Assembly (NCBI GenBank): GCA_946500895.1
Contig: CAMMXG010000005.1
Location: forward strand, 1-57,730
Direction: 5' to 3'
Length of the DNA stretch: 57,730 bases
Source of the DNA: an uncultured Mycoplasma sp.
Lineage (GTDB): Bacteria > Bacillota_I > Bacilli_A > RF39 > UBA660
Both the position numbers and the translations under genes were made by a program. Position 1 is the stretch's first letter. Each line of letters begins with the position of its first letter. Below are positions 1 to 57,730 of this stretch, in pieces. The notes beneath the pieces are model-generated. The model was not told the DNA's origin. It saw only the letters and a program-made list of their open reading frames with translations, and did no database searches.

Positions 1-2
1 TT

Positions 3-425
3 GCTAAAATTGAAAAAGGTGAAAGAAAGAAACCTAATGTATTATCTTTAAAAAAGCTAAGTTCGGTGTTAAATATTTCTTTAGAAAATTTGATGGAACT
101 ATGTGAATATAATAAAGAGGAAATTGAGGCAACGGTAAATAATTCTTATCGTAGTATAGTTATTAAACCTGAAAATGCTCCAATTTTAGTACTTGATGAT
201 ATAATTAATCAAATGAAAGATGAATTATATATTAAAATGGTTATTAAAGAATTATTAGATAATTGTAATTTAGATGAGTTAAATATTATTTCTAAATTAG
301 ATAAAAAAGAAAAAAATAGGGTTATTAAACTTATAAAAAAATACACTCAGGCAAATGAAGAAAATATAAAAAATCAAAAAATATCAATTGAAGATTTAAA
401 AAAACTTCTTACTGAATCAAAATAA
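3..425 (+). CDS. XRE-type HTH transcriptional regulator, C-terminal part (5' end outside window)
   Basis: Frame open from window start: AKIEKGERKKPNVLSLKKLSSVLNISLENLMEL, typical HTH_3 C-terminal half. Confidence 0.7.
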   Translation, partial: AKIEKGERKKPNVLSLKKLSSVLNISLENLMELCEYNKEEIEATVNNSYRSIVIKPENAPILVLDDIINQMKDELYIKMVIKELLDNCNLDELNIISKLDKKEKNRVIKLIKKYTQANEENIKNQKISIEDLKKLLTESK

Positions 426-594
426 TTTCTTTCGGTTAGTAATGACAATATGACAAGAATTATAGATACATGGCTCGGGTGGAATAGAGGTGTCATACAT
501 GTCACACGATGATATCTAATTGGTATGGTTAAAACAAATTATGATGGTTTAACGTGGTGGAGCTAAACCTAATGGTATATGAGGAGGTATTTTT

Positions 595-2439
595 GTGAAA
601 AAATTAAAATTTTTAATTCAAAACGAAAAATTAATGAGTGAATGGGACTATGAAAAAAACAAAAATATTGATGTGTCAAAAATAACCTTTTCAAGTGGTA
701 AAAAATATTGGTGGAAATGCTCAAAGGGACATAGTCATTATGCAAGCGTTGCTAGTAAAAATAAAGGAATGAAATGTCCTGTTTGTAATGGACATAAGGT
801 TCTAATAGGGTATAACGATTTGTTTACAGTTTGCCCTAATTTAAAAAAAGAATGGGATTTTGAAAATAATATTTTAAATCCTTATAAATTGACTGCTGGA
901 TCAAATAAAATAGCTAGCTGGGTTTGTGTAAATGGACATCATTTTAATATGAAAATTTCTCATCGAAAAGATGGACATGGATGCCCTTATTGTTCGGGGA
1001 ATAAAATATTAAGTGGTTTTAATGATCTTGAAACGTGGTGTAAAAATCATGATAATCATACATTAAAAAAATGGGATTATATAAAAAATAACATTTTACC
1101 TTCGGAATGTTCTAAAACCAGTAATTTAAAAGTTTGGTGGAAATGTGATATATGTGGTTATGAATATAAAAATTCTATTGGCAATGAAGTTTCTAACATT
1201 TATTGCCCAAAATGTAACAAAAGAAATAAAACGTCTTTTCCAGAACAAGTAATATATTTTTATTTAAAAAAAGAGTTTCACGATGCAATTAATGGATATA
1301 AAGATAAAAAAAATGGAATTACGGAGATTGATATATATATTCCTTCATTAAAAATTGGTGTTGAATATGACGGTATCAATTGGCATGGAAGTGATACAAC
1401 TTATAAGAAAGAATTATTGAAGTATAATGCGTGTAGAAATAATAATATTCATTTAATACGATTTAAGGAAAAAGTTCTAGAAAGAGATTTTAAAACTTGC
1501 GATGAAATATTAACTTCTTCATACAATATAGACATTTCTAAATTTAATGATGAAGTGCAAAGTTTCATTAATAGGTACAATGATAACATAAAAATAGATA
1601 TAGAAAAAGATAGGGTAAACATATACAATCAATATTTGTCTATATTAAAAAATAAATCTTTAGCAATTTTATATCCTGAAATAGCGAAAGAATGGGATTA
1701 TGAAAAAAATAGTCCTCTTACTCCTGAAATGATACCGGCTTTTATTAATGAGAAGTTTTATTTTGTTTGTAATAAGGGCCATTCATATGAAATCAATGTG
1801 TCAAAGAGAACTTCCAGAGGAGATTCTTGCCCTATATGTTCAGGAAAAAGAGTTCAAAAAGGATATAATGATTTAGCAACAACTAATCCTGAATTATTAA
1901 AAGAATGGGATTACGAAAAAAACATTATTAAACCTGAAGAAATATCTAGGGGATATGATAAAAAGGTATGGTGGAAATGTAAAAAATGTGGAAATTCATA
2001 TTATAGTAGCCCAAATTCTAGAAGTTCTCAAAATGTTGGGTGCAAATATTGCAATGGTGGCGTTGCTAAAAAAGTTAATCAGTATGACAAAAATGGAAAC
2101 TATATTAAAACATATGATAGTTGTTCAGAAGCTGCAAGAATTTTAGAAGTATCAAATAGCGCAATTTCAAATGCTTGTAAAAAACATAGTTTATGTTCAG
2201 AATATCAATGGCGGTACCAAGATGAAAGTAATATAAATAAAGATAGTATTGGAAAATATAACTCGGAACTTTTCAATAATAAAGAAGTTTGCCAATATAC
2301 ATTAGATGGCGAATACATTAAAAGTTATAGTAGTATTACAATAGCACAAAGGGAAACTGGCGCTTCTAAAATTGGAATGGTTTGCGTTGGCAAAAGACAT
2401 TCTTCTGGAGGTTATATTTGGAAATATAAAGAAAAATAA
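595..2439 (+). CDS. Multi zinc-ribbon (DUF4379/PF14311-like) protein with central Vsr/DUF559-like PD-(D/E)XK nuclease and C-terminal NUMOD1-like repeats
   Basis: Repeated EWDYEKN...WWKC..GH....CPxC units; FPEQVIYFYLKK...EIDIYIPSLKIGVEYDGINWHG nuclease core; VNQYDKNGNYIKTYDSCSEAARILEVSNSAISNACKK NUMOD-like motif. GTG start after AGGAGG. Confidence 0.75.
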   Translation: MKKLKFLIQNEKLMSEWDYEKNKNIDVSKITFSSGKKYWWKCSKGHSHYASVASKNKGMKCPVCNGHKVLIGYNDLFTVCPNLKKEWDFENNILNPYKLTAGSNKIASWVCVNGHHFNMKISHRKDGHGCPYCSGNKILSGFNDLETWCKNHDNHTLKKWDYIKNNILPSECSKTSNLKVWWKCDICGYEYKNSIGNEVSNIYCPKCNKRNKTSFPEQVIYFYLKKEFHDAINGYKDKKNGITEIDIYIPSLKIGVEYDGINWHGSDTTYKKELLKYNACRNNNIHLIRFKEKVLERDFKTCDEILTSSYNIDISKFNDEVQSFINRYNDNIKIDIEKDRVNIYNQYLSILKNKSLAILYPEIAKEWDYEKNSPLTPEMIPAFINEKFYFVCNKGHSYEINVSKRTSRGDSCPICSGKRVQKGYNDLATTNPELLKEWDYEKNIIKPEEISRGYDKKVWWKCKKCGNSYYSSPNSRSSQNVGCKYCNGGVAKKVNQYDKNGNYIKTYDSCSEAARILEVSNSAISNACKKHSLCSEYQWRYQDESNINKDSIGKYNSELFNNKEVCQYTLDGEYIKSYSSITIAQRETGASKIGMVCVGKRHSSGGYIWKYKEK

Positions 2440-2610
2440 AAAAAGGGTTTGGGGTTTCCCAAAGGAGAATTTCGTGCGGGAGTAGAAATTCAGTGCTGGC
2501 TATACAATAAAATTATTCCCTTAAAAGATTAAGTATTGATATTATTCAAAGAAATTACTAAAAAAATTTATTTAAAAGAGTATGAAAAAAGTTATAAAAG
2601 TGATATAATA

Positions 2611-2812
2611 GCATTGTACTTAGAAACAGATAATAGTTTTATTTTGTACATTCAATTCGGTGAAAGTCCGAGGAACTCTTATTATGGGAGTATTAGCATT
2701 GCTAGACGCAATAGCTAGGTAATGATATGGAGCCCTTGTGGTTCGCTAGCAGACAAGCTGCAGCTCACCTACAAGTGCTAACCATACATGACGTAATTTG
2801 CCAAGTATATGG
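2611..2812 (+). ncRNA. Candidate retron msr-msd RNA
   Basis: Short hairpins (TCGG..CCGA; ACTC..GAGT; AGCATTGC..GCAATAGCT), then long imperfect hairpin 2724-2790 (ATATGGAGCCCTTGTGGTTCGCTAGCAG vs CTGCAGCTCACCTACAAGTGCTAACCATAC); flanks 2611-2623 and 2801-2812 can pair (a1/a2-like); TATAAT at 2604-2609; directly upstream of RT operon. Confidence 0.5.
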
Positions 2813-2887
2813 AGATTAATTAAGATTTCAGATCGCTGCTTGCCCCTTTGTAAGTTTATGTTATAAGTTTGTAAAGGAGGTAGGTCT

Positions 2888-3085
2888 ATGAAGAAAAAAA
2901 ACAAACAAATAGTTACGATTATTTTCGTAATATTAACATTTATTTTTTTATTTGTAGTGAAGGTTTTAAATTTAAATCCTTATGAAATATTTTTGGGTTT
3001 AAGTTTTATAGGATTTTTAAAAGTTGCTTTAGAAAATTTTCCTAATGGGGAAGCCCTTCTAACGAAGCTGAGTATTATCACTTAA
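2888..3085 (+). CDS. Small (65 aa) two-TM membrane protein, putative retron accessory/effector
   Basis: Two hydrophobic segments (IVTIIFVILTFIFLFVVKVL; YEIFLGLSFIGFLKVAL), RBS AAAGGAGG, between candidate msr-msd and RT. Confidence 0.55.
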   Translation: MKKKNKQIVTIIFVILTFIFLFVVKVLNLNPYEIFLGLSFIGFLKVALENFPNGEALLTKLSIIT

Positions 3086-3133
3086 TTAATTGTTGATATA
3101 TGCTTGGCGTTTTTACGTTTTGGAGATGATATT

Positions 3134-4318
3134 ATGAAAAAAATTAAAAATACAGAATCTATTTTATACAATAGAGGTAGCAAAAAGTTTGTAGCAGATT
3201 TATTGTCTGATAAGAAAAACAATATAATCTTTACTAAAAATGATTTAAATAATATTATATATAAGTATGACAAAAAAGGAATAATATTTTTTGAAGATAA
3301 AAAAACAAAAAAACGTTACAAAAAAGTACCGAAAGATTATTCACCAAAGAAATATAGGAAATTTACTGACGTATTAGAACCTCGTAAAACAGCTTTAAAA
3401 AAGTTGAATAAATATTTGTCTGAATTAAGAATACCCAATTATGTATTTGCAAAAACTGATGGTGGTTATGTGAAAAATGCAAAATTTCATAAAGGAAATA
3501 CTAACTTTTTATTAATTGACATAGCAAGTTTTTATCCAAATTGTAAATTTAATCAAGTGAAACAGTTCTTTATGTCTGGTGGTGGCTTTAGAATGAAAAA
3601 TGATTTGGCACAAAGGCTGGCTGAATTAGTAACTGTTCCAGAAAAGGAAAATTCAAAAGTTAGAGTTATACCGCAGGGGTTTTCAACTAGTACATTAATA
3701 AGTTTTTTTTCTTACAAAAAAATGTTTGCTGAATTAAATAAATTGGCAATAGAAAATAATTTGATTTTTAGTACTTATGTGGATGATGTAACATTTTCTA
3801 CTAATAATGAAAATTTTGATTTTAATAATATATTGAATAAAATAGATGTAATTCTAAAAAAATATGGTCACAAAAGAAAAATTGAAAAAACTCAAATATG
3901 TTTATTGAGTAATGGAGAATGTCCTACAATAACCGGTATATGGATTAAAAGATACAAAGTAAGAGCTTCAGCCAAGATATATAAGAAATTAATTTTTAAT
4001 TATAGATGGTTAAATTCAAATGCTATAACTGATTCAAAAAGTTATTTAAATGCATGGAAACATTTTGTCGCTTTAAAAGGATTATTAAATACAATTGATT
4101 ATATTGAACCAATAACAAAGAAAAAAAGAGATTTTATTAGAAAATATGTGAATGAAAATGATAAAAAATTCTTAAAAAATATATCACCTTATAATAGGAA
4201 AATTAATAGCAATTACTGGAAAGGTAAATTTTATAATGCCTATTTAAGTAATAATTTAGAAATTTTTTATATTGCTAATAAAGATAAATTAACAAAAAAG
4301 AGAACTAAAATATATTAA
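3134..4318 (+). CDS. Retron-type reverse transcriptase
   Basis: NAKFH (retron NAXXH), LIDIASFYPNC, IPQGFSTST, FSTYVDDVTFS, TITGIWI (VTG-like). ATG 3134 has RBS GGAGATGAT; TTG 3104 less likely. Confidence 0.8.
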   Translation: MKKIKNTESILYNRGSKKFVADLLSDKKNNIIFTKNDLNNIIYKYDKKGIIFFEDKKTKKRYKKVPKDYSPKKYRKFTDVLEPRKTALKKLNKYLSELRIPNYVFAKTDGGYVKNAKFHKGNTNFLLIDIASFYPNCKFNQVKQFFMSGGGFRMKNDLAQRLAELVTVPEKENSKVRVIPQGFSTSTLISFFSYKKMFAELNKLAIENNLIFSTYVDDVTFSTNNENFDFNNILNKIDVILKKYGHKRKIEKTQICLLSNGECPTITGIWIKRYKVRASAKIYKKLIFNYRWLNSNAITDSKSYLNAWKHFVALKGLLNTIDYIEPITKKKRDFIRKYVNENDKKFLKNISPYNRKINSNYWKGKFYNAYLSNNLEIFYIANKDKLTKKRTKIY

Positions 4319-4347
4319 AATATATATTAAAAGTAGTTCTCTTTTTA
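4300..4347 (+). terminator. Rho-independent terminator of RT operon
   Basis: GAGAACTA...TAGTTCTC followed by TTTTT. Confidence 0.7.
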
Positions 4348-4349
4348 TA

Positions 4350-4661
4350 TTATATAAAATTAGTTATTTTTAATTTTTTAATATTAATAATTTTTAAATT
4401 ATATTTAATTTTTAAAATATTTTCTATTTGCGGAATTAATTTATAAGCATTACATCTAACATTAAATATATCTAATGCTGAATTAATATGATTGATTAGA
4501 GGACAGTCTGTTAAACAATTTCTACTATGACCATTTGCTAAATAAAATGCTACTGTTTCTGGTATTACAAACTTAATAAGATATTCATTATAATTGTTGT
4601 AGAATTGTAATAATATTTCCTCAAATTCTTTATCTGTAATATCTTCTTTACCTTTAATCAT
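4350..4661 (-). CDS. Hypothetical protein, overlaps tnpV-like gene by 4 nt
   Basis: ORF, stop/start overlap with upstream gene. Confidence 0.5.
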   Translation of the reverse strand: MIKGKEDITDKEFEEILLQFYNNYNEYLIKFVIPETVAFYLANGHSRNCLTDCPLINHINSALDIFNVRCNAYKLIPQIENILKIKYNLKIINIKKLKITNFI

Positions 4662-5020
4662 ATTTTTTCTCCATAGATAATTTCTTTTAAAATCATCTCT
4701 TCAGCAATATTTCTATAATTATTCATTTTTTGAATCCATAATAATTGATTTTCAAGTTTTAGTTTTTCTGTAATAGAAGTATCAGATATTGTTAACTCAT
4801 TAATTATATGATTTACTTTCTTTTCAGCTTCTAAACCAACTGAAAAAAGATGTTCATTTAATTTATCTTTCATAAGTAATTCTTGATATAATGCTTTTTT
4901 GTTTGATTTTAAAAATTCTAGTCTTAATAATCCATATTTATTTAATTGTTTATTTTCTTTTTTAGCTAGTACTAAATTTGGTAATAAATAATCTCCACAT
5001 TTTTTATAAGTTATTTCCAT
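4658..5020 (-). CDS. TnpV family transposon-encoded protein
   Basis: MEITYKKCGDYLLPNLVLA...YGLLRLEFLK...LLWIQKMNNYRNIAEEMILKEIIYG resembles TnpV. Confidence 0.75.
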   Translation of the reverse strand: MEITYKKCGDYLLPNLVLAKKENKQLNKYGLLRLEFLKSNKKALYQELLMKDKLNEHLFSVGLEAEKKVNHIINELTISDTSITEKLKLENQLLWIQKMNNYRNIAEEMILKEIIYGEKI

Positions 5021-5215
5021 AATAATTTCCTTTCTGTATGTGAAGAATTAATAATAGTATTATCATTTTTAGGTACCCATTTAGGTACTCAATTTGTAAT
5101 ATTTGTTAATTATATTTAAAATTTAATAAATATATTTAATTTGAAATTGCTTGAAATATAAGGAATTTAACTAGCAATAATTGGTTTTATGCGTCATATA
5201 TTTTTGCCCCCTGAA

Positions 5216-5237
5216 GGAGCCGAAAGGCTCCATTTTT
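5216..5237 (+). terminator. Hairpin with T-tract
   Basis: GGAGCC GAAA GGCTCC ATTTTT. Confidence 0.6.
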
Positions 5238-5689
5238 GTTAGGTGTAGTTTAGGTATAAATATAAAACTGATTTAGATATTGTAAATTGTTATATGATAA
5301 AATAAAAATAATTTGCTAAATTTATAGATGTATGATTGTGATATTAATTACGCATACAGGTATATTTGATATTGATAATATCATATTAAATTATTTAGGA
5401 CCGTATTGTTTACTTTTATTATTACAAAATTTTATTTTTTTTGATAGGATTATAAATTGAAATATATTTTAAAAAATTAGTACTCTATTCATGATTGTGT
5501 ATGATTTTATTTTTTTGTATAATATGAGTTGAAGATAAAAATTGATTTTAAGAAAAAGATATAAATTAATATCATTTTGTTAACTCAACTATTAGTTTGT
5601 ATAGTAATTTTGTGATTTATTATAAAATTGAATCATGAATGAATCTAATTAAAACAGACAAACGAAAAGAACTTAGCAACTGAAAATTG

Positions 5690-5850
5690 AATATATTGGA
5701 TAGTGCTATTTCTATATGAGGAAAAGTGTAAAAATGTTATTTATTATGACACTTATTTTTATGAAGTTGTTAGATGTAATGTGAATCAAGATAATGAAAA
5801 TTTAGAAAGTTTAAATGATTTCTTTGGAAGAGGCAATATTTTAAAATAAG
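5690..5850 (+). pseudogene. Possible C-terminal gene remnant
   Basis: Frame VLFLYEEKCKNVIYYDTYFYEVVRCNVNQDNENLESLNDFFGRGNILK* reads protein-like but has no start; stop just upstream. Confidence 0.3.
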
Positions 5851-5948
5851 GCATTATGCATCTTGAAATGTTTTTATATTTTTGATAAACTTGGAGTAGC
5901 TAGTAATGCTAATTAAATTTAAGATTTTTTAGCAATGGGGTGATTTAT

Positions 5949-7083
5949 ATGAATGATGATGCAATGAAATATATTATTGGTCAGGCTATAAGTAATATAC
6001 TTTCAGAAACTGGGAATGCATATGCCACGTTAACTGAAATATATAATGAAGTATCAAATATTAAAAATGAACCAATTAGTGAAGGATTAAAATCACAGGT
6101 AAGAGGACGGTACAGGAGTGCTGTTCACAATATGATAATTATTTGGGTAAAGATGATTTTTTTCAAACAAAAGGAAAATATAGTGGATTGTGGAAGAACA
6201 AAATAACAGGTGAAAATGAACTCACTCCATATATAAATAATATAATTAAACAGTATCCAGGCATTGATACAGTTACCTTAAAATCTAAGCTATATGAGAT
6301 AATTAATTTAACTCCTGGTGATAAAGCAATTAGTTTAACAAGAAATGGCGAAATGAAAATAGATCAAATTATGAGAAATTTTGTTTCTCATAAAGATAGC
6401 CATGAAGCAATTAGGTTTGAAGCAAATGGTCGAACATATAAAATGTATTTTGAAGGTGAAGAAGGGGAAGTGATTGATACTGATTTATGTGAAAATATTA
6501 CACAAGATGATAATGTATATAAAATCATATTTGCAGAAAATGAAAAGCCAGAAGAAAATACTGCAGATATTAAACTTAGTTTTGTTTTTGACGAATTAGT
6601 CCCCAAAAAAGTGAAAAATATGGATAGTAAAGTTTTTATTAGAAAAAATGATATTAATACTTGGATAAAAAGAGAAAAAAGCAGAATTAAAAATGGAAAT
6701 TTAGCAGAAAGCAGGTATATGCATCTGAAAAAGAAAAATTACGAAAACTTCATCGAGATGATTTGGCTGAAAAGGTTAAATGGATATCACGAGATAGTGG
6801 TGATGGTTATGGATACGACATTTTAAGTTATGAATTAGATGAAAATAACCAGGGAAATGAAATTTATATTGAGGTAAAAAGTACATCTAACTTAAATGAT
6901 GACTTTATAATGTCAGCTAATGAATTGAAATTTGCCAGAGAACACTTAGATAAATATAGATTGTATAGAGTTGCGAAACTAAAAAGTAATAATCCGATTT
7001 GCAGAATAGTATATGGTAATTTAGATAATGTTTTTAACTTTGATTCTAACGAATTTAAAGTATCTATAAAAAGTGATAATTAG
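5949..7083 (+). pseudogene. DUF3883 (NO VEIN C-terminal) domain protein split over three frames
   Basis: ORFs 5940-6206, 6143-6826 and 6763-7083 read as one protein: N-part, then YDNYLGKDDFFQTKGKYSGLW, then YASEKEKLRKLHRDDLAEKVKWISRDSGDGYGYDILSYE...NEIYIEVKST (DUF3883). Frame breaks near 6100-6140 and 6700-6720. Confidence 0.65.
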
Positions 7084-7187
7084 TCACTTTTTTTGTGAAG
7101 TAATAAACTATATTTTTAAAATATAGTAAATATATTTGACAAATATATTAAAAATGTATATAATATTTATCAAGAAAGGGAAAAATT

Positions 7188-7418
7188 ATGAATAATGATA
7201 GTTTAAAAAGAGAACGATTTGTCAAGATTGCTGAAAATAGAACTAACAAAATTATTTATATGTTAAAGTTATTAGGTAATTGTTCAAATAAAAATAATTA
7301 TACTTATGATGAAAATGATGTTAGACAGATTTTTAATGCAATTGATCAAGAGTTAAAAATTACTAAAAGCAGGTTTCAAGAAGCTCAAAGTAATAAAAAA
7401 GAGTTTAAATTAAAGTAA
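7188..7418 (+). CDS. Small conserved-type hypothetical protein (76 aa)
   Basis: RBS AGAAAGGG; RFVKIAENRTNKIIYMLKLLGNCSNKNNYTY. Confidence 0.6.
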   Translation: MNNDSLKRERFVKIAENRTNKIIYMLKLLGNCSNKNNYTYDENDVRQIFNAIDQELKITKSRFQEAQSNKKEFKLK

Positions 7419-7444
7419 AGTTAGTAGTTTGGAGGTATGTATAT

Positions 7445-9361
7445 ATGAAAAAGTGGACATTTCCAAGTGTAAAGAATATAGGAATTAAGGGATTTAATGA
7501 TATTGGTGAAGAATTTAAAGATAATCCTATGTTTCATTTAGCTAAAGAAATATGTCAAAATTCTTTGGATACAAAAGTTACCAGTGCATATAAAAGTAAT
7601 GGAGAACCTATTAGAGTCGAATTTAAGGAGTTTTTGATGACACCTGAAAGTATTCCCGGCAATGAAAATGGAGAATTTAAAAAAATAATCGAGGATGAAT
7701 ATATTTTTAATAAGAATTATTATGAAAATGATAATACAGTACCTGACTTTTATAAGAACGCATTAAAACTTTTAAATGAAGGTTTCATCAAATGCTTAAG
7801 AATTAGTGATTTTAATACTACTGGTTTAATTGGATCAGATAAAAAATCACATACGCCTTGGATTGATTTGACTAAAAATGCTGGTGTAACAGATAAACCA
7901 GAGGGTTCTGCAGGAAGTAAGGGGAAAGGAAAGTTTGCTTCATTTATTTGTTCTGATTTTTACACAGTATTTTATAGTACAAAAGCTAATGATGGTTTGG
8001 ATGCATCCTGTGGAATTTCTCGAATTTCTGGATACGAAAAAGAAGATGGTACGACTACAATTGGCGAAGGATATTATGAAGATGATGAAAGGCCACTTAA
8101 CTATTGTTTAAATTTAGATAATAGTTTTAAGCGAGATAGTTATGGAACGGATATTTATGTGTTAGGTTTTAAAAGTACCTATGAAAATTGGAAAGAAAAA
8201 ATGTGTGCTTCTATCATTGAAAATTTTTTTGTAGCAATATATAAAGGTGATTTAGTTGTAACAATCGGAAATGACTATCAAATAAATCGATTTACTATTA
8301 AGGAGTATATAGATAATCCAATTATTTCTAAGCATTTATTACCTGATACTAAGTGTTATTATAATATTTTAACAGCGGATGAAGATGATGTATTATTATC
8401 AAGTTGTGATATGTTTGAAAAGGAAGATGTTATCTTAAAGTTAAGAAAAGATGATATGGATTTGTCGGATATCAATAAAGTTGCTATTGTAAGATTAACT
8501 GGTATGAAAATATTTGATATGACAAAATTGCCAAGGTTAGGAAAATATCATGGTATATTGTATATGCAAGGAGTAAAAGTTAACGATTATTTTAGAAAAT
8601 TAGAAAATGCTACTCATAGTAATTGGTCAGCAGATAGGGTTCAGGATTCGGCTGATGCTAAACGGAAAATAAAAGAAATAAGAGATTTTGTTATGGAATC
8701 AATCAAAAATTTAATGGGTAATATTACATTAGATGAAGTTAGTGCTACAGGGGTAGGGGAAATTCTTCCTGATGAGGATGAATTTTCTAATTCTGAAGAT
8801 AGTAATAAAAATGAAAGTATAGAAAACGAAATAATAAAAACTATTGAAATTATTGAGACAGGGCCAGAAAAAGTTAAGAAAGAAGAAAAGATAACTAATG
8901 AAGAAAATGATGAACTTGGCTTGGTATTAGATGAAAATGGACAAATTATTGATACAAGACCAGAAGTTAACTCTATTGATCCATATCCCGGTCCGAATCC
9001 AAATCCTATGCCTCCTAAAGAGAATCGCTATTTAGAAGTTAATAAAAAAATATTGCCAAAAAAATTAAGATTAATGGCAAATAATGGATATTATAAATTA
9101 ATATTAGCCTTAAATGATAATGAAGAGATCATTAAAATTTGTGTAAATATTTATGGTGAGAGTGGTACGGAAAAAGCTATAATTTTAAATGCTAAATGTT
9201 CTATAAAGTCTAAATTATTTGGTTCAACTGTTCCAGTTGAAATTAGTGATAATAGCATAATCCTTAAAAATCTTAATAAGGACTATGTTTATGACTTAGA
9301 ATTTTATGTTAAAAGTGATGCGATTTGGCCTTTGGAGGTGAAAGTTTATGGTGAGAAATAA
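7445..9361 (+). CDS. GHKL/Hsp90-like ATPase, first gene of three-gene operon
   Basis: HLAKEICQNSLDTK (N-box-like), SDFNTTGL, GSAGSKGKGKFASF glycine-rich lid. Confidence 0.7.
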   Translation: MKKWTFPSVKNIGIKGFNDIGEEFKDNPMFHLAKEICQNSLDTKVTSAYKSNGEPIRVEFKEFLMTPESIPGNENGEFKKIIEDEYIFNKNYYENDNTVPDFYKNALKLLNEGFIKCLRISDFNTTGLIGSDKKSHTPWIDLTKNAGVTDKPEGSAGSKGKGKFASFICSDFYTVFYSTKANDGLDASCGISRISGYEKEDGTTTIGEGYYEDDERPLNYCLNLDNSFKRDSYGTDIYVLGFKSTYENWKEKMCASIIENFFVAIYKGDLVVTIGNDYQINRFTIKEYIDNPIISKHLLPDTKCYYNILTADEDDVLLSSCDMFEKEDVILKLRKDDMDLSDINKVAIVRLTGMKIFDMTKLPRLGKYHGILYMQGVKVNDYFRKLENATHSNWSADRVQDSADAKRKIKEIRDFVMESIKNLMGNITLDEVSATGVGEILPDEDEFSNSEDSNKNESIENEIIKTIEIIETGPEKVKKEEKITNEENDELGLVLDENGQIIDTRPEVNSIDPYPGPNPNPMPPKENRYLEVNKKILPKKLRLMANNGYYKLILALNDNEEIIKICVNIYGESGTEKAIILNAKCSIKSKLFGSTVPVEISDNSIILKNLNKDYVYDLEFYVKSDAIWPLEVKVYGEK

Positions 9362-10220
9362 TAATACATTTTTTGCATATCCGATTTTGTGTAATTATAA
9401 TGATGATTATAATAGCATTAAGTTTATTGCTGGAACAACTGGGAAAATGACCAAGACTAATAAAAAAGCAACTGTTGAAACTTATGTGGAAATCGAGGAT
9501 GAAGAAATTAATAAATTATTAAATAGTAAGAAATTAAAAATTGTTACTAAAGTTTTTTGTCCTAGTACAAAATATAGAAAAATATTTGAGATCCAAAGGG
9601 GTTTCGATAAAATTGAAATAAATAATAGAGATATTAATAAAAGAGTAGAGCTTACAACTTATATTATCGCTAGTCAAGATGTTTATAATTATTTTTCTTA
9701 TAATTTTAATGATGATTATAGAGGAATGCAATTTGATATTGAAAAGGGAGCCATTATAGCAATTGGAAAGCAAGAAAGTTTATTTTTTGAAAAAGATATT
9801 GATGATTTAACAAAGATAGATTCTGTAGTAAAAATTAGAGATTTAAGGCAAGAAAATGAACCAATGTCTGTAATGTGGGATGATGAAATTATTAAAATAA
9901 ACCTATCAACATCTGATTATGAACTTTATTGTAGATATTCGGAATATTGTGTTCCAATTGTTAATTCAATGATTGTTATTCCTGGATTGATGTATGTTTT
10001 AGATCAGATTGCTTCTGATCAAATTGATATTAATGATGTAATGGATAAGAAGTGGTATAGAGTTCTTTCTAAAAAAATAAGTGAATCTACTGGTAAAGAA
10101 TTTAATTTGAATTATATTAAAGCAAATGATTCCTTTGAAATTATTCAAAAATTGTTTGATACTCCTATTCACGATGCAATGAAGGAGATTGAGTTAAAAT
10201 ATGGAGGTGAGTTAAGATGA
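9348..10220 (+). CDS. Hypothetical protein, second gene of GHKL operon
   Basis: Start overlaps upstream stop by 14 nt; RBS TTTGGAGGTG. Confidence 0.7.
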   Translation: MVRNNNTFFAYPILCNYNDDYNSIKFIAGTTGKMTKTNKKATVETYVEIEDEEINKLLNSKKLKIVTKVFCPSTKYRKIFEIQRGFDKIEINNRDINKRVELTTYIIASQDVYNYFSYNFNDDYRGMQFDIEKGAIIAIGKQESLFFEKDIDDLTKIDSVVKIRDLRQENEPMSVMWDDEIIKINLSTSDYELYCRYSEYCVPIVNSMIVIPGLMYVLDQIASDQIDINDVMDKKWYRVLSKKISESTGKEFNLNYIKANDSFEIIQKLFDTPIHDAMKEIELKYGGELR

Positions 10221-10972
10221 TAATTAGATATTTAAAAGAAGACAGCGTTGATTTATTAAAAAAAGTCGATTTAAAATATAATTTAAAGAATTATTCTGGC
10301 GTTAATACTTGGCTTAATATTCAGTATCAAAATCAAGGGATAAATTTGTTTGCTTCTTATGAGAAGAAACTTTTTTCGGATTTTACTTTGAAAACAGAGA
10401 ATGGTGTTGCAGATGATTTTGAAAATATGAAAATAATATATGAGAGTTTAAAAGAATTAACTGATTCACAGGCAAGTGATGAAAGAATTTGGGCTGGTTT
10501 AGCTCATGACTATTGTTGGGAATATATGCAGAAAAGATGGCCCCTTCCTGAGAAAAAAGAAGATATGATGGCACATGTTTTAAATAATTATTTTTTTTGG
10601 AATAGTACTAAAGCTGTTTTTTTGAATGGAATATCACGGTTATGGTGGTATGCAAGGTATACTTATGATGAAAGATTTGAAAATCCTTATATTTTAACAG
10701 AATATATATGTAAAAATGATATAAATGGTAAAATATTTCCGTTACTTGCATGTCGTTTTGCAATGAACCCTGATGTATTTAAAAATATAATATTATCTGT
10801 CAAAATGTTTGAGGAAGAAAATAATATTAAGTTAAGCAGAAAGCAATTTAATGGCCTCAAGATGTATTTAAATAGACTAAGTGGGAAAGTAATTATTGAT
10901 TCTTTGTCATTTGCCGATTTAAAAGATAAGATATATTTAAAATTGAGAAATATAATTAATAGTAAGCAATAG
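10217..10972 (+). CDS. Hypothetical protein (DUF6339-like), third gene of GHKL operon
   Basis: 4-nt overlap with upstream gene; LTDSQASDERIWAGLAHDYCWEYMQKRWP / WNSTKAVFLNGISRLWWYARYTYD. Confidence 0.65.
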   Translation: MIIRYLKEDSVDLLKKVDLKYNLKNYSGVNTWLNIQYQNQGINLFASYEKKLFSDFTLKTENGVADDFENMKIIYESLKELTDSQASDERIWAGLAHDYCWEYMQKRWPLPEKKEDMMAHVLNNYFFWNSTKAVFLNGISRLWWYARYTYDERFENPYILTEYICKNDINGKIFPLLACRFAMNPDVFKNIILSVKMFEEENNIKLSRKQFNGLKMYLNRLSGKVIIDSLSFADLKDKIYLKLRNIINSKQ

Positions 10973-11179
10973 TTAATTTAAAAATATTCTAAGTAGATAT
11001 AAAATTAATTTTAATATTTAACTTTTAATTAGAAACATTGAGTTTAAAATTTAGTGTTTTACTTTTTATTTATATTATTTCATATCTTTTTTCTTAAATA
11101 AGTGCTAGGATTTTATATAATTGATATTCTTTTGTTATTCTGATAAACTTTTAGTAGATGTTAGAAGTCGGGTGAAAAT

Positions 11180-12175
11180 ATGCTTGAGAGAGAAATAATT
11201 AAAAGAGGAAAAATAGATTTTAGTAAACTTATTCATTATGGATTTATTAAAGAACAGGGAAGTTATCATTATTCTAAAAAGTTTATGAAAAATTTTAGAG
11301 CAGATATTGCGATTGATTTAGATGGTAATGTTTCAGGTAGGGTTTATGATTTAAAAACTAATTTGGAATATACTAATTTTAGAATTGAAGATTTAAGTGG
11401 ATTTGCTCATCAAGTAAGAGAAGAGTATATTTTGATATTGAAAGATATTGCCAAAAATGCATTAGATACAAATTATTTTATTTATGATCAAGCAAATCGT
11501 ATTACGAATTTAATTATAGAAAAATATAAAGTTTATCCTGAATTTTTATGGGATAAGCATCCTGGGTATGGAATATTTAGAAATAGTAGAAGTAATAAAT
11601 GGTTTGGAGCTATCTTAAATGTGGATAAAAGTAAGATTATTCACAATTTAACTGGTGAAGTAGAAATTATTGATCTTAAGTTGGATGATAAAGTATCTGA
11701 TTATATTAATCATGATGGAGTTTATCCGGCTTATCATATGAATAAGAATGCTTGGGTTTCTATTATTTTAGATGATACTTTAAGTGATGAAGAAATAATG
11801 AAGCTTGTTGATATTAGTTATGAATTAGCTAATTTATCTGGTTCTTGGATTATTCCGGCTAATCCTAAATATTATGATGTGATTGATGCTTTTTCTAAAA
11901 GTGATGTTATTATGTGGCATCAGGATATTAAAGTAATAGCTGGAGATTTTGTATATATTTACTTAACGAAACCTTATCAAGCTATCCTTTTTCAATGTGA
12001 AGTGATTGAAGCAAATATCCCTGATGTAAATCATACTCTTTCGATGAAATTAAAGTTATTAAAAAAATATGATGTAAAGGAATTTCCGATTAGTAAGTTA
12101 AATTTGTATGGATTTAAATCAGTTCGTAGTGCTAGAAGTATTCCTAAAGAGTTAGCAGAGGAGTTAAAAAAATGA
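11180..12175 (+). CDS. MmcQ/YjbR-like protein with C-terminal EVE/PUA-like region
   Basis: VYPEFLWDKHPGYGIFRNSRSNKWFGAILNVDKSKI (MmcQ/YjbR); IKVIAGDFVYIYLTKPYQAILFQCEVIEA (EVE-like). Confidence 0.7.
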   Translation: MLEREIIKRGKIDFSKLIHYGFIKEQGSYHYSKKFMKNFRADIAIDLDGNVSGRVYDLKTNLEYTNFRIEDLSGFAHQVREEYILILKDIAKNALDTNYFIYDQANRITNLIIEKYKVYPEFLWDKHPGYGIFRNSRSNKWFGAILNVDKSKIIHNLTGEVEIIDLKLDDKVSDYINHDGVYPAYHMNKNAWVSIILDDTLSDEEIMKLVDISYELANLSGSWIIPANPKYYDVIDAFSKSDVIMWHQDIKVIAGDFVYIYLTKPYQAILFQCEVIEANIPDVNHTLSMKLKLLKKYDVKEFPISKLNLYGFKSVRSARSIPKELAEELKK

Positions 12176-12885
12176 TTTGGAATCCATGGCATGGTTGTCA
12201 TAAAAAAAGTCCGGGGTGTCTTAATTGTTATATGTTTCGGAGAGATGCTAAATATGATTTAGATAGTAATATTGTTCGAAAGACTAAAACGTTTGATATG
12301 ATTATTAAAAAGCATAGAGATGGAACATACGTAGTAAAAGATGATCTTGTTTATATTTGTATGACTTCTGATTTTTTTATTGAAGAAGCAGATTTATGGC
12401 GTAAAGAAATTTGGCAAATGATTAAAGAAAGAAGCGATTTAAACTTTTATATTATTACGAAAAGAATTGAGAGATTTTCAGTTTCCTTACCTGATGATTG
12501 GGGGTTGGGATATCCTAATGTAACAATATGTGTTACTTGTGAAAATCAAACAATGGCGGATGAGAGAATTCCTATTTTGCTTTCTTTACCTATCAAACAT
12601 AAAGAGATTATTCATGAGCCAATGTTAGAGGAAATTCATATTGAAAAGTATTTAGAAACTGGTTTGATAGAACATGTTACTTGTGGTGGAGAGTCTGGTG
12701 ATCATGCTAGAAAGTGTAATTATGATTGGATTTTAAATATGAGAAATGCGTGTATCAAATATCATGTTCCATTTACTTTTAAACAAACAGGTGCTAATTT
12801 TGTTAAGAATAATAAATTGTATCACATTCCTAGAAGTGAACAATTAAAGCAGGCTAGAAAAGCTAATATTGATTTATTTTATTAA
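12172..12885 (+). CDS. DUF5131 (phage Gp37/Gp68) family protein
   Basis: IWNPWHGCHKKSPGCLNCYMFRRD...YICMTSDFF...FYIITKRIERF...CGGESG. Confidence 0.85.
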   Translation: MIWNPWHGCHKKSPGCLNCYMFRRDAKYDLDSNIVRKTKTFDMIIKKHRDGTYVVKDDLVYICMTSDFFIEEADLWRKEIWQMIKERSDLNFYIITKRIERFSVSLPDDWGLGYPNVTICVTCENQTMADERIPILLSLPIKHKEIIHEPMLEEIHIEKYLETGLIEHVTCGGESGDHARKCNYDWILNMRNACIKYHVPFTFKQTGANFVKNNKLYHIPRSEQLKQARKANIDLFY

Positions 12886-12919
12886 TTATTTTATGTTATA
12901 ATTTAAGAGGAGGATTTTT

Positions 12920-13339
12920 ATGGAATATAGACGTTTTAATAATACGATTGTAGCTAGAATTGATAGAGGAGAAGAGATACTTGCGCAAATTAAAGAACTT
13001 GCTTTAAAAGAAAATATTAAGCTTGCTCATATTAGTGCCTTGGGTGCAACAAACAATTTTACTGTTGGCGTATATAAAGTGGAGGAGAAAAAATATTATA
13101 AAAATCATTTTGTTGGTGATTTTGAAATTGTTTCATTAAGCGGTACGATTAATACGATGAATCATGAATTTTATATGCATATTCATATGAGTGCTGGTAA
13201 TGATTCAGGTGAAGTTTTTGGTGGCCATTTAAATGAAGCTATTGTTAGTGCAACATGTGAAATGGTTATTACTATTATAGATGGGGAAGTAGATCGCTTT
13301 TTAGATGATGAAACCGGATTAAATTTATTTTTGTTTTAA
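12920..13339 (+). CDS. PPC/DUF296 domain protein
   Basis: GEEILAQIKELALKENIKLAHISALGA...HEFYMHIHMSAGN...GGHLNEAIVSATCEMVI. Confidence 0.85.
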   Translation: MEYRRFNNTIVARIDRGEEILAQIKELALKENIKLAHISALGATNNFTVGVYKVEEKKYYKNHFVGDFEIVSLSGTINTMNHEFYMHIHMSAGNDSGEVFGGHLNEAIVSATCEMVITIIDGEVDRFLDDETGLNLFLF

Positions 13340-13396
13340 AAGAGAATTTACATCTCTTTTTTCTTCTGTTATAATGATTTTAAGGAGTGAAGGTTT

Positions 13397-14167
13397 ATGA
13401 AAAAATGGAAAATTTATGGAATTATTATTACAGTGGTATTGGTATTAGTTTTAATAGGATTATGCTTATATTTCTTTGTGTTTAGGGAGTCTATTACTGA
13501 GGCCGAAGCACAAAATATTGCTTATGAATATGCGGGAGTAAGTGCTAGCAATGTTACCATTCTTTCTATTCAAAAAGATAGAGAAGATAGAGAATATGAA
13601 ATTCGTTTTTATGATGATATGTATGAATATGAAATTGATGTAAATTATAATAGTGGTAGAGTTATTAATTTTGAAAAGGATCTCCGAGATAATGTTGATG
13701 CTAATCAAGGTGGTAATACTACTGTATCAATGAGTGAAGATGAGGCTAGAAGTATTGCGTTACAAAGAGTAGGTAAAACTCAAGATGAAGTGACTTTTAC
13801 AAGAGTTAGAGTTGATAGAGAAAATGGTGTTACTGTTTATGATGTTTATTTTTATGATAATGAAAAAGAATATGAGCTTAGTATTGATGTAGATACCAAA
13901 GAAGTTATAAGTTATAAGGAAGATTATTTAACTGGTAATGGTAATAATACAACTTCTACTAATTATATTGGAGCTGATAAGGCAAGAGAAATTGTTTTAA
14001 ATCATGCTGGACTAACTAGCAATGATGTTAGATTTAATAAGGTTGAATTAGATGTAGATTATGGGATTGCTACTTATGAATTAGAGTTTTATTATAATTA
14101 TTATGAATATGATTATGAAGTAGATGCCGTTACGGGAGAAATCTTAAAGTATGATAAAGGGAGATAA
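13397..14167 (+). CDS. Membrane-anchored PepSY-repeat protein
   Basis: N-terminal TM; three repeats of A(x)6-AGVS...D..YE..F...YEYEIDV..G.V. Confidence 0.8.
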   Translation: MKKWKIYGIIITVVLVLVLIGLCLYFFVFRESITEAEAQNIAYEYAGVSASNVTILSIQKDREDREYEIRFYDDMYEYEIDVNYNSGRVINFEKDLRDNVDANQGGNTTVSMSEDEARSIALQRVGKTQDEVTFTRVRVDRENGVTVYDVYFYDNEKEYELSIDVDTKEVISYKEDYLTGNGNNTTSTNYIGADKAREIVLNHAGLTSNDVRFNKVELDVDYGIATYELEFYYNYYEYDYEVDAVTGEILKYDKGR

Positions 14168-14395
14168 TGAAAAGACTCTTTTAAACCATCTAAACCGGTT
14201 TCTTTTATTTGTTTTATTGGAGGATTTTGTTTAAGTTTATTTGGCTTTATTTATGCTATACCTAATCTTGGGGTATTTGGTATTGTGTGGACTATTTTAG
14301 CTGTGCTAGTTACTTTGTATTATGCTATTAATTTGTTTACGAAAAAAGGATTATCATTATATAAAATTGAAGTGGAAGAGAAGAAGACTAAATAA
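14167..14395 (+). pseudogene. Small membrane protein interrupted after codon 2 by an apparent 1-nt indel
   Basis: ATG overlaps PepSY stop; removing one A from AAAA (14170-14173) gives MKDSFKPSKPVSFICFIGGFCLSLFGFIYAIPNLGVFGIVWTILAVLVTLYYAINLFTKKGLSLYKIEVEEKKTK*. Confidence 0.5.
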
Positions 14396-14423
14396 AAACA
14401 AGTCTTTTTTCATATGATTTAAT

Positions 14424-15029
14424 ATGAAAAAGATTGGTATTGTTATTCGTGATTTTAAGGAAAATTCAAAAGAATTTGTTGGATGTCGCAAAGATGTTGT
14501 AGATGCATTTTCAAAATGTCCAGTAGAAATTATTTTAATTCCTGTCTATTTGGATTTTAATAAAGTTTTATACTTGGTTAATTTATGTGATGGTGTTGTT
14601 TTAACTGGTGGAGATCATTTTCTATCAAATGATTTTTTATTAGTAAATTATTTATATCAACGTAATATTCCAACCCTTGGTATTTGTCTTGGTATGCAAG
14701 CAATGGCACTTAGTTTTGGAAGTGGAGAAGAAATAGATGTTTCTTCGTTCCATAATAAAAAAAATAATGATACTCATCATATCATTATAAAAGAAAATAC
14801 TTTGCTTTCAGAGATTATTCATGAAAAGTGTGTTTTAGTTAATAGTAGACATAAAACAGGAATATCTGATACTAGTTTAGATGTAAGTGCTAAATCGGAA
14901 GATGGAGTCATAGAAGCAGTGGAAGATAAACAAAAACGTTTTTTTTTAGGTGTAGAGTGGCATCCTGAATCTTTTATAAATAAAAATAGTGATTTAATAT
15001 TTGAGGCATTTATTAAATCACTTTATTAA
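14424..15029 (+). CDS. Class I glutamine amidotransferase / gamma-glutamyl-GABA hydrolase-like
   Basis: VVLTGGDHF, IPTLGICLGMQAMALSFG, LGVEWHPE. Confidence 0.85.
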   Translation: MKKIGIVIRDFKENSKEFVGCRKDVVDAFSKCPVEIILIPVYLDFNKVLYLVNLCDGVVLTGGDHFLSNDFLLVNYLYQRNIPTLGICLGMQAMALSFGSGEEIDVSSFHNKKNNDTHHIIIKENTLLSEIIHEKCVLVNSRHKTGISDTSLDVSAKSEDGVIEAVEDKQKRFFLGVEWHPESFINKNSDLIFEAFIKSLY

Positions 15030-15962
15030 TAAGTTTATTAATTCTTGTTTTTCTGATTCATTTATAAAAGCACACTCAATGGCATTTTTATTCATTATAA
15101 TCAAATCTTCATCCGTAAACTTAAAAGTAACTTTTAAATCTTTATAAGTTTCATTTAAAGTAATATTAGATACTGTTCTATTATCTGTGTTTAATGTTAC
15201 TTTAATTCCCTTATCAAATAATTTTTTGATAGGGTGTTCTTTTAGTTTGGTATACATGTTGGTATCTAAATTACTTTTTGGACATACTTCTAGGGTTATG
15301 TCTTTTTCTTTGATTAAATTTAGGGCTTCATCACTTTCTATCGCACGTACGCCATGACCAATTCTTTTGGCTCCTAAATTAATCGCATTTATGACACTTA
15401 GAGCACCATCTGCTTCACCAGCATGAATGGTAAAAGGGATACCTTCTTTTTTTGCTATATCAAATAGTTCTTTGTAATCATTAACAGGATAAGCAGCTTC
15501 ATTGCCGGCTAGATCAATTCCCACTACACCTTGGCCTAAATATTTTTTAGCATATTTAATAATTTCTAAATTTTTACCAAATGAATCGCCACGCATCATA
15601 CATAATATTAAATTGGTTTTAATTGGTACTTCTCTTAATCCTTTTAGTATAGAGGTAATTACTTCATCTAACGTTAGTCCACTTTCTAAATGCTTATTTG
15701 GAGCAAAACGTATTTCAGCATAAATGACATTGTCTTTTTGTAGGTCTTCAGCAAGCTCTTTTGATACTCTTATCAAATTTTCTTTAGTTTGCATGATTTT
15801 TAAAGGAATATCAAATTTATCTAGATATTCCTTTAATGAATTTGTTTTTTGAGAAACAGTTGAAAGTTTTCTTGCTTCTTCTAAACTAATATTTAATAAC
15901 TCACTAATTGTAGTTGGTCTAATGCTTCCATCTAAATGAAGATGCAATTCAATTTTTTTCAT
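15018..15962 (-). CDS. add: Adenosine deaminase
   Basis: KIELHLHLDGS, FTIHAGEA, RIGHGVRA, LEVCPKSN, LNTDNRTVS. Confidence 0.9.
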   Translation of the reverse strand: MKKIELHLHLDGSIRPTTISELLNISLEEARKLSTVSQKTNSLKEYLDKFDIPLKIMQTKENLIRVSKELAEDLQKDNVIYAEIRFAPNKHLESGLTLDEVITSILKGLREVPIKTNLILCMMRGDSFGKNLEIIKYAKKYLGQGVVGIDLAGNEAAYPVNDYKELFDIAKKEGIPFTIHAGEADGALSVINAINLGAKRIGHGVRAIESDEALNLIKEKDITLEVCPKSNLDTNMYTKLKEHPIKKLFDKGIKVTLNTDNRTVSNITLNETYKDLKVTFKFTDEDLIIMNKNAIECAFINESEKQELINLLIK

Positions 15963-16702
15963 ATGTTATCTCTTTCGTAAAAGTTTTTAATAGAAGTAAG
16001 TACTCTTTGGATGTTATCTTCTGTGAATGGTTTATTTAAGACATCAAGTACACCATAGTTAAATGCTTTCTTGATGGTTTCTTCAGTATCGTCACCAGTT
16101 ATAATAACAACAGGAATTTTATCCATTAGATTTTGTTCTCGTAAATAGTCAAGTACTTCAAAGCCATTTAGACTTGGCATGTTTAAATCAAGAAGAATGG
16201 CATATAAATTATTATTTTCAATAATATCGATTGCTTCACGTCCATTTCTTGCTTTTAAAATATTAAATTCGTCTTGAATATTTTTTTCAAGGAAATTTAA
16301 GATGATATTAGAATCATCAGCGATTAATATTAATTTTTTTTCATCATCACTAAAATATTTGTCTAATAAATTTATTATTTTATTTACAGTATTAACTAAA
16401 TTTTGATAATTGTTTTCAATATAACCTAAATCATTTTCTTTTCCTTTTAATTCATGAGCTAAGAAAACTTCAGCTTCATTCATAAAGCCTAAATATTTTG
16501 CTTCACTTTTCATACTGTGAGCTAGAATAGCATAATTAGCACAATCTTTGGCATTTTTATAATATTCTAAACTGCTTAATTTCTCTTTTAAGGAGTCTTT
16601 AAAATCTTTTAAATTTTCATTGTAAGAATCCATATCTCCCCAAAATTCTAAACTTCCTTTTACATCTACGTTATTATTAACTAATAAGTCTACCTTTTCC
16701 AT
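15959..16702 (-). CDS. Response regulator with N-terminal Hpt-like region
   Basis: LILIADDSNI...AILLDLNMPSLNGFEVL...PVVIITGDD...DVLNKPF; N-terminal helical region with AILAHSMKSEAKYLGF. Confidence 0.8.
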   Translation of the reverse strand: MEKVDLLVNNNVDVKGSLEFWGDMDSYNENLKDFKDSLKEKLSSLEYYKNAKDCANYAILAHSMKSEAKYLGFMNEAEVFLAHELKGKENDLGYIENNYQNLVNTVNKIINLLDKYFSDDEKKLILIADDSNIILNFLEKNIQDEFNILKARNGREAIDIIENNNLYAILLDLNMPSLNGFEVLDYLREQNLMDKIPVVIITGDDTEETIKKAFNYGVLDVLNKPFTEDNIQRVLTSIKNFYERDNI

Positions 16703-16705
16703 ACA

Positions 16706-18526
16706 CTATTTACCTCCCAAATACTTATTAATAACTTTATTTAGTAGTTTTCTATCAATTGGTTTTGATAGGTAACTATTAAATCCAACACTTAAATATT
16801 TTTCATCTGTTCCTTCAATCGCATCAGCGGTTAAGGCAATAACAGGTGTTGTAAAATCTTCATGTTCTCTTAATTTGTAAAGAGTTTCAACACCGTTCAT
16901 TTTTGGCATCATAATATCCATAAAGATTAGATCATAATGTTTGTCATTAACTTTTTCGAGAGCTTCGAAGCCACTTATAGCAGTGTCTACTTCAAAGTTG
17001 TAAGGTTTCATAAGAGTTTCGGCTACTTTTAGATTGATTTTAGAATCATCTACAATTAATATTTTTTTATCGTTATATTGTGTATAATTAATTTCTTCTT
17101 CTTCGTTTTCGTTAGTTTCTGGTACTTCCATACTTACAATTTCTTGTTCTAAATAAACTCGGAATGTTGAACCTTCACCATATTTAGAGAAAACAGTAAT
17201 TCTTCCACCCATTAAATCGACAAGACCCTTTGTAATAGCAAGCCCTAATCCGGTTCCTTCTGTCGTTGTATTTTTATCTTCATCCACACGTTCAAATTTT
17301 CCAAATATCGTTTCTAGCTTTTCTTTTTTTATACCGTGACCAGTGTCTTTTACAGAGATGTACATTAAACAAGTTTTAGTATCTAGGCGGTTGATGCAAT
17401 TAACATTAAAGATTATTTCACCTTTATCAGTATATTTGGCAGCGTTGGTCAAGATATTTAAAATTACTTGTTTTACTTTGGAAACGTCACCACGTAATAT
17501 TCCAGGTAAGTCTGGAGAGAATACCATTTTAAATTCTATTGGTTTTTCTTTTATTCTTGGTAAAACTAATTTTCTTAGACCATCAAATATTTCTCTTGGA
17601 TTGTAATTTTTTGGTATAATTTCCACTTTGTTTGCTTCAATTTTAGAGATATCGAGAATACCATTTACGATTTCTAGAAGTTGTTTAGATGCATCAACAA
17701 TATCTCCGGCATATTCTTTCGTTTCTTTTAAATCATTTGAATCAAGCATACATTCACTAAATCCAACAATGGCATTTAATGGTGTTCTTATTTCATGAGA
17801 CATATTGGATAAGAAATCAGTTTTTGCCCGGTTGGCTTTTTCTGCTTGATCTTTTGCTGCATTTAATTCCTTAATCATTTGTACGTCTGGATTTTCAATT
17901 GTATGATACATAATAAATATGATTATTGATTGGAAGAAAATCATTAAAGTTAATTTTGGATTTATTTGTTGAATTATAATTACTAAAGTTCCAAAGATAA
18001 TATAAGCAAGTAGGGGAATATATTGTTTATTTACTATTTTTTTGATATTTTTAATTAGACAGTATAACATAATTATAATGAATAAGAAGGAAAAGGCATA
18101 ATTAATGTTTACGCTTAATCCATATGAATAAGTACTTGTTCCATCACTATATATATTAATTGGACAAACAAAGATGATTAAACCTATTATGATAGCAAAA
18201 ATCTTTGTAATTGTATTAAAATGCTTTCTTTTTTCTAAATCAAAGGAAATGGAAATGACATAGTAAGTAAAACTAAGTCCCCATAAAAAGTAAAATACAA
18301 TATATAATCTTGCAATAAATTGATTAATTAAAGAATTTAAGTCAAATATTTGAAAAGCAAAGAAACCATAAATATCGATACATAATCCAAAAATCGTTAA
18401 TAATAACATTTTTGAAAACAATTGTAATTGCATACTTTTAATGTTTTCTTTTGACTTAAATACAATAAATACAATTAATAAGAATAACAAACTTGCAATA
18501 GAAAGAGCAACGCTAAAATATCCCAC
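16706..18526 (-). CDS. Hybrid sensor histidine kinase with receiver domain
   Basis: Multiple N-terminal TMs; FLSNMSHEIRTPLNAIVGFSE; GTGLGLAITKGLVDLMGG; KILIVDDSKINL...DLIFMDIMMPKMNG. Confidence 0.95.
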   Translation of the reverse strand: MGYFSVALSIASLLFLLIVFIVFKSKENIKSMQLQLFSKMLLLTIFGLCIDIYGFFAFQIFDLNSLINQFIARLYIVFYFLWGLSFTYYVISISFDLEKRKHFNTITKIFAIIIGLIIFVCPINIYSDGTSTYSYGLSVNINYAFSFLFIIIMLYCLIKNIKKIVNKQYIPLLAYIIFGTLVIIIQQINPKLTLMIFFQSIIIFIMYHTIENPDVQMIKELNAAKDQAEKANRAKTDFLSNMSHEIRTPLNAIVGFSECMLDSNDLKETKEYAGDIVDASKQLLEIVNGILDISKIEANKVEIIPKNYNPREIFDGLRKLVLPRIKEKPIEFKMVFSPDLPGILRGDVSKVKQVILNILTNAAKYTDKGEIIFNVNCINRLDTKTCLMYISVKDTGHGIKKEKLETIFGKFERVDEDKNTTTEGTGLGLAITKGLVDLMGGRITVFSKYGEGSTFRVYLEQEIVSMEVPETNENEEEEINYTQYNDKKILIVDDSKINLKVAETLMKPYNFEVDTAISGFEALEKVNDKHYDLIFMDIMMPKMNGVETLYKLREHEDFTTPVIALTADAIEGTDEKYLSVGFNSYLSKPIDRKLLNKVINKYLGGK

Positions 18527-18544
18527 AATATCACCGCCTATAAA

Positions 18545-20371
18545 TTATTTTTTTCTTTGTAAACTTATACCATTTGATTCTACTTTAGAATAATCTAAAT
18601 GATAATCTTCGATTAATTGTCTATTTACTACTTTACCTCCAATATTTCTTGGAATAACATTTGTGAATATCCATTCGTATGGTATAGACATTTCATCTAA
18701 ATTATTATAACATATATCTTTTAATATTTCTTTAATTTTTTCTTCTTGTCCTACATATTCAGGTTTTAACACAACAAAAGCTACAGGGACTTCTTGTTCT
18801 GAATTATGAGGTACTCCAAGAACATGTGATTCAGCAACATAAGGTTGACTATTTAAAAACTCTGCTATTTTATTAGGATGAACATTAAATCCACATCTCA
18901 TGAAAGTATCTGAAATACGTTCTGCAAAGTAAAAGTGTCCGGTTTCATCACAATAACCTAAGTCTTTTGTATGTAACCAAATTTTTCCATCACGATGTGT
19001 GATTAAAGCTTTTTTGGTTTCTTCTTCATTATTAAGATATCTTTGCATAATAGTAGGTGCACTTACACATATTTCTCCTATTTCATTATATTTTAGTTCT
19101 TCATCAGTTCCAGGTTTAAAAATACCCATGGTAGTAAGTGGTAAAGGTGTACCAATACTTCCAAATTTATATTCTCCTTTTGGACCAGTTGCACCACCTA
19201 AACATTCAGTAGTACCGTATCCTTGTTTTACATATATTCTATCTTTATTTAATTTTTTCTCAACATCAGTAGGTAATTTTGCTCCACCAGAAATGGCGTT
19301 TTTCATTGGCTCGAGTTTTCCACTATTAAATAAATCGCTTCTACTCATATATATAAAATGAACTGGACCACCTGTAAATTGGGCTGGTTTAATTTTATCG
19401 ATGACTTCTGCTATTTTGTCTGTTACTAAATTAGGTATCATGACAGCTTGAGTGCCTAAGATTCCCTCGTAATGCATTACTGAAAAGCCATAAGAAATTG
19501 ATTGAATTAAAATGTCTAGGATTTTGTCTCCTTTTTCATAATCAATATCTGCGAGTAAATGTTGAAAAGCTTGAGAATTAATATTCTCATTGGTAAATAT
19601 TGCCCCTTTAGGAACTCCGGTTGTTCCACTTGTACCAATAATTGCAGCAGTACTGTTTTCTTTATAAAAAGGTTCTTCAACTTTTCGATTCTTTCCAGTC
19701 TTTATAAATTCATCCCATGTAATTATATTAGAATTATAACTTATTCCATAGTCTTTAAACGGAGCAGGTTCACCTTTTAGTTTTGCAGCAGTATTGGCTA
19801 TCTTTTTTAAATAATTTGGAATTAATCCTGTTCCATCTGTTATAATAACACATTTTACACCACAGTTGTTGAAAATATCTTTGTATTTTTCGTAAAAGCC
19901 ACTAAATATTACAACTTTATCTATATCGTTTTCAATTAGTATTTTTTCTAGTTCTTTGCTTGGAAGACTTGGTATGATAGGATAAGATACTCCACCTAGG
20001 TAATTTAGGCCATAAATTGAACATCTAGATTCAGGGATGTTTGGTAATATAATAGGAATGATTTCTTCTTTTTTCGTTCCTATACCATCAAAAGAGTTGG
20101 CAAGTTTTCGACATTCTTCTAAATAAGTTTTATAGCTTATTTTTAATCCACCTTCTAAATTGTTACCAGGTATCCACATTGCAGTAGAATCAATATTTTC
20201 TTTAGAATATTTTTCAAGCATTTGATAAATACTCATGTTAATATCAATATTGTTTGGATCAATTTTTTTGTAAATATTCATCCAGGGTTTATCAACACTA
20301 GCATACCCCGTTAATATACTTTTCACTTGTTTTAAATGATCTTTTTCAAGATTCATTTGATCGATATCCAT
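18545..20371 (-). CDS. AMP-dependent (acyl-CoA) synthetase/ligase
   Basis: AAIIGTSGTTGVPKGAIFTNEN; YVKQGYGTTE; motifs of ANL superfamily. Confidence 0.9.
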   Translation of the reverse strand: MDIDQMNLEKDHLKQVKSILTGYASVDKPWMNIYKKIDPNNIDINMSIYQMLEKYSKENIDSTAMWIPGNNLEGGLKISYKTYLEECRKLANSFDGIGTKKEEIIPIILPNIPESRCSIYGLNYLGGVSYPIIPSLPSKELEKILIENDIDKVVIFSGFYEKYKDIFNNCGVKCVIITDGTGLIPNYLKKIANTAAKLKGEPAPFKDYGISYNSNIITWDEFIKTGKNRKVEEPFYKENSTAAIIGTSGTTGVPKGAIFTNENINSQAFQHLLADIDYEKGDKILDILIQSISYGFSVMHYEGILGTQAVMIPNLVTDKIAEVIDKIKPAQFTGGPVHFIYMSRSDLFNSGKLEPMKNAISGGAKLPTDVEKKLNKDRIYVKQGYGTTECLGGATGPKGEYKFGSIGTPLPLTTMGIFKPGTDEELKYNEIGEICVSAPTIMQRYLNNEEETKKALITHRDGKIWLHTKDLGYCDETGHFYFAERISDTFMRCGFNVHPNKIAEFLNSQPYVAESHVLGVPHNSEQEVPVAFVVLKPEYVGQEEKIKEILKDICYNNLDEMSIPYEWIFTNVIPRNIGGKVVNRQLIEDYHLDYSKVESNGISLQRKK

Positions 20372-20557
20372 AATTTCCCTCCTGTTATAAAATAATCCAA
20401 TTTAACTATAATATAAATTTTAAAAGATTTCAATATTAACTTTTTGTTTTATTTAATAAAATTAGACCATTTTATAATTTTAGGAAAGTTATTAAAATGG
20501 AGGTATTTAAAAAATATTTTTTCTATGATATACTTACTATAGAAAGTAGGGAATATA

Positions 20558-21346
20558 GTGAAATTAGATGGAAAAGTAGCAATTGTTACTGGTGGTGCAA
20601 TGGGTATTGGTAGAGGTATTGTGAATGTGTTCCTAAAATATGGGGCAAAAGTTGTTATTCTTGATAGTTCTGAAAAACTTAAAGATACGATTTTAGATTT
20701 AAATAATAAGTATCCCGGAATGATTAATGGCTTTATTGTTGATATTCGAAAACAATCTATGCTTGATGCAGTTTTCAGTGAAGTTAAAAATACTTATGGT
20801 ACTGTTGATATCCTTGTTAATAATGCGGGAGTATGTAAGCTTGCTAGTTTTGAAGATATGAGCGAAGAATTACGAGATTTTCACTTTGATATTAATATTG
20901 TTGGTACTTGGATGGTTACTCACACTTTTTTACCACTTTTAAAGATAAGGGGTGGTGCAATTGTTAATTTATCAAGTGTAACAGGGCCTTGCGTAGCTGA
21001 CCCAGGTGAAGTTGCTTATGCGACTAGTAAGGCAGCAGTTCTTGGGTTTACCAAAAGTTTAGCTGCAGAATTAGTTAAAGATAAGATACGTGTTAATGCG
21101 ATTATGCCAGGTTATGTTGCAACACCTATGGTAGAGGGTATGGCAAAAGAATCAAATAGTAGTGATCCGACATCTGTTGTAGATGGTATTGCAAAGGCCA
21201 TTCCGATGGGTAGACTTGCAGAGCCAGAAGAAATTGGAGAGTTAGCAGCTTTTCTAGCAAGTAGTGAGGCTAGTTATATTACTGGTCAAGGGATTGTAAT
21301 AGATGGTGGTTCTACTTTACCTGAGACTATGACTATGGGAGTATAA
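20558..21346 (+). CDS. SDR family oxidoreductase
   Basis: AIVTGGAMGIGRGI, VNNAG, YATSKAAVLGFTKSLAAEL, ITGQGIVIDGG. Confidence 0.95.
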   Translation: MKLDGKVAIVTGGAMGIGRGIVNVFLKYGAKVVILDSSEKLKDTILDLNNKYPGMINGFIVDIRKQSMLDAVFSEVKNTYGTVDILVNNAGVCKLASFEDMSEELRDFHFDINIVGTWMVTHTFLPLLKIRGGAIVNLSSVTGPCVADPGEVAYATSKAAVLGFTKSLAAELVKDKIRVNAIMPGYVATPMVEGMAKESNSSDPTSVVDGIAKAIPMGRLAEPEEIGELAAFLASSEASYITGQGIVIDGGSTLPETMTMGV

Positions 21347-21347
21347 T

Positions 21348-21803
21348 ATGAAATTTGATATAAAAAATGTTTTAATGTTTGTGATGGTGGCTTTATTAGC
21401 TTTTTTGGCTATCTATAAAATATTTAGCAAAGAAGAAATTACTGTTAATGACGATAAAGTTACTGATGAAGCTGTTTTTGATGTTACAGTAAGTGCTGAA
21501 GTAGCAGTAAAGCTTTATTATGAAAGTGATAGAAAATATTATTTGTATGGATTAGATGAAGTAATGGTTACGTATAAGAATGAAACTAAAACTTTGAAAA
21601 GTTTTTTGAGTGATGGAGTATCTATTGAAGATTTGGTTAGTCATATGGAAACTAATGCTTTTTATGATGGTGGTACTAATCTTTATCGTGATGATACAAC
21701 AGCAGTTTTGGTTTGTCATCGCATTATTGGTAATGGCACTTATAATGAGAATGTTTATATTGGTAACTCTAGTATGGGTTTTGAGGAAGGATTTTGTAGA
21801 TAA
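21348..21803 (+). CDS. Membrane-anchored hypothetical protein
   Basis: N-terminal TM, immediately after SDR gene. Confidence 0.6.
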   Translation: MKFDIKNVLMFVMVALLAFLAIYKIFSKEEITVNDDKVTDEAVFDVTVSAEVAVKLYYESDRKYYLYGLDEVMVTYKNETKTLKSFLSDGVSIEDLVSHMETNAFYDGGTNLYRDDTTAVLVCHRIIGNGTYNENVYIGNSSMGFEEGFCR

Positions 21804-21805
21804 TT

Positions 21806-22318
21806 ATGGAATTAACTAAAGTAATGGAAGAAAGAAGAAGTGTAAGACATTATAATGATAAAAAATTAGATAGAAAAACAATTGTAGATATTTTAAATTA
21901 TGGTATTATGGCACCATCAGCACATAACAGGCAACCTTGGCATTTTATTGTTGTAGAAGATCAAGCCAAAAAAGAGAATATTGCTAATGTGCTTGAACAT
22001 TCTAGTGATGATCCGGTAATGGTTACTTGTAATGTCATAAAAGAATGTAGTGCGCTTGTTTTAGTTTTTGCTGATATTACAGAGGAAGTTATGGATGTTC
22101 AATCAGTTGGAGCTTGTATTGAAAATATGGTTTTGAGAGCAAAAGATTTAGATGTTGCTAGTTTGTGGATTGGCTATATTTTAAGAATAGAAAAAGAGCT
22201 TCAAAAAGAATTTTCTTGTGATAAGAAGTTGATTGCCGCAGTAGCGCTTGGATATACTGATCATTTTCCAAGTAAACGACCTAGAAAAACATTAGAAGAA
22301 GTAAGTGAGTGGTATTAA
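21806..22318 (+). CDS. Nitroreductase family protein
   Basis: MEERRSVRHYNDKKLD, MAPSAHNRQPWHFIVV, ALGYTDHFPSKRPRKTLEEV. Confidence 0.95.
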   Translation: MELTKVMEERRSVRHYNDKKLDRKTIVDILNYGIMAPSAHNRQPWHFIVVEDQAKKENIANVLEHSSDDPVMVTCNVIKECSALVLVFADITEEVMDVQSVGACIENMVLRAKDLDVASLWIGYILRIEKELQKEFSCDKKLIAAVALGYTDHFPSKRPRKTLEEVSEWY

Positions 22319-22321
22319 TTT

Positions 22322-23254
22322 ATGAAGAAAAAGGTTGTTATTTTGCTTGTGGTTTTGGTTGTGACGATTGGTGTTTGTGTTGGAGCATATTTTCTTTTTA
22401 CAAATGATAGAAATATACCAAATGTTCCTCCCGAACCAGAGATCACAGAAAATAATAAGAATACACTTGATAATGATACGATGCCTAGAGTAGATGCTAG
22501 TTTGGCAACCCAGCCTTTAATGGATGCCTATGTAGAATATTTTGCTAATGAAGATATTTTAACCGATGTCAAAAATAATTATACAAATACTCATCCAGCT
22601 TATGAAAAGTTAGTTAATAATGAAACAGATTTAATCATTGTTACTGAGCCAAGTGAAGAAGAACTAAAGATGGCTCATGATGCCGGAGTAGAGCTTACAA
22701 TTACAAAAGTTGTAAATGAAGGATTTGTTTTCTTTGTTAATGCCCAAAATCCTGTTAATGGACTTACTTTAGAGGAAATTGTGGACATTTATTCTGGGGA
22801 AGTTAATTATTGGAATGAAGTTGGTGGAAATAATAGCAGAATTATTCCTTATCAAAGACCAATTAATTCAGGAAGTCAAACTGGAATGCTTTCTTTAGTG
22901 ATGAAAGATGTACCAATGAGGACACCAACTAGTGAAGAGGCGATTGAATCCATGGGTGGTATTATTGATATTGTCGCTGATTATGATAATAATATTGATG
23001 GAATTGGATATTCTTATTATTACTACGCTAATGTGATGTATCATACTCCAGATATTAAGTTTTTAGCGATTGATGGGGTAGAGCCATCTTATGAGACGAT
23101 AGGAAATGGAACTTATCCACTTATGACCGCTTATTATATTGTCACCAGAAGTGATGCTGATGAGAAAACTTTAGCATTTAAAGATTTACTTTTATCAGAG
23201 GAAGGCATGAAAGTAGCCGAGGAGGCAGGTTATGTCCCAACGCAAACAAATTAA
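22322..23254 (+). CDS. PstS-like substrate-binding protein
   Basis: VNPAQNPVNGLTLEEIVDIYSGEVNYWNEVGG-type segment; IIPYQRPINSGSQT (phosphate-binding PBP pattern). Confidence 0.85.
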   Translation: MKKKVVILLVVLVVTIGVCVGAYFLFTNDRNIPNVPPEPEITENNKNTLDNDTMPRVDASLATQPLMDAYVEYFANEDILTDVKNNYTNTHPAYEKLVNNETDLIIVTEPSEEELKMAHDAGVELTITKVVNEGFVFFVNAQNPVNGLTLEEIVDIYSGEVNYWNEVGGNNSRIIPYQRPINSGSQTGMLSLVMKDVPMRTPTSEEAIESMGGIIDIVADYDNNIDGIGYSYYYYANVMYHTPDIKFLAIDGVEPSYETIGNGTYPLMTAYYIVTRSDADEKTLAFKDLLLSEEGMKVAEEAGYVPTQTN

Positions 23255-24755
23255 AAAAGGTGATATATTCTTTTATCTTTTTTTAGTGATATTAGTTTTG
23301 GCTATTGTTGGAGTTACTATTTGGTTAATATATGATAAAAATCGTGTTGATAACTTAGATGATACTAACAATCCAACTAATAATCAACCTGATATGCCTT
23401 ATTTTACTTTTGAAAGTGTTAGTGAGGCACCTGTTATGGATGTGTTTTCTGAATATTATTACAATCCCATTGATATTAAATATGTTAATCATAAAGTAGT
23501 AATTGATGGATTAAAAAATCAGGAAGTTCAAAATAAAGTTAATAGTGCCTTAAGTGAATTAGAACTTTATCAAAATCGTGATGGGGAAGAATATTGTAAT
23601 GTTACTTTTAATGTATCTAATGTGTTATCTGTTTCTTGTAATGGCAAATCGAAAAATATTAACTTAGTTACAGGCGAAGAAATAAAATTAGAAGATATTT
23701 TACAACATGATAGTAATTTAAGATTTATTTTACTTGATAGTATTTATAAAAATATGTGTGCTTGGGGTGGATGTGATCCTGAGTATTGGTACGATCAAAC
23801 TGAATATAACGATGCTGATGATTTTGTTACTGAAATTTTTAGAGATATTCAAAAAAAAGATTATGAGCTTATTTTGTATAATAATAGCTTTTATTTAGAA
23901 ACGGATATAGATGTAGAAATTGGCTTGGGTGGATTTTACTTTTCTGATTTTCTAGATGATGTTACTATTTATGATCGCTTTTTAACTGATGAAAATATTT
24001 ATGAAGAAGAACCTAGTCGTTTTTGTCATCCTCAGGATTGTACTGATTATGAATCAGAATATTCTTATGATATGATGGATTTTATTGCGGATAATGTGTA
24101 TTTGAGTGGAAGCTTATATAATTTTACTAATACTGATCTTTTAGAAAATGATTATGAAGAAAAAGATTTTGATGATGAGGCAATAGAGAAGCTTTATGAT
24201 TATATTAATGAGTTGTATAATTTAGATGTTTCTGATAATTATCAATATGTTCAGATTTTTGGATATCTTTATAATACAAATTTGGGATATACTAATGTAA
24301 TTATTGAGATGGAAGAAACTGAGCTAAATTATGAAGATTTTCGAAAAAGGTTGTTCAATGAAGTTGATAGAATAGACCCTATATCTAATAAAGAAATTTT
24401 GGATGTCAGTATTATTATTGATAGTAGTGGCAATATAAGTAAGTTAGAAGATGATCCAAATAAATTATTTGTTAACTTTGAGGAAATATTAGCTAGTTAT
24501 ATTACAAATGATTATAATTTGAATGGAAGTAATAGTCCATTTTATAGTTACATAGATGTATGTTATATGGAAGATGATTATAATGAGTGTATGGCTAATT
24601 TGGATTTTATGAACTTGGTTAAGAGTGCTAGTTATAGTATTGATTTGGAAAATAGAAGAATTTATATGCGTTATACAGAAGGAGATGGAATTATGGCTTA
24701 TGCTTATATTTCAACATTTATTCCTTTTGAATTATTTGAACTGAAAACTACTTAA
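23232..24755 (+). CDS. Membrane-anchored extracytoplasmic hypothetical protein
   Basis: N-terminal TM; overlaps upstream gene by 23 nt. Confidence 0.65.
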   Translation: MSQRKQIKKGDIFFYLFLVILVLAIVGVTIWLIYDKNRVDNLDDTNNPTNNQPDMPYFTFESVSEAPVMDVFSEYYYNPIDIKYVNHKVVIDGLKNQEVQNKVNSALSELELYQNRDGEEYCNVTFNVSNVLSVSCNGKSKNINLVTGEEIKLEDILQHDSNLRFILLDSIYKNMCAWGGCDPEYWYDQTEYNDADDFVTEIFRDIQKKDYELILYNNSFYLETDIDVEIGLGGFYFSDFLDDVTIYDRFLTDENIYEEEPSRFCHPQDCTDYESEYSYDMMDFIADNVYLSGSLYNFTNTDLLENDYEEKDFDDEAIEKLYDYINELYNLDVSDNYQYVQIFGYLYNTNLGYTNVIIEMEETELNYEDFRKRLFNEVDRIDPISNKEILDVSIIIDSSGNISKLEDDPNKLFVNFEEILASYITNDYNLNGSNSPFYSYIDVCYMEDDYNECMANLDFMNLVKSASYSIDLENRRIYMRYTEGDGIMAYAYISTFIPFELFELKTT

Positions 24756-24831
24756 TTGTAGTTTTTTCTTTATTAAGTATAGTCAAAAATATAAATTATT
24801 GATATAATAAAGTAATTAAGGATATGATAAT

Positions 24832-25698
24832 ATGAATCGTTATGAAAGTACAAAAAGAGTTAGTTTTTTAGGAATTGTTGGCAATGTTTTTTTGCTTATT
24901 ATCAAATTTATTGTGGCAATATTTAGCCATAGTGAGGCTATGATGGCTGATGCAGTTAATTCAGCAGGAGATATTTTTTCTTCAATCATGTCTTATATTG
25001 GTAATAAAATAGCTTGTGTTCCTAGTGATGATGATCATAATTTTGGTCATGGTAAAGCAGAATATATATTTTCGATGTTTATTAGTATTTTTATGATTAT
25101 AATTGGGGTAAAAATTCTTTTTGATTCTATTATGGCTATTATAGAAGGAGATACTTTTCAATTTTCTATTTATTTAATACTTGTTTGTATCGTAACTATT
25201 GTTGTTAAATTACTACTTTATTTATATGCAAGAAAGAGTTATAACAATCATCATAATATTCTCGTTAAAGCAACCATGAAGGATCATCGAAATGATATGT
25301 TACTTACACTTGGTACTTTATTGTCAGTTATATTAGGTTATTTTGGATATTATTTTTTTGATGGAATATTTGGCTCTATTACTTCTATATATATTATTGT
25401 TACAGGGCTTGGTATTATGATGGAAGCTTACCATGTTTTAATGGATGCATCTATTAGTAAAAAAGATAAAGATTTAATTGTGGAGTTTATTTTAAATAAT
25501 CAAGATGTTGTGAAAGTAGAAGATTTTTATACTGTTCCAGTTGGTTACAAATATGTTGCTGTTTTAACGATTGATTTAGATGGAAATATGAGTACGTTTG
25601 CATCTCATGAGATAGCTGATACTATTGAAAAAGAAATTACTAAAAAGTTTAAAAAAATATATAAAGTTATTATTCATGTTAATCCGGTAGAGAGGTAA
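24832..25698 (+). CDS. Cation diffusion facilitator family transporter
   Basis: HSEAMMADAVNSAGDIFSS, HNFGHGKAEYI, MKDHRNDML. Confidence 0.92.
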   Translation: MNRYESTKRVSFLGIVGNVFLLIIKFIVAIFSHSEAMMADAVNSAGDIFSSIMSYIGNKIACVPSDDDHNFGHGKAEYIFSMFISIFMIIIGVKILFDSIMAIIEGDTFQFSIYLILVCIVTIVVKLLLYLYARKSYNNHHNILVKATMKDHRNDMLLTLGTLLSVILGYFGYYFFDGIFGSITSIYIIVTGLGIMMEAYHVLMDASISKKDKDLIVEFILNNQDVVKVEDFYTVPVGYKYVAVLTIDLDGNMSTFASHEIADTIEKEITKKFKKIYKVIIHVNPVER

Positions 25699-25702
25699 TA
25701 AA

Positions 25703-26515
25703 ATGTTTTTTGTAATAGAGTTTGTAGTGTTATTTGTCATTGTGTTTATTATTGTTTATACGAGTAGTAAAAATGAAGAGAAAAATAAGGGATATAATAT
25801 ATTATCTATCAATCAAGATGTACCTTATTATAGAGATATACCTACTTCTTTAGAAGATGCATTTTTTGTTGGTTCTTTGTTTGGACTTGCAGATAATATT
25901 AGTGATTTTATAGGGGCAATGATTTTAAAATGGTTAAAAGAGAAAAAAATTAAGCTGGTTAAAGAAAATGATAAGATTTATTTTGATATGTCTAATTATT
26001 TTAAAACAGAAGAAGGTTATGAAAGAGATATTTATATTAAGCTTTTAGTGGCGAGTGGTTCTAATAAAAGATTAGAAGAACACGAATTTGCAGCTTTTTT
26101 TGAACAGGATGATGTTATTAAATGGCTTAATGATATGTTTCAGGAAATAAAAGATAATTATGAAGAAAAGGGACATTTTAAAAGAAAAGTATATGGGTTT
26201 AAGTATCAGTATTATATTAGTGATGAGTTAAAGAAGAAAGCTTATCAGTTAGCAGGCTTAAAAAAGTTTTTGAAAGATTTTTCTCGAATACATGAAAGAG
26301 AAGCAATAGAAGTTGTTTTATGGGAGGATTATCTTATATATGCGCAGTTATTAGGTATTGCAGATGAAGTGGAAGAACAAATGGAAAATATATATCCTGA
26401 TTTTAATAGAATAATTGATTATAAAATATTAAAAGCATCAGTATTTACTAGTTTATCTATTTCCCTTAGCATTGTTTTAACTTCTTTAATTGGTGGTGTG
26501 GGTAAAAATAAATAA
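25703..26515 (+). CDS. DUF2207-like C-terminal membrane protein
   Basis: TM start; IPTSLEDAFFVGSLFG...LKWLKEKKIKLV; LKKFLKDFSRIHERE...LWEDYLIYAQLLGIADEVEEQ. Confidence 0.65.
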   Translation: MFFVIEFVVLFVIVFIIVYTSSKNEEKNKGYNILSINQDVPYYRDIPTSLEDAFFVGSLFGLADNISDFIGAMILKWLKEKKIKLVKENDKIYFDMSNYFKTEEGYERDIYIKLLVASGSNKRLEEHEFAAFFEQDDVIKWLNDMFQEIKDNYEEKGHFKRKVYGFKYQYYISDELKKKAYQLAGLKKFLKDFSRIHEREAIEVVLWEDYLIYAQLLGIADEVEEQMENIYPDFNRIIDYKILKASVFTSLSISLSIVLTSLIGGVGKNK

Positions 26516-26535
26516 ATAATTGATGTTAAATGTGG

Positions 26536-26838
26536 TACAATAGGTTTGGTTAATCTAGATAAGTGCAACACTTTTTGTCTCCACGTAACTTTAACAGCGG
26601 TAATGCTAACGTGTTCATTGTGAATACGAGTGGCAACCTCAACAACGACTGGGTGGATAACACGTGGGGTGTGCGCCCAATATCCTTTTAAACTTAGTAT
26701 TTGGTTAAGGCTAAATAAAAAAGCATTAGGATACAAGATTAGCCATTGGATAATTCCTAAATAATTAATATTGATGTTTTAAATCTTGTATTTAAAATTA
26801 GGACAATATTAGGGCTGGAAATACTCTAGCCTTTTTAT
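26536..26838 (+). ncRNA. TR/VR-like ncRNA unit A (promoter, variable AAY-rich segment, conserved tail, terminator)
   Basis: Extended -10 TGGTACAAT (TACAAT 26536-26541); GGTTAATCTA 26548; variable SPRNFNSGNANVFIVNTSGNLNNDWVDNTWGVRPISF* 26578-26691; tail shared with units B, C; AGATTAGCC 26736-26744 pairs with GGTTAATCT; terminator GGGCTGG..CTAGCCTTTTT. Confidence 0.6.
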
Positions 26839-26936
26839 ATGACAAAGTAAGACAAAACTTGTCAAAATAATCTCCTAGATAAGTGCTTTTATCTATTGTA
26901 TAATAATTATATTCTTTATAACAAAGGGGATTTTGG

Positions 26937-27854
26937 ATGGAAGAAATAAATTATTACAACGAAATTAAAAATTTGATTGAGAATTATGAAGTTAATCATA
27001 GAGTACGCATTTTCCAAGACAATAGTGAAAAATTACAAATGAACTGGAATATAGGACGATTGTTAGTAGAGGCGCAGGGTAGTTTAAATCGCGCCAAATA
27101 TGGTGATGGGTTAATTAGGAAATGGTCTAAAGAATTTGAAGCAATTTATGGAAAAAATTATAGCCATACAAATTTAAGATATATGCGTCAATTTTATCTG
27201 TTATTTCCAATTTATCACTCACTGAGTGATAAATTAACCTGGACTCATTATCGATATTTATTACCTATTAAAAGTAAAAATGAAAGAAACTATTATATGA
27301 ATCAAGTAATACTTAATCATTTATCAGTAAGAGAACTAAGAGGATTAATTAAAAGCAAAGCATATGATAGATTATCATATGTAGATAAAGAAAAAATTGA
27401 ATTAATAGATAATCATACTACTTTAAGTATAGAGGATATGATTAAGGAACCAATATTAATTAAAGTAGATAAACGAGCTAGTAAATTAGATGAAAAAGCT
27501 TTACATAAGTATATTATTAATATGCTAGAAGATAGATTCTTAGAATTAGGGACTGGATTTGCTCTTGTTGGGCATGAATTTAAAATTAAAATAAATAATC
27601 ATATATTTAGAATAGATTTATTATTCTTCAATATAAATTTAAACTCTTACATTGTAATAGAATTAAAAACAAGAGAGTTTAAGCCTCAAGATATAGGACA
27701 ATTAGAATTATATGTAAATTATATTGATAAAAATATTAAATTATCTAATCATAATAAAACTATTGGTATATTAATAGTTAAAAAGAAAGATAAATATGTA
27801 ATAGAGTATGTTACTAATAAAGAGGTTTTTATTACAACTTATAAATTAGTATAA
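26937..27854 (+). CDS. DUF1016 (YhcG-like) PD-(D/E)XK nuclease family protein, copy 1
   Basis: NWNIGRLLVEAQ, YSHTNLRYMRQFYLLFP, LTWTHYRYLLPI, FRIDLLFFNINLNSYIVIELK. Confidence 0.9.
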   Translation: MEEINYYNEIKNLIENYEVNHRVRIFQDNSEKLQMNWNIGRLLVEAQGSLNRAKYGDGLIRKWSKEFEAIYGKNYSHTNLRYMRQFYLLFPIYHSLSDKLTWTHYRYLLPIKSKNERNYYMNQVILNHLSVRELRGLIKSKAYDRLSYVDKEKIELIDNHTTLSIEDMIKEPILIKVDKRASKLDEKALHKYIINMLEDRFLELGTGFALVGHEFKIKINNHIFRIDLLFFNINLNSYIVIELKTREFKPQDIGQLELYVNYIDKNIKLSNHNKTIGILIVKKKDKYVIEYVTNKEVFITTYKLV

Positions 27855-27889
27855 GTAAATAATGATTGTATTGTTTTGCTCGATAATGT

Positions 27890-28200
27890 TATAATTGGGT
27901 TGGTTAATCTAGTTAAATGAAGCTAGTCTCCGTCTAACTTTAATGCTACGAACAGTAATGCTTGGGTGTTCAATGTGAATTCGACTGGCAACCTCAACAA
28001 CAACGTGAATAACACGCGAGGTGTGCGCCCAATACCCTTTTAAACTTAATATTTGGTTAAGGCTAAATAAAAAAGCATTAGGGTACAAGATTAATCATTG
28101 GATTTATTCCTAAATAAATAGTATTGATATTTTAAATCTTGTATTTAAAATTAGGACAATGTTAAATAGCCTCAAATTTAATTTGAGACTATTTGTTTTA
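27890..28200 (+). ncRNA. TR/VR-like ncRNA unit B
   Basis: Extended -10 TGTTATAAT (TATAAT 27890-27895); GGTTAATCTA 27902; variable SPSNFNATNSNAWVFNVNSTGNLNNNVNNTRGVRPIPF* 27927-28043; AGATTAATC 28088-28096 pairs with 5' end (one G-U); terminator AAATAGCCTCAAATT..AATTTGAGACTATTTGTTTT. Confidence 0.6.
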
Positions 28201-28302
28201 TTTATGACAAATTTGGACAAAACATTACAAAATAATCCCCTAGTTATAAGTATTACTTTGTTATATAATAGATGTATTCTTTGCAGTAAAGGGGATTTTG
28301 TT

Positions 28303-29214
28303 ATGAATGAAGAAAAATATTTGGAAGAAATAGAGTATTTAATTAAGAAAAACGAGATTGGTAAACGTAGTAGAAAAATAGAGGAAAATAGTAGTTTAGT
28401 GGAAACATATTGGCAGGTTGGCAAAATTATTGTGGAAGCCCAAGGAGGAAGCAAAAAAGCTAAATATGGGAATGAATTAATTAAGAAGTGGTCAGTTAAA
28501 TTAACAAAAGTTTATGGTAAAGGATATAACATTACTAGTTTAAAACGTTTTCGGCAATTTTATTTGATTTTTGAAAAAGGTGCCCCAGTGGGGAACCAAA
28601 TAAGTTGGACTCATTATCGAGAATTATTGCCTATTAAAGATGAGAATAAGAGAAATTTTTATATTAATTTGTGTATCAAAAATAATTTATCTAAAAGAGA
28701 GTTAATTAATGAAATAAAATTTAATGCATATGAAAGATTAGTTGATAAACCTCCTAAAATTGATATTATTACTTCATCAAAATATTCTATAACTACAGAT
28801 ATGAAAAATCCAATTATTATTCCTGTTAATAATAAGATAAAGAATGAACATGATTTAGAATTAAATATTCTTGCTAATTTAGATTTTTTCTTTAAACAAT
28901 TAGGTAGTGGATTTTTATATGCAGGACATCAATATAAAATAACTGTTGATAATAATAATTATTTTATTGATATTTTACTATTTAACATTGAATTAAATTG
29001 TTATATTGTTGTTGAATTAAAACTTCGAAGTTTAAAAATGGAAGATAAAGCTCAAATGGAATTTTATATGAAATTAGTTGATGAAAGAGTTAAAAAAACA
29101 TTTCATAACAAAACAATAGGAATACTTATTACTAAAGAAAGTGATAAGCTTATAATTAATTTTATTAAAAGTGATGATATTATTCCTTTATGTTATGAAT
29201 TAGTAAAAAGTTAG
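28303..29214 (+). CDS. DUF1016 (YhcG-like) PD-(D/E)XK nuclease family protein, copy 2
   Basis: YWQVGKIIVEAQGG, ISWTHYRELLPI, FIDILLFNIELNCYIVVELK; ATG 28303 with RBS AAAGGGGAT, preferred over 28159. Confidence 0.9.
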   Translation: MNEEKYLEEIEYLIKKNEIGKRSRKIEENSSLVETYWQVGKIIVEAQGGSKKAKYGNELIKKWSVKLTKVYGKGYNITSLKRFRQFYLIFEKGAPVGNQISWTHYRELLPIKDENKRNFYINLCIKNNLSKRELINEIKFNAYERLVDKPPKIDIITSSKYSITTDMKNPIIIPVNNKIKNEHDLELNILANLDFFFKQLGSGFLYAGHQYKITVDNNNYFIDILLFNIELNCYIVVELKLRSLKMEDKAQMEFYMKLVDERVKKTFHNKTIGILITKESDKLIINFIKSDDIIPLCYELVKS

Positions 29215-29542
29215 TTGTAATTATCTTGCTATAACTTTATAATAAAAGTGGTTAATCTAATATAGAAGCATGTCTCCGAATCGCTTTAACTCTAGTGGTA
29301 ATGCTAACGTGTTCTATGTGAATTCGAATGGCAACTTTGGCAACAACAACGTGAATGGTACGTTAGGTGTGCGCCCAATACCCTTTTAAACTTAATATTT
29401 GGTTAAGGCTAAATAAAAAAGCATTAGGGTACAAGATTAACCATTGGATTTATTCCTAAATAAATTATATTGATATTTTAAATCTTGTATTTAAAATTAG
29501 GACAATATGAAAATAACCTCAATTGAATGGGGTTATTTTTTC
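29215..29542 (+). ncRNA. TR/VR-like ncRNA unit C
   Basis: TTGTAA (29215) - 17 nt - TATAAT (29238); GGTTAATCTA 29250; variable SPNRFNSSGNANVFYVNSNGNFGNNNVNGTLGVRPIPF* 29273-29389; AGATTAACC 29434-29442 is exact complement of 5' GGTTAATCT; terminator AATAACCTCAATTGAATGGGGTTATTTTTT. Confidence 0.65.
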
Positions 29543-29745
29543 TTAATGATTATTTCAAAACCATTTTTATTTGCAAGTTCTAGTAAATCTTTAAATAAAT
29601 AATTGCTTCTTCCTAGTTCATTTGATTGACACCAATCTTTTGATTTATTGATAGTTTTTGCAAATTCTTTTTGAGTTAAGTCTGTAGCTTGTCTCATAAA
29701 TTTTAGAATGTCATTAGGTTCATAATTGTTTGCTTTTATTTCCAT
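29533..29745 (-). CDS. Small XRE-like HTH regulator
   Basis: ILKFMRQATDLTQKEFAKTINKSKDWCQSNELGRSNYLFKDLLELANKNG. Confidence 0.75.
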   Translation of the reverse strand: MEIKANNYEPNDILKFMRQATDLTQKEFAKTINKSKDWCQSNELGRSNYLFKDLLELANKNGFEIIIKKK

Positions 29746-29799
29746 AAGCTACACCTCTAGTTTGCATTATAACAAAATATATTTTTAATATTTTTAAAT

Positions 29800-29868
29800 G
29801 CGTATTGACAATACATTATTAATTTGATATATTGTATTTAAATATAAGCGTATTACAAATACGCTTAT
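29800..29868 (+). promoter_or_regulatory. Strong promoter with two operator-like inverted repeats
   Basis: TTGACA (29805) - 17 nt - TATATT (29828); GCGTATTGACAATAC (29800-29814) over -35; perfect ATAAGCGTATT-ACA-AATACGCTTAT (29844-29868). Confidence 0.65.
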
Positions 29869-29919
29869 AGTATATAATTTTCTTTTCAGAAAATAAATGA
29901 AGGTATACTTCATGAAAGG

Positions 29920-31278
29920 GTGTTGAATATGAAATTCAAAGTTTTAAAGCAAAGTCATTTAAAGAGAAATATATTAATTGGAGTAATAGTAGTAGCAATC
30001 ATTAGTGCCATTGTACTTAATTTTACTAGAGCAAAATATAGAAATACACAGTCGATACCACTTGTAAATGGCACGATTAATTATAGTTTGGCAGATTTAA
30101 ATATTGTAGCGATTACTGTTGATGGAGAACCATCTGATACTATACCAGAAGGTAATTATGAATTAACAGAAGAAAGCTATTGTACCATAAATGGCGAAGA
30201 AGATAGCAGTATTACTATCAGCTATGAAGCGGATATACAACTACTTACTTTAACACCATTTACAACTAAGGGAACTAAATGTTATTTAGATTTTAAAAAA
30301 GCAACCACACGACCAGTTGACACAACATTACTAGGAACAATCAATGTTAATTTAGATACCCCAGACTTTAGTAAATCCAGTTGCACGAATGGTAGTAACG
30401 ATGGAGGCGATTGCGGAGAAGAAACTGTAGGAATTTATGAAGAAACAACTAGTAGAGGAACAACTTACTACTGGCGTGGGGATGTAGATAATAATTACTT
30501 GATATTTGCAAATAAATATTGGCGAATTATCCGAATCAATGCAGATGAAACAATACGAATTATCTATAGCGGAGAAAAATCAGAAGTGGATGCAGCTGGA
30601 AAGGAGAGAGTGTTAGCAAATGGATATTATGATGGAATTACCGATTATAAACAAATCCAAGAAAGTGCATTCAATAGTTTGAGAACTGCAAGTTACTATG
30701 TAGGATATACATACCAAACGAATGCACAAAGGCCAAGTAGTCAAAATGAAGGAACCGCAAGTACAATCAAAGAAATATTAGATACATGGTATAGTAATAA
30801 TTTAGCAAGTTATGATAATAAAATAGCAAGTGGAGGAAGTGCAGGATTCTGTAATGACAGAAATTCATATTTGAATACTAGTGGAACAACAGCATCATGG
30901 GTAGCAAGTGGAAGTACTATTTATTATGCACCATTTGTAAGAGTATATACAACACATCAACCAACCTTAGAGTGTGGTAATAATAGTGATTTGTATACAA
31001 CAAAGATAGGACTCAGTACAGCAGATGAAGTTATGTATGCAGGACAAGGTAATAGTAATTTGGGATATTATCTTTATACAGGGAGTTCTTATTGGACCAT
31101 GTCTCCGTATTATTATAATGTTTATGCTCGTGTGTTCTATGTGCATCGGTATGGCTATCTCATGGACACCACTGTGGATACCGTGTATGGTGTCCGACCT
31201 GTCATTAATCTTTCATCTGATGTTACCATAACAGGAACTGGTACAATAGATGACCCATACCAGGTAGTTGGAGCTTAA
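29920..31278 (+). CDS. Membrane-anchored surface-type protein with variable C-terminal domain
   Basis: N-terminal TM (NILIGVIVVAIISAIVLNF); C-terminus SYWTMSPYYYNVYARVFYVHRYGYLMDTTVDTVYGVRPVINL aligns to units A-C. Confidence 0.75.
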   Translation: MLNMKFKVLKQSHLKRNILIGVIVVAIISAIVLNFTRAKYRNTQSIPLVNGTINYSLADLNIVAITVDGEPSDTIPEGNYELTEESYCTINGEEDSSITISYEADIQLLTLTPFTTKGTKCYLDFKKATTRPVDTTLLGTINVNLDTPDFSKSSCTNGSNDGGDCGEETVGIYEETTSRGTTYYWRGDVDNNYLIFANKYWRIIRINADETIRIIYSGEKSEVDAAGKERVLANGYYDGITDYKQIQESAFNSLRTASYYVGYTYQTNAQRPSSQNEGTASTIKEILDTWYSNNLASYDNKIASGGSAGFCNDRNSYLNTSGTTASWVASGSTIYYAPFVRVYTTHQPTLECGNNSDLYTTKIGLSTADEVMYAGQGNSNLGYYLYTGSSYWTMSPYYYNVYARVFYVHRYGYLMDTTVDTVYGVRPVINLSSDVTITGTGTIDDPYQVVGA

Positions 31279-31386
31279 GCTCCTTTTTCTTTTTTTTAAA
31301 TTTCATTCATTTATTAAAGACAAAATTAGAATAATATGTTAAAATATTTTTAGTTATCTAATAATTTATAAAGAGGTGTAGCATAA

Positions 31387-32172
31387 ATGGCAAAGGTAAT
31401 ATCATTAGTTAATCAAAAAGGTGGAGTTGGTAAGACGACCACTAGCATCAATTTAGCTGCAGCTTTGGGAGTAGAGGGTAAAAAAACCCTTTTAATTGAT
31501 TTAGATCCCCAAAGAAATGCTACGACTGGACTAGGACTTTCTAATGGTGATTATGAGCATGATGTTTATGAAGTTATGGCCGGAGTGTGCAGTATAAATA
31601 AGGCAATAAAAAAAACGAAATTTAAGAATTTATCCATTTTACCATCAACCATTAATTTAGCTGGTGTGGATGTAGAATTTGTTAAAAAAATGTTAGAAGA
31701 TCCTGAGTTTAGACAAAATGAGCAATTAAGAAAAGCAATAGAAGAAATTAGAGATAGCTATGATTATATTATCATTGATTGTCAACCAGCTTTGGGGCTT
31801 GCAACGATGAATGCATTGGTCGCAAGTGATTCTGTTATTATTCCTGTTCAATGTGAATTCTTTGCACTTGAGGGAATTACACAACTTCTAAATTCCATTA
31901 TTATGGTTCAATCAAGTATGAATCCAACTTTAAGAATAGAAGGAGTACTTTTGACAATGCTTGATGGTAGAACGATTATTGGCTTAGAAGTTATTGAGGA
32001 AGTTCGTAAATACTTTAAAGATAAAGTGTTTAATACGATTATTCCTAGACTCGTAAGACTCGTAGAAGCACCAAGTCATGGAAAACCGATTAATGAATAT
32101 GATCCCAAAAGTAAAGCGACAATGGCTTATGCCAATTTAGCAAAGGAAGTGATTAGTCGTGACCGAAACTAG
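31387..32172 (+). CDS. parA: ParA/Soj chromosome partitioning ATPase
   Basis: VISLVNQKGGVGKTTTSINLAAALG. Confidence 0.95.
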   Translation: MAKVISLVNQKGGVGKTTTSINLAAALGVEGKKTLLIDLDPQRNATTGLGLSNGDYEHDVYEVMAGVCSINKAIKKTKFKNLSILPSTINLAGVDVEFVKKMLEDPEFRQNEQLRKAIEEIRDSYDYIIIDCQPALGLATMNALVASDSVIIPVQCEFFALEGITQLLNSIIMVQSSMNPTLRIEGVLLTMLDGRTIIGLEVIEEVRKYFKDKVFNTIIPRLVRLVEAPSHGKPINEYDPKSKATMAYANLAKEVISRDRN

Positions 32173-33052
32173 GAAGAAAGCTTTAGGAAAAGGATTAGAA
32201 CAATTATTTTCTAATGAAGTTATTAACTTTGATAACTTTGAAAAGGAAATTGTGGATGAGGGTAAAACTAGTGGTGGAATTGTGGAAATTCCCCTTGATG
32301 AAATTAGGAGTAATCCTTATCAGCCACGTGTTATTTTTGACTCTGAAGCATTAGAAGAACTTGCCAATTCCATTAAAGAACATGGTGTGATTCAACCTAT
32401 TATTGTTAAGAAGGGTATTAAAGGATTTGAATTAGTAGCAGGTGAGCGTAGAACAAGAGCAGCTCGGCTTGCCGGACTTAAAAATATTCCAGCCATTATT
32501 AAAGAGTTTAATGATGTGGAAATGATGGAAATTGCTCTTATTGAAAATATTGAACGTGAAAATTTAAATCCAATTGAAGAAGCTAAAGCTTATGAAAATA
32601 TTTTGAAAATTAATAATATTACGCAAGAAGAATTGGCTCGTAAGTTTTCTAAGAGCAGAAGTTATATTACGAATATGTTAGGACTTCTTACTTTACCGGA
32701 TATGGTAATTAAGTTAGTTGAATCTAAAGAATTATCCATGGGACATGCGAGAGCTTTAAGCAAGCTTGAGGATCCGCGAAAAATTGAAGAATTAGCTCTT
32801 AAAATAGTACGTGATGATTTGAGTGTTCGTGATACTGAAAAAATGATTCAAGCACTTGATTTACCTAAAAAGCATACAATTAGTAGAAATAATAATTTTG
32901 ATATTCGATATAGTATTTATGAAAATTTATGTCGTGAAAAATTGGGTGTAAAAGTTAAAATTAATAATAAAAAAATAGAAATTCCTTATAAAGATGATGA
33001 AGAACTAGCAAGAATCTTAGAAGAATTAAATATAAGTGTCGAAGGAGAATAA
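32159..33052 (+). CDS. parB: ParB/Spo0J-family protein
   Basis: RKKALGKGLEQLF; IRSNPYQPR; ELVAGERRTRAARLAGL; ALIENIERENLNPIEEA. Confidence 0.95.
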   Translation: MTETRKKALGKGLEQLFSNEVINFDNFEKEIVDEGKTSGGIVEIPLDEIRSNPYQPRVIFDSEALEELANSIKEHGVIQPIIVKKGIKGFELVAGERRTRAARLAGLKNIPAIIKEFNDVEMMEIALIENIERENLNPIEEAKAYENILKINNITQEELARKFSKSRSYITNMLGLLTLPDMVIKLVESKELSMGHARALSKLEDPRKIEELALKIVRDDLSVRDTEKMIQALDLPKKHTISRNNNFDIRYSIYENLCREKLGVKVKINNKKIEIPYKDDEELARILEELNISVEGE

Positions 33053-33053
33053 A

Positions 33054-33869
33054 ATGGAATTTTTAGAAAAAGCATTAGATGTAATTATGACTAAACAAAT
33101 CTTTGGAACAGCAATGGTTATTTTAATAACATTTATTTTGATTTCAATGTTTAATAAAGGCATTGAAAAAATAATGATTAAAGGTAAAACTTCTTTTGAA
33201 GTTAAAAGAAGAAAGACTATTGTTAAGCTTTTTCAAAGTTTGTTTAAGTATATCTTAATTGCAATTGCAATTCTTATTATTTTAGATTTTTATGGAGTTG
33301 ATACTAAAAGTTTAATTGCAAGTCTTGGAATTGCTGGTGTTGTTCTTGGTTTAGCACTTCAGGATACAGTAAAAGATTTAATTAGTGGTACTATGCTTAT
33401 TATGGAAAATTATTTAGCTGTTGGTGATGAAGTTACTTATAATAACTTTACTGGAGAAGTAATTGAGCTAGGACTTAGGACAACAAAAATTAAAGGTTTT
33501 GATGGTGAAGTTATGATTATTGCTAATCGTAATATTGATACTATTATTAATGCTTCGCAAAAGAAAGCAAATCTTTATATGGATATTCCTACTGCTTATG
33601 AAGAGAAAACAGAAAAAGTGGAAAAAGTATTAATAGATGTAGTTAATCAGGCAATAGAAGATAAGATAATCCTTCCAGATTCCGCTTATTTGGGTGTTAA
33701 TGGGTTTGATTCTTCGGCTGTAAATTATTTAATTAATATTCATTGTAATCAAGATGATCGCTATAAAGTAAAAAGAGAAATTTTAAAAAGAGTAAAAGAA
33801 GCTTATGAAAAAAATAAAATAAAAATTCCTTATGAACAAGTTGAGGTGCATCATGGAAAAGACATTTAA
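33054..33869 (+). CDS. MscS family mechanosensitive ion channel
   Basis: SLIASLGIAGVVLGLALQDTVKDLISGTMLIMENYLAVGDEV. Confidence 0.93.
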   Translation: MEFLEKALDVIMTKQIFGTAMVILITFILISMFNKGIEKIMIKGKTSFEVKRRKTIVKLFQSLFKYILIAIAILIILDFYGVDTKSLIASLGIAGVVLGLALQDTVKDLISGTMLIMENYLAVGDEVTYNNFTGEVIELGLRTTKIKGFDGEVMIIANRNIDTIINASQKKANLYMDIPTAYEEKTEKVEKVLIDVVNQAIEDKIILPDSAYLGVNGFDSSAVNYLINIHCNQDDRYKVKREILKRVKEAYEKNKIKIPYEQVEVHHGKDI

Positions 33870-34059
33870 CTTAAATGATTTGGTTATTATGAAAAAACCA
33901 CATGCTTGTGGTGAAAATAAATGGAAAATCGTTCGGGTTGGTGTAGATATTAAAATAAAATGTATGAATTGTGGTAGAGAAGTGATGATTGATCGCTTAG
34001 AGTTCATAAAAAAACTTAAAAAAGTTTTGGGTGAAGAAAATGAAGAAAAGAAATCTTAA
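33853..34059 (+). CDS. DUF951 family protein
   Basis: NDLVIMKKPHACGENKWKIVRVGVDIKIKCMNCGREVMIDR. Confidence 0.93.
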   Translation: MEKTFNLNDLVIMKKPHACGENKWKIVRVGVDIKIKCMNCGREVMIDRLEFIKKLKKVLGEENEEKKS

Positions 34060-35590
34060 AGAAAGAATTACATTAGATCCAATTATGACGTTGTTAGTTT
34101 TAATTGTTTTAACAATTGTTATAAGTGGATTCTTGTCTTTACTTGGAGTACAAGTAACTTATAATTCTATTACCGATAGTGTTAGTTTTAATTTTACACA
34201 AAGTTTGGTTTCGGTTGAAAGTTTATTTAGTTTGAGTGGACTTAAATATATTTTTACAACTACCGTATCTAACTTTGTTTCCTTTAAACCATTATCCAGT
34301 TTAATTATTATTTTAATTGGTATTGGTGTAATGGAAAAGAGTGGATTCTTAAAAACAGTTGTTACACTTTTAACTAAAAAAGCTAAAAAGAAAACAGTAA
34401 CTTTTGTATTAGTTTTAATTTGTGTACTATCAAGTATTATGGGAGATCTTCCATTTGTTGTTATGATCCCTCTTAGTGCTTTAATCTTTATTTATGGACA
34501 TAGAAATCCTTATATTGGTATTATAGCTAGTTATGCAGCATTATCGGCGGGCTCAGGAATTAGTATATTTCTTACAAGTACTGATTCTGCTTTGATGGAT
34601 TATACACTGCTTGGAGCACATGTGCTTGATCGGTCATATACACTGGGGACAACTGCTTTTGTCTTAATTATGTTAGTAGCAGTTATTTTGGTTACCTTTG
34701 CTATTACATTTATTACTGAAAATATAATTGCTCCAAAACTTCCTAAATATGAATTTCCAGAAGAAGAGATGGAAGAAGAATTTACGCTTACGAAAAGACA
34801 ACTACGTGGTTTAGTGATTGCTGGTTTTGCTGGTTTAATCTATTTACTATTCTTTATTTACTGTATTATTCCAGGACTACCTCTATCCGGAGCATTACTC
34901 GATTATTCCCAAGAGTTTTATATTGATAAACTTTTCAGTGTTGACTCTTTCTTTAGTACAGGATTTGTCTTTGTTGTTACGATGTTCTTTGTTATTTTAG
35001 GTTTCTTCTATGGAATTGGGGCTAAAACGATTCGCAATAATAAAGATTTATGTGATGACTTAGGACATAGTTTAGATGGAATTGGTAAAACTCTTGTTAT
35101 TATCTTCTTTGCATCCACATTTATTAGTATCTTTAAGAGTACGAATATAGGTGAAGTTATTACAGCAGCGCTTGCAAATATTTTAACGATTGATGGGTTA
35201 GGGGCATTTCCTCTTATCATTATCTTGTTTGTTATTAGTGCGATTGCAACCTTGTTTTTGCCAGGTTCCACCTTTAAGTGGGCAATTATGGCAGGAATTG
35301 CAGTGCCAGCGTTTATGAATGTAGAACTTAGTCCGGAATTTGCACAAACAATATTTAGATTTGGTGAGAGTGTTACCATGGGACTTACTCCTCTTGCTAC
35401 TTATTATGTTATATATCTTGCTTATTTGGAAAAATATAATCAAAATACCAAGCCAATCAATTTATTTAAAACATTACGCTTTCAAGTTCCATATAGTGTA
35501 GCCGTTGGAGTAATACTACTTGCACTCGTAATTGTGTGGTATATTATTGGCCTTCCACTTGGTTTTGGAGGCGTTACAACATCAGTTTAG
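34040..35590 (+). CDS. AbgT family transporter
   Basis: SGLKYIFTTTVSNFVSFKPLSSLIIILIGIGVMEKSG; multi-TM. Confidence 0.85.
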   Translation: MKKRNLKERITLDPIMTLLVLIVLTIVISGFLSLLGVQVTYNSITDSVSFNFTQSLVSVESLFSLSGLKYIFTTTVSNFVSFKPLSSLIIILIGIGVMEKSGFLKTVVTLLTKKAKKKTVTFVLVLICVLSSIMGDLPFVVMIPLSALIFIYGHRNPYIGIIASYAALSAGSGISIFLTSTDSALMDYTLLGAHVLDRSYTLGTTAFVLIMLVAVILVTFAITFITENIIAPKLPKYEFPEEEMEEEFTLTKRQLRGLVIAGFAGLIYLLFFIYCIIPGLPLSGALLDYSQEFYIDKLFSVDSFFSTGFVFVVTMFFVILGFFYGIGAKTIRNNKDLCDDLGHSLDGIGKTLVIIFFASTFISIFKSTNIGEVITAALANILTIDGLGAFPLIIILFVISAIATLFLPGSTFKWAIMAGIAVPAFMNVELSPEFAQTIFRFGESVTMGLTPLATYYVIYLAYLEKYNQNTKPINLFKTLRFQVPYSVAVGVILLALVIVWYIIGLPLGFGGVTTSV

Positions 35591-35697
35591 GCTGGTGTTT
35601 TTTCTTTACATTGTTTTAAATTCTGTTAATAAAGAGTTTAAAACTTAGTAAAAAAAGCTTAAATCTATGTTATAATAGTTTTACTTGAGGTGATTTT

Positions 35698-36798
35698 ATG
35701 AGTTTAAAAGCAGGTATAGTAGGTCTTCCTAATGTTGGTAAGTCTACTTTGTTTAATGCTATTACCAAGAAAAATATTTTGGCAGCAAATTATCCTTTTG
35801 CAACCATTGATCCAAATGTTGGTATGGTGACTGTTCCTGATGAAAGATTGCAATTTTTAGAAGATTTATATCTTCCTAAAAGCACTGTTCCTACTACTTT
35901 TGAGTTTACCGATATTGCTGGTTTAGTAAAGGGTGCTTCTAAGGGTGAGGGGTTAGGAAATAAATTTTTAAGTCATATTAGAGAAGTAGATGCCATTGTT
36001 GAAGTCGTACGTTGTTTTGATGATCCTAATATTACCCATGTTGAAGGTAAAACGGATCCGATTCGTGATATTGAAATTATTAATGTGGAGCTTATTTTGG
36101 CTGATTTAGAAATCATTGAAAATCGATTAAATAAGATTATGAAGAAAGCTGAAACCACTAAAGATAAAGAAGCTGTAGCGGAAGTAGCAGTACTTACGAA
36201 AGCTAAAGAAAACTTAGAGAAAAATATTCCTCTTAGATTAGTAGATTTTAGTTTAGAGGAAAAACTTCTCATGAAAAATTTTAGTTTTATTACTTTAAAA
36301 CCACTTATTTATGTTGCTAATGTTTTGGAAGATGATGTTGTATTGGGTGAAAATAATTATACCAAATTAGTTAGTGATTATGCAGAAAAAGAAAACGCTG
36401 GAGTTATTGTGATGTGTTGTAAAATGGAGTCAGAATTATCTGAATTAAATGATGATGATAAGAAAATTTTTTTACAGGAACTTGGTATTAATAGTAGTGG
36501 TTTAGATCGATTGATATTTGCTACATATTCACTACTTGGACTAGAAACTTTCTTTACAGCAGGTGCTGATGAATGTCGGGCATGGACTTTTAGGAGAGGT
36601 ATGAATGCTAAGTCTTGTGCAGGACTTATTCACTCTGATATTGAGCGAGGTTTTATTAAGGCAGAAGTAATGAGTTTTGATGATTTATATCAGTATAAAA
36701 GTGAATTAAAAGTAAAAGAAGCTGGTAAACTTAGGTTAGAGGGAAAAGATTATTTGATGCAAGATGGAGATATTGTTTATTTTAGATTTAATGTTTAG
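35698..36798 (+). CDS. ychF: Redox-regulated ATPase YchF
   Basis: SLKAGIVGLPNVGKSTLFNAITKK; NYPFATIDPNVGMV; C-terminal TGS domain. Confidence 0.97.
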   Translation: MSLKAGIVGLPNVGKSTLFNAITKKNILAANYPFATIDPNVGMVTVPDERLQFLEDLYLPKSTVPTTFEFTDIAGLVKGASKGEGLGNKFLSHIREVDAIVEVVRCFDDPNITHVEGKTDPIRDIEIINVELILADLEIIENRLNKIMKKAETTKDKEAVAEVAVLTKAKENLEKNIPLRLVDFSLEEKLLMKNFSFITLKPLIYVANVLEDDVVLGENNYTKLVSDYAEKENAGVIVMCCKMESELSELNDDDKKIFLQELGINSSGLDRLIFATYSLLGLETFFTAGADECRAWTFRRGMNAKSCAGLIHSDIERGFIKAEVMSFDDLYQYKSELKVKEAGKLRLEGKDYLMQDGDIVYFRFNV

Positions 36799-36810
36799 GA
36801 GGTTTAGAAA

Positions 36811-37806
36811 ATGGAAGATAAAATAAATGTTATTTTAGAAAATGAAGATAGGGAGACAAATAAAAAGATTAGAGAAATTTCTTTGGAAGAGTTAGCTTCA
36901 TTAATGGATTATGCTGTGAAAAATTATGATATTGAAAAAGTAAAAAAGGTGTTTCGTAGAATTGATTCTGCTCTTGGTTATGAAAGTAAAGAACATTTAG
37001 GTTATATAGTTCATGAATCTGAAAATATAAAATTAAAATTTTGTTTTGTTTATTATTTTCGCTCTCTTGATATTTTAGTTGATGATATTGTTAAGGCTCT
37101 TAAAGATTTAGGAGGGAAAAATAGCGATTTATATGATTTTATGATATCAAACTTCAATTTGCTTGGATTAATAGAAGTTGCTAGTTTAAGAGGATTATTA
37201 ATTCCTAATGAGAAAATGATTGAAGTGATAAATGAGAAATTTGATAGAAGTGATAATAAAAGGCAACTTTTTGCGTTACTTTTAGTTTATCCGAAACCTA
37301 ATCAAATGGTTCATGATTTAATTAAAAAGTATTTATTGAAACCTAAAGATATGATGGATTATTATTCAGCTTTAAATAGTGTAAATGCGCCTTTTGATTT
37401 GATTTTTGAACATTTACTTGAAGGTAGCTTTTTCCCTAAAGAATTAGGTGATTTATATCAATATTGGATTAAAGAAAAGGACTTTAGAGCCTTTTTATTA
37501 GAAGAGTATTTATATATTCATCGCATTGAAGTTCCTTTAGTTAGTGGTAGACCAAGAGTAGGTTTATTAGGTAGTGTTTTAAGGGATTCTAATTTAAATA
37601 ATTATTATTTAGTATTAAATTCTTGGCGTTTGTCTTTGCCGGAAGAGGCAAATGTGGTTCCTTTTAATTATCAAGCTTTAAAAATTTATACTGAGACAGA
37701 TTTAAATAGTGCATTAGCTAACTATCTTGATGTTGGAAGTGGGTTAGATGAGCAGTATTTAGAGTTTACTACAGTAAAGAGAGAAGAAAACTATAGGAAA
37801 CGTTAA
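36811..37806 (+). CDS. Hypothetical protein
   Basis: Long ORF with RBS AGGAGG. Confidence 0.6.
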   Translation: MEDKINVILENEDRETNKKIREISLEELASLMDYAVKNYDIEKVKKVFRRIDSALGYESKEHLGYIVHESENIKLKFCFVYYFRSLDILVDDIVKALKDLGGKNSDLYDFMISNFNLLGLIEVASLRGLLIPNEKMIEVINEKFDRSDNKRQLFALLLVYPKPNQMVHDLIKKYLLKPKDMMDYYSALNSVNAPFDLIFEHLLEGSFFPKELGDLYQYWIKEKDFRAFLLEEYLYIHRIEVPLVSGRPRVGLLGSVLRDSNLNNYYLVLNSWRLSLPEEANVVPFNYQALKIYTETDLNSALANYLDVGSGLDEQYLEFTTVKREENYRKR

Positions 37807-37838
37807 ATAAATTCTTTTAGTGAATCATATGATTTAGT

Positions 37839-38573
37839 ATGATGCTAAAAGAATTTTTTGTTGATGAAAATATTACTATCCCTTTTAAATTATTTGGGAA
37901 AACCCATTTGTTTTTGATGGCGTTTGTTTTAGCTGGATTAATTTTAATTTATTCTAATCGAAAAAAAATTTATCAACTTCCTAAAGCTTGTAAAAGAAAA
38001 ATAGTCGTTGTATTTGCTATTATTTTACTTGTTAATATGCTCACCTTGTATGTTTCATCTTTTTATTATCACTCTTTTGATTATAAAACAATGTTGCCAT
38101 TTCATTTGTGTTATTTATCTAATTATTTTTATATTTTTGCAGTATTACTAAATAAAGAAAAGGGGTATTCCTATATTTATTTTCTATCTTTTTTAGGACC
38201 TATTCCGGCGATTATATTTTTTGATGTTCCGAGTTGTTGGGAATCTTTTAATTTTTATCTTTATGTGATTAGTCATCATTTGTTAGTATTTATGGGATTA
38301 TTCACATTTTATTTGTATCCGAAAAGAATTAATTGGAAACATTTAGTGAAGTTATTTATTGCTTTGAATATTCTTTACTTTTTGATGAAGATTTTTAATA
38401 TTTATTTTGATACAAATTACTTCTTTTCAGAAGTGATTCCTCCATTTATTATAGAGTTACTTCCATTTTTGAAATATTTTCCAGTTGTTATTATTTTAGA
38501 AGTTATGGAAATAATAATTATGGGAGGGTTATACTTCTTTTTTAAAAAACAGTATGGTTTACTAAAAAGTTAA
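37839..38573 (+). CDS. TIGR02206-like (YwaF) membrane protein
   Basis: LPFHLCYLSNYFYIFAVLL; SHHLLVFMGLFTFYLYPKR; multi-TM. Confidence 0.7.
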   Translation: MMLKEFFVDENITIPFKLFGKTHLFLMAFVLAGLILIYSNRKKIYQLPKACKRKIVVVFAIILLVNMLTLYVSSFYYHSFDYKTMLPFHLCYLSNYFYIFAVLLNKEKGYSYIYFLSFLGPIPAIIFFDVPSCWESFNFYLYVISHHLLVFMGLFTFYLYPKRINWKHLVKLFIALNILYFLMKIFNIYFDTNYFFSEVIPPFIIELLPFLKYFPVVIILEVMEIIIMGGLYFFFKKQYGLLKS

Positions 38574-38607
38574 CATATGTTATAATATAGATATAAGGAG
38601 AGATGAA

Positions 38608-39249
38608 ATGAATCAATTATTGTCAAAAACATTTTTATGGATGTTTGTGGGTTTATTTGTTACTTTTTTAACAGGTTATATTGTATCAATTAATGAAAAT
38701 ATGCTTTTATCTATTTTTGAAGGTCCATTGTTTTGGATTATCATTATTTTAGAGTTTGCACTTGTTATATTCTTTTCAGCAAGAGTTCATAAGATGAAGC
38801 CTATTACAGCGAAGATATGTTTCTTACTATATTCGTTTGTTAGTGGCTTAACTTTTTCAAGTATATTTGTGGTATTTGAACTTGCTAGTGTTATGTATGT
38901 CTTTTTAATAGCTGCAGTTATTTTTGCAATATTTGGAGCAATAGGGTATTTTACTAATGTTGATTTAAATAAGATTGGAACCTTTTTATTAATGGGGTTA
39001 CTTGCTATTATTATTTGCTGTGTTGTTAATATATTCTTAAATAATTCGACTTTTGATTTAATTATATCAATCATTGCTTTACTAATATTCTTTGGATTTA
39101 CAGCTTATGATATTCAAAAAGTTAAAATACTTAGTAATGCAGGAATAGATGGTGATGTGGTAGCGATTAATGGGGCTTTTGAACTTTATTTAGATTTTAT
39201 TAATATTTTCTTGCATTTGATATCTATTATTGGAGATGCTAAAGATTAG
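38608..39249 (+). CDS. Bax inhibitor-1/YccA family protein
   Basis: YSFVSGLTFSSIFVVF; FFGFTAYDIQKVK; ELYLDFINIFLHLI. Confidence 0.9.
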   Translation: MNQLLSKTFLWMFVGLFVTFLTGYIVSINENMLLSIFEGPLFWIIIILEFALVIFFSARVHKMKPITAKICFLLYSFVSGLTFSSIFVVFELASVMYVFLIAAVIFAIFGAIGYFTNVDLNKIGTFLLMGLLAIIICCVVNIFLNNSTFDLIISIIALLIFFGFTAYDIQKVKILSNAGIDGDVVAINGAFELYLDFINIFLHLISIIGDAKD

Positions 39250-39283
39250 CATTTCTTTTTTTTGCAAAAATAAAAAAAGAAGA

Positions 39284-40516
39284 TTATTTCCATCTTCTGG
39301 TGTGTTCTACTTTTTCCCATTTAATTTCTTTTTTTAGTATTGCTTTTAGAGCACAAGGTACATAAGTAGAGAAAAATAGAGGACTAAATAAAATAGCTTT
39401 TATTTGCATATCTTTAGACATGTTAATTTTATCTTTGTCTTTTAAGATAATGTAGGCAGTCATAAAGGCAAATAAAATATAAGCGAGCATGATAATTAAT
39501 ATTATTTTGGTAAAACATAATTTGGTTAGGGGATCACTTAGATTATGTACTTTAAATAATGTTATGATTTGATTTAAAATGTATAATAAAGCTCCAATAA
39601 TCATGATAATATATGGTTTCATACCACTTATTTCATTTATGATAGAACCAAAATTGGGATTGTTTTTAAGTAGTTTTCTAAATTTTGGGATATATTCTTT
39701 TCTGGTGGTAAAATATCCTTTAATCCAACGTGTTCTTTGATTAATTGTATTTTTGTATTTGATTGGTTGTTCATCATAAAAGATGGCATTTTTGTTATAG
39801 ATACTGGTTAGATTGTGTAGAATAGAATAAAGGGTTAATTCATAATCTTCGGTTAGAGAATGGAAAGGGAAAGATCTCCATTTTTTTATTAGTTCGCCAT
39901 CAATATAAAGGCCAGTTCCTGATAAAGTAATGTTTCTTGATTGTCTTGATTTGGTTTCATTGCCATTAGAATTTAAAAAAGCAAAAGTGATTCCTGAACA
40001 AGCGGAAATAATAGAATCATTACCGTTTTTTAAGTTTCGATAGCCAATCGCAATATCATATCCAGCTTGATAGGATTTTTCCATTTCTTCAAAAAAATAC
40101 TCATCTAAAACATTATCGGCATCAAAAATAAAATAGGCATTGTAATATATTTTTTTAGCTTCTAAATCTTTAATACATTCGTCTAGAGCATAACCTTTTC
40201 TTTTTAAATCTAGTCTTTTTCTTATGAATATCGTTGCATTATATTTTTTGGCAATTTCTACTGTAGGGTCGACTTCATTTTCCACAATGATATAAACATC
40301 TTTCATATTTATTTTTTTCGTTTGATTTTTAATACTTATTAGTAAATCTTCTATTACTTTTGACTCATCTCGAGCAGGGATTAAAACACAAAAATTAGCT
40401 AATTCTTTTCTTTTTTTCTTAGGGAAATTATTATTAAATCTTGCTAGAAAAGAAGTTGTAAAAAGAATAAGTAATCCTACTATAATTAAGAAGATACCAA
40501 TTGTTTCTAAAATCAT
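39284..40516 (-). CDS. Glycosyltransferase family 2
   Basis: FCVLIPARDESKVIEDLLISIKNQ; FIFDADNVLDEYFF; QRTRWIKGYF. Confidence 0.9.
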   Translation of the reverse strand: MILETIGIFLIIVGLLILFTTSFLARFNNNFPKKKRKELANFCVLIPARDESKVIEDLLISIKNQTKKINMKDVYIIVENEVDPTVEIAKKYNATIFIRKRLDLKRKGYALDECIKDLEAKKIYYNAYFIFDADNVLDEYFFEEMEKSYQAGYDIAIGYRNLKNGNDSIISACSGITFAFLNSNGNETKSRQSRNITLSGTGLYIDGELIKKWRSFPFHSLTEDYELTLYSILHNLTSIYNKNAIFYDEQPIKYKNTINQRTRWIKGYFTTRKEYIPKFRKLLKNNPNFGSIINEISGMKPYIIMIIGALLYILNQIITLFKVHNLSDPLTKLCFTKIILIIMLAYILFAFMTAYIILKDKDKINMSKDMQIKAILFSPLFFSTYVPCALKAILKKEIKWEKVEHTRRWK

Positions 40517-40523
40517 TTTGCAC

Positions 40524-41228
40524 CTACTTTACCCATTTCATGTTTGTATATATTGTTTTTAAAAATTCATCGGGATAAACTTTATCATAAAATTCGCCAA
40601 TAAAAGTAAATGGTTCGTAACCTTTGTTTCTTAGGGTTGCTCTTCCTAAGGCTGTCCATGATATAATCATATTTAAAGTCATAAATATTACTAAAACTAC
40701 TACTAATGGTTTGCCAATTTTATTTGGTATCTTCTCAATCCATTTCGATAAATAGGGATAGACAAAATGAACGAGAACCATTATAGCAAATCCCCAGAAA
40801 ATCATGTATAGTACTGTAGTTCTTCCCATAATATTTAAAGGTCTACCAGTATAATCCCATGAAGCTACTCCTAAAACTAGTTCCATGAGTAAACTTACAA
40901 TGTATTCGATTGCACCACCAAGTAGGGCACCATATAAAAACGTTTTGGCAGGATGTCTTTTCTTTCTTCCAAGTAACCATATAATAAATACTACAGCGCC
41001 TCCATATAGGGGATTGAACGGACCATATATGACACCTTTTCTAACAGGCCAAATCCATTCTCCATAAATATGATGGTGCTTAACAAAACCGATAATCTCT
41101 TCATAGATTACTCCTAGAAAACTAAAAAGTACAAAAATTAGGAACATCTTAGAAAAGCTCATTCCCTTAGCAAAAACTTTATTATCACTCTTTAACCAAT
41201 TTTTAAACTTCTTCATCATAATTATCAC
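40524..41228 (-). CDS. Putative ABC transporter permease-like (CmpB-type) membrane protein
   Basis: FSFLGVIYEEIIGF; RKGVIYGPFNPLYGGAVVFI; GALLGGAIEYIVSLLMELVLGVASWDYTGRPLNIMGR. Confidence 0.85.
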   Translation of the reverse strand: MIIMMKKFKNWLKSDNKVFAKGMSFSKMFLIFVLFSFLGVIYEEIIGFVKHHHIYGEWIWPVRKGVIYGPFNPLYGGAVVFIIWLLGRKKRHPAKTFLYGALLGGAIEYIVSLLMELVLGVASWDYTGRPLNIMGRTTVLYMIFWGFAIMVLVHFVYPYLSKWIEKIPNKIGKPLVVVLVIFMTLNMIISWTALGRATLRNKGYEPFTFIGEFYDKVYPDEFLKTIYTNMKWVK

Positions 41229-41373
41229 AACTAATAATATTATATCAGTTATTTGTAAGTTTTGAAAGTATTTTGCCTAATCTAACAAAATTGTAATAAT
41301 TTTTTGGGATTTGCCTTGACAAAAGGAGATAAAAGCATTAAGATAGATAACTATCTATTCAGGGAGGTTTATT

Positions 41374-42096
41374 ATGAGAAAATTATTTTTAGTGTTTTTG
41401 ATGGCTATTATTATATTTGCTCCAGTTCGTGTTGATGCTGCTACAGGTGGTGTAAGATATTATTGTGATTCTAAACAAGATTTGGGCGATGGAACATTTT
41501 ATATGACTTGTCATATTGAAGTAACTAGTAGTGAGGAAGTTAATCATATTAAAGGAGAACTTACTTTAGTGAATGTTGTTTTGGAAAGTGTTAAAACATA
41601 TGATGATTGGAGTAATCTTAATGGTGTTTCTACTAGTGTAGAACTTAAAGCAGAATCTGGACACGCTGGCTCTTTTAAAGTTGCTGATTTACTATTTACT
41701 GGGGATTTAAGTGATACAGAGTGTATAGCAAACTTTGCACCAGAAGTTCCTGATTATCAAGAACCAGAAAGTCATGTTTGTATGATTGTTGATGGTGTTT
41801 ATTATGGTGAGGGTGGAAGTGTAGTTACAGAAGAAGAATATTATGAACAATGTTGTAATTATACTTGTACTATTATTGATGATAAATATTATTTTGATTC
41901 TAATGGTAATTCAGTTACTTATGAAGAAATGCTAGAAGATTGTGGAGAAACAGATGTAGTTGTTGATCCGGAAGAACCAATTGATAATCCTCAAACAGGA
42001 ATTAATTATGGTTATATTATTCTTCCTATTGGCATAATATCTATTATAGCAATACTTAAAATTGCTAAGAAAAATACAAAAATTTATAAAATATAG
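41374..42096 (+). CDS. Secreted protein with C-terminal NPQTG sortase-like anchor
   Basis: Signal peptide; ...DNPQTGINYGYIILPIGIISIIAILKIAKKNTK. Confidence 0.75.
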   Translation: MRKLFLVFLMAIIIFAPVRVDAATGGVRYYCDSKQDLGDGTFYMTCHIEVTSSEEVNHIKGELTLVNVVLESVKTYDDWSNLNGVSTSVELKAESGHAGSFKVADLLFTGDLSDTECIANFAPEVPDYQEPESHVCMIVDGVYYGEGGSVVTEEEYYEQCCNYTCTIIDDKYYFDSNGNSVTYEEMLEDCGETDVVVDPEEPIDNPQTGINYGYIILPIGIISIIAILKIAKKNTKIYKI

Positions 42097-42142
42097 TTGA
42101 AATTTTTAGATAATATGATATAATTTATATTATCTAAGAAAT

Positions 42143-42216
42143 GCAGGTGTAGTTTAATGGTAGAGCTTCAGCCTTCCAAGCTGATAACGTGGGTTCGATT
42201 CCCATCACCTGCTCCA
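42143..42216 (+). tRNA. tRNA-Gly (TCC)
   Basis: GCAGGTG...CACCTGC T CCA; anticodon loop CTTCCAA in CAGC/GCTG stem; GGTTCGATTCC T-arm. Confidence 0.95.
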
Positions 42217-42304
42217 TTGATGAATAAAGGTCGTACACTTGAATAAAGGGTGCGATTTTCTTTTTATAGAATTAAAATAAGCCCTGAAATGGGCTTTTAT
42301 AATG

Positions 42305-42751
42305 TTATAATCCAGAAGAATTGAGTTTAATTGTTTCAAAAATAGTATCACATGCAGTATCACTACATAAATCAAAATATAAATTGTCTTTATTGTCTAA
42401 TAAGTTATCAATATATTCATACCCATATTCTTTTTGGTTTGCACCTCTTTTAGAATAGTTATAAGAATTTAAATGATTTCCTAAAATGATTTGTTTTTCT
42501 CCATCTTTTAAGTAATAGAGTTGGGCTGCTACAATATCTTCTTCAGAATAATATATGTTGGTGCTATAGGTTAGTAAATTTCCATTTTTATTTCTCATTA
42601 GGAAAACATCAACATTAATATTATTTTCATTATCAATGAATTCACCGGTAAAATGATATTCTCCCTCTACATTATTAAAAAGTATAATTCCTCCAAGAAT
42701 AATAATGATGATTACCAAGACTGGAATAATCCAAATAAAATATTTTTTCAT
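42305..42751 (-). CDS. Membrane-anchored hypothetical protein
   Basis: N-terminal TM; ORF. Confidence 0.6.
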   Translation of the reverse strand: MKKYFIWIIPVLVIIIIILGGIILFNNVEGEYHFTGEFIDNENNINVDVFLMRNKNGNLLTYSTNIYYSEEDIVAAQLYYLKDGEKQIILGNHLNSYNYSKRGANQKEYGYEYIDNLLDNKDNLYFDLCSDTACDTIFETIKLNSSGL

Positions 42752-42815
42752 AAACTCTCACTTCCATTTATTAGCTTTATTATATATATCATTGAAAACT
42801 AAAAAAATATACATT

Positions 42816-43343
42816 TTATTTATATTTGTTTGAGTTATCAATTAGTAAGTTTGTTTTGTTATATTTTTCTAGTGCTTTTAAAACTTCTTCTTTAGAACTT
42901 ATTTCTATGAATATAGCAAAGTGAGCAAAGTTTTTTGGAAGTACACAAATAGAATATTTGTTTATGATAATATATTCAATGGCTTCCCAGTATAATTTAG
43001 AAGATGTGATGTTTTCTTCTTTGCTTTCAATTCCTGTTTCATCAATTATAATACTTGAGTCACCATGTTTCATATATTCTTTTAATTTGTAATTTGTTTC
43101 GAATAATGAATAAATGTAAACCAAGAAAAAGCTAAAATATATTCCTGATAGGGCTATCATGTTAGGTATAAATAAAAAGATGGTAGAAAGAATTAAAAAT
43201 AATAAGCTATAAAGGCCAAATACTTTTAATAGTGAATGAGTTTTTGTTTGAGGTCTTTTTTTAAATATATAGTAATTGCTGGATATATACATAATTTCTT
43301 CATAATATTTTCTATTTCCTTTTTCTTTATTTTGTATTGTCAT
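42816..43343 (-). CDS. YcxB-like membrane protein
   Basis: Two central TMs; IIIDETGIESKEENITSSKLYWEAIEYIIINKYSICVLP. Confidence 0.6.
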   Translation of the reverse strand: MTIQNKEKGNRKYYEEIMYISSNYYIFKKRPQTKTHSLLKVFGLYSLLFLILSTIFLFIPNMIALSGIYFSFFLVYIYSLFETNYKLKEYMKHGDSSIIIDETGIESKEENITSSKLYWEAIEYIIINKYSICVLPKNFAHFAIFIEISSKEEVLKALEKYNKTNLLIDNSNKYK

Positions 43344-43454
43344 AATCTACACTTCCTTAGGTTTATTATAGCATGTTTCACTTTGAATAGTAAATCACAC
43401 ATTTACTATGTAATTTATATAGTGTATAATAAATTTAGAAGGTAAAGGTGTGTT

Positions 43455-44132
43455 ATGAAGAAAATATTATTGCTTTTTCTAGGCTTGCTTATGGTTAGTG
43501 GTTGTGGAAATAAAAACTTGGATATTCATTCCGAATTAGTGCAGGATTTGTATAATATGGTTAATCCTACTGAAGATGGACTTATATTGTCTGATTTTTA
43601 TCAAAATGGTGGACTTAGCAACAATTACATGTTAGTAGTAGCATTAAGTGATTATATTCATGATCAAGATGGAAATGTTGAGGTTATTTCTAAAGATGAA
43701 GTTGATAAAAGAATAGAAAGTATTTTTGGAAATAAAGAAATTGAACATCAAAGTACTTATCTTTTATTTGATGGCTATTGTGGTTTTACTTATAACGATG
43801 ATTTAGAACAATATGAGTTAATTCTTGGTTGTGGTGGAGATATGAATCAAAGTTTTGTTAGAGAAATAATTAGTGCAAGAGAAGATGGTAATAATGTTAT
43901 TATTACTGAAAAATCTCTTTATGTTTACCGAGATTGGGATGCCGATTATTCTCATGTTACGATTTATAATAATATAGTTCAAAAAGAAGAGATAGATGCA
44001 TTTGATAATGATCCTGCGGTAGAACTTTATATTAATCTTGATGATTATATAGATTATGCTAGTACTTATGAATATACTTTTGAAAAAGTGGATGATCATT
44101 ATATTTTTAAAGGAGTTAAATTAGTTGATTAA
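43455..44132 (+). CDS. Putative lipoprotein
   Basis: LLFLGLLMVSGCGN lipobox. Confidence 0.75.
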   Translation: MKKILLLFLGLLMVSGCGNKNLDIHSELVQDLYNMVNPTEDGLILSDFYQNGGLSNNYMLVVALSDYIHDQDGNVEVISKDEVDKRIESIFGNKEIEHQSTYLLFDGYCGFTYNDDLEQYELILGCGGDMNQSFVREIISAREDGNNVIITEKSLYVYRDWDADYSHVTIYNNIVQKEEIDAFDNDPAVELYINLDDYIDYASTYEYTFEKVDDHYIFKGVKLVD

Positions 44133-44160
44133 AAAGGCGCACTTACAAAATGAGTGCGCT

Positions 44161-44640
44161 TTATATTTTTTTCATTAGTTCTATATTTCTTGCAAAGTAA
44201 CCATTTTTATGATAAAAGTTTTCGGCATTGGTATTATAGGCAAAACAATCAATTAATATTCCTTTACAGCCAACACTTTTTAAATATGTTTCCATTTTGT
44301 TTAAAAGTTTTTGACCTACTTTAGAGGAACGATAATCTTTAGAAACTATTAATTCGGTTATTCTTCCTCTTTTAGGAGCTTTAAAATCATAAGTTTCTTC
44401 CTCTTCGTTGTTGATTACACTAATAATTAAGCCAATTATTTTATTTTCTTCTTTTGCTAAAAATATTTTGCCTTCGTACTTATTAACTTCTTTCATTGTT
44501 TTTTTAAAATAGGTTTCTTTATATTCTTTGGTTATTATGTTATATCCTTCTTTATCGATGCTAGCAATATATTCTTGAAGTTCTACTAATAACTTTTTAA
44601 TTTCTTCATTATATTTTTCTTCGTATTCAATTATTTCCAT
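44161..44640 (-). CDS. GNAT family N-acetyltransferase
   Basis: GRITELIVSKDYRSSKVGQKLLNKMETYLKSVGC. Confidence 0.9.
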   Translation of the reverse strand: MEIIEYEEKYNEEIKKLLVELQEYIASIDKEGYNIITKEYKETYFKKTMKEVNKYEGKIFLAKEENKIIGLIISVINNEEEETYDFKAPKRGRITELIVSKDYRSSKVGQKLLNKMETYLKSVGCKGILIDCFAYNTNAENFYHKNGYFARNIELMKKI

Positions 44641-44773
44641 TTTATCACCTTTTTTTTATCTTAACATTTTTCTTACATTTAAACAATTAATATATGTAAA
44701 TAAAATGTCTTTTGTTTGTAAAATTTGTTTCTTAATGTTATGATATTGTTAGATAATGGAAGGGAAGAAAATT

Positions 44774-45349
44774 ATGAAAAAAGATTTGGGCGTTAAACCT
44801 TATGTTTTTCCAATGCCTGTTTTAATGATTGCTACTTATGATGAACAAGAAAAAGTCGATGTTATGAATATGGCTTGGGGTGGAATATGTGATGATAATA
44901 TGGTTGCTTTAAATATTAGTGAAGAGCATCAAACTGCAGATAATATTAAGAAGCGAATGGCTTTTACTCTTAGTATTGCAGATGTTGATTATTTAGCAGA
45001 GTCTGATTATTTTGGTACAGTATCTGGAAAGAATGTAGTTGATAAATTTGAACGTACTGGTATGCATGCGGTTAAAAGTGCTAGAGTAGATGCACCAATT
45101 ATACTTGACTATCCTTTGACACTTGAGTGTAAAGTTGTAGAATTACAACATACAGTAAATGGAGGATTTCGAGTACTTGGAGAAATTCTTAATGTTATCG
45201 CTGATAGTAAAGTATTAGATGAAAATGGTAATGTAGATCCAACTAAATTAAATGCTTTTGTTTTTGATCAGTTCCAAAATGGTTATTACAAGATTGGTGA
45301 AAAAGTTGGTGAAGCATGGAAGAGTGGTAGAAAGTTTATTAAAAAGTAA
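44774..45349 (+). CDS. Flavin reductase-like family protein
   Basis: VLMIATYDEQEKVDVMNMAWGG; FTLSIADVDYLAESDYFGTVSGKN. Confidence 0.9.
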   Translation: MKKDLGVKPYVFPMPVLMIATYDEQEKVDVMNMAWGGICDDNMVALNISEEHQTADNIKKRMAFTLSIADVDYLAESDYFGTVSGKNVVDKFERTGMHAVKSARVDAPIILDYPLTLECKVVELQHTVNGGFRVLGEILNVIADSKVLDENGNVDPTKLNAFVFDQFQNGYYKIGEKVGEAWKSGRKFIKK

Positions 45350-45429
45350 TCAAGTGAGTATTTTTGCTTGATTTTTTCATATAATTTAACTGGTTTAAGG
45401 TTTACAATTTCAAGTTTTTTTGTTATACT

Positions 45430-45502
45430 ATGTAGCGAGTATTAAATTACTCCTTGCTTAAAATTTATTTTTAAGCCGAATAGACCATGAGGAGGTGGAA
45501 AA
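45430..45502 (+). promoter_or_regulatory. Candidate S6:S18-binding leader of rpsF operon
   Basis: Hairpin GCTTAAAATTTATTTTTAAGC then CCGAATAGACC and RBS; promoter TTTACA-17-TATACT upstream. Confidence 0.5.
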
Positions 45503-45793
45503 ATGACTAATTATGAGATTATGTTCATCGTAAAAACTACTATGGAATCTGATAAGATTAAGGGTACTATTGAGAATATGAAAAAAATTATTACTGATGG
45601 TAAAGGTAAAATAGTAGATACAAAGGACATGGGCGAGAGAAAATTAGCATATCCAATTAAGAAAGAACTTACTGGATATTACTATGTACTTAGAGTAGAA
45701 GCTTCAAGTGAAGTTATTGCTGAATTTGATCGTCGTGCTTCAATTGATGAAACAATTTTAAGACATTTAATTATTAAGTTAGATGAGGAGTAA
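45503..45793 (+). CDS. rpsF: 30S ribosomal protein S6
   Basis: MTNYEIMFIVKTTM...GERKLAYPIKKELTGYYYV. Confidence 0.97.
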   Translation: MTNYEIMFIVKTTMESDKIKGTIENMKKIITDGKGKIVDTKDMGERKLAYPIKKELTGYYYVLRVEASSEVIAEFDRRASIDETILRHLIIKLDEE

Positions 45794-45796
45794 AAT

Positions 45797-46306
45797 ATGA
45801 ATAAAGTAATTTTGATTGGAAGATTAGCTAGAGATCCTGAACTTAGAACAACAGCTGGTAATCTTAGTGTAGCAACATTCAGTTTAGCTGTAAGTCGTCC
45901 TTATAGTCCTCAAAATGGAGGAGATGCGGGAGCTGATTTTATTAGTTGTGTTGTTTGGAGAAGACAAGCTGAGAATTTAGCACGTTATTGTCATAAAGGT
46001 AGTCAAATTGCTGTTGAAGGTAGAATTCAAACAAGAAATTATACGGCTCAAGATGGAACGAAACGTTATGTTACAGAGGTCTTAGTTGATAATCTTACTT
46101 TCTTAGGATCAAGAAGTGATAATCAAGGTGGTATGGCTCCTCAAGATAACTTTGGAGGAAATAGTTATTCTGCTAATAATTATGATGCGAATAATTATAG
46201 TACGCCAACTGATGTAGCAAATGTGCCTACTACAGATATCTCTGAAGATCCATTTAAAGATTTTGGTGAAGAAATTACTTTAAGTGATGATGATTTACCA
46301 TTCTAG
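45797..46306 (+). CDS. ssb: Single-stranded DNA-binding protein
   Basis: MNKVILIGRLARDPELRTT...C-terminal DDDLPF. Confidence 0.97.
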   Translation: MNKVILIGRLARDPELRTTAGNLSVATFSLAVSRPYSPQNGGDAGADFISCVVWRRQAENLARYCHKGSQIAVEGRIQTRNYTAQDGTKRYVTEVLVDNLTFLGSRSDNQGGMAPQDNFGGNSYSANNYDANNYSTPTDVANVPTTDISEDPFKDFGEEITLSDDDLPF

Positions 46307-46324
46307 GAAAAGGAGGAGAAATTA

Positions 46325-46540
46325 ATGGCAGAATTTTATCGTAAGAAAAAGAAAATATGTCAAATGTGTGCTGGTAAAAGCGTAGATTATAAAGATGTTA
46401 TGATTATTAATAAATATATTAATGATAAAGGAAAGATTATGCCAAGACGTATGACTGGTGCTTGTGCAAAACATCAAAGACATATTGCTAAACAAATTAA
46501 ATATGCAAGATTTATGGCTTTAGTACCATTTGTTAAATAA
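46325..46540 (+). CDS. rpsR: 30S ribosomal protein S18
   Basis: KKKKICQMC...IDYKD-like; RRMTGACAKHQRHIAKQIKYARFMALVPF. Confidence 0.96.
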   Translation: MAEFYRKKKKICQMCAGKSVDYKDVMIINKYINDKGKIMPRRMTGACAKHQRHIAKQIKYARFMALVPFVK

Positions 46541-46602
46541 GCTAAGTGAAAAATCATTTAGTTTTTTTATTTTTTTAAAATTTTACTAATTGTATTAATT
46601 TG

Positions 46603-46652
46603 GTTAGTGAAATATATCAATTTGAGAGATGAATTATATTGATTTCACTAAC
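46603..46652. repeat. ~20-nt near-perfect inverted repeat upstream of Rpn-like gene
   Basis: GTTAGTGAAATATATCAATT ... AATTATATTGATTTCACTAAC. Confidence 0.6.
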
Positions 46653-46725
46653 GAAATCTATTAAATTGGCGATTTGTTTCTTTCTTCTTTTTATAATATA
46701 GTGCACCTATGAAAGGTGGGATTAT

Positions 46726-47568
46726 ATGTATAAAAATAACGATACGTTAATGCATGATTTAATTTTTAAAGAAACTTTTGCAGATAAAGATAATCGCAAA
46801 CAATTAGAAAAACTATTAGAACTAATTTTAGAATATCCTCAAGGATATTTAAATAATAAACTTGATGTTCATTATGAAAGTCCTCTTAAAAAAGAAAATG
46901 TACATCAAAAAAATGTCAGAGGAGATATTGTAGTAGAGTTTGGTGATACCACCATTAATATAGAAGCATATACTAATTTTAATATGGATTCTCTTGATAA
47001 GAGTTTATATTATGTGATGCGAATCCAAGCTAGTAAACTGGATATTGGTGATGGATATCATAAGCTTGGAAAAACAATCCAGATTAACTTTGTAGAGAAA
47101 TCACGATTAAATTTAGGAAATGAATTAGTTACTAATTTTTATTTAACAAGTGAGAAAAATCTTGATATAAAAATATTCACAGATAAGTTTTGTGTCAAAA
47201 TTGTGCAAATTGACAAAGCAAGAGAGTTAGGATATACTAATAATGAGTTAGAAAGATGGCTTAAGTTTATTGCTGCCAAAAGTAGTAATGAACGTGCCGA
47301 TATTGCCAAAGGAGATGAGTTATTAGTGGAACTAAATGAATGGATACACAAATATATAGTAGATGATAAAACACAAGAAGAGTTAAATAAATGGGATTTA
47401 GAGATAGCTGAGAACAAAGGTTATGAACAAGGCGTTGAACAAGGGATTGAACAAAAAGCAATGGAAATAGCTAAAAATTTATTAAATATGAATATGCCAA
47501 TAGAAGATATTAGTAAAGCAACTAATTTATCTATTGAAGAGATAGAAGCATTAAAAGAGAACAAATAA
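46726..47568 (+). CDS. Rpn-family recombination-promoting nuclease / PD-(D/E)XK transposase-like
   Basis: HDLIFKETFADKDNRKQLEKLLELIL...VRGDIVVEFGDTTINIEAYTNFN; C-terminal ENKGYEQGVEQGIEQ repeats. Confidence 0.88.
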   Translation: MYKNNDTLMHDLIFKETFADKDNRKQLEKLLELILEYPQGYLNNKLDVHYESPLKKENVHQKNVRGDIVVEFGDTTINIEAYTNFNMDSLDKSLYYVMRIQASKLDIGDGYHKLGKTIQINFVEKSRLNLGNELVTNFYLTSEKNLDIKIFTDKFCVKIVQIDKARELGYTNNELERWLKFIAAKSSNERADIAKGDELLVELNEWIHKYIVDDKTQEELNKWDLEIAENKGYEQGVEQGIEQKAMEIAKNLLNMNMPIEDISKATNLSIEEIEALKENK

Positions 47569-47623
47569 GTTTTCTTTTTTAAAAAACGAGTATATACAAT
47601 TTTGTAAATTTTAAAAAATTAAG

Positions 47624-47872
47624 GGAGATGAATTATTAGTGGAACTAAATGAATGGATACACAAATATGTGGCAGATGATAAAACACAAGAAGAATTAAA
47701 TAAATGGGATTTAGAGATAGCAGAGAATAAGGGTTATGAACAAGGGGTTGAACAACGGAATGTGGAAATAGCTAAAACTATGCTGAAAAAAGGGTATTCT
47801 ATTGATGAAATTGCAGATATTAGTGGTTTAACTAAAGAAGAAATAGAAAAATTAAAAGAAGATAATAATTAG
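47624..47872 (+). pseudogene. Tandem partial copy of Rpn-like C-terminus
   Basis: GDELLVELNEWIHKYVADDKTQEELNKWDLEIAENKGYEQGVEQ repeats 3' end of 46726-47568; only GTG 47639 or no start. Confidence 0.7.
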
Positions 47873-47886
47873 ATCTTCTTTTTGCT

Positions 47887-48729
47887 TTATATTAAAATAT
47901 ATAATAGAATTGTTAAAATAATTGCTAATATCAAAGAAATGGCAATTAGACTAATTATTTTTTTGAAGTTGTTTTTTTGTATCTGTTTTTTGTTATATCC
48001 TAAACAGAAATAGAGTCTGTTGCTTTTCTTTTCGTCTAACAAGATATTTTTGATAGTAATTATTAAAATGATTAAGAATAAAATGCCTCCAATAATGGCA
48101 AAAACGGTTAATCTGTTAATATCATCTTCATACGTCACAGCGCGTGAAGGATATTTTTGGCTATTATAGTGCATATATGCTTCTATATTAATAGTGTCTT
48201 CAATTATATCAGTAGTTTCATATCTTTTTAAAGTATCTTTAAATTCAACTATGTAAAAGAAATCAGTAGCATGTTCTTTTAAATCATTAAAATCTTCTTC
48301 ACTTATGTAAAGTATTAGAGGAGTATTGTGATATTGTGGTGCGATGGTTTCTGTTATTATAAAATTTTTGGAATATCCATTAATAGTTAATTCAGTTTGC
48401 TTTTCAGTTTCACTTTCATTTGATAAATAGATAGCATTTCCTCTAGATATTTCAGAATCTTCTATTAAATATAGCCTTTGGTTATTTGTTTGAAAAGAAA
48501 AAGTTACACTTTTAACGTTTTTAATATCTTTTATTTTTTCTTCTAAATTGGGATTTTCATCGACAAAGATAGTTTTTGATCCTTCATAAAATTCTACTCC
48601 TTCTTTGTAAGTTATTTGTCTATTTAGTACTAAATAGAAAATAGTTGTTAGAATACAAGCAATTATCACTAAATATATTCTGGTTGTTCTTTTTCTAAAA
48701 AAGCTTTTTAAAATAATCATTTTATTCAC
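47887..48729 (-). CDS. FtsX-like ABC transporter permease-type protein
   Basis: N-terminal TM + C-terminal TMs; overlaps 48722-49858. Confidence 0.6.
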   Translation of the reverse strand: MNKMIILKSFFRKRTTRIYLVIIACILTTIFYLVLNRQITYKEGVEFYEGSKTIFVDENPNLEEKIKDIKNVKSVTFSFQTNNQRLYLIEDSEISRGNAIYLSNESETEKQTELTINGYSKNFIITETIAPQYHNTPLILYISEEDFNDLKEHATDFFYIVEFKDTLKRYETTDIIEDTINIEAYMHYNSQKYPSRAVTYEDDINRLTVFAIIGGILFLIILIITIKNILLDEKKSNRLYFCLGYNKKQIQKNNFKKIISLIAISLILAIILTILLYILI

Positions 48730-49858
48730 CTCTTAATAAATAATTGATATTTGTTTTTAAATAAATTTTTAATAATATTTTTCCTGCTAAGAAAGTTATA
48801 ATCATTATTAATAAGTAAGTAGCTAGGAAATCTAGTATAGGAATATTATAAGACATACTTCCCATATATAATTCAGCATCTAATATTTTTAAATTGTTTA
48901 AAAGAATGGTGTAAATTATTATAAAAATTATAAAACTTAGAATAAAACTTATTGTTATTAATAGGAAATTTTCAATCAAATCTATCTTAAATATAGTTTT
49001 ATTTTTGTAACCACATGATTTTAAGATACCATAATTTTTTAGATTGTATATTATTTTCTTTTTAATAAAGTTATAAATAATGTTGCAGGATATTAATATA
49101 GTGATAATGGTAATGAATATGGCAATAGTTTTAGAATTCTTACTATAGAAAGTATTTAAATTTGTTGTTACATCAAAGCCTAAATTTTTGATTTCTTTTG
49201 CTACATATGTTACATATTTGCTATCACTAACTCTTACAATTAAGTTATTGGAATTATTGGCAGAAATTTTTTCAAAGGTTTCTTTTGATACATAGCATGT
49301 ATTTAAAGTAGCAAAGGCCTCTGAGTTATCATAAGTTCCTACAATTGTAAATGCGGTGTTATTAATTGTAAAGTTTTTTCCAATGGCATCTTTTCCTTTT
49401 AAAAAATCTTCTTTGATAAAATAATCTTCTAATATATAAGGATAAAATTTATTAGGACATATTGCTTCATTTGGACCGATTATTTTATTTCCATTTTTAA
49501 TATTAATTTCATTTTCATCAATTAAAGGTGTTAAAAGTAAATATCCTATGTTATTTTCAGTATTAAAATCTGGTACAACAAATTCTTGAGTGTTTAAATA
49601 TTCGAGAACGCTATATACTACATGGTTTATTTGTTCTATTTTGTTTATGTTCGGATCGTTTGGTTTAGTGATGCTTACGAGAATAGTTTTTTGATTGTTA
49701 CTATTTGTATTGTAATTTAGGCTATAATTAGTATATTCATAGAAAATAATAACACAAAATAAAATAATAAAGATAAAGAAAGTTACAAGTATTAGTAAAC
49801 GATTTTTAGAGTTTAATAATTTTTTGTTTATGATAAATAAACAATCTTTTAAGTTCAT
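48722..49858 (-). CDS. ABC transporter permease (FtsX/MacB-like)
   Basis: N-terminal TM, large extracytoplasmic region, three C-terminal TMs, next to ATPase. Confidence 0.75.
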   Translation of the reverse strand: MNLKDCLFIINKKLLNSKNRLLILVTFFIFIILFCVIIFYEYTNYSLNYNTNSNNQKTILVSITKPNDPNINKIEQINHVVYSVLEYLNTQEFVVPDFNTENNIGYLLLTPLIDENEINIKNGNKIIGPNEAICPNKFYPYILEDYFIKEDFLKGKDAIGKNFTINNTAFTIVGTYDNSEAFATLNTCYVSKETFEKISANNSNNLIVRVSDSKYVTYVAKEIKNLGFDVTTNLNTFYSKNSKTIAIFITIITILISCNIIYNFIKKKIIYNLKNYGILKSCGYKNKTIFKIDLIENFLLITISFILSFIIFIIIYTILLNNLKILDAELYMGSMSYNIPILDFLATYLLIMIITFLAGKILLKIYLKTNINYLLRGE

Positions 49859-49859
49859 A

Positions 49860-50522
49860 TTAAACCTCTAGTTTTCCTTTGGTGATTTTTAAGACTTCAT
49901 CAGCATATTTTTTTATTTCTTCACTATGGGTTACTATAATGACACATTTTCCTTTTTTAGCTAAATCTTTTAGGGTTTCAAATACTAATTTTTCGTTTTC
50001 TTCATCTAAGTTGCCAGTTGGTTCATCGGCTAGAATAATTTCGGGATTATTAGCTAGGCTTCTGGCAATCGCAACTCTTTGTTGTTCACCACCACTCATT
50101 TCTTTTGGGAAGTGGTTTATTCTATCTTTTAGGCCTAAATCAGTTAATAATTTTATGTCTTTTTCTTTTCTTTCTTCTTTTTTAATTTCCTTATTAATTA
50201 ACATTGGTAACATGACATTTTCGTAAGCTTTTAAATGTTCATCTAAATAAAAATCTTGAAAAACGAAACCAATATATTTCATTCTTAAATTAGATAGTTC
50301 GTCATCTTTTAATTTGCTTATATCTTTTTTTTCAATTGTTATTTTTCCGCTAGTATATGTTTCAATTAAACCTAAAATAGATATTAGTGTGGATTTGCCT
50401 GAACCACTATGTCCCATGATGGCATATAAATTTCCTGGTTTGAATTCAAATGATACATTATCTAAAGCTCTTACTTCATCATTTTTGGTTTTATAAACCT
50501 TACAAACATTTTCAATATTCAT
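49860..50522 (-). CDS. ABC transporter ATP-binding protein (LolD/MacB-like)
   Basis: [45 protein letters not shown]. Confidence 0.95.
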
Positions 50523-50655
50523 AACTCTACTCCTATCTTTACACTTATTATAACATCTTTATATGCAAAAAAATAGAACTTTTGGCAACCTTTGTCGAAC
50601 GTGTTTAAAATTAATTTTTTTTGTACTATATTAAAGTAGCAAAGGAGAAGTGGAT

Positions 50656-50988
50656 ATGTTGAAAGTAGACATGGAGTACGAGAAAGGAATTTTATATGTT
50701 AGATTAAAAGGGGTACTTGATAGAAAAGTGTGCTATAAGATTAATAATTATGTTGTTCCAGTTGTTTTAAAACATAAAGTTAAATATTTGGTATTTAATT
50801 TGTATGAATTAGAGGGAATTGATGAGTCTGGTATGGATGCACTTCTTAATACAAAGTGTGCGATTAGAACCAATAAGGGTAAGATTTGCTTGTGCGAAGT
50901 TAGCGATTTTTTAAGAGAAAAAATGAAAAGGCTTAGAATGAGAGTAGCTAGTAATGAACTTGCTGCTTACCATTTAATTAATATTTAA
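50656..50988 (+). CDS. STAS-domain anti-sigma factor antagonist (SpoIIAA-like)
   Basis: GILYVRLKGVLDRK...LVFNLYELEGIDESGMDALLN. Confidence 0.85.
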   Translation: MLKVDMEYEKGILYVRLKGVLDRKVCYKINNYVVPVVLKHKVKYLVFNLYELEGIDESGMDALLNTKCAIRTNKGKICLCEVSDFLREKMKRLRMRVASNELAAYHLINI

Positions 50989-51626
50989 TGACAACGAATG
51001 AATTAATTGATGCCCATATGGGTTTGATAAAAAAAATCGCTAACAAGTTTTATAATGTATCACGTGAAGATTTAATCCAAGTTGGGGTAATAGGGCTTTT
51101 AAAGGCTTATCAAAACTTTAAGTCTGGTGAAGCTAAATTTAGTACTTATGCTTATCCTTATATCTTTGGAGAAATGTATCAACTGGTAAATAGTAATAAA
51201 GATATTAAAGTTAGTAAAGAATTGCTTAAATTATATAAAGTAGTAGAAAAGACAAGATATGAACTTGCCCAACGACTTCATTATGTTCCAAGTGATAAAG
51301 AAGTGGCTCAGTTTTTAGAAATGGACTATGACTTGGTTCGAGAAGCAGTACTTTGTAGTAGTGCCATGATATCTCTTGATGATGAGGCGAGTGAACTAAA
51401 TTTACATGAAGTTATCGCGGATAAACATCCGATAAATGTAGATTTGAAAATTGATATAGATGATAGTTTTAAGGTTTTAGATAGTTGCGAAAAAGAAATT
51501 ATTAAAGCACGTTATTATGATGATTTAACGCAAAGTGAAGTGGCAAAAAAACTTAATATGACACAAGTAATGGTTAGTCGTTATGAAAAAAAGAGCTTAG
51601 AAAAAATGAAAATGGCTTTAATGTGA
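50988..51626 (+). CDS. Sigma-70 family sigma factor (SigF/SigB-like)
   Basis: HMGLIKKIANKFYN..EDLIQVGVIGLLKAYQNF; STYAYPYIFGEM; TQSEVAKKLNMTQVMVSRYEKKSLEKMK. Confidence 0.92.
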   Translation: MTTNELIDAHMGLIKKIANKFYNVSREDLIQVGVIGLLKAYQNFKSGEAKFSTYAYPYIFGEMYQLVNSNKDIKVSKELLKLYKVVEKTRYELAQRLHYVPSDKEVAQFLEMDYDLVREAVLCSSAMISLDDEASELNLHEVIADKHPINVDLKIDIDDSFKVLDSCEKEIIKARYYDDLTQSEVAKKLNMTQVMVSRYEKKSLEKMKMALM

Positions 51627-51674
51627 TACTTTAGGTTTTCCTAAAGTATTTTTTGTGTTATAATGTATTTACTT

Positions 51675-51750
51675 GCTGAAATAGCTCAGTCGGTAGAGCA
51701 ACGCACTCGTAATGCGTAGGTCGAAGGTTCGATTCCTTTTTTCAGCACCA
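51675..51750 (+). tRNA. tRNA-Thr (CGT)
   Basis: GCTGAAA...TTTCAGC A CCA; anticodon loop CTCGTAA in ACGCA/TGCGT stem. Confidence 0.95.
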
Positions 51751-51888
51751 TTTTTTTGGCTTAAAATCGGGCATTTGCTCGTTTTTCTTTTAAATCTTTT
51801 TTAGTGAAAAATGTCTATTGTGTGTAAATCTTGTGTAAAAAACTCAGTTAGTGTTATTTGCTTCTTTGTATATTAATGTCTAATGAAT

Positions 51889-51938
51889 GTTAAAGTGATT
51901 TTAATAAATTGACACTTTAACTTTTTTTGTGGTATGAT
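51889..51938 (+). promoter_or_regulatory. Promoter with overlapping operator-like inverted repeat
   Basis: GTTAAAGTG-N15-CACTTTAAC (51889-51921) covers -35 TTGACA (51909); 18 nt to TATGAT (51933). Confidence 0.6.
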
Positions 51939-51970
51939 GAAACTCCCACGCTTGAAAGGAGATTCATCTA

Positions 51971-52276
51971 GTGTTATTTTATTTTTATTTAATAAGTGTA
52001 GTTATTAGTATAGTCGTTATTCATATAACGACCATTTCTTTTCTAGAAAGGTTAAAAAAAGATAACATTTGTATTAGGGAAGAACATTCTTTTTTAGAAG
52101 AAGCTAAAGCGTTAGTTTTTACTTTCTTTTATGTTGTTGTGCCAGTTTATAATATAGTACATGATATTTATTTGCTTTGTTGTAATAATAGAATATATCA
52201 AAAAATTATTACAAGATTGTTTTTACAGGGAAAAGCTGATTTTGATGAAAGATTTTCAGAATTTATTAAAGAGTAA
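51971..52276 (+). CDS. Hypothetical membrane protein
   Basis: N-terminal TM, GTG start. Confidence 0.55.
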   Translation: MLFYFYLISVVISIVVIHITTISFLERLKKDNICIREEHSFLEEAKALVFTFFYVVVPVYNIVHDIYLLCCNNRIYQKIITRLFLQGKADFDERFSEFIKE

Positions 52277-52347
52277 AATATTTCTTTAAAAAAGATATAC
52301 TTCAATCATATTTTGTAGTATTATAGAATACAAGGGGGAAATGTTTT

Positions 52348-53025
52348 ATGAAACAATGTTTTTCTATATATTTTAATGGTACAGAAATACTACTTCCTAA
52401 AAAAGATATTCAGTTTATTGGAGATTTAGGTTTAGTTAAAGTTTGTTATGATGGTTTAATTGAAGATTGTTTTTATTGTGATTATTTAGTTGGGGTAGTT
52501 GATCGTAATTTTGATGAAGTTATTCCTCTTTTTCCAGTAAGCCAGTTAGGGAGAATGGAAATATTTGATGGTGGAGTTTTACTTTGTATTAATAAGGGAA
52601 TTACAGAAGATTTATACCGAGTATATCAAATTGAAAAAGTGAATGAAAAGGTTGTTAGGACTTCTTTGCCTTTTTTGTATTTTGTGCCAGTATCTAACAA
52701 TGTTTTTAAAGTTCAAATGGATGTTGATGGAAATATAGAGGAAGCTTTGTATGATGCTTCTAAAAAAGAGATTATTTCAAGTTGCTTTCATTTTATTGAT
52801 TCTTTTATTTATAATGAAAATCTAAAAGAAAAAGTTGCCGAGGCTAGTTATTTTCTTCCTTATAATGAAGAACAATTTAATCAAATTAAAACATATATTA
52901 ATTTAAAGGGAGAAATTGTGGCACCATATTTAGATTGTGATCAAAATAAGATTTATGATTCAAATATGGATATTCAAGAAATAGTTATGGCTGTCGCTCA
53001 AGATATGAAAGGAAAGAGTAGATAA
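52348..53025 (+). CDS. Hypothetical protein
   Basis: ORF with RBS AGGGGG; 1-nt overlap with next gene. Confidence 0.65.
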   Translation: MKQCFSIYFNGTEILLPKKDIQFIGDLGLVKVCYDGLIEDCFYCDYLVGVVDRNFDEVIPLFPVSQLGRMEIFDGGVLLCINKGITEDLYRVYQIEKVNEKVVRTSLPFLYFVPVSNNVFKVQMDVDGNIEEALYDASKKEIISSCFHFIDSFIYNENLKEKVAEASYFLPYNEEQFNQIKTYINLKGEIVAPYLDCDQNKIYDSNMDIQEIVMAVAQDMKGKSR

Positions 53026-54017
53026 TGAATGTTATTAAAAGAAGTACAATAGAATGGATTAACTTACTTTCAAGATTGCATGAACTTAAAATAAAATATG
53101 GCTATTCTTTATTTCATGACACTATTATTTGTTTGGATTGTTTAGAACATCAAAAAATGATGTCAATTGGTGTGAAATCCCAGTTGTTGGATTTATTAGT
53201 AGAACATGAAATTGATCATTTAAGTTTAATGAAATTGTTTTTAGTTAGAATAGAATCAATTTATAATTTAGAAAGTGTTATAGTGAAAATTAGAGAAGCG
53301 CAAACAAAATATGGATTAGATTCTATTGCTTTTGTTTTGGATGATCCTTTAGAAAATAAAGTAGTATCCACTTTTTATTCAAAGTATGGATATCAAAAAG
53401 CCTATTTTCCAAAGGATATTATTCCTTTTACACAAGTGGATTTTAAAGCCGGGGAAATGAAGTTTGTAGTAAATCCTTATACTGAATTTATTGTTGATAA
53501 AAAAGATAGGCAACAATTGGAACGGATCTTTTATACAAATGATTTTCGCTTTGGAAGTGAGTCTTTGCCTTTAAAGGCTGAGATGGATTATTATGATGCG
53601 GTTAAAGAGAAAAGATATTGGATGGATCATTTGATTTTTAATTTATCTTATTTAGGTAATTCTAATATAGAATTGTTAGTTCAGGATCCTAATATTCAAT
53701 ATTATGATGTAAGGCCAACAGATGTCTATGAAAATTACACTGTTTTAACTGATGGGTTAATTATGGATTCTAATGGTAGAGAATTAGTAAACAGAACAGG
53801 TTATTTTAGTGAAGTTGTAGTAAAAGATGCAGATGTGTTAATGATTTGTCAAATTAATCATGGTGAAATTACTAATATTAAACTTATTGTTCATCCTCTA
53901 TATTTTAAAGATTATATAAAAGAATTAGATGATAATAATGAAAAAGGAATCTTAGCTTCTGTTTTAGCAATGTTAGATAATACTAAAAGAAAAAGTATGA
54001 ATGGTTTATCTAGATAA
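53025..54017 (+). CDS. Hypothetical protein
   Basis: taATG overlap with upstream ORF. Confidence 0.65.
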   Translation: MNVIKRSTIEWINLLSRLHELKIKYGYSLFHDTIICLDCLEHQKMMSIGVKSQLLDLLVEHEIDHLSLMKLFLVRIESIYNLESVIVKIREAQTKYGLDSIAFVLDDPLENKVVSTFYSKYGYQKAYFPKDIIPFTQVDFKAGEMKFVVNPYTEFIVDKKDRQQLERIFYTNDFRFGSESLPLKAEMDYYDAVKEKRYWMDHLIFNLSYLGNSNIELLVQDPNIQYYDVRPTDVYENYTVLTDGLIMDSNGRELVNRTGYFSEVVVKDADVLMICQINHGEITNIKLIVHPLYFKDYIKELDDNNEKGILASVLAMLDNTKRKSMNGLSR

Positions 54018-54034
54018 AATATAGTTGATTTTTT

Positions 54035-54138
54035 TAAAACTCTATAATATAATAATCATGTAAGTTTTATCTCAGTTTAAATTTACTCCTTAAATTTTTA
54101 CTTGGATAAAACCGTTTAGAGAAAAAGGAGGAAAGTTT
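54035..54138 (+). promoter_or_regulatory. Candidate structured rpsO leader
   Basis: AGTTTTATC ... GGATAAAAC pairing around TCAGTTTAAATTTACTCCTTAAATTTTTACTT before RBS. Confidence 0.35.
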
Positions 54139-54408
54139 ATGGCAGTTACAAAAGAAGAAAAAGCTAAATTAATTAAAGAATTTGGTAAGAATGAAAAAGA
54201 TTGTGGTTCTGCAGAAGTACAAATTGCTATTCTTACTCATGAAATTAATGATTTAACTGAACATTTAAAAGTACATAAACATGACTATCATTCTAATCGT
54301 GGACTTTTAATGAAGGTTGGTAAAAGAAGGAAATTATTAGCTTATTTAAAAGAAAATGATGTTGTTAGTTATCGTAATGTTATTAAAAAATTAAATTTAA
54401 GAAAATAA
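54139..54408 (+). CDS. rpsO: 30S ribosomal protein S15
   Basis: [49 protein letters not shown]. Confidence 0.97.
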
Positions 54409-54456
54409 GGGCACTAAAATTTTTAGTGTCTTTTTTTATAAAGAGAAGGAGCATAT

Positions 54457-56622
54457 ATGAAGAAAGTATTTAAATTAGATTTTTTAGGAAGAGATTTAGT
54501 CGTTGAAACTGGAGAGTTAGCTAAACAAGCAGATGGAGCAGTATTAGTACGTTATGGTGATACCGTTGTACTCTCTGTTTGTGTAATGGGAAAGACCGTA
54601 CCTAATCAAGACTTTTTTCCTCTTCAAGTTTTGTATCAAGAAAAACTTTATTCAGTAGGTAAAATACCGGGTGGTTTTATTAAAAGAGAGGGTAGACCTA
54701 GTGATGCGGCAACACTGGCAGCAAGATTAATTGATCGTCCAATTAGACCAATGTTTGATGAAAATTTAAGACAAGAAATTCAAGTTGTTAATACAGTATT
54801 ATCTGTGGATCCAGATAATTCACCAGAAATGGCAGCTTTATTTGGAACCAGTTTATGTTTGGGGATTTCCAAAATTCCTTTTGATGGTCCAGTAAGTGGT
54901 GTTATTGTTGGTAAAGTGGATGGTAAACTTGTAATTAATCCAACTGCTGAACAAGTGGAAGCTAGTACTCTTTCTTTAACTGTTGCTGGCACACATGATG
55001 CTATTTGTATGGTTGAGGCCGGAGCACAAGAGTTAAGTGAGAAAGAAATGCTTGAGGCTTTGATGTTTGGTCATGAAAATTTAAAAGCATTATGTGATTT
55101 TCAGCAAAAGATCATTGATGAAATTGGTGAGGAAAAAGTGGAACTTCCAAAAGCAGAACTTGATCCAGAAGTTGAGAGGTCAGTAAGAGAATTTGCAACA
55201 AAAGATATGCTTGCTGCTATTCAAATTAAAGATAAGTTAGAAAAATATGCAGCCATAGATGATGTAATGGCAAGAACTGTTGAAAATTTTACGGAAGTTT
55301 ATGCTGAAGACGAAGATGCTGAAGAAAAATTAAAACAAGTTGAGAAAATTGTGCATATGATTGAAGGCGAAGAAGTAAGAAAATTAATTACAGATAAACA
55401 TATTCGTCCCGATGGAAGAAAAATGGATAAAATTAGACCTTTATCTTGTGAAATTGACCTTCTTCCACGTACTCATGGTTCAGCAGTATTCACAAGAGGC
55501 GAAACTCAATCTTTAGCTACAACTACTTTAGGAGCAATTGGTGAACATCAAGTTTTAGATGGACTTGGGCTTGAAGATTCTAAAAGATTTATGTTACATT
55601 ATAATTTCCCAGCTTTCTCTGTTGGTGAGACGGGTCGCTATGGGGCTCCTGGTAGAAGAGAAATTGGCCATGGAGCTTTAGGTGAGAGAGCGCTTGCACA
55701 AGTAATCCCTAGCGAAGAAGAATTTCCTTATACTATTCGTGTTGTTAGCGAAATATTAGAATCAAACGGAAGTAGTAGTCAAGCAACAATTTGTGCAGGC
55801 TGTTTAAGTTTAATGGCGGCAGGTGTACCAATTAAAGCACCAGTTGCTGGTATTGCTATGGGACTTATTGAATCACAGGATAAAAAGAAACATACCATAC
55901 TTACAGATATTCAAGGACTTGAAGACCATATGGGAGATATGGATTTTAAAGTGGCAGGTACACGTAAAGGTATTACAGCATTACAAATGGATATTAAGAT
56001 TAAAGGTGTTACGGAAAAGATTTTAAAAGAAGCTTTGGCTCAAGCAAAAAAAGCTAGACTTGAAATTCTTGATGTTATGGCAGACTGCATTCCAGAGCCT
56101 CGTAAGAGTTTATCAAAATACGCACCTAAGATTGATACATTTAAAATTAATCCTGATAAAATTAAAGATGTTATTGGTCGCGGTGGGGATATGATTACCA
56201 AAATTATTTTGGAAGCTAGTAACGTTAAGAGTGTTAATGATAAAGATGCAGTTAAAGTTGATTTAGAAGATGATGGTAGAGTTATTATTTATCACACTGA
56301 TGCGAGCATTATTGCTAAGACAAGAGCAATGATTGAAGATGTGGCAAGAGAAGTTGAAGAAGGTGCTATTTATACTGGAAAAGTTGTTAAGGTAGAAGAC
56401 TTTGGATGCTTTGTAGAGTTATGGCCTGGATGTGAGGGATTAGTACATGTATCAGAACTTGATACAAAAAGAGTTGATAAACCTAAAGATATTGTTAGTG
56501 TTGGTGATAAAATACTCGTTAAAGCTTTAGGATATGATAATAGGGGCAGACTTAATTTATCAAGAAAACAAGCTTTACCTAAACCAGATAAAAAAGAAGA
56601 TAAAAAGAGTAAGAAAAAATAA
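54457..56622 (+). CDS. pnp: Polyribonucleotide nucleotidyltransferase
   Basis: RNase PH x2, KH ([11 protein letters not shown]), S1 ([22 protein letters not shown]). Confidence 0.98.
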
Positions 56623-56643
56623 GCAATTTTGAGCTTATTTTTT
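56618..56643 (+). terminator. pnp rho-independent terminator
   Basis: AATAAGC AATTTTGA GCTTATT TTTT. Confidence 0.75.
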
Positions 56644-56647
56644 CTGT

Positions 56648-57730
56648 GTGTGCCGTGCATGGCATATAGCTAGAGGGTGAAAGACCCTTACACGCGTAGG
56701 TATCGACGAAGTGTTAGAGAAGCACAACGCATCAACAGTGATGTTGGGGCTAAAGGAAGTGTGGAACAAAATCATGAACCAACGAATAGAAACTTACTAT
56801 AAGGCTACATAAACGGATAAGGTTGCACAACAAACTAAAGTCCAAAAGATACCCGTAACTTTGTGTGGTAGAGTAAGTGGTTAAATGAGGAAAGTTATAT
56901 GTCTTACCACGGGAGGTCTTACGAACGAATAAGTACAAAACTTTTAATACAAGAATTGTTAAGATCGGTCGAAAAAGGTTTATCGTAAGAAGTCAGCCGA
57001 GGTCATAGTACTAGTGAGTTACTAGGAAGGACTGAACAATTTATAGTGTTTCAAACACTAAAATCAATTAAGTGTAAAATCAAAATAAATACGTAGGAAA
57101 AGTTGGCGTATCCAAGTAATAACCCTTATAAAAGATGTTTCACTTAATTATGAAATTAGAAAGGAGAAACGAGTATGGAATTACTAGAAAAAATATTAGA
57201 TGACAAAAATCTATATAATGCTTATAAGCAGGTTTACAAAAATAAAGGAGCTAGTGGAGTAGATGGAGTAACTGTCGAAGAACTAGGAGTTTATTTATTT
57301 CAGCATAAAGAAGAAATAAAAGAACAAATAAGAAATTTAAAATATAAACCTAGACCCGTAAGAAGAGTTGAAATACCAAAAGAAAATGGTAAAAAGAGAA
57401 AACTGGGAATACCAACAGTAATAGACAGAGTAATACAACAAGCGATAGTACAAGTAATTACTCCATTATTCGAACCACAATCTAGCGAAACTAGTTATGG
57501 TTTTAGACTAGGTAGAAGTTGTGAGATGGCAATAATAAAAGCATTAGAATACTTCAATGATGGGTATGACTGGATAGTAGATATAGACTTACAAGCATTC
57601 TTCGATAATGTAAACCAAGATAAATTAATAGGCATTATAAGAAGAACCATTAAAGATGGAAGAGTGGTGTCATTGATAAGAAAATATCTAGTAAGTGGTG
57701 TAATGATAAATGGAGTAGTACAACCTACAA
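56648..57730 (+). mobile_element. Group II intron 5' portion, truncated by window end
   Basis: GTGTG-type 5' end (56648, alternatively 56646), GTGCCGTGCATGGC...GAGGGTGAAAGACCCTTACACGCGTAGG ribozyme-like leader, then LtrA-type ORF. Confidence 0.85.
57175..57730 (+). CDS. ltrA: Group II intron reverse transcriptase/maturase (LtrA-like), partial
   Basis: NLYNAYKQVYKNKGASGVDGVTVEEL; KPRPVRRVEIPKENGKKRKLGIPTVIDRVIQQAI; YGFRLGRSC; WIVDIDLQAFFDNVN; RBS AAAGGAG; open to window end. Confidence 0.95.
   Translation, partial: MELLEKILDDKNLYNAYKQVYKNKGASGVDGVTVEELGVYLFQHKEEIKEQIRNLKYKPRPVRRVEIPKENGKKRKLGIPTVIDRVIQQAIVQVITPLFEPQSSETSYGFRLGRSCEMAIIKALEYFNDGYDWIVDIDLQAFFDNVNQDKLIGIIRRTIKDGRVVSLIRKYLVSGVMINGVVQPT

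Follow-up and report, generated by a model that had tools for sequence, protein, structure and literature searches.

The window, a stretch of 57,730 nucleotides analysed here as contig C5, belongs to the draft genome of a gut-type bacterium, 1.28 Mb in size, 71% complete and divided into 53 contigs; this genome, like those of the relatives, was assembled from metagenomes, and about 29% of it is missing from the assembly. On the plus strand, the window carries three stand-alone template-RNA units, identified by DNA search, unit alignment and covariance model, and a gene of the family that such templates appear to serve.

Template-RNA units and their surroundings

Unit A (26548-26840) is composed of a leader, GGTTAATCT (26548-26556), a template (26578-26679), a spacer fold (26668-26809, which is also the extent of its covariance-model match of 164.5 bits) and a terminator hairpin (approximately 26810-26840). 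A -10-like TACAAT lies upstream (26536-26541), and the leader and terminator boundaries were read from the sequence. Unit B (27902-28200) follows with a -10-like TATAAT (27890-27895), leader (27902-27910), template (27927-28031), spacer fold (28020-28162, 161 bits) and a terminator hairpin extending to about 28200. The corresponding parts of unit C (29250-29542) are a -10-like TATAAT (29238-29243), leader (29250-29258), template (29273-29377), spacer fold (29366-29508; model score of the unit 164.1 bits) and terminator hairpin (approximately 29510-29542).

A DNA search with unit C as query detected 15 such units in the genome, three of them in the window and the others on contigs C11, C16, C18, C22, C24, C30 and C45. 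A covariance model of the 3´ part of the unit returned the identical 15, together with one weak match on C19. Their alignment reveals a common plan: the leader GGTTAATCT, a template and a spacer about 130 nt long, in most cases with a TATAAT-like box in front and a terminator hairpin behind. Templates are rich in Asn codons, measure about 90-110 nt and vary among themselves in length and sequence. At the 3´ end they carry a 12-nt anchor, GGTGTGCGCCCA, which resembles IMH/IMH* elements and is present in 14 of the 15 units, the one on C30 having an altered anchor.

Double-sided changes were found at 11 of the 33 base pairs of the spacer fold. The leader GGTTAATCT is complementary to AGATTAACC in the spacer, and this helix is maintained in the present genome and in relatives by compensatory changes (GGCTAATCT/GATTAGCC, GGTTTATCT/GATAAATCC). 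Judged by such covariation, the units are RNA genes. An Rfam search returned no family covering them, and a search of viral contigs for unit-like DNA gave no exact match.

Two genes of the YhcG/DUF1016 PDDEXK nuclease family, both on the plus strand and recognized by Pfam, are interspersed with the units, one (26937-27854; PF06250, PF17761) between A and B and the other (28303-29214) between B and C. The genome has 17 YhcG genes, seven of which are no more than 1.5 kb away from a unit (p=2e-6), the unit-adjacent ones being located on C5, C11, C18, C22, C24 and C19. We considered YhcG as a component of the machinery of a diversity-generating retroelement (DGR) and assigned it no role: the adjacency is significant in this genome, but the family is listed as candidate defence genes (PADLOC PDC-S02).

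The window contains further elements of interest. In a 614-aa protein encoded at 595-2439, zinc-ribbon-like CxxC motifs recur, and the sequence near the end of the protein weakly matches a homing endonuclease. Three genes at 7445-10972 correspond to A, B and C of PDC-M33, a candidate defence system. A gene at 3104-4318 encodes a retron type VI-like reverse transcriptase (PADLOC RT_VI, E=1e-49), possibly part of a retron; having QGFSTS instead of the SQ motif, it was ruled out as a DGR enzyme. The same applies to the intron-type reverse transcriptase at the end of the window (56732-57730), a group II intron enzyme that is accompanied by group II intron domains and reaches the contig end. A small minus-strand ORF between unit C and the next gene (29540-29750) reads as a putative helix-turn-helix regulator.

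That next gene (29929-31278, plus strand, 449 aa from ATG) was assigned to the target family by a Pfam match and by its homologues in the genome. Its product combines a hydrophobic segment at the N-terminus with a DUF6273-like C-terminal domain, whose match to PF19789 (E=7.9e-5) falls just below the Pfam cut-off. With regard to the C-type-lectin or Ig fold of DGR target domains, a PDB profile search with the family gave no significant match, and structure prediction of the target protein reached a pLDDT of only 28.7. Comparison with the templates places the variable region (VR) at 31099-31200, the TCT at 31102 being in frame as codon 395 of the ORF that opens at 29920. At 31189-31200, where GGTGTGCGCCCA would be expected, the gene has the altered anchor GGTGTCCGACCT.

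Adenine-directed differences in the target family

About 40-45 places in the genome are homologous to this protein, and at least 35 paralogues, proteins of surface type, possess the variable tip. We extracted 35 variable regions, one of which belongs to a canonical DGR on contig C2 (see below). The remaining 34 were split by a feature outside the variable zone, the exact anchor GGTGTGCGCCCA, which is present in 15 targets and absent in 19. Each region was compared with its nearest template, with the anchor trimmed off and all mismatches taken at equal cost.

In the 15 intact-anchor targets, 198 of 391 template adenines were changed (51%) as against 117 of 941 other bases (12%; OR 7.2, p=7e-47); since the p-values treat sites as independent and templates are shared between targets, they overstate the exact strength of the effect, not its direction. 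The coincidence of variable sites with template adenines across paralogues, which a sequence-only reading of this DNA had put forward as a check, was thereby found. In the reverse comparison, adenines of the targets were not enriched for difference (18% vs 25%), and template-template pairs displayed little to almost no adenine bias. Adenine-directed change runs from template to gene.

The codon pattern is equally pronounced. In AAY template codons, rates of change in intact-anchor targets were 0.60, 0.49 and 0.12 at positions 1, 2 and 3, respectively; changed AAC became NNC in 58 of 69 cases and changed AAT became NNT in 46 of 51 (p=4e-27). Retention of the third base combined with adenine bias is the signature of DGRs. 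Roughly 8-12% of non-adenine template positions also differ in these targets, so that some templates must be missing or some targets must have drifted. In the altered-anchor group, preference for adenine is weak (51% vs 32%, OR 2.2) and the rate of change at codon position 3 is 45%, compared with 12% in intact-anchor targets. Loss of the anchor accompanies loss of the adenine signature in this family.

The gene at 29929-31278 was the example from which the sequence-only reading started. Its VR had been described as an adenine-diversified version of a template, and much of that description holds. The framework words of the templates (TCTCCG, GCT, GTGTTC, GTG, GGC, CTC, GTG) are all present with identical bases; the AAT>TAT, AAT>CAT, AAC>GAC and AAC>ACC changes are found in the gene; and, as had been noticed, some changes are not confined to adenine, among them third-base C>T (AAC>CGT, AAC>TAT) and the anchor GGTGTCCGACCT. 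Unit C had been called a relative rather than the exact template, and we could indeed rule it out as the direct template, since the gene departs from it at 13 of its 24 adenines and at 22 of its 73 other bases. Adenine diversification as such is supported for the system and only partly for this gene, a member of the weak-bias altered-anchor group; by the same division, the derivation of NNY from AAY codons applies to intact-anchor targets and is blurred in the altered-anchor group with its drifted third bases. Against the nearest assembled template, with the anchor trimmed, 11 of 26 adenines and 10 of 56 other bases of this VR are changed (p=0.029), and in the reverse test one of its 16 adenines stands opposite a different template base. 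The adenine signal is modest for this gene and overwhelming for the family.

Because of its anchor GGTGTCCGACCT and its AAC-derived codons ending in T, we read this gene as a former target: most likely it has been retired, having lost the anchor and drifted since, as its sequence suggests. The main alternative is that the gene is still being rewritten, by a template whose anchor is different, which ends in GGTGTCCGACC and which is missing from the assembly. So much of the genome is missing that such a template could have escaped assembly, no assembled template fits well, and the internal framework words are all intact; its anchor, however, is unlike that of all 15 assembled units, and, like other altered-anchor paralogues, the gene has T in place of C as the third base of several AAC-derived codons. 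This alternative seems to us unlikely, and we conclude that retirement took place recently enough for the framework words to remain intact. An orthologue comparison with G008 was uninformative, the nearest relative there being a frameshifted homologue of about 70-76% DNA identity in a different neighbourhood.

DGR operons and distribution of the units

In relatives, a DGR operon which we call type-2 encodes a MutS-I-like protein, Avd and a reverse transcriptase (RT) with the motifs GLPIGNMTSQ and YMDD, as read in G008 and G016. It occupies a fixed site between a MYG1-like gene and a lipoprotein/CtpA pair. Avd matches were obtained with NCBIfam DivGenRetAVD (E=6.5e-9, for the type-2 protein, and 7.6e-14) and with Pfam bAvd (E=4e-9 and 3e-8), both of them under curated cut-offs, and the best PDB match of the type-2 RT was 8ub7 (labelled reverse transcriptase, E=2e-25), a BPP-1 DGR enzyme structure. 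Proximity of TR and RT is a layout common among DGRs, and it is not required for function; at nine loci of relatives, no unit was found beside the type-2 RT, units lying scattered or in arrays at other places.

Of 36 genomes of the genus, 32 contained units; the 24 genomes from outside the genus contained none. The type-2 RT was found in 25 of the 32 unit-bearing genomes and in none of the four unit-free ones (p=0.0056). One unit-bearing genome (G015, three units) has the type-2 interval without the RT, and no type-2 RT was detected in six further ones. The search of the 71%-complete source assembly did not find it either. There, contig C48 shows the expected left flank of the site followed by a transposase-like ORF that reaches the contig end; since the interval is broken in this genome, the link between units and type-2 operon rests on the relatives.

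The sole DGR RT assembled in the source genome is that of the canonical DGR on C2 (L036, 6916-10486), where a VR gene, a TR, MutS-I-like proteins, Avd and an RT with GLPIGNLTSQ lie together; the type-2 RT is about 47% identical to it. The C2 VR differs from its own TR at 20 of 32 adenines and one of 63 other bases. The VR of a near-identical locus in another genome (L144) differs from the C2 VR at 21 sites, all 21 of them template adenines, and by these comparisons the C2 DGR looks recently active. Variation among close strains, the second check named in the sequence-only reading, was thus found for this DGR. It resembles the unit system in having a VR gene, TR, MutS-I-like protein, Avd and SQ-motif RT, but it differs in its single local template and other anchor. 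The template family and the anchor, GGGGTCCGTCC, are unlike those of the units, and the unit model gave no match to C2. The C2 DGR is a second, self-contained system.

It could nevertheless be this enzyme, not that of the type-2 operon, which uses the scattered units. No other DGR RT is assembled here, the C2 system looks recently active, and the enzyme may cross-react; against this stand the distinct template and anchor, the lack of any match to the unit model, and the presence of the type-2 RT instead in most unit-bearing genomes. We hold the use of the units by the C2 enzyme to be quite improbable, and the type-2 operon is in our opinion the candidate enzyme source.

The named relatives are uncultured Bacilli, Erysipelotrichaceae or Mycoplasmatota bins. 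Targets are numerous among them as well: about 40 matching places were counted in G016, which is 99% complete, and about 36 in G014. The adenine bias was replicated in both genomes, more weakly in G014, whose templates are poor in AAY codons. G014 contains 25 units, many of them in tandem at a spacing of about 300 bp, and its arrays (L162, L163, L164) comprise at least 20 different templates, in which AAY codons have become scarce. These array templates look as if they had themselves been diversified. Template RNAs located beside DGR RTs of other lineages gave weak matches to the unit model (L148, E=6e-6; L145, E=0.009), which suggests that the stand-alone units descend from an ordinary DGR template.

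A probable dispersed diversity-generating system

Two targets trace the contribution of individual templates. In the target on C37 (L027, minus strand), the first 33 nt equal unit C except for three changes, all at adenine, and the next 72 nt equal the C16 unit except for 11 changes, again all at adenine (14/14 in total). In the target on C31 (L028), the part corresponding to unit C has six of six changes at adenine and is followed by a part corresponding to the C18 unit at 21750, with six of seven (12/13 in total). Unit C accounts for the 5´ parts of both targets, with nine of nine changes at adenine. As break points were set by fit, these two cases are selected examples. Over all intact-anchor targets, allowing template switching reduced non-adenine mismatches from 13.7% to 8.2%; in 60 simulated single-template control sets the lowest value was 9.9%, none reaching 8.2%. 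Judging from these mosaics, templates work in trans and get mixed.

The window belongs to a DGR system with an unusual layout. We consider it highly probable that this is a DGR whose parts are dispersed over the chromosome, its units being copied in trans by the RT-Avd complex into targets that bear the anchor. Each unit would be transcribed as a small RNA in which the leader pairs with the spacer; the spacer fold would recruit the RT-Avd complex into a ribonucleoprotein and serve to prime the cDNA at the conserved anchor. Adenines would be miscopied by the enzyme, presumably supplied by the fixed-site type-2 operon, and the cDNA would home to any target gene bearing the same anchor and replace its 3´ end in trans. 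Successive templates could overwrite one target in turn, and copying from the 3´ end would make mosaics of the targets. The gene at 29929-31278 would have lost its anchor and drifted afterwards.

The units might instead be silent donor cassettes from which surface proteins are varied by ordinary homologous recombination (gene conversion), without reverse transcription. Many donors, many acceptors and mosaic acceptors characterize the pilin and vls systems and are met here too, and the templates are diverse in length and sequence. Gene conversion, however, copies faithfully, whereas here 51% of the adenines in the donors are altered as against 12% of the other bases, in one direction only; moreover, the donors share an RNA fold conserved by covariation, their leaders pair with the spacer, a promoter-like box and a terminator are often present, and the donors co-occur with a DGR RT operon. 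Conversion from silent cassettes is a very improbable explanation. That selection alone, favouring diverse binding residues at Asn-rich positions, produced the differences without targeted mutagenesis is hardly credible: the variable codons do encode surface-type residues within a repeated domain, and selection is certainly at work as well, but the third bases of changed AAY codons are kept in an AT-rich genome, and amino-acid selection cannot be the cause of that.

The dispersed DGR shares its essential traits with that of Bordetella phage BPP-1 (TR, spacer, Avd, bRT, mtd): adenine-directed change from TR to VR, an IMH-like 3´ anchor, a structured spacer behind the TR, Avd and an SQ-motif RT. 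In BPP-1, however, one TR lies between avd and brt beside one target, whereas here many separate RNA genes are located away from the RT and the targets number dozens. The components and mechanism of DGRs and the role of the spacer have been described, and the BPP-1 system has been reconstituted in a laboratory strain of E. coli (PMC12875486). Remote targets and trans action are also known: in the DGRs of Treponema denticola and Thiohalocapsa PB-PSB1, similar in this respect, remote VRs are served by a distant core, trans action having been inferred from VRs that agree with a TR elsewhere at all non-adenine sites. Their TRs are few and kept with the cores, and the available text of these accounts describes no tandem arrays of stand-alone templates (PMC4891356, PMC10907252). 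In a genome survey, several VRs were recorded for 28.6% of the DGRs and multiple TRs for a minority, for instance Pseudomonas with six TRs, without A-to-N substitutions, and Stenotrophomonas with two; nothing like a genome with as many as 25 stand-alone units and dozens of targets is described there (PMC6642488). Our literature search, with most subscription journals outside its reach, returned no account of arrays composed of numerous stand-alone templates.

The DGRs described so far are compact, each cassette having a single template or a few. This genus appears to run DGR mutagenesis genome-wide: in genomes of about 1.3 Mb, a single fixed-site operon would supply the enzyme for as many as 25 separate template-RNA genes and about 35-40 targets. 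Trans action, choice of template and retirement of targets become directly testable in such a system, and for engineering the units offer a natural collection of minimal template RNAs. Targets would drop out of the system through loss of the 3´ anchor. Tentatively, and with considerable doubt, one may go further and regard the units as an evolving template library: tandem multiplication, divergence and perhaps recapture of sequence from targets would generate templates, successive 3´-first overwriting would mix them, and each would be further mutated at adenines. If so, many pre-shaped designs would be stored in the genome.
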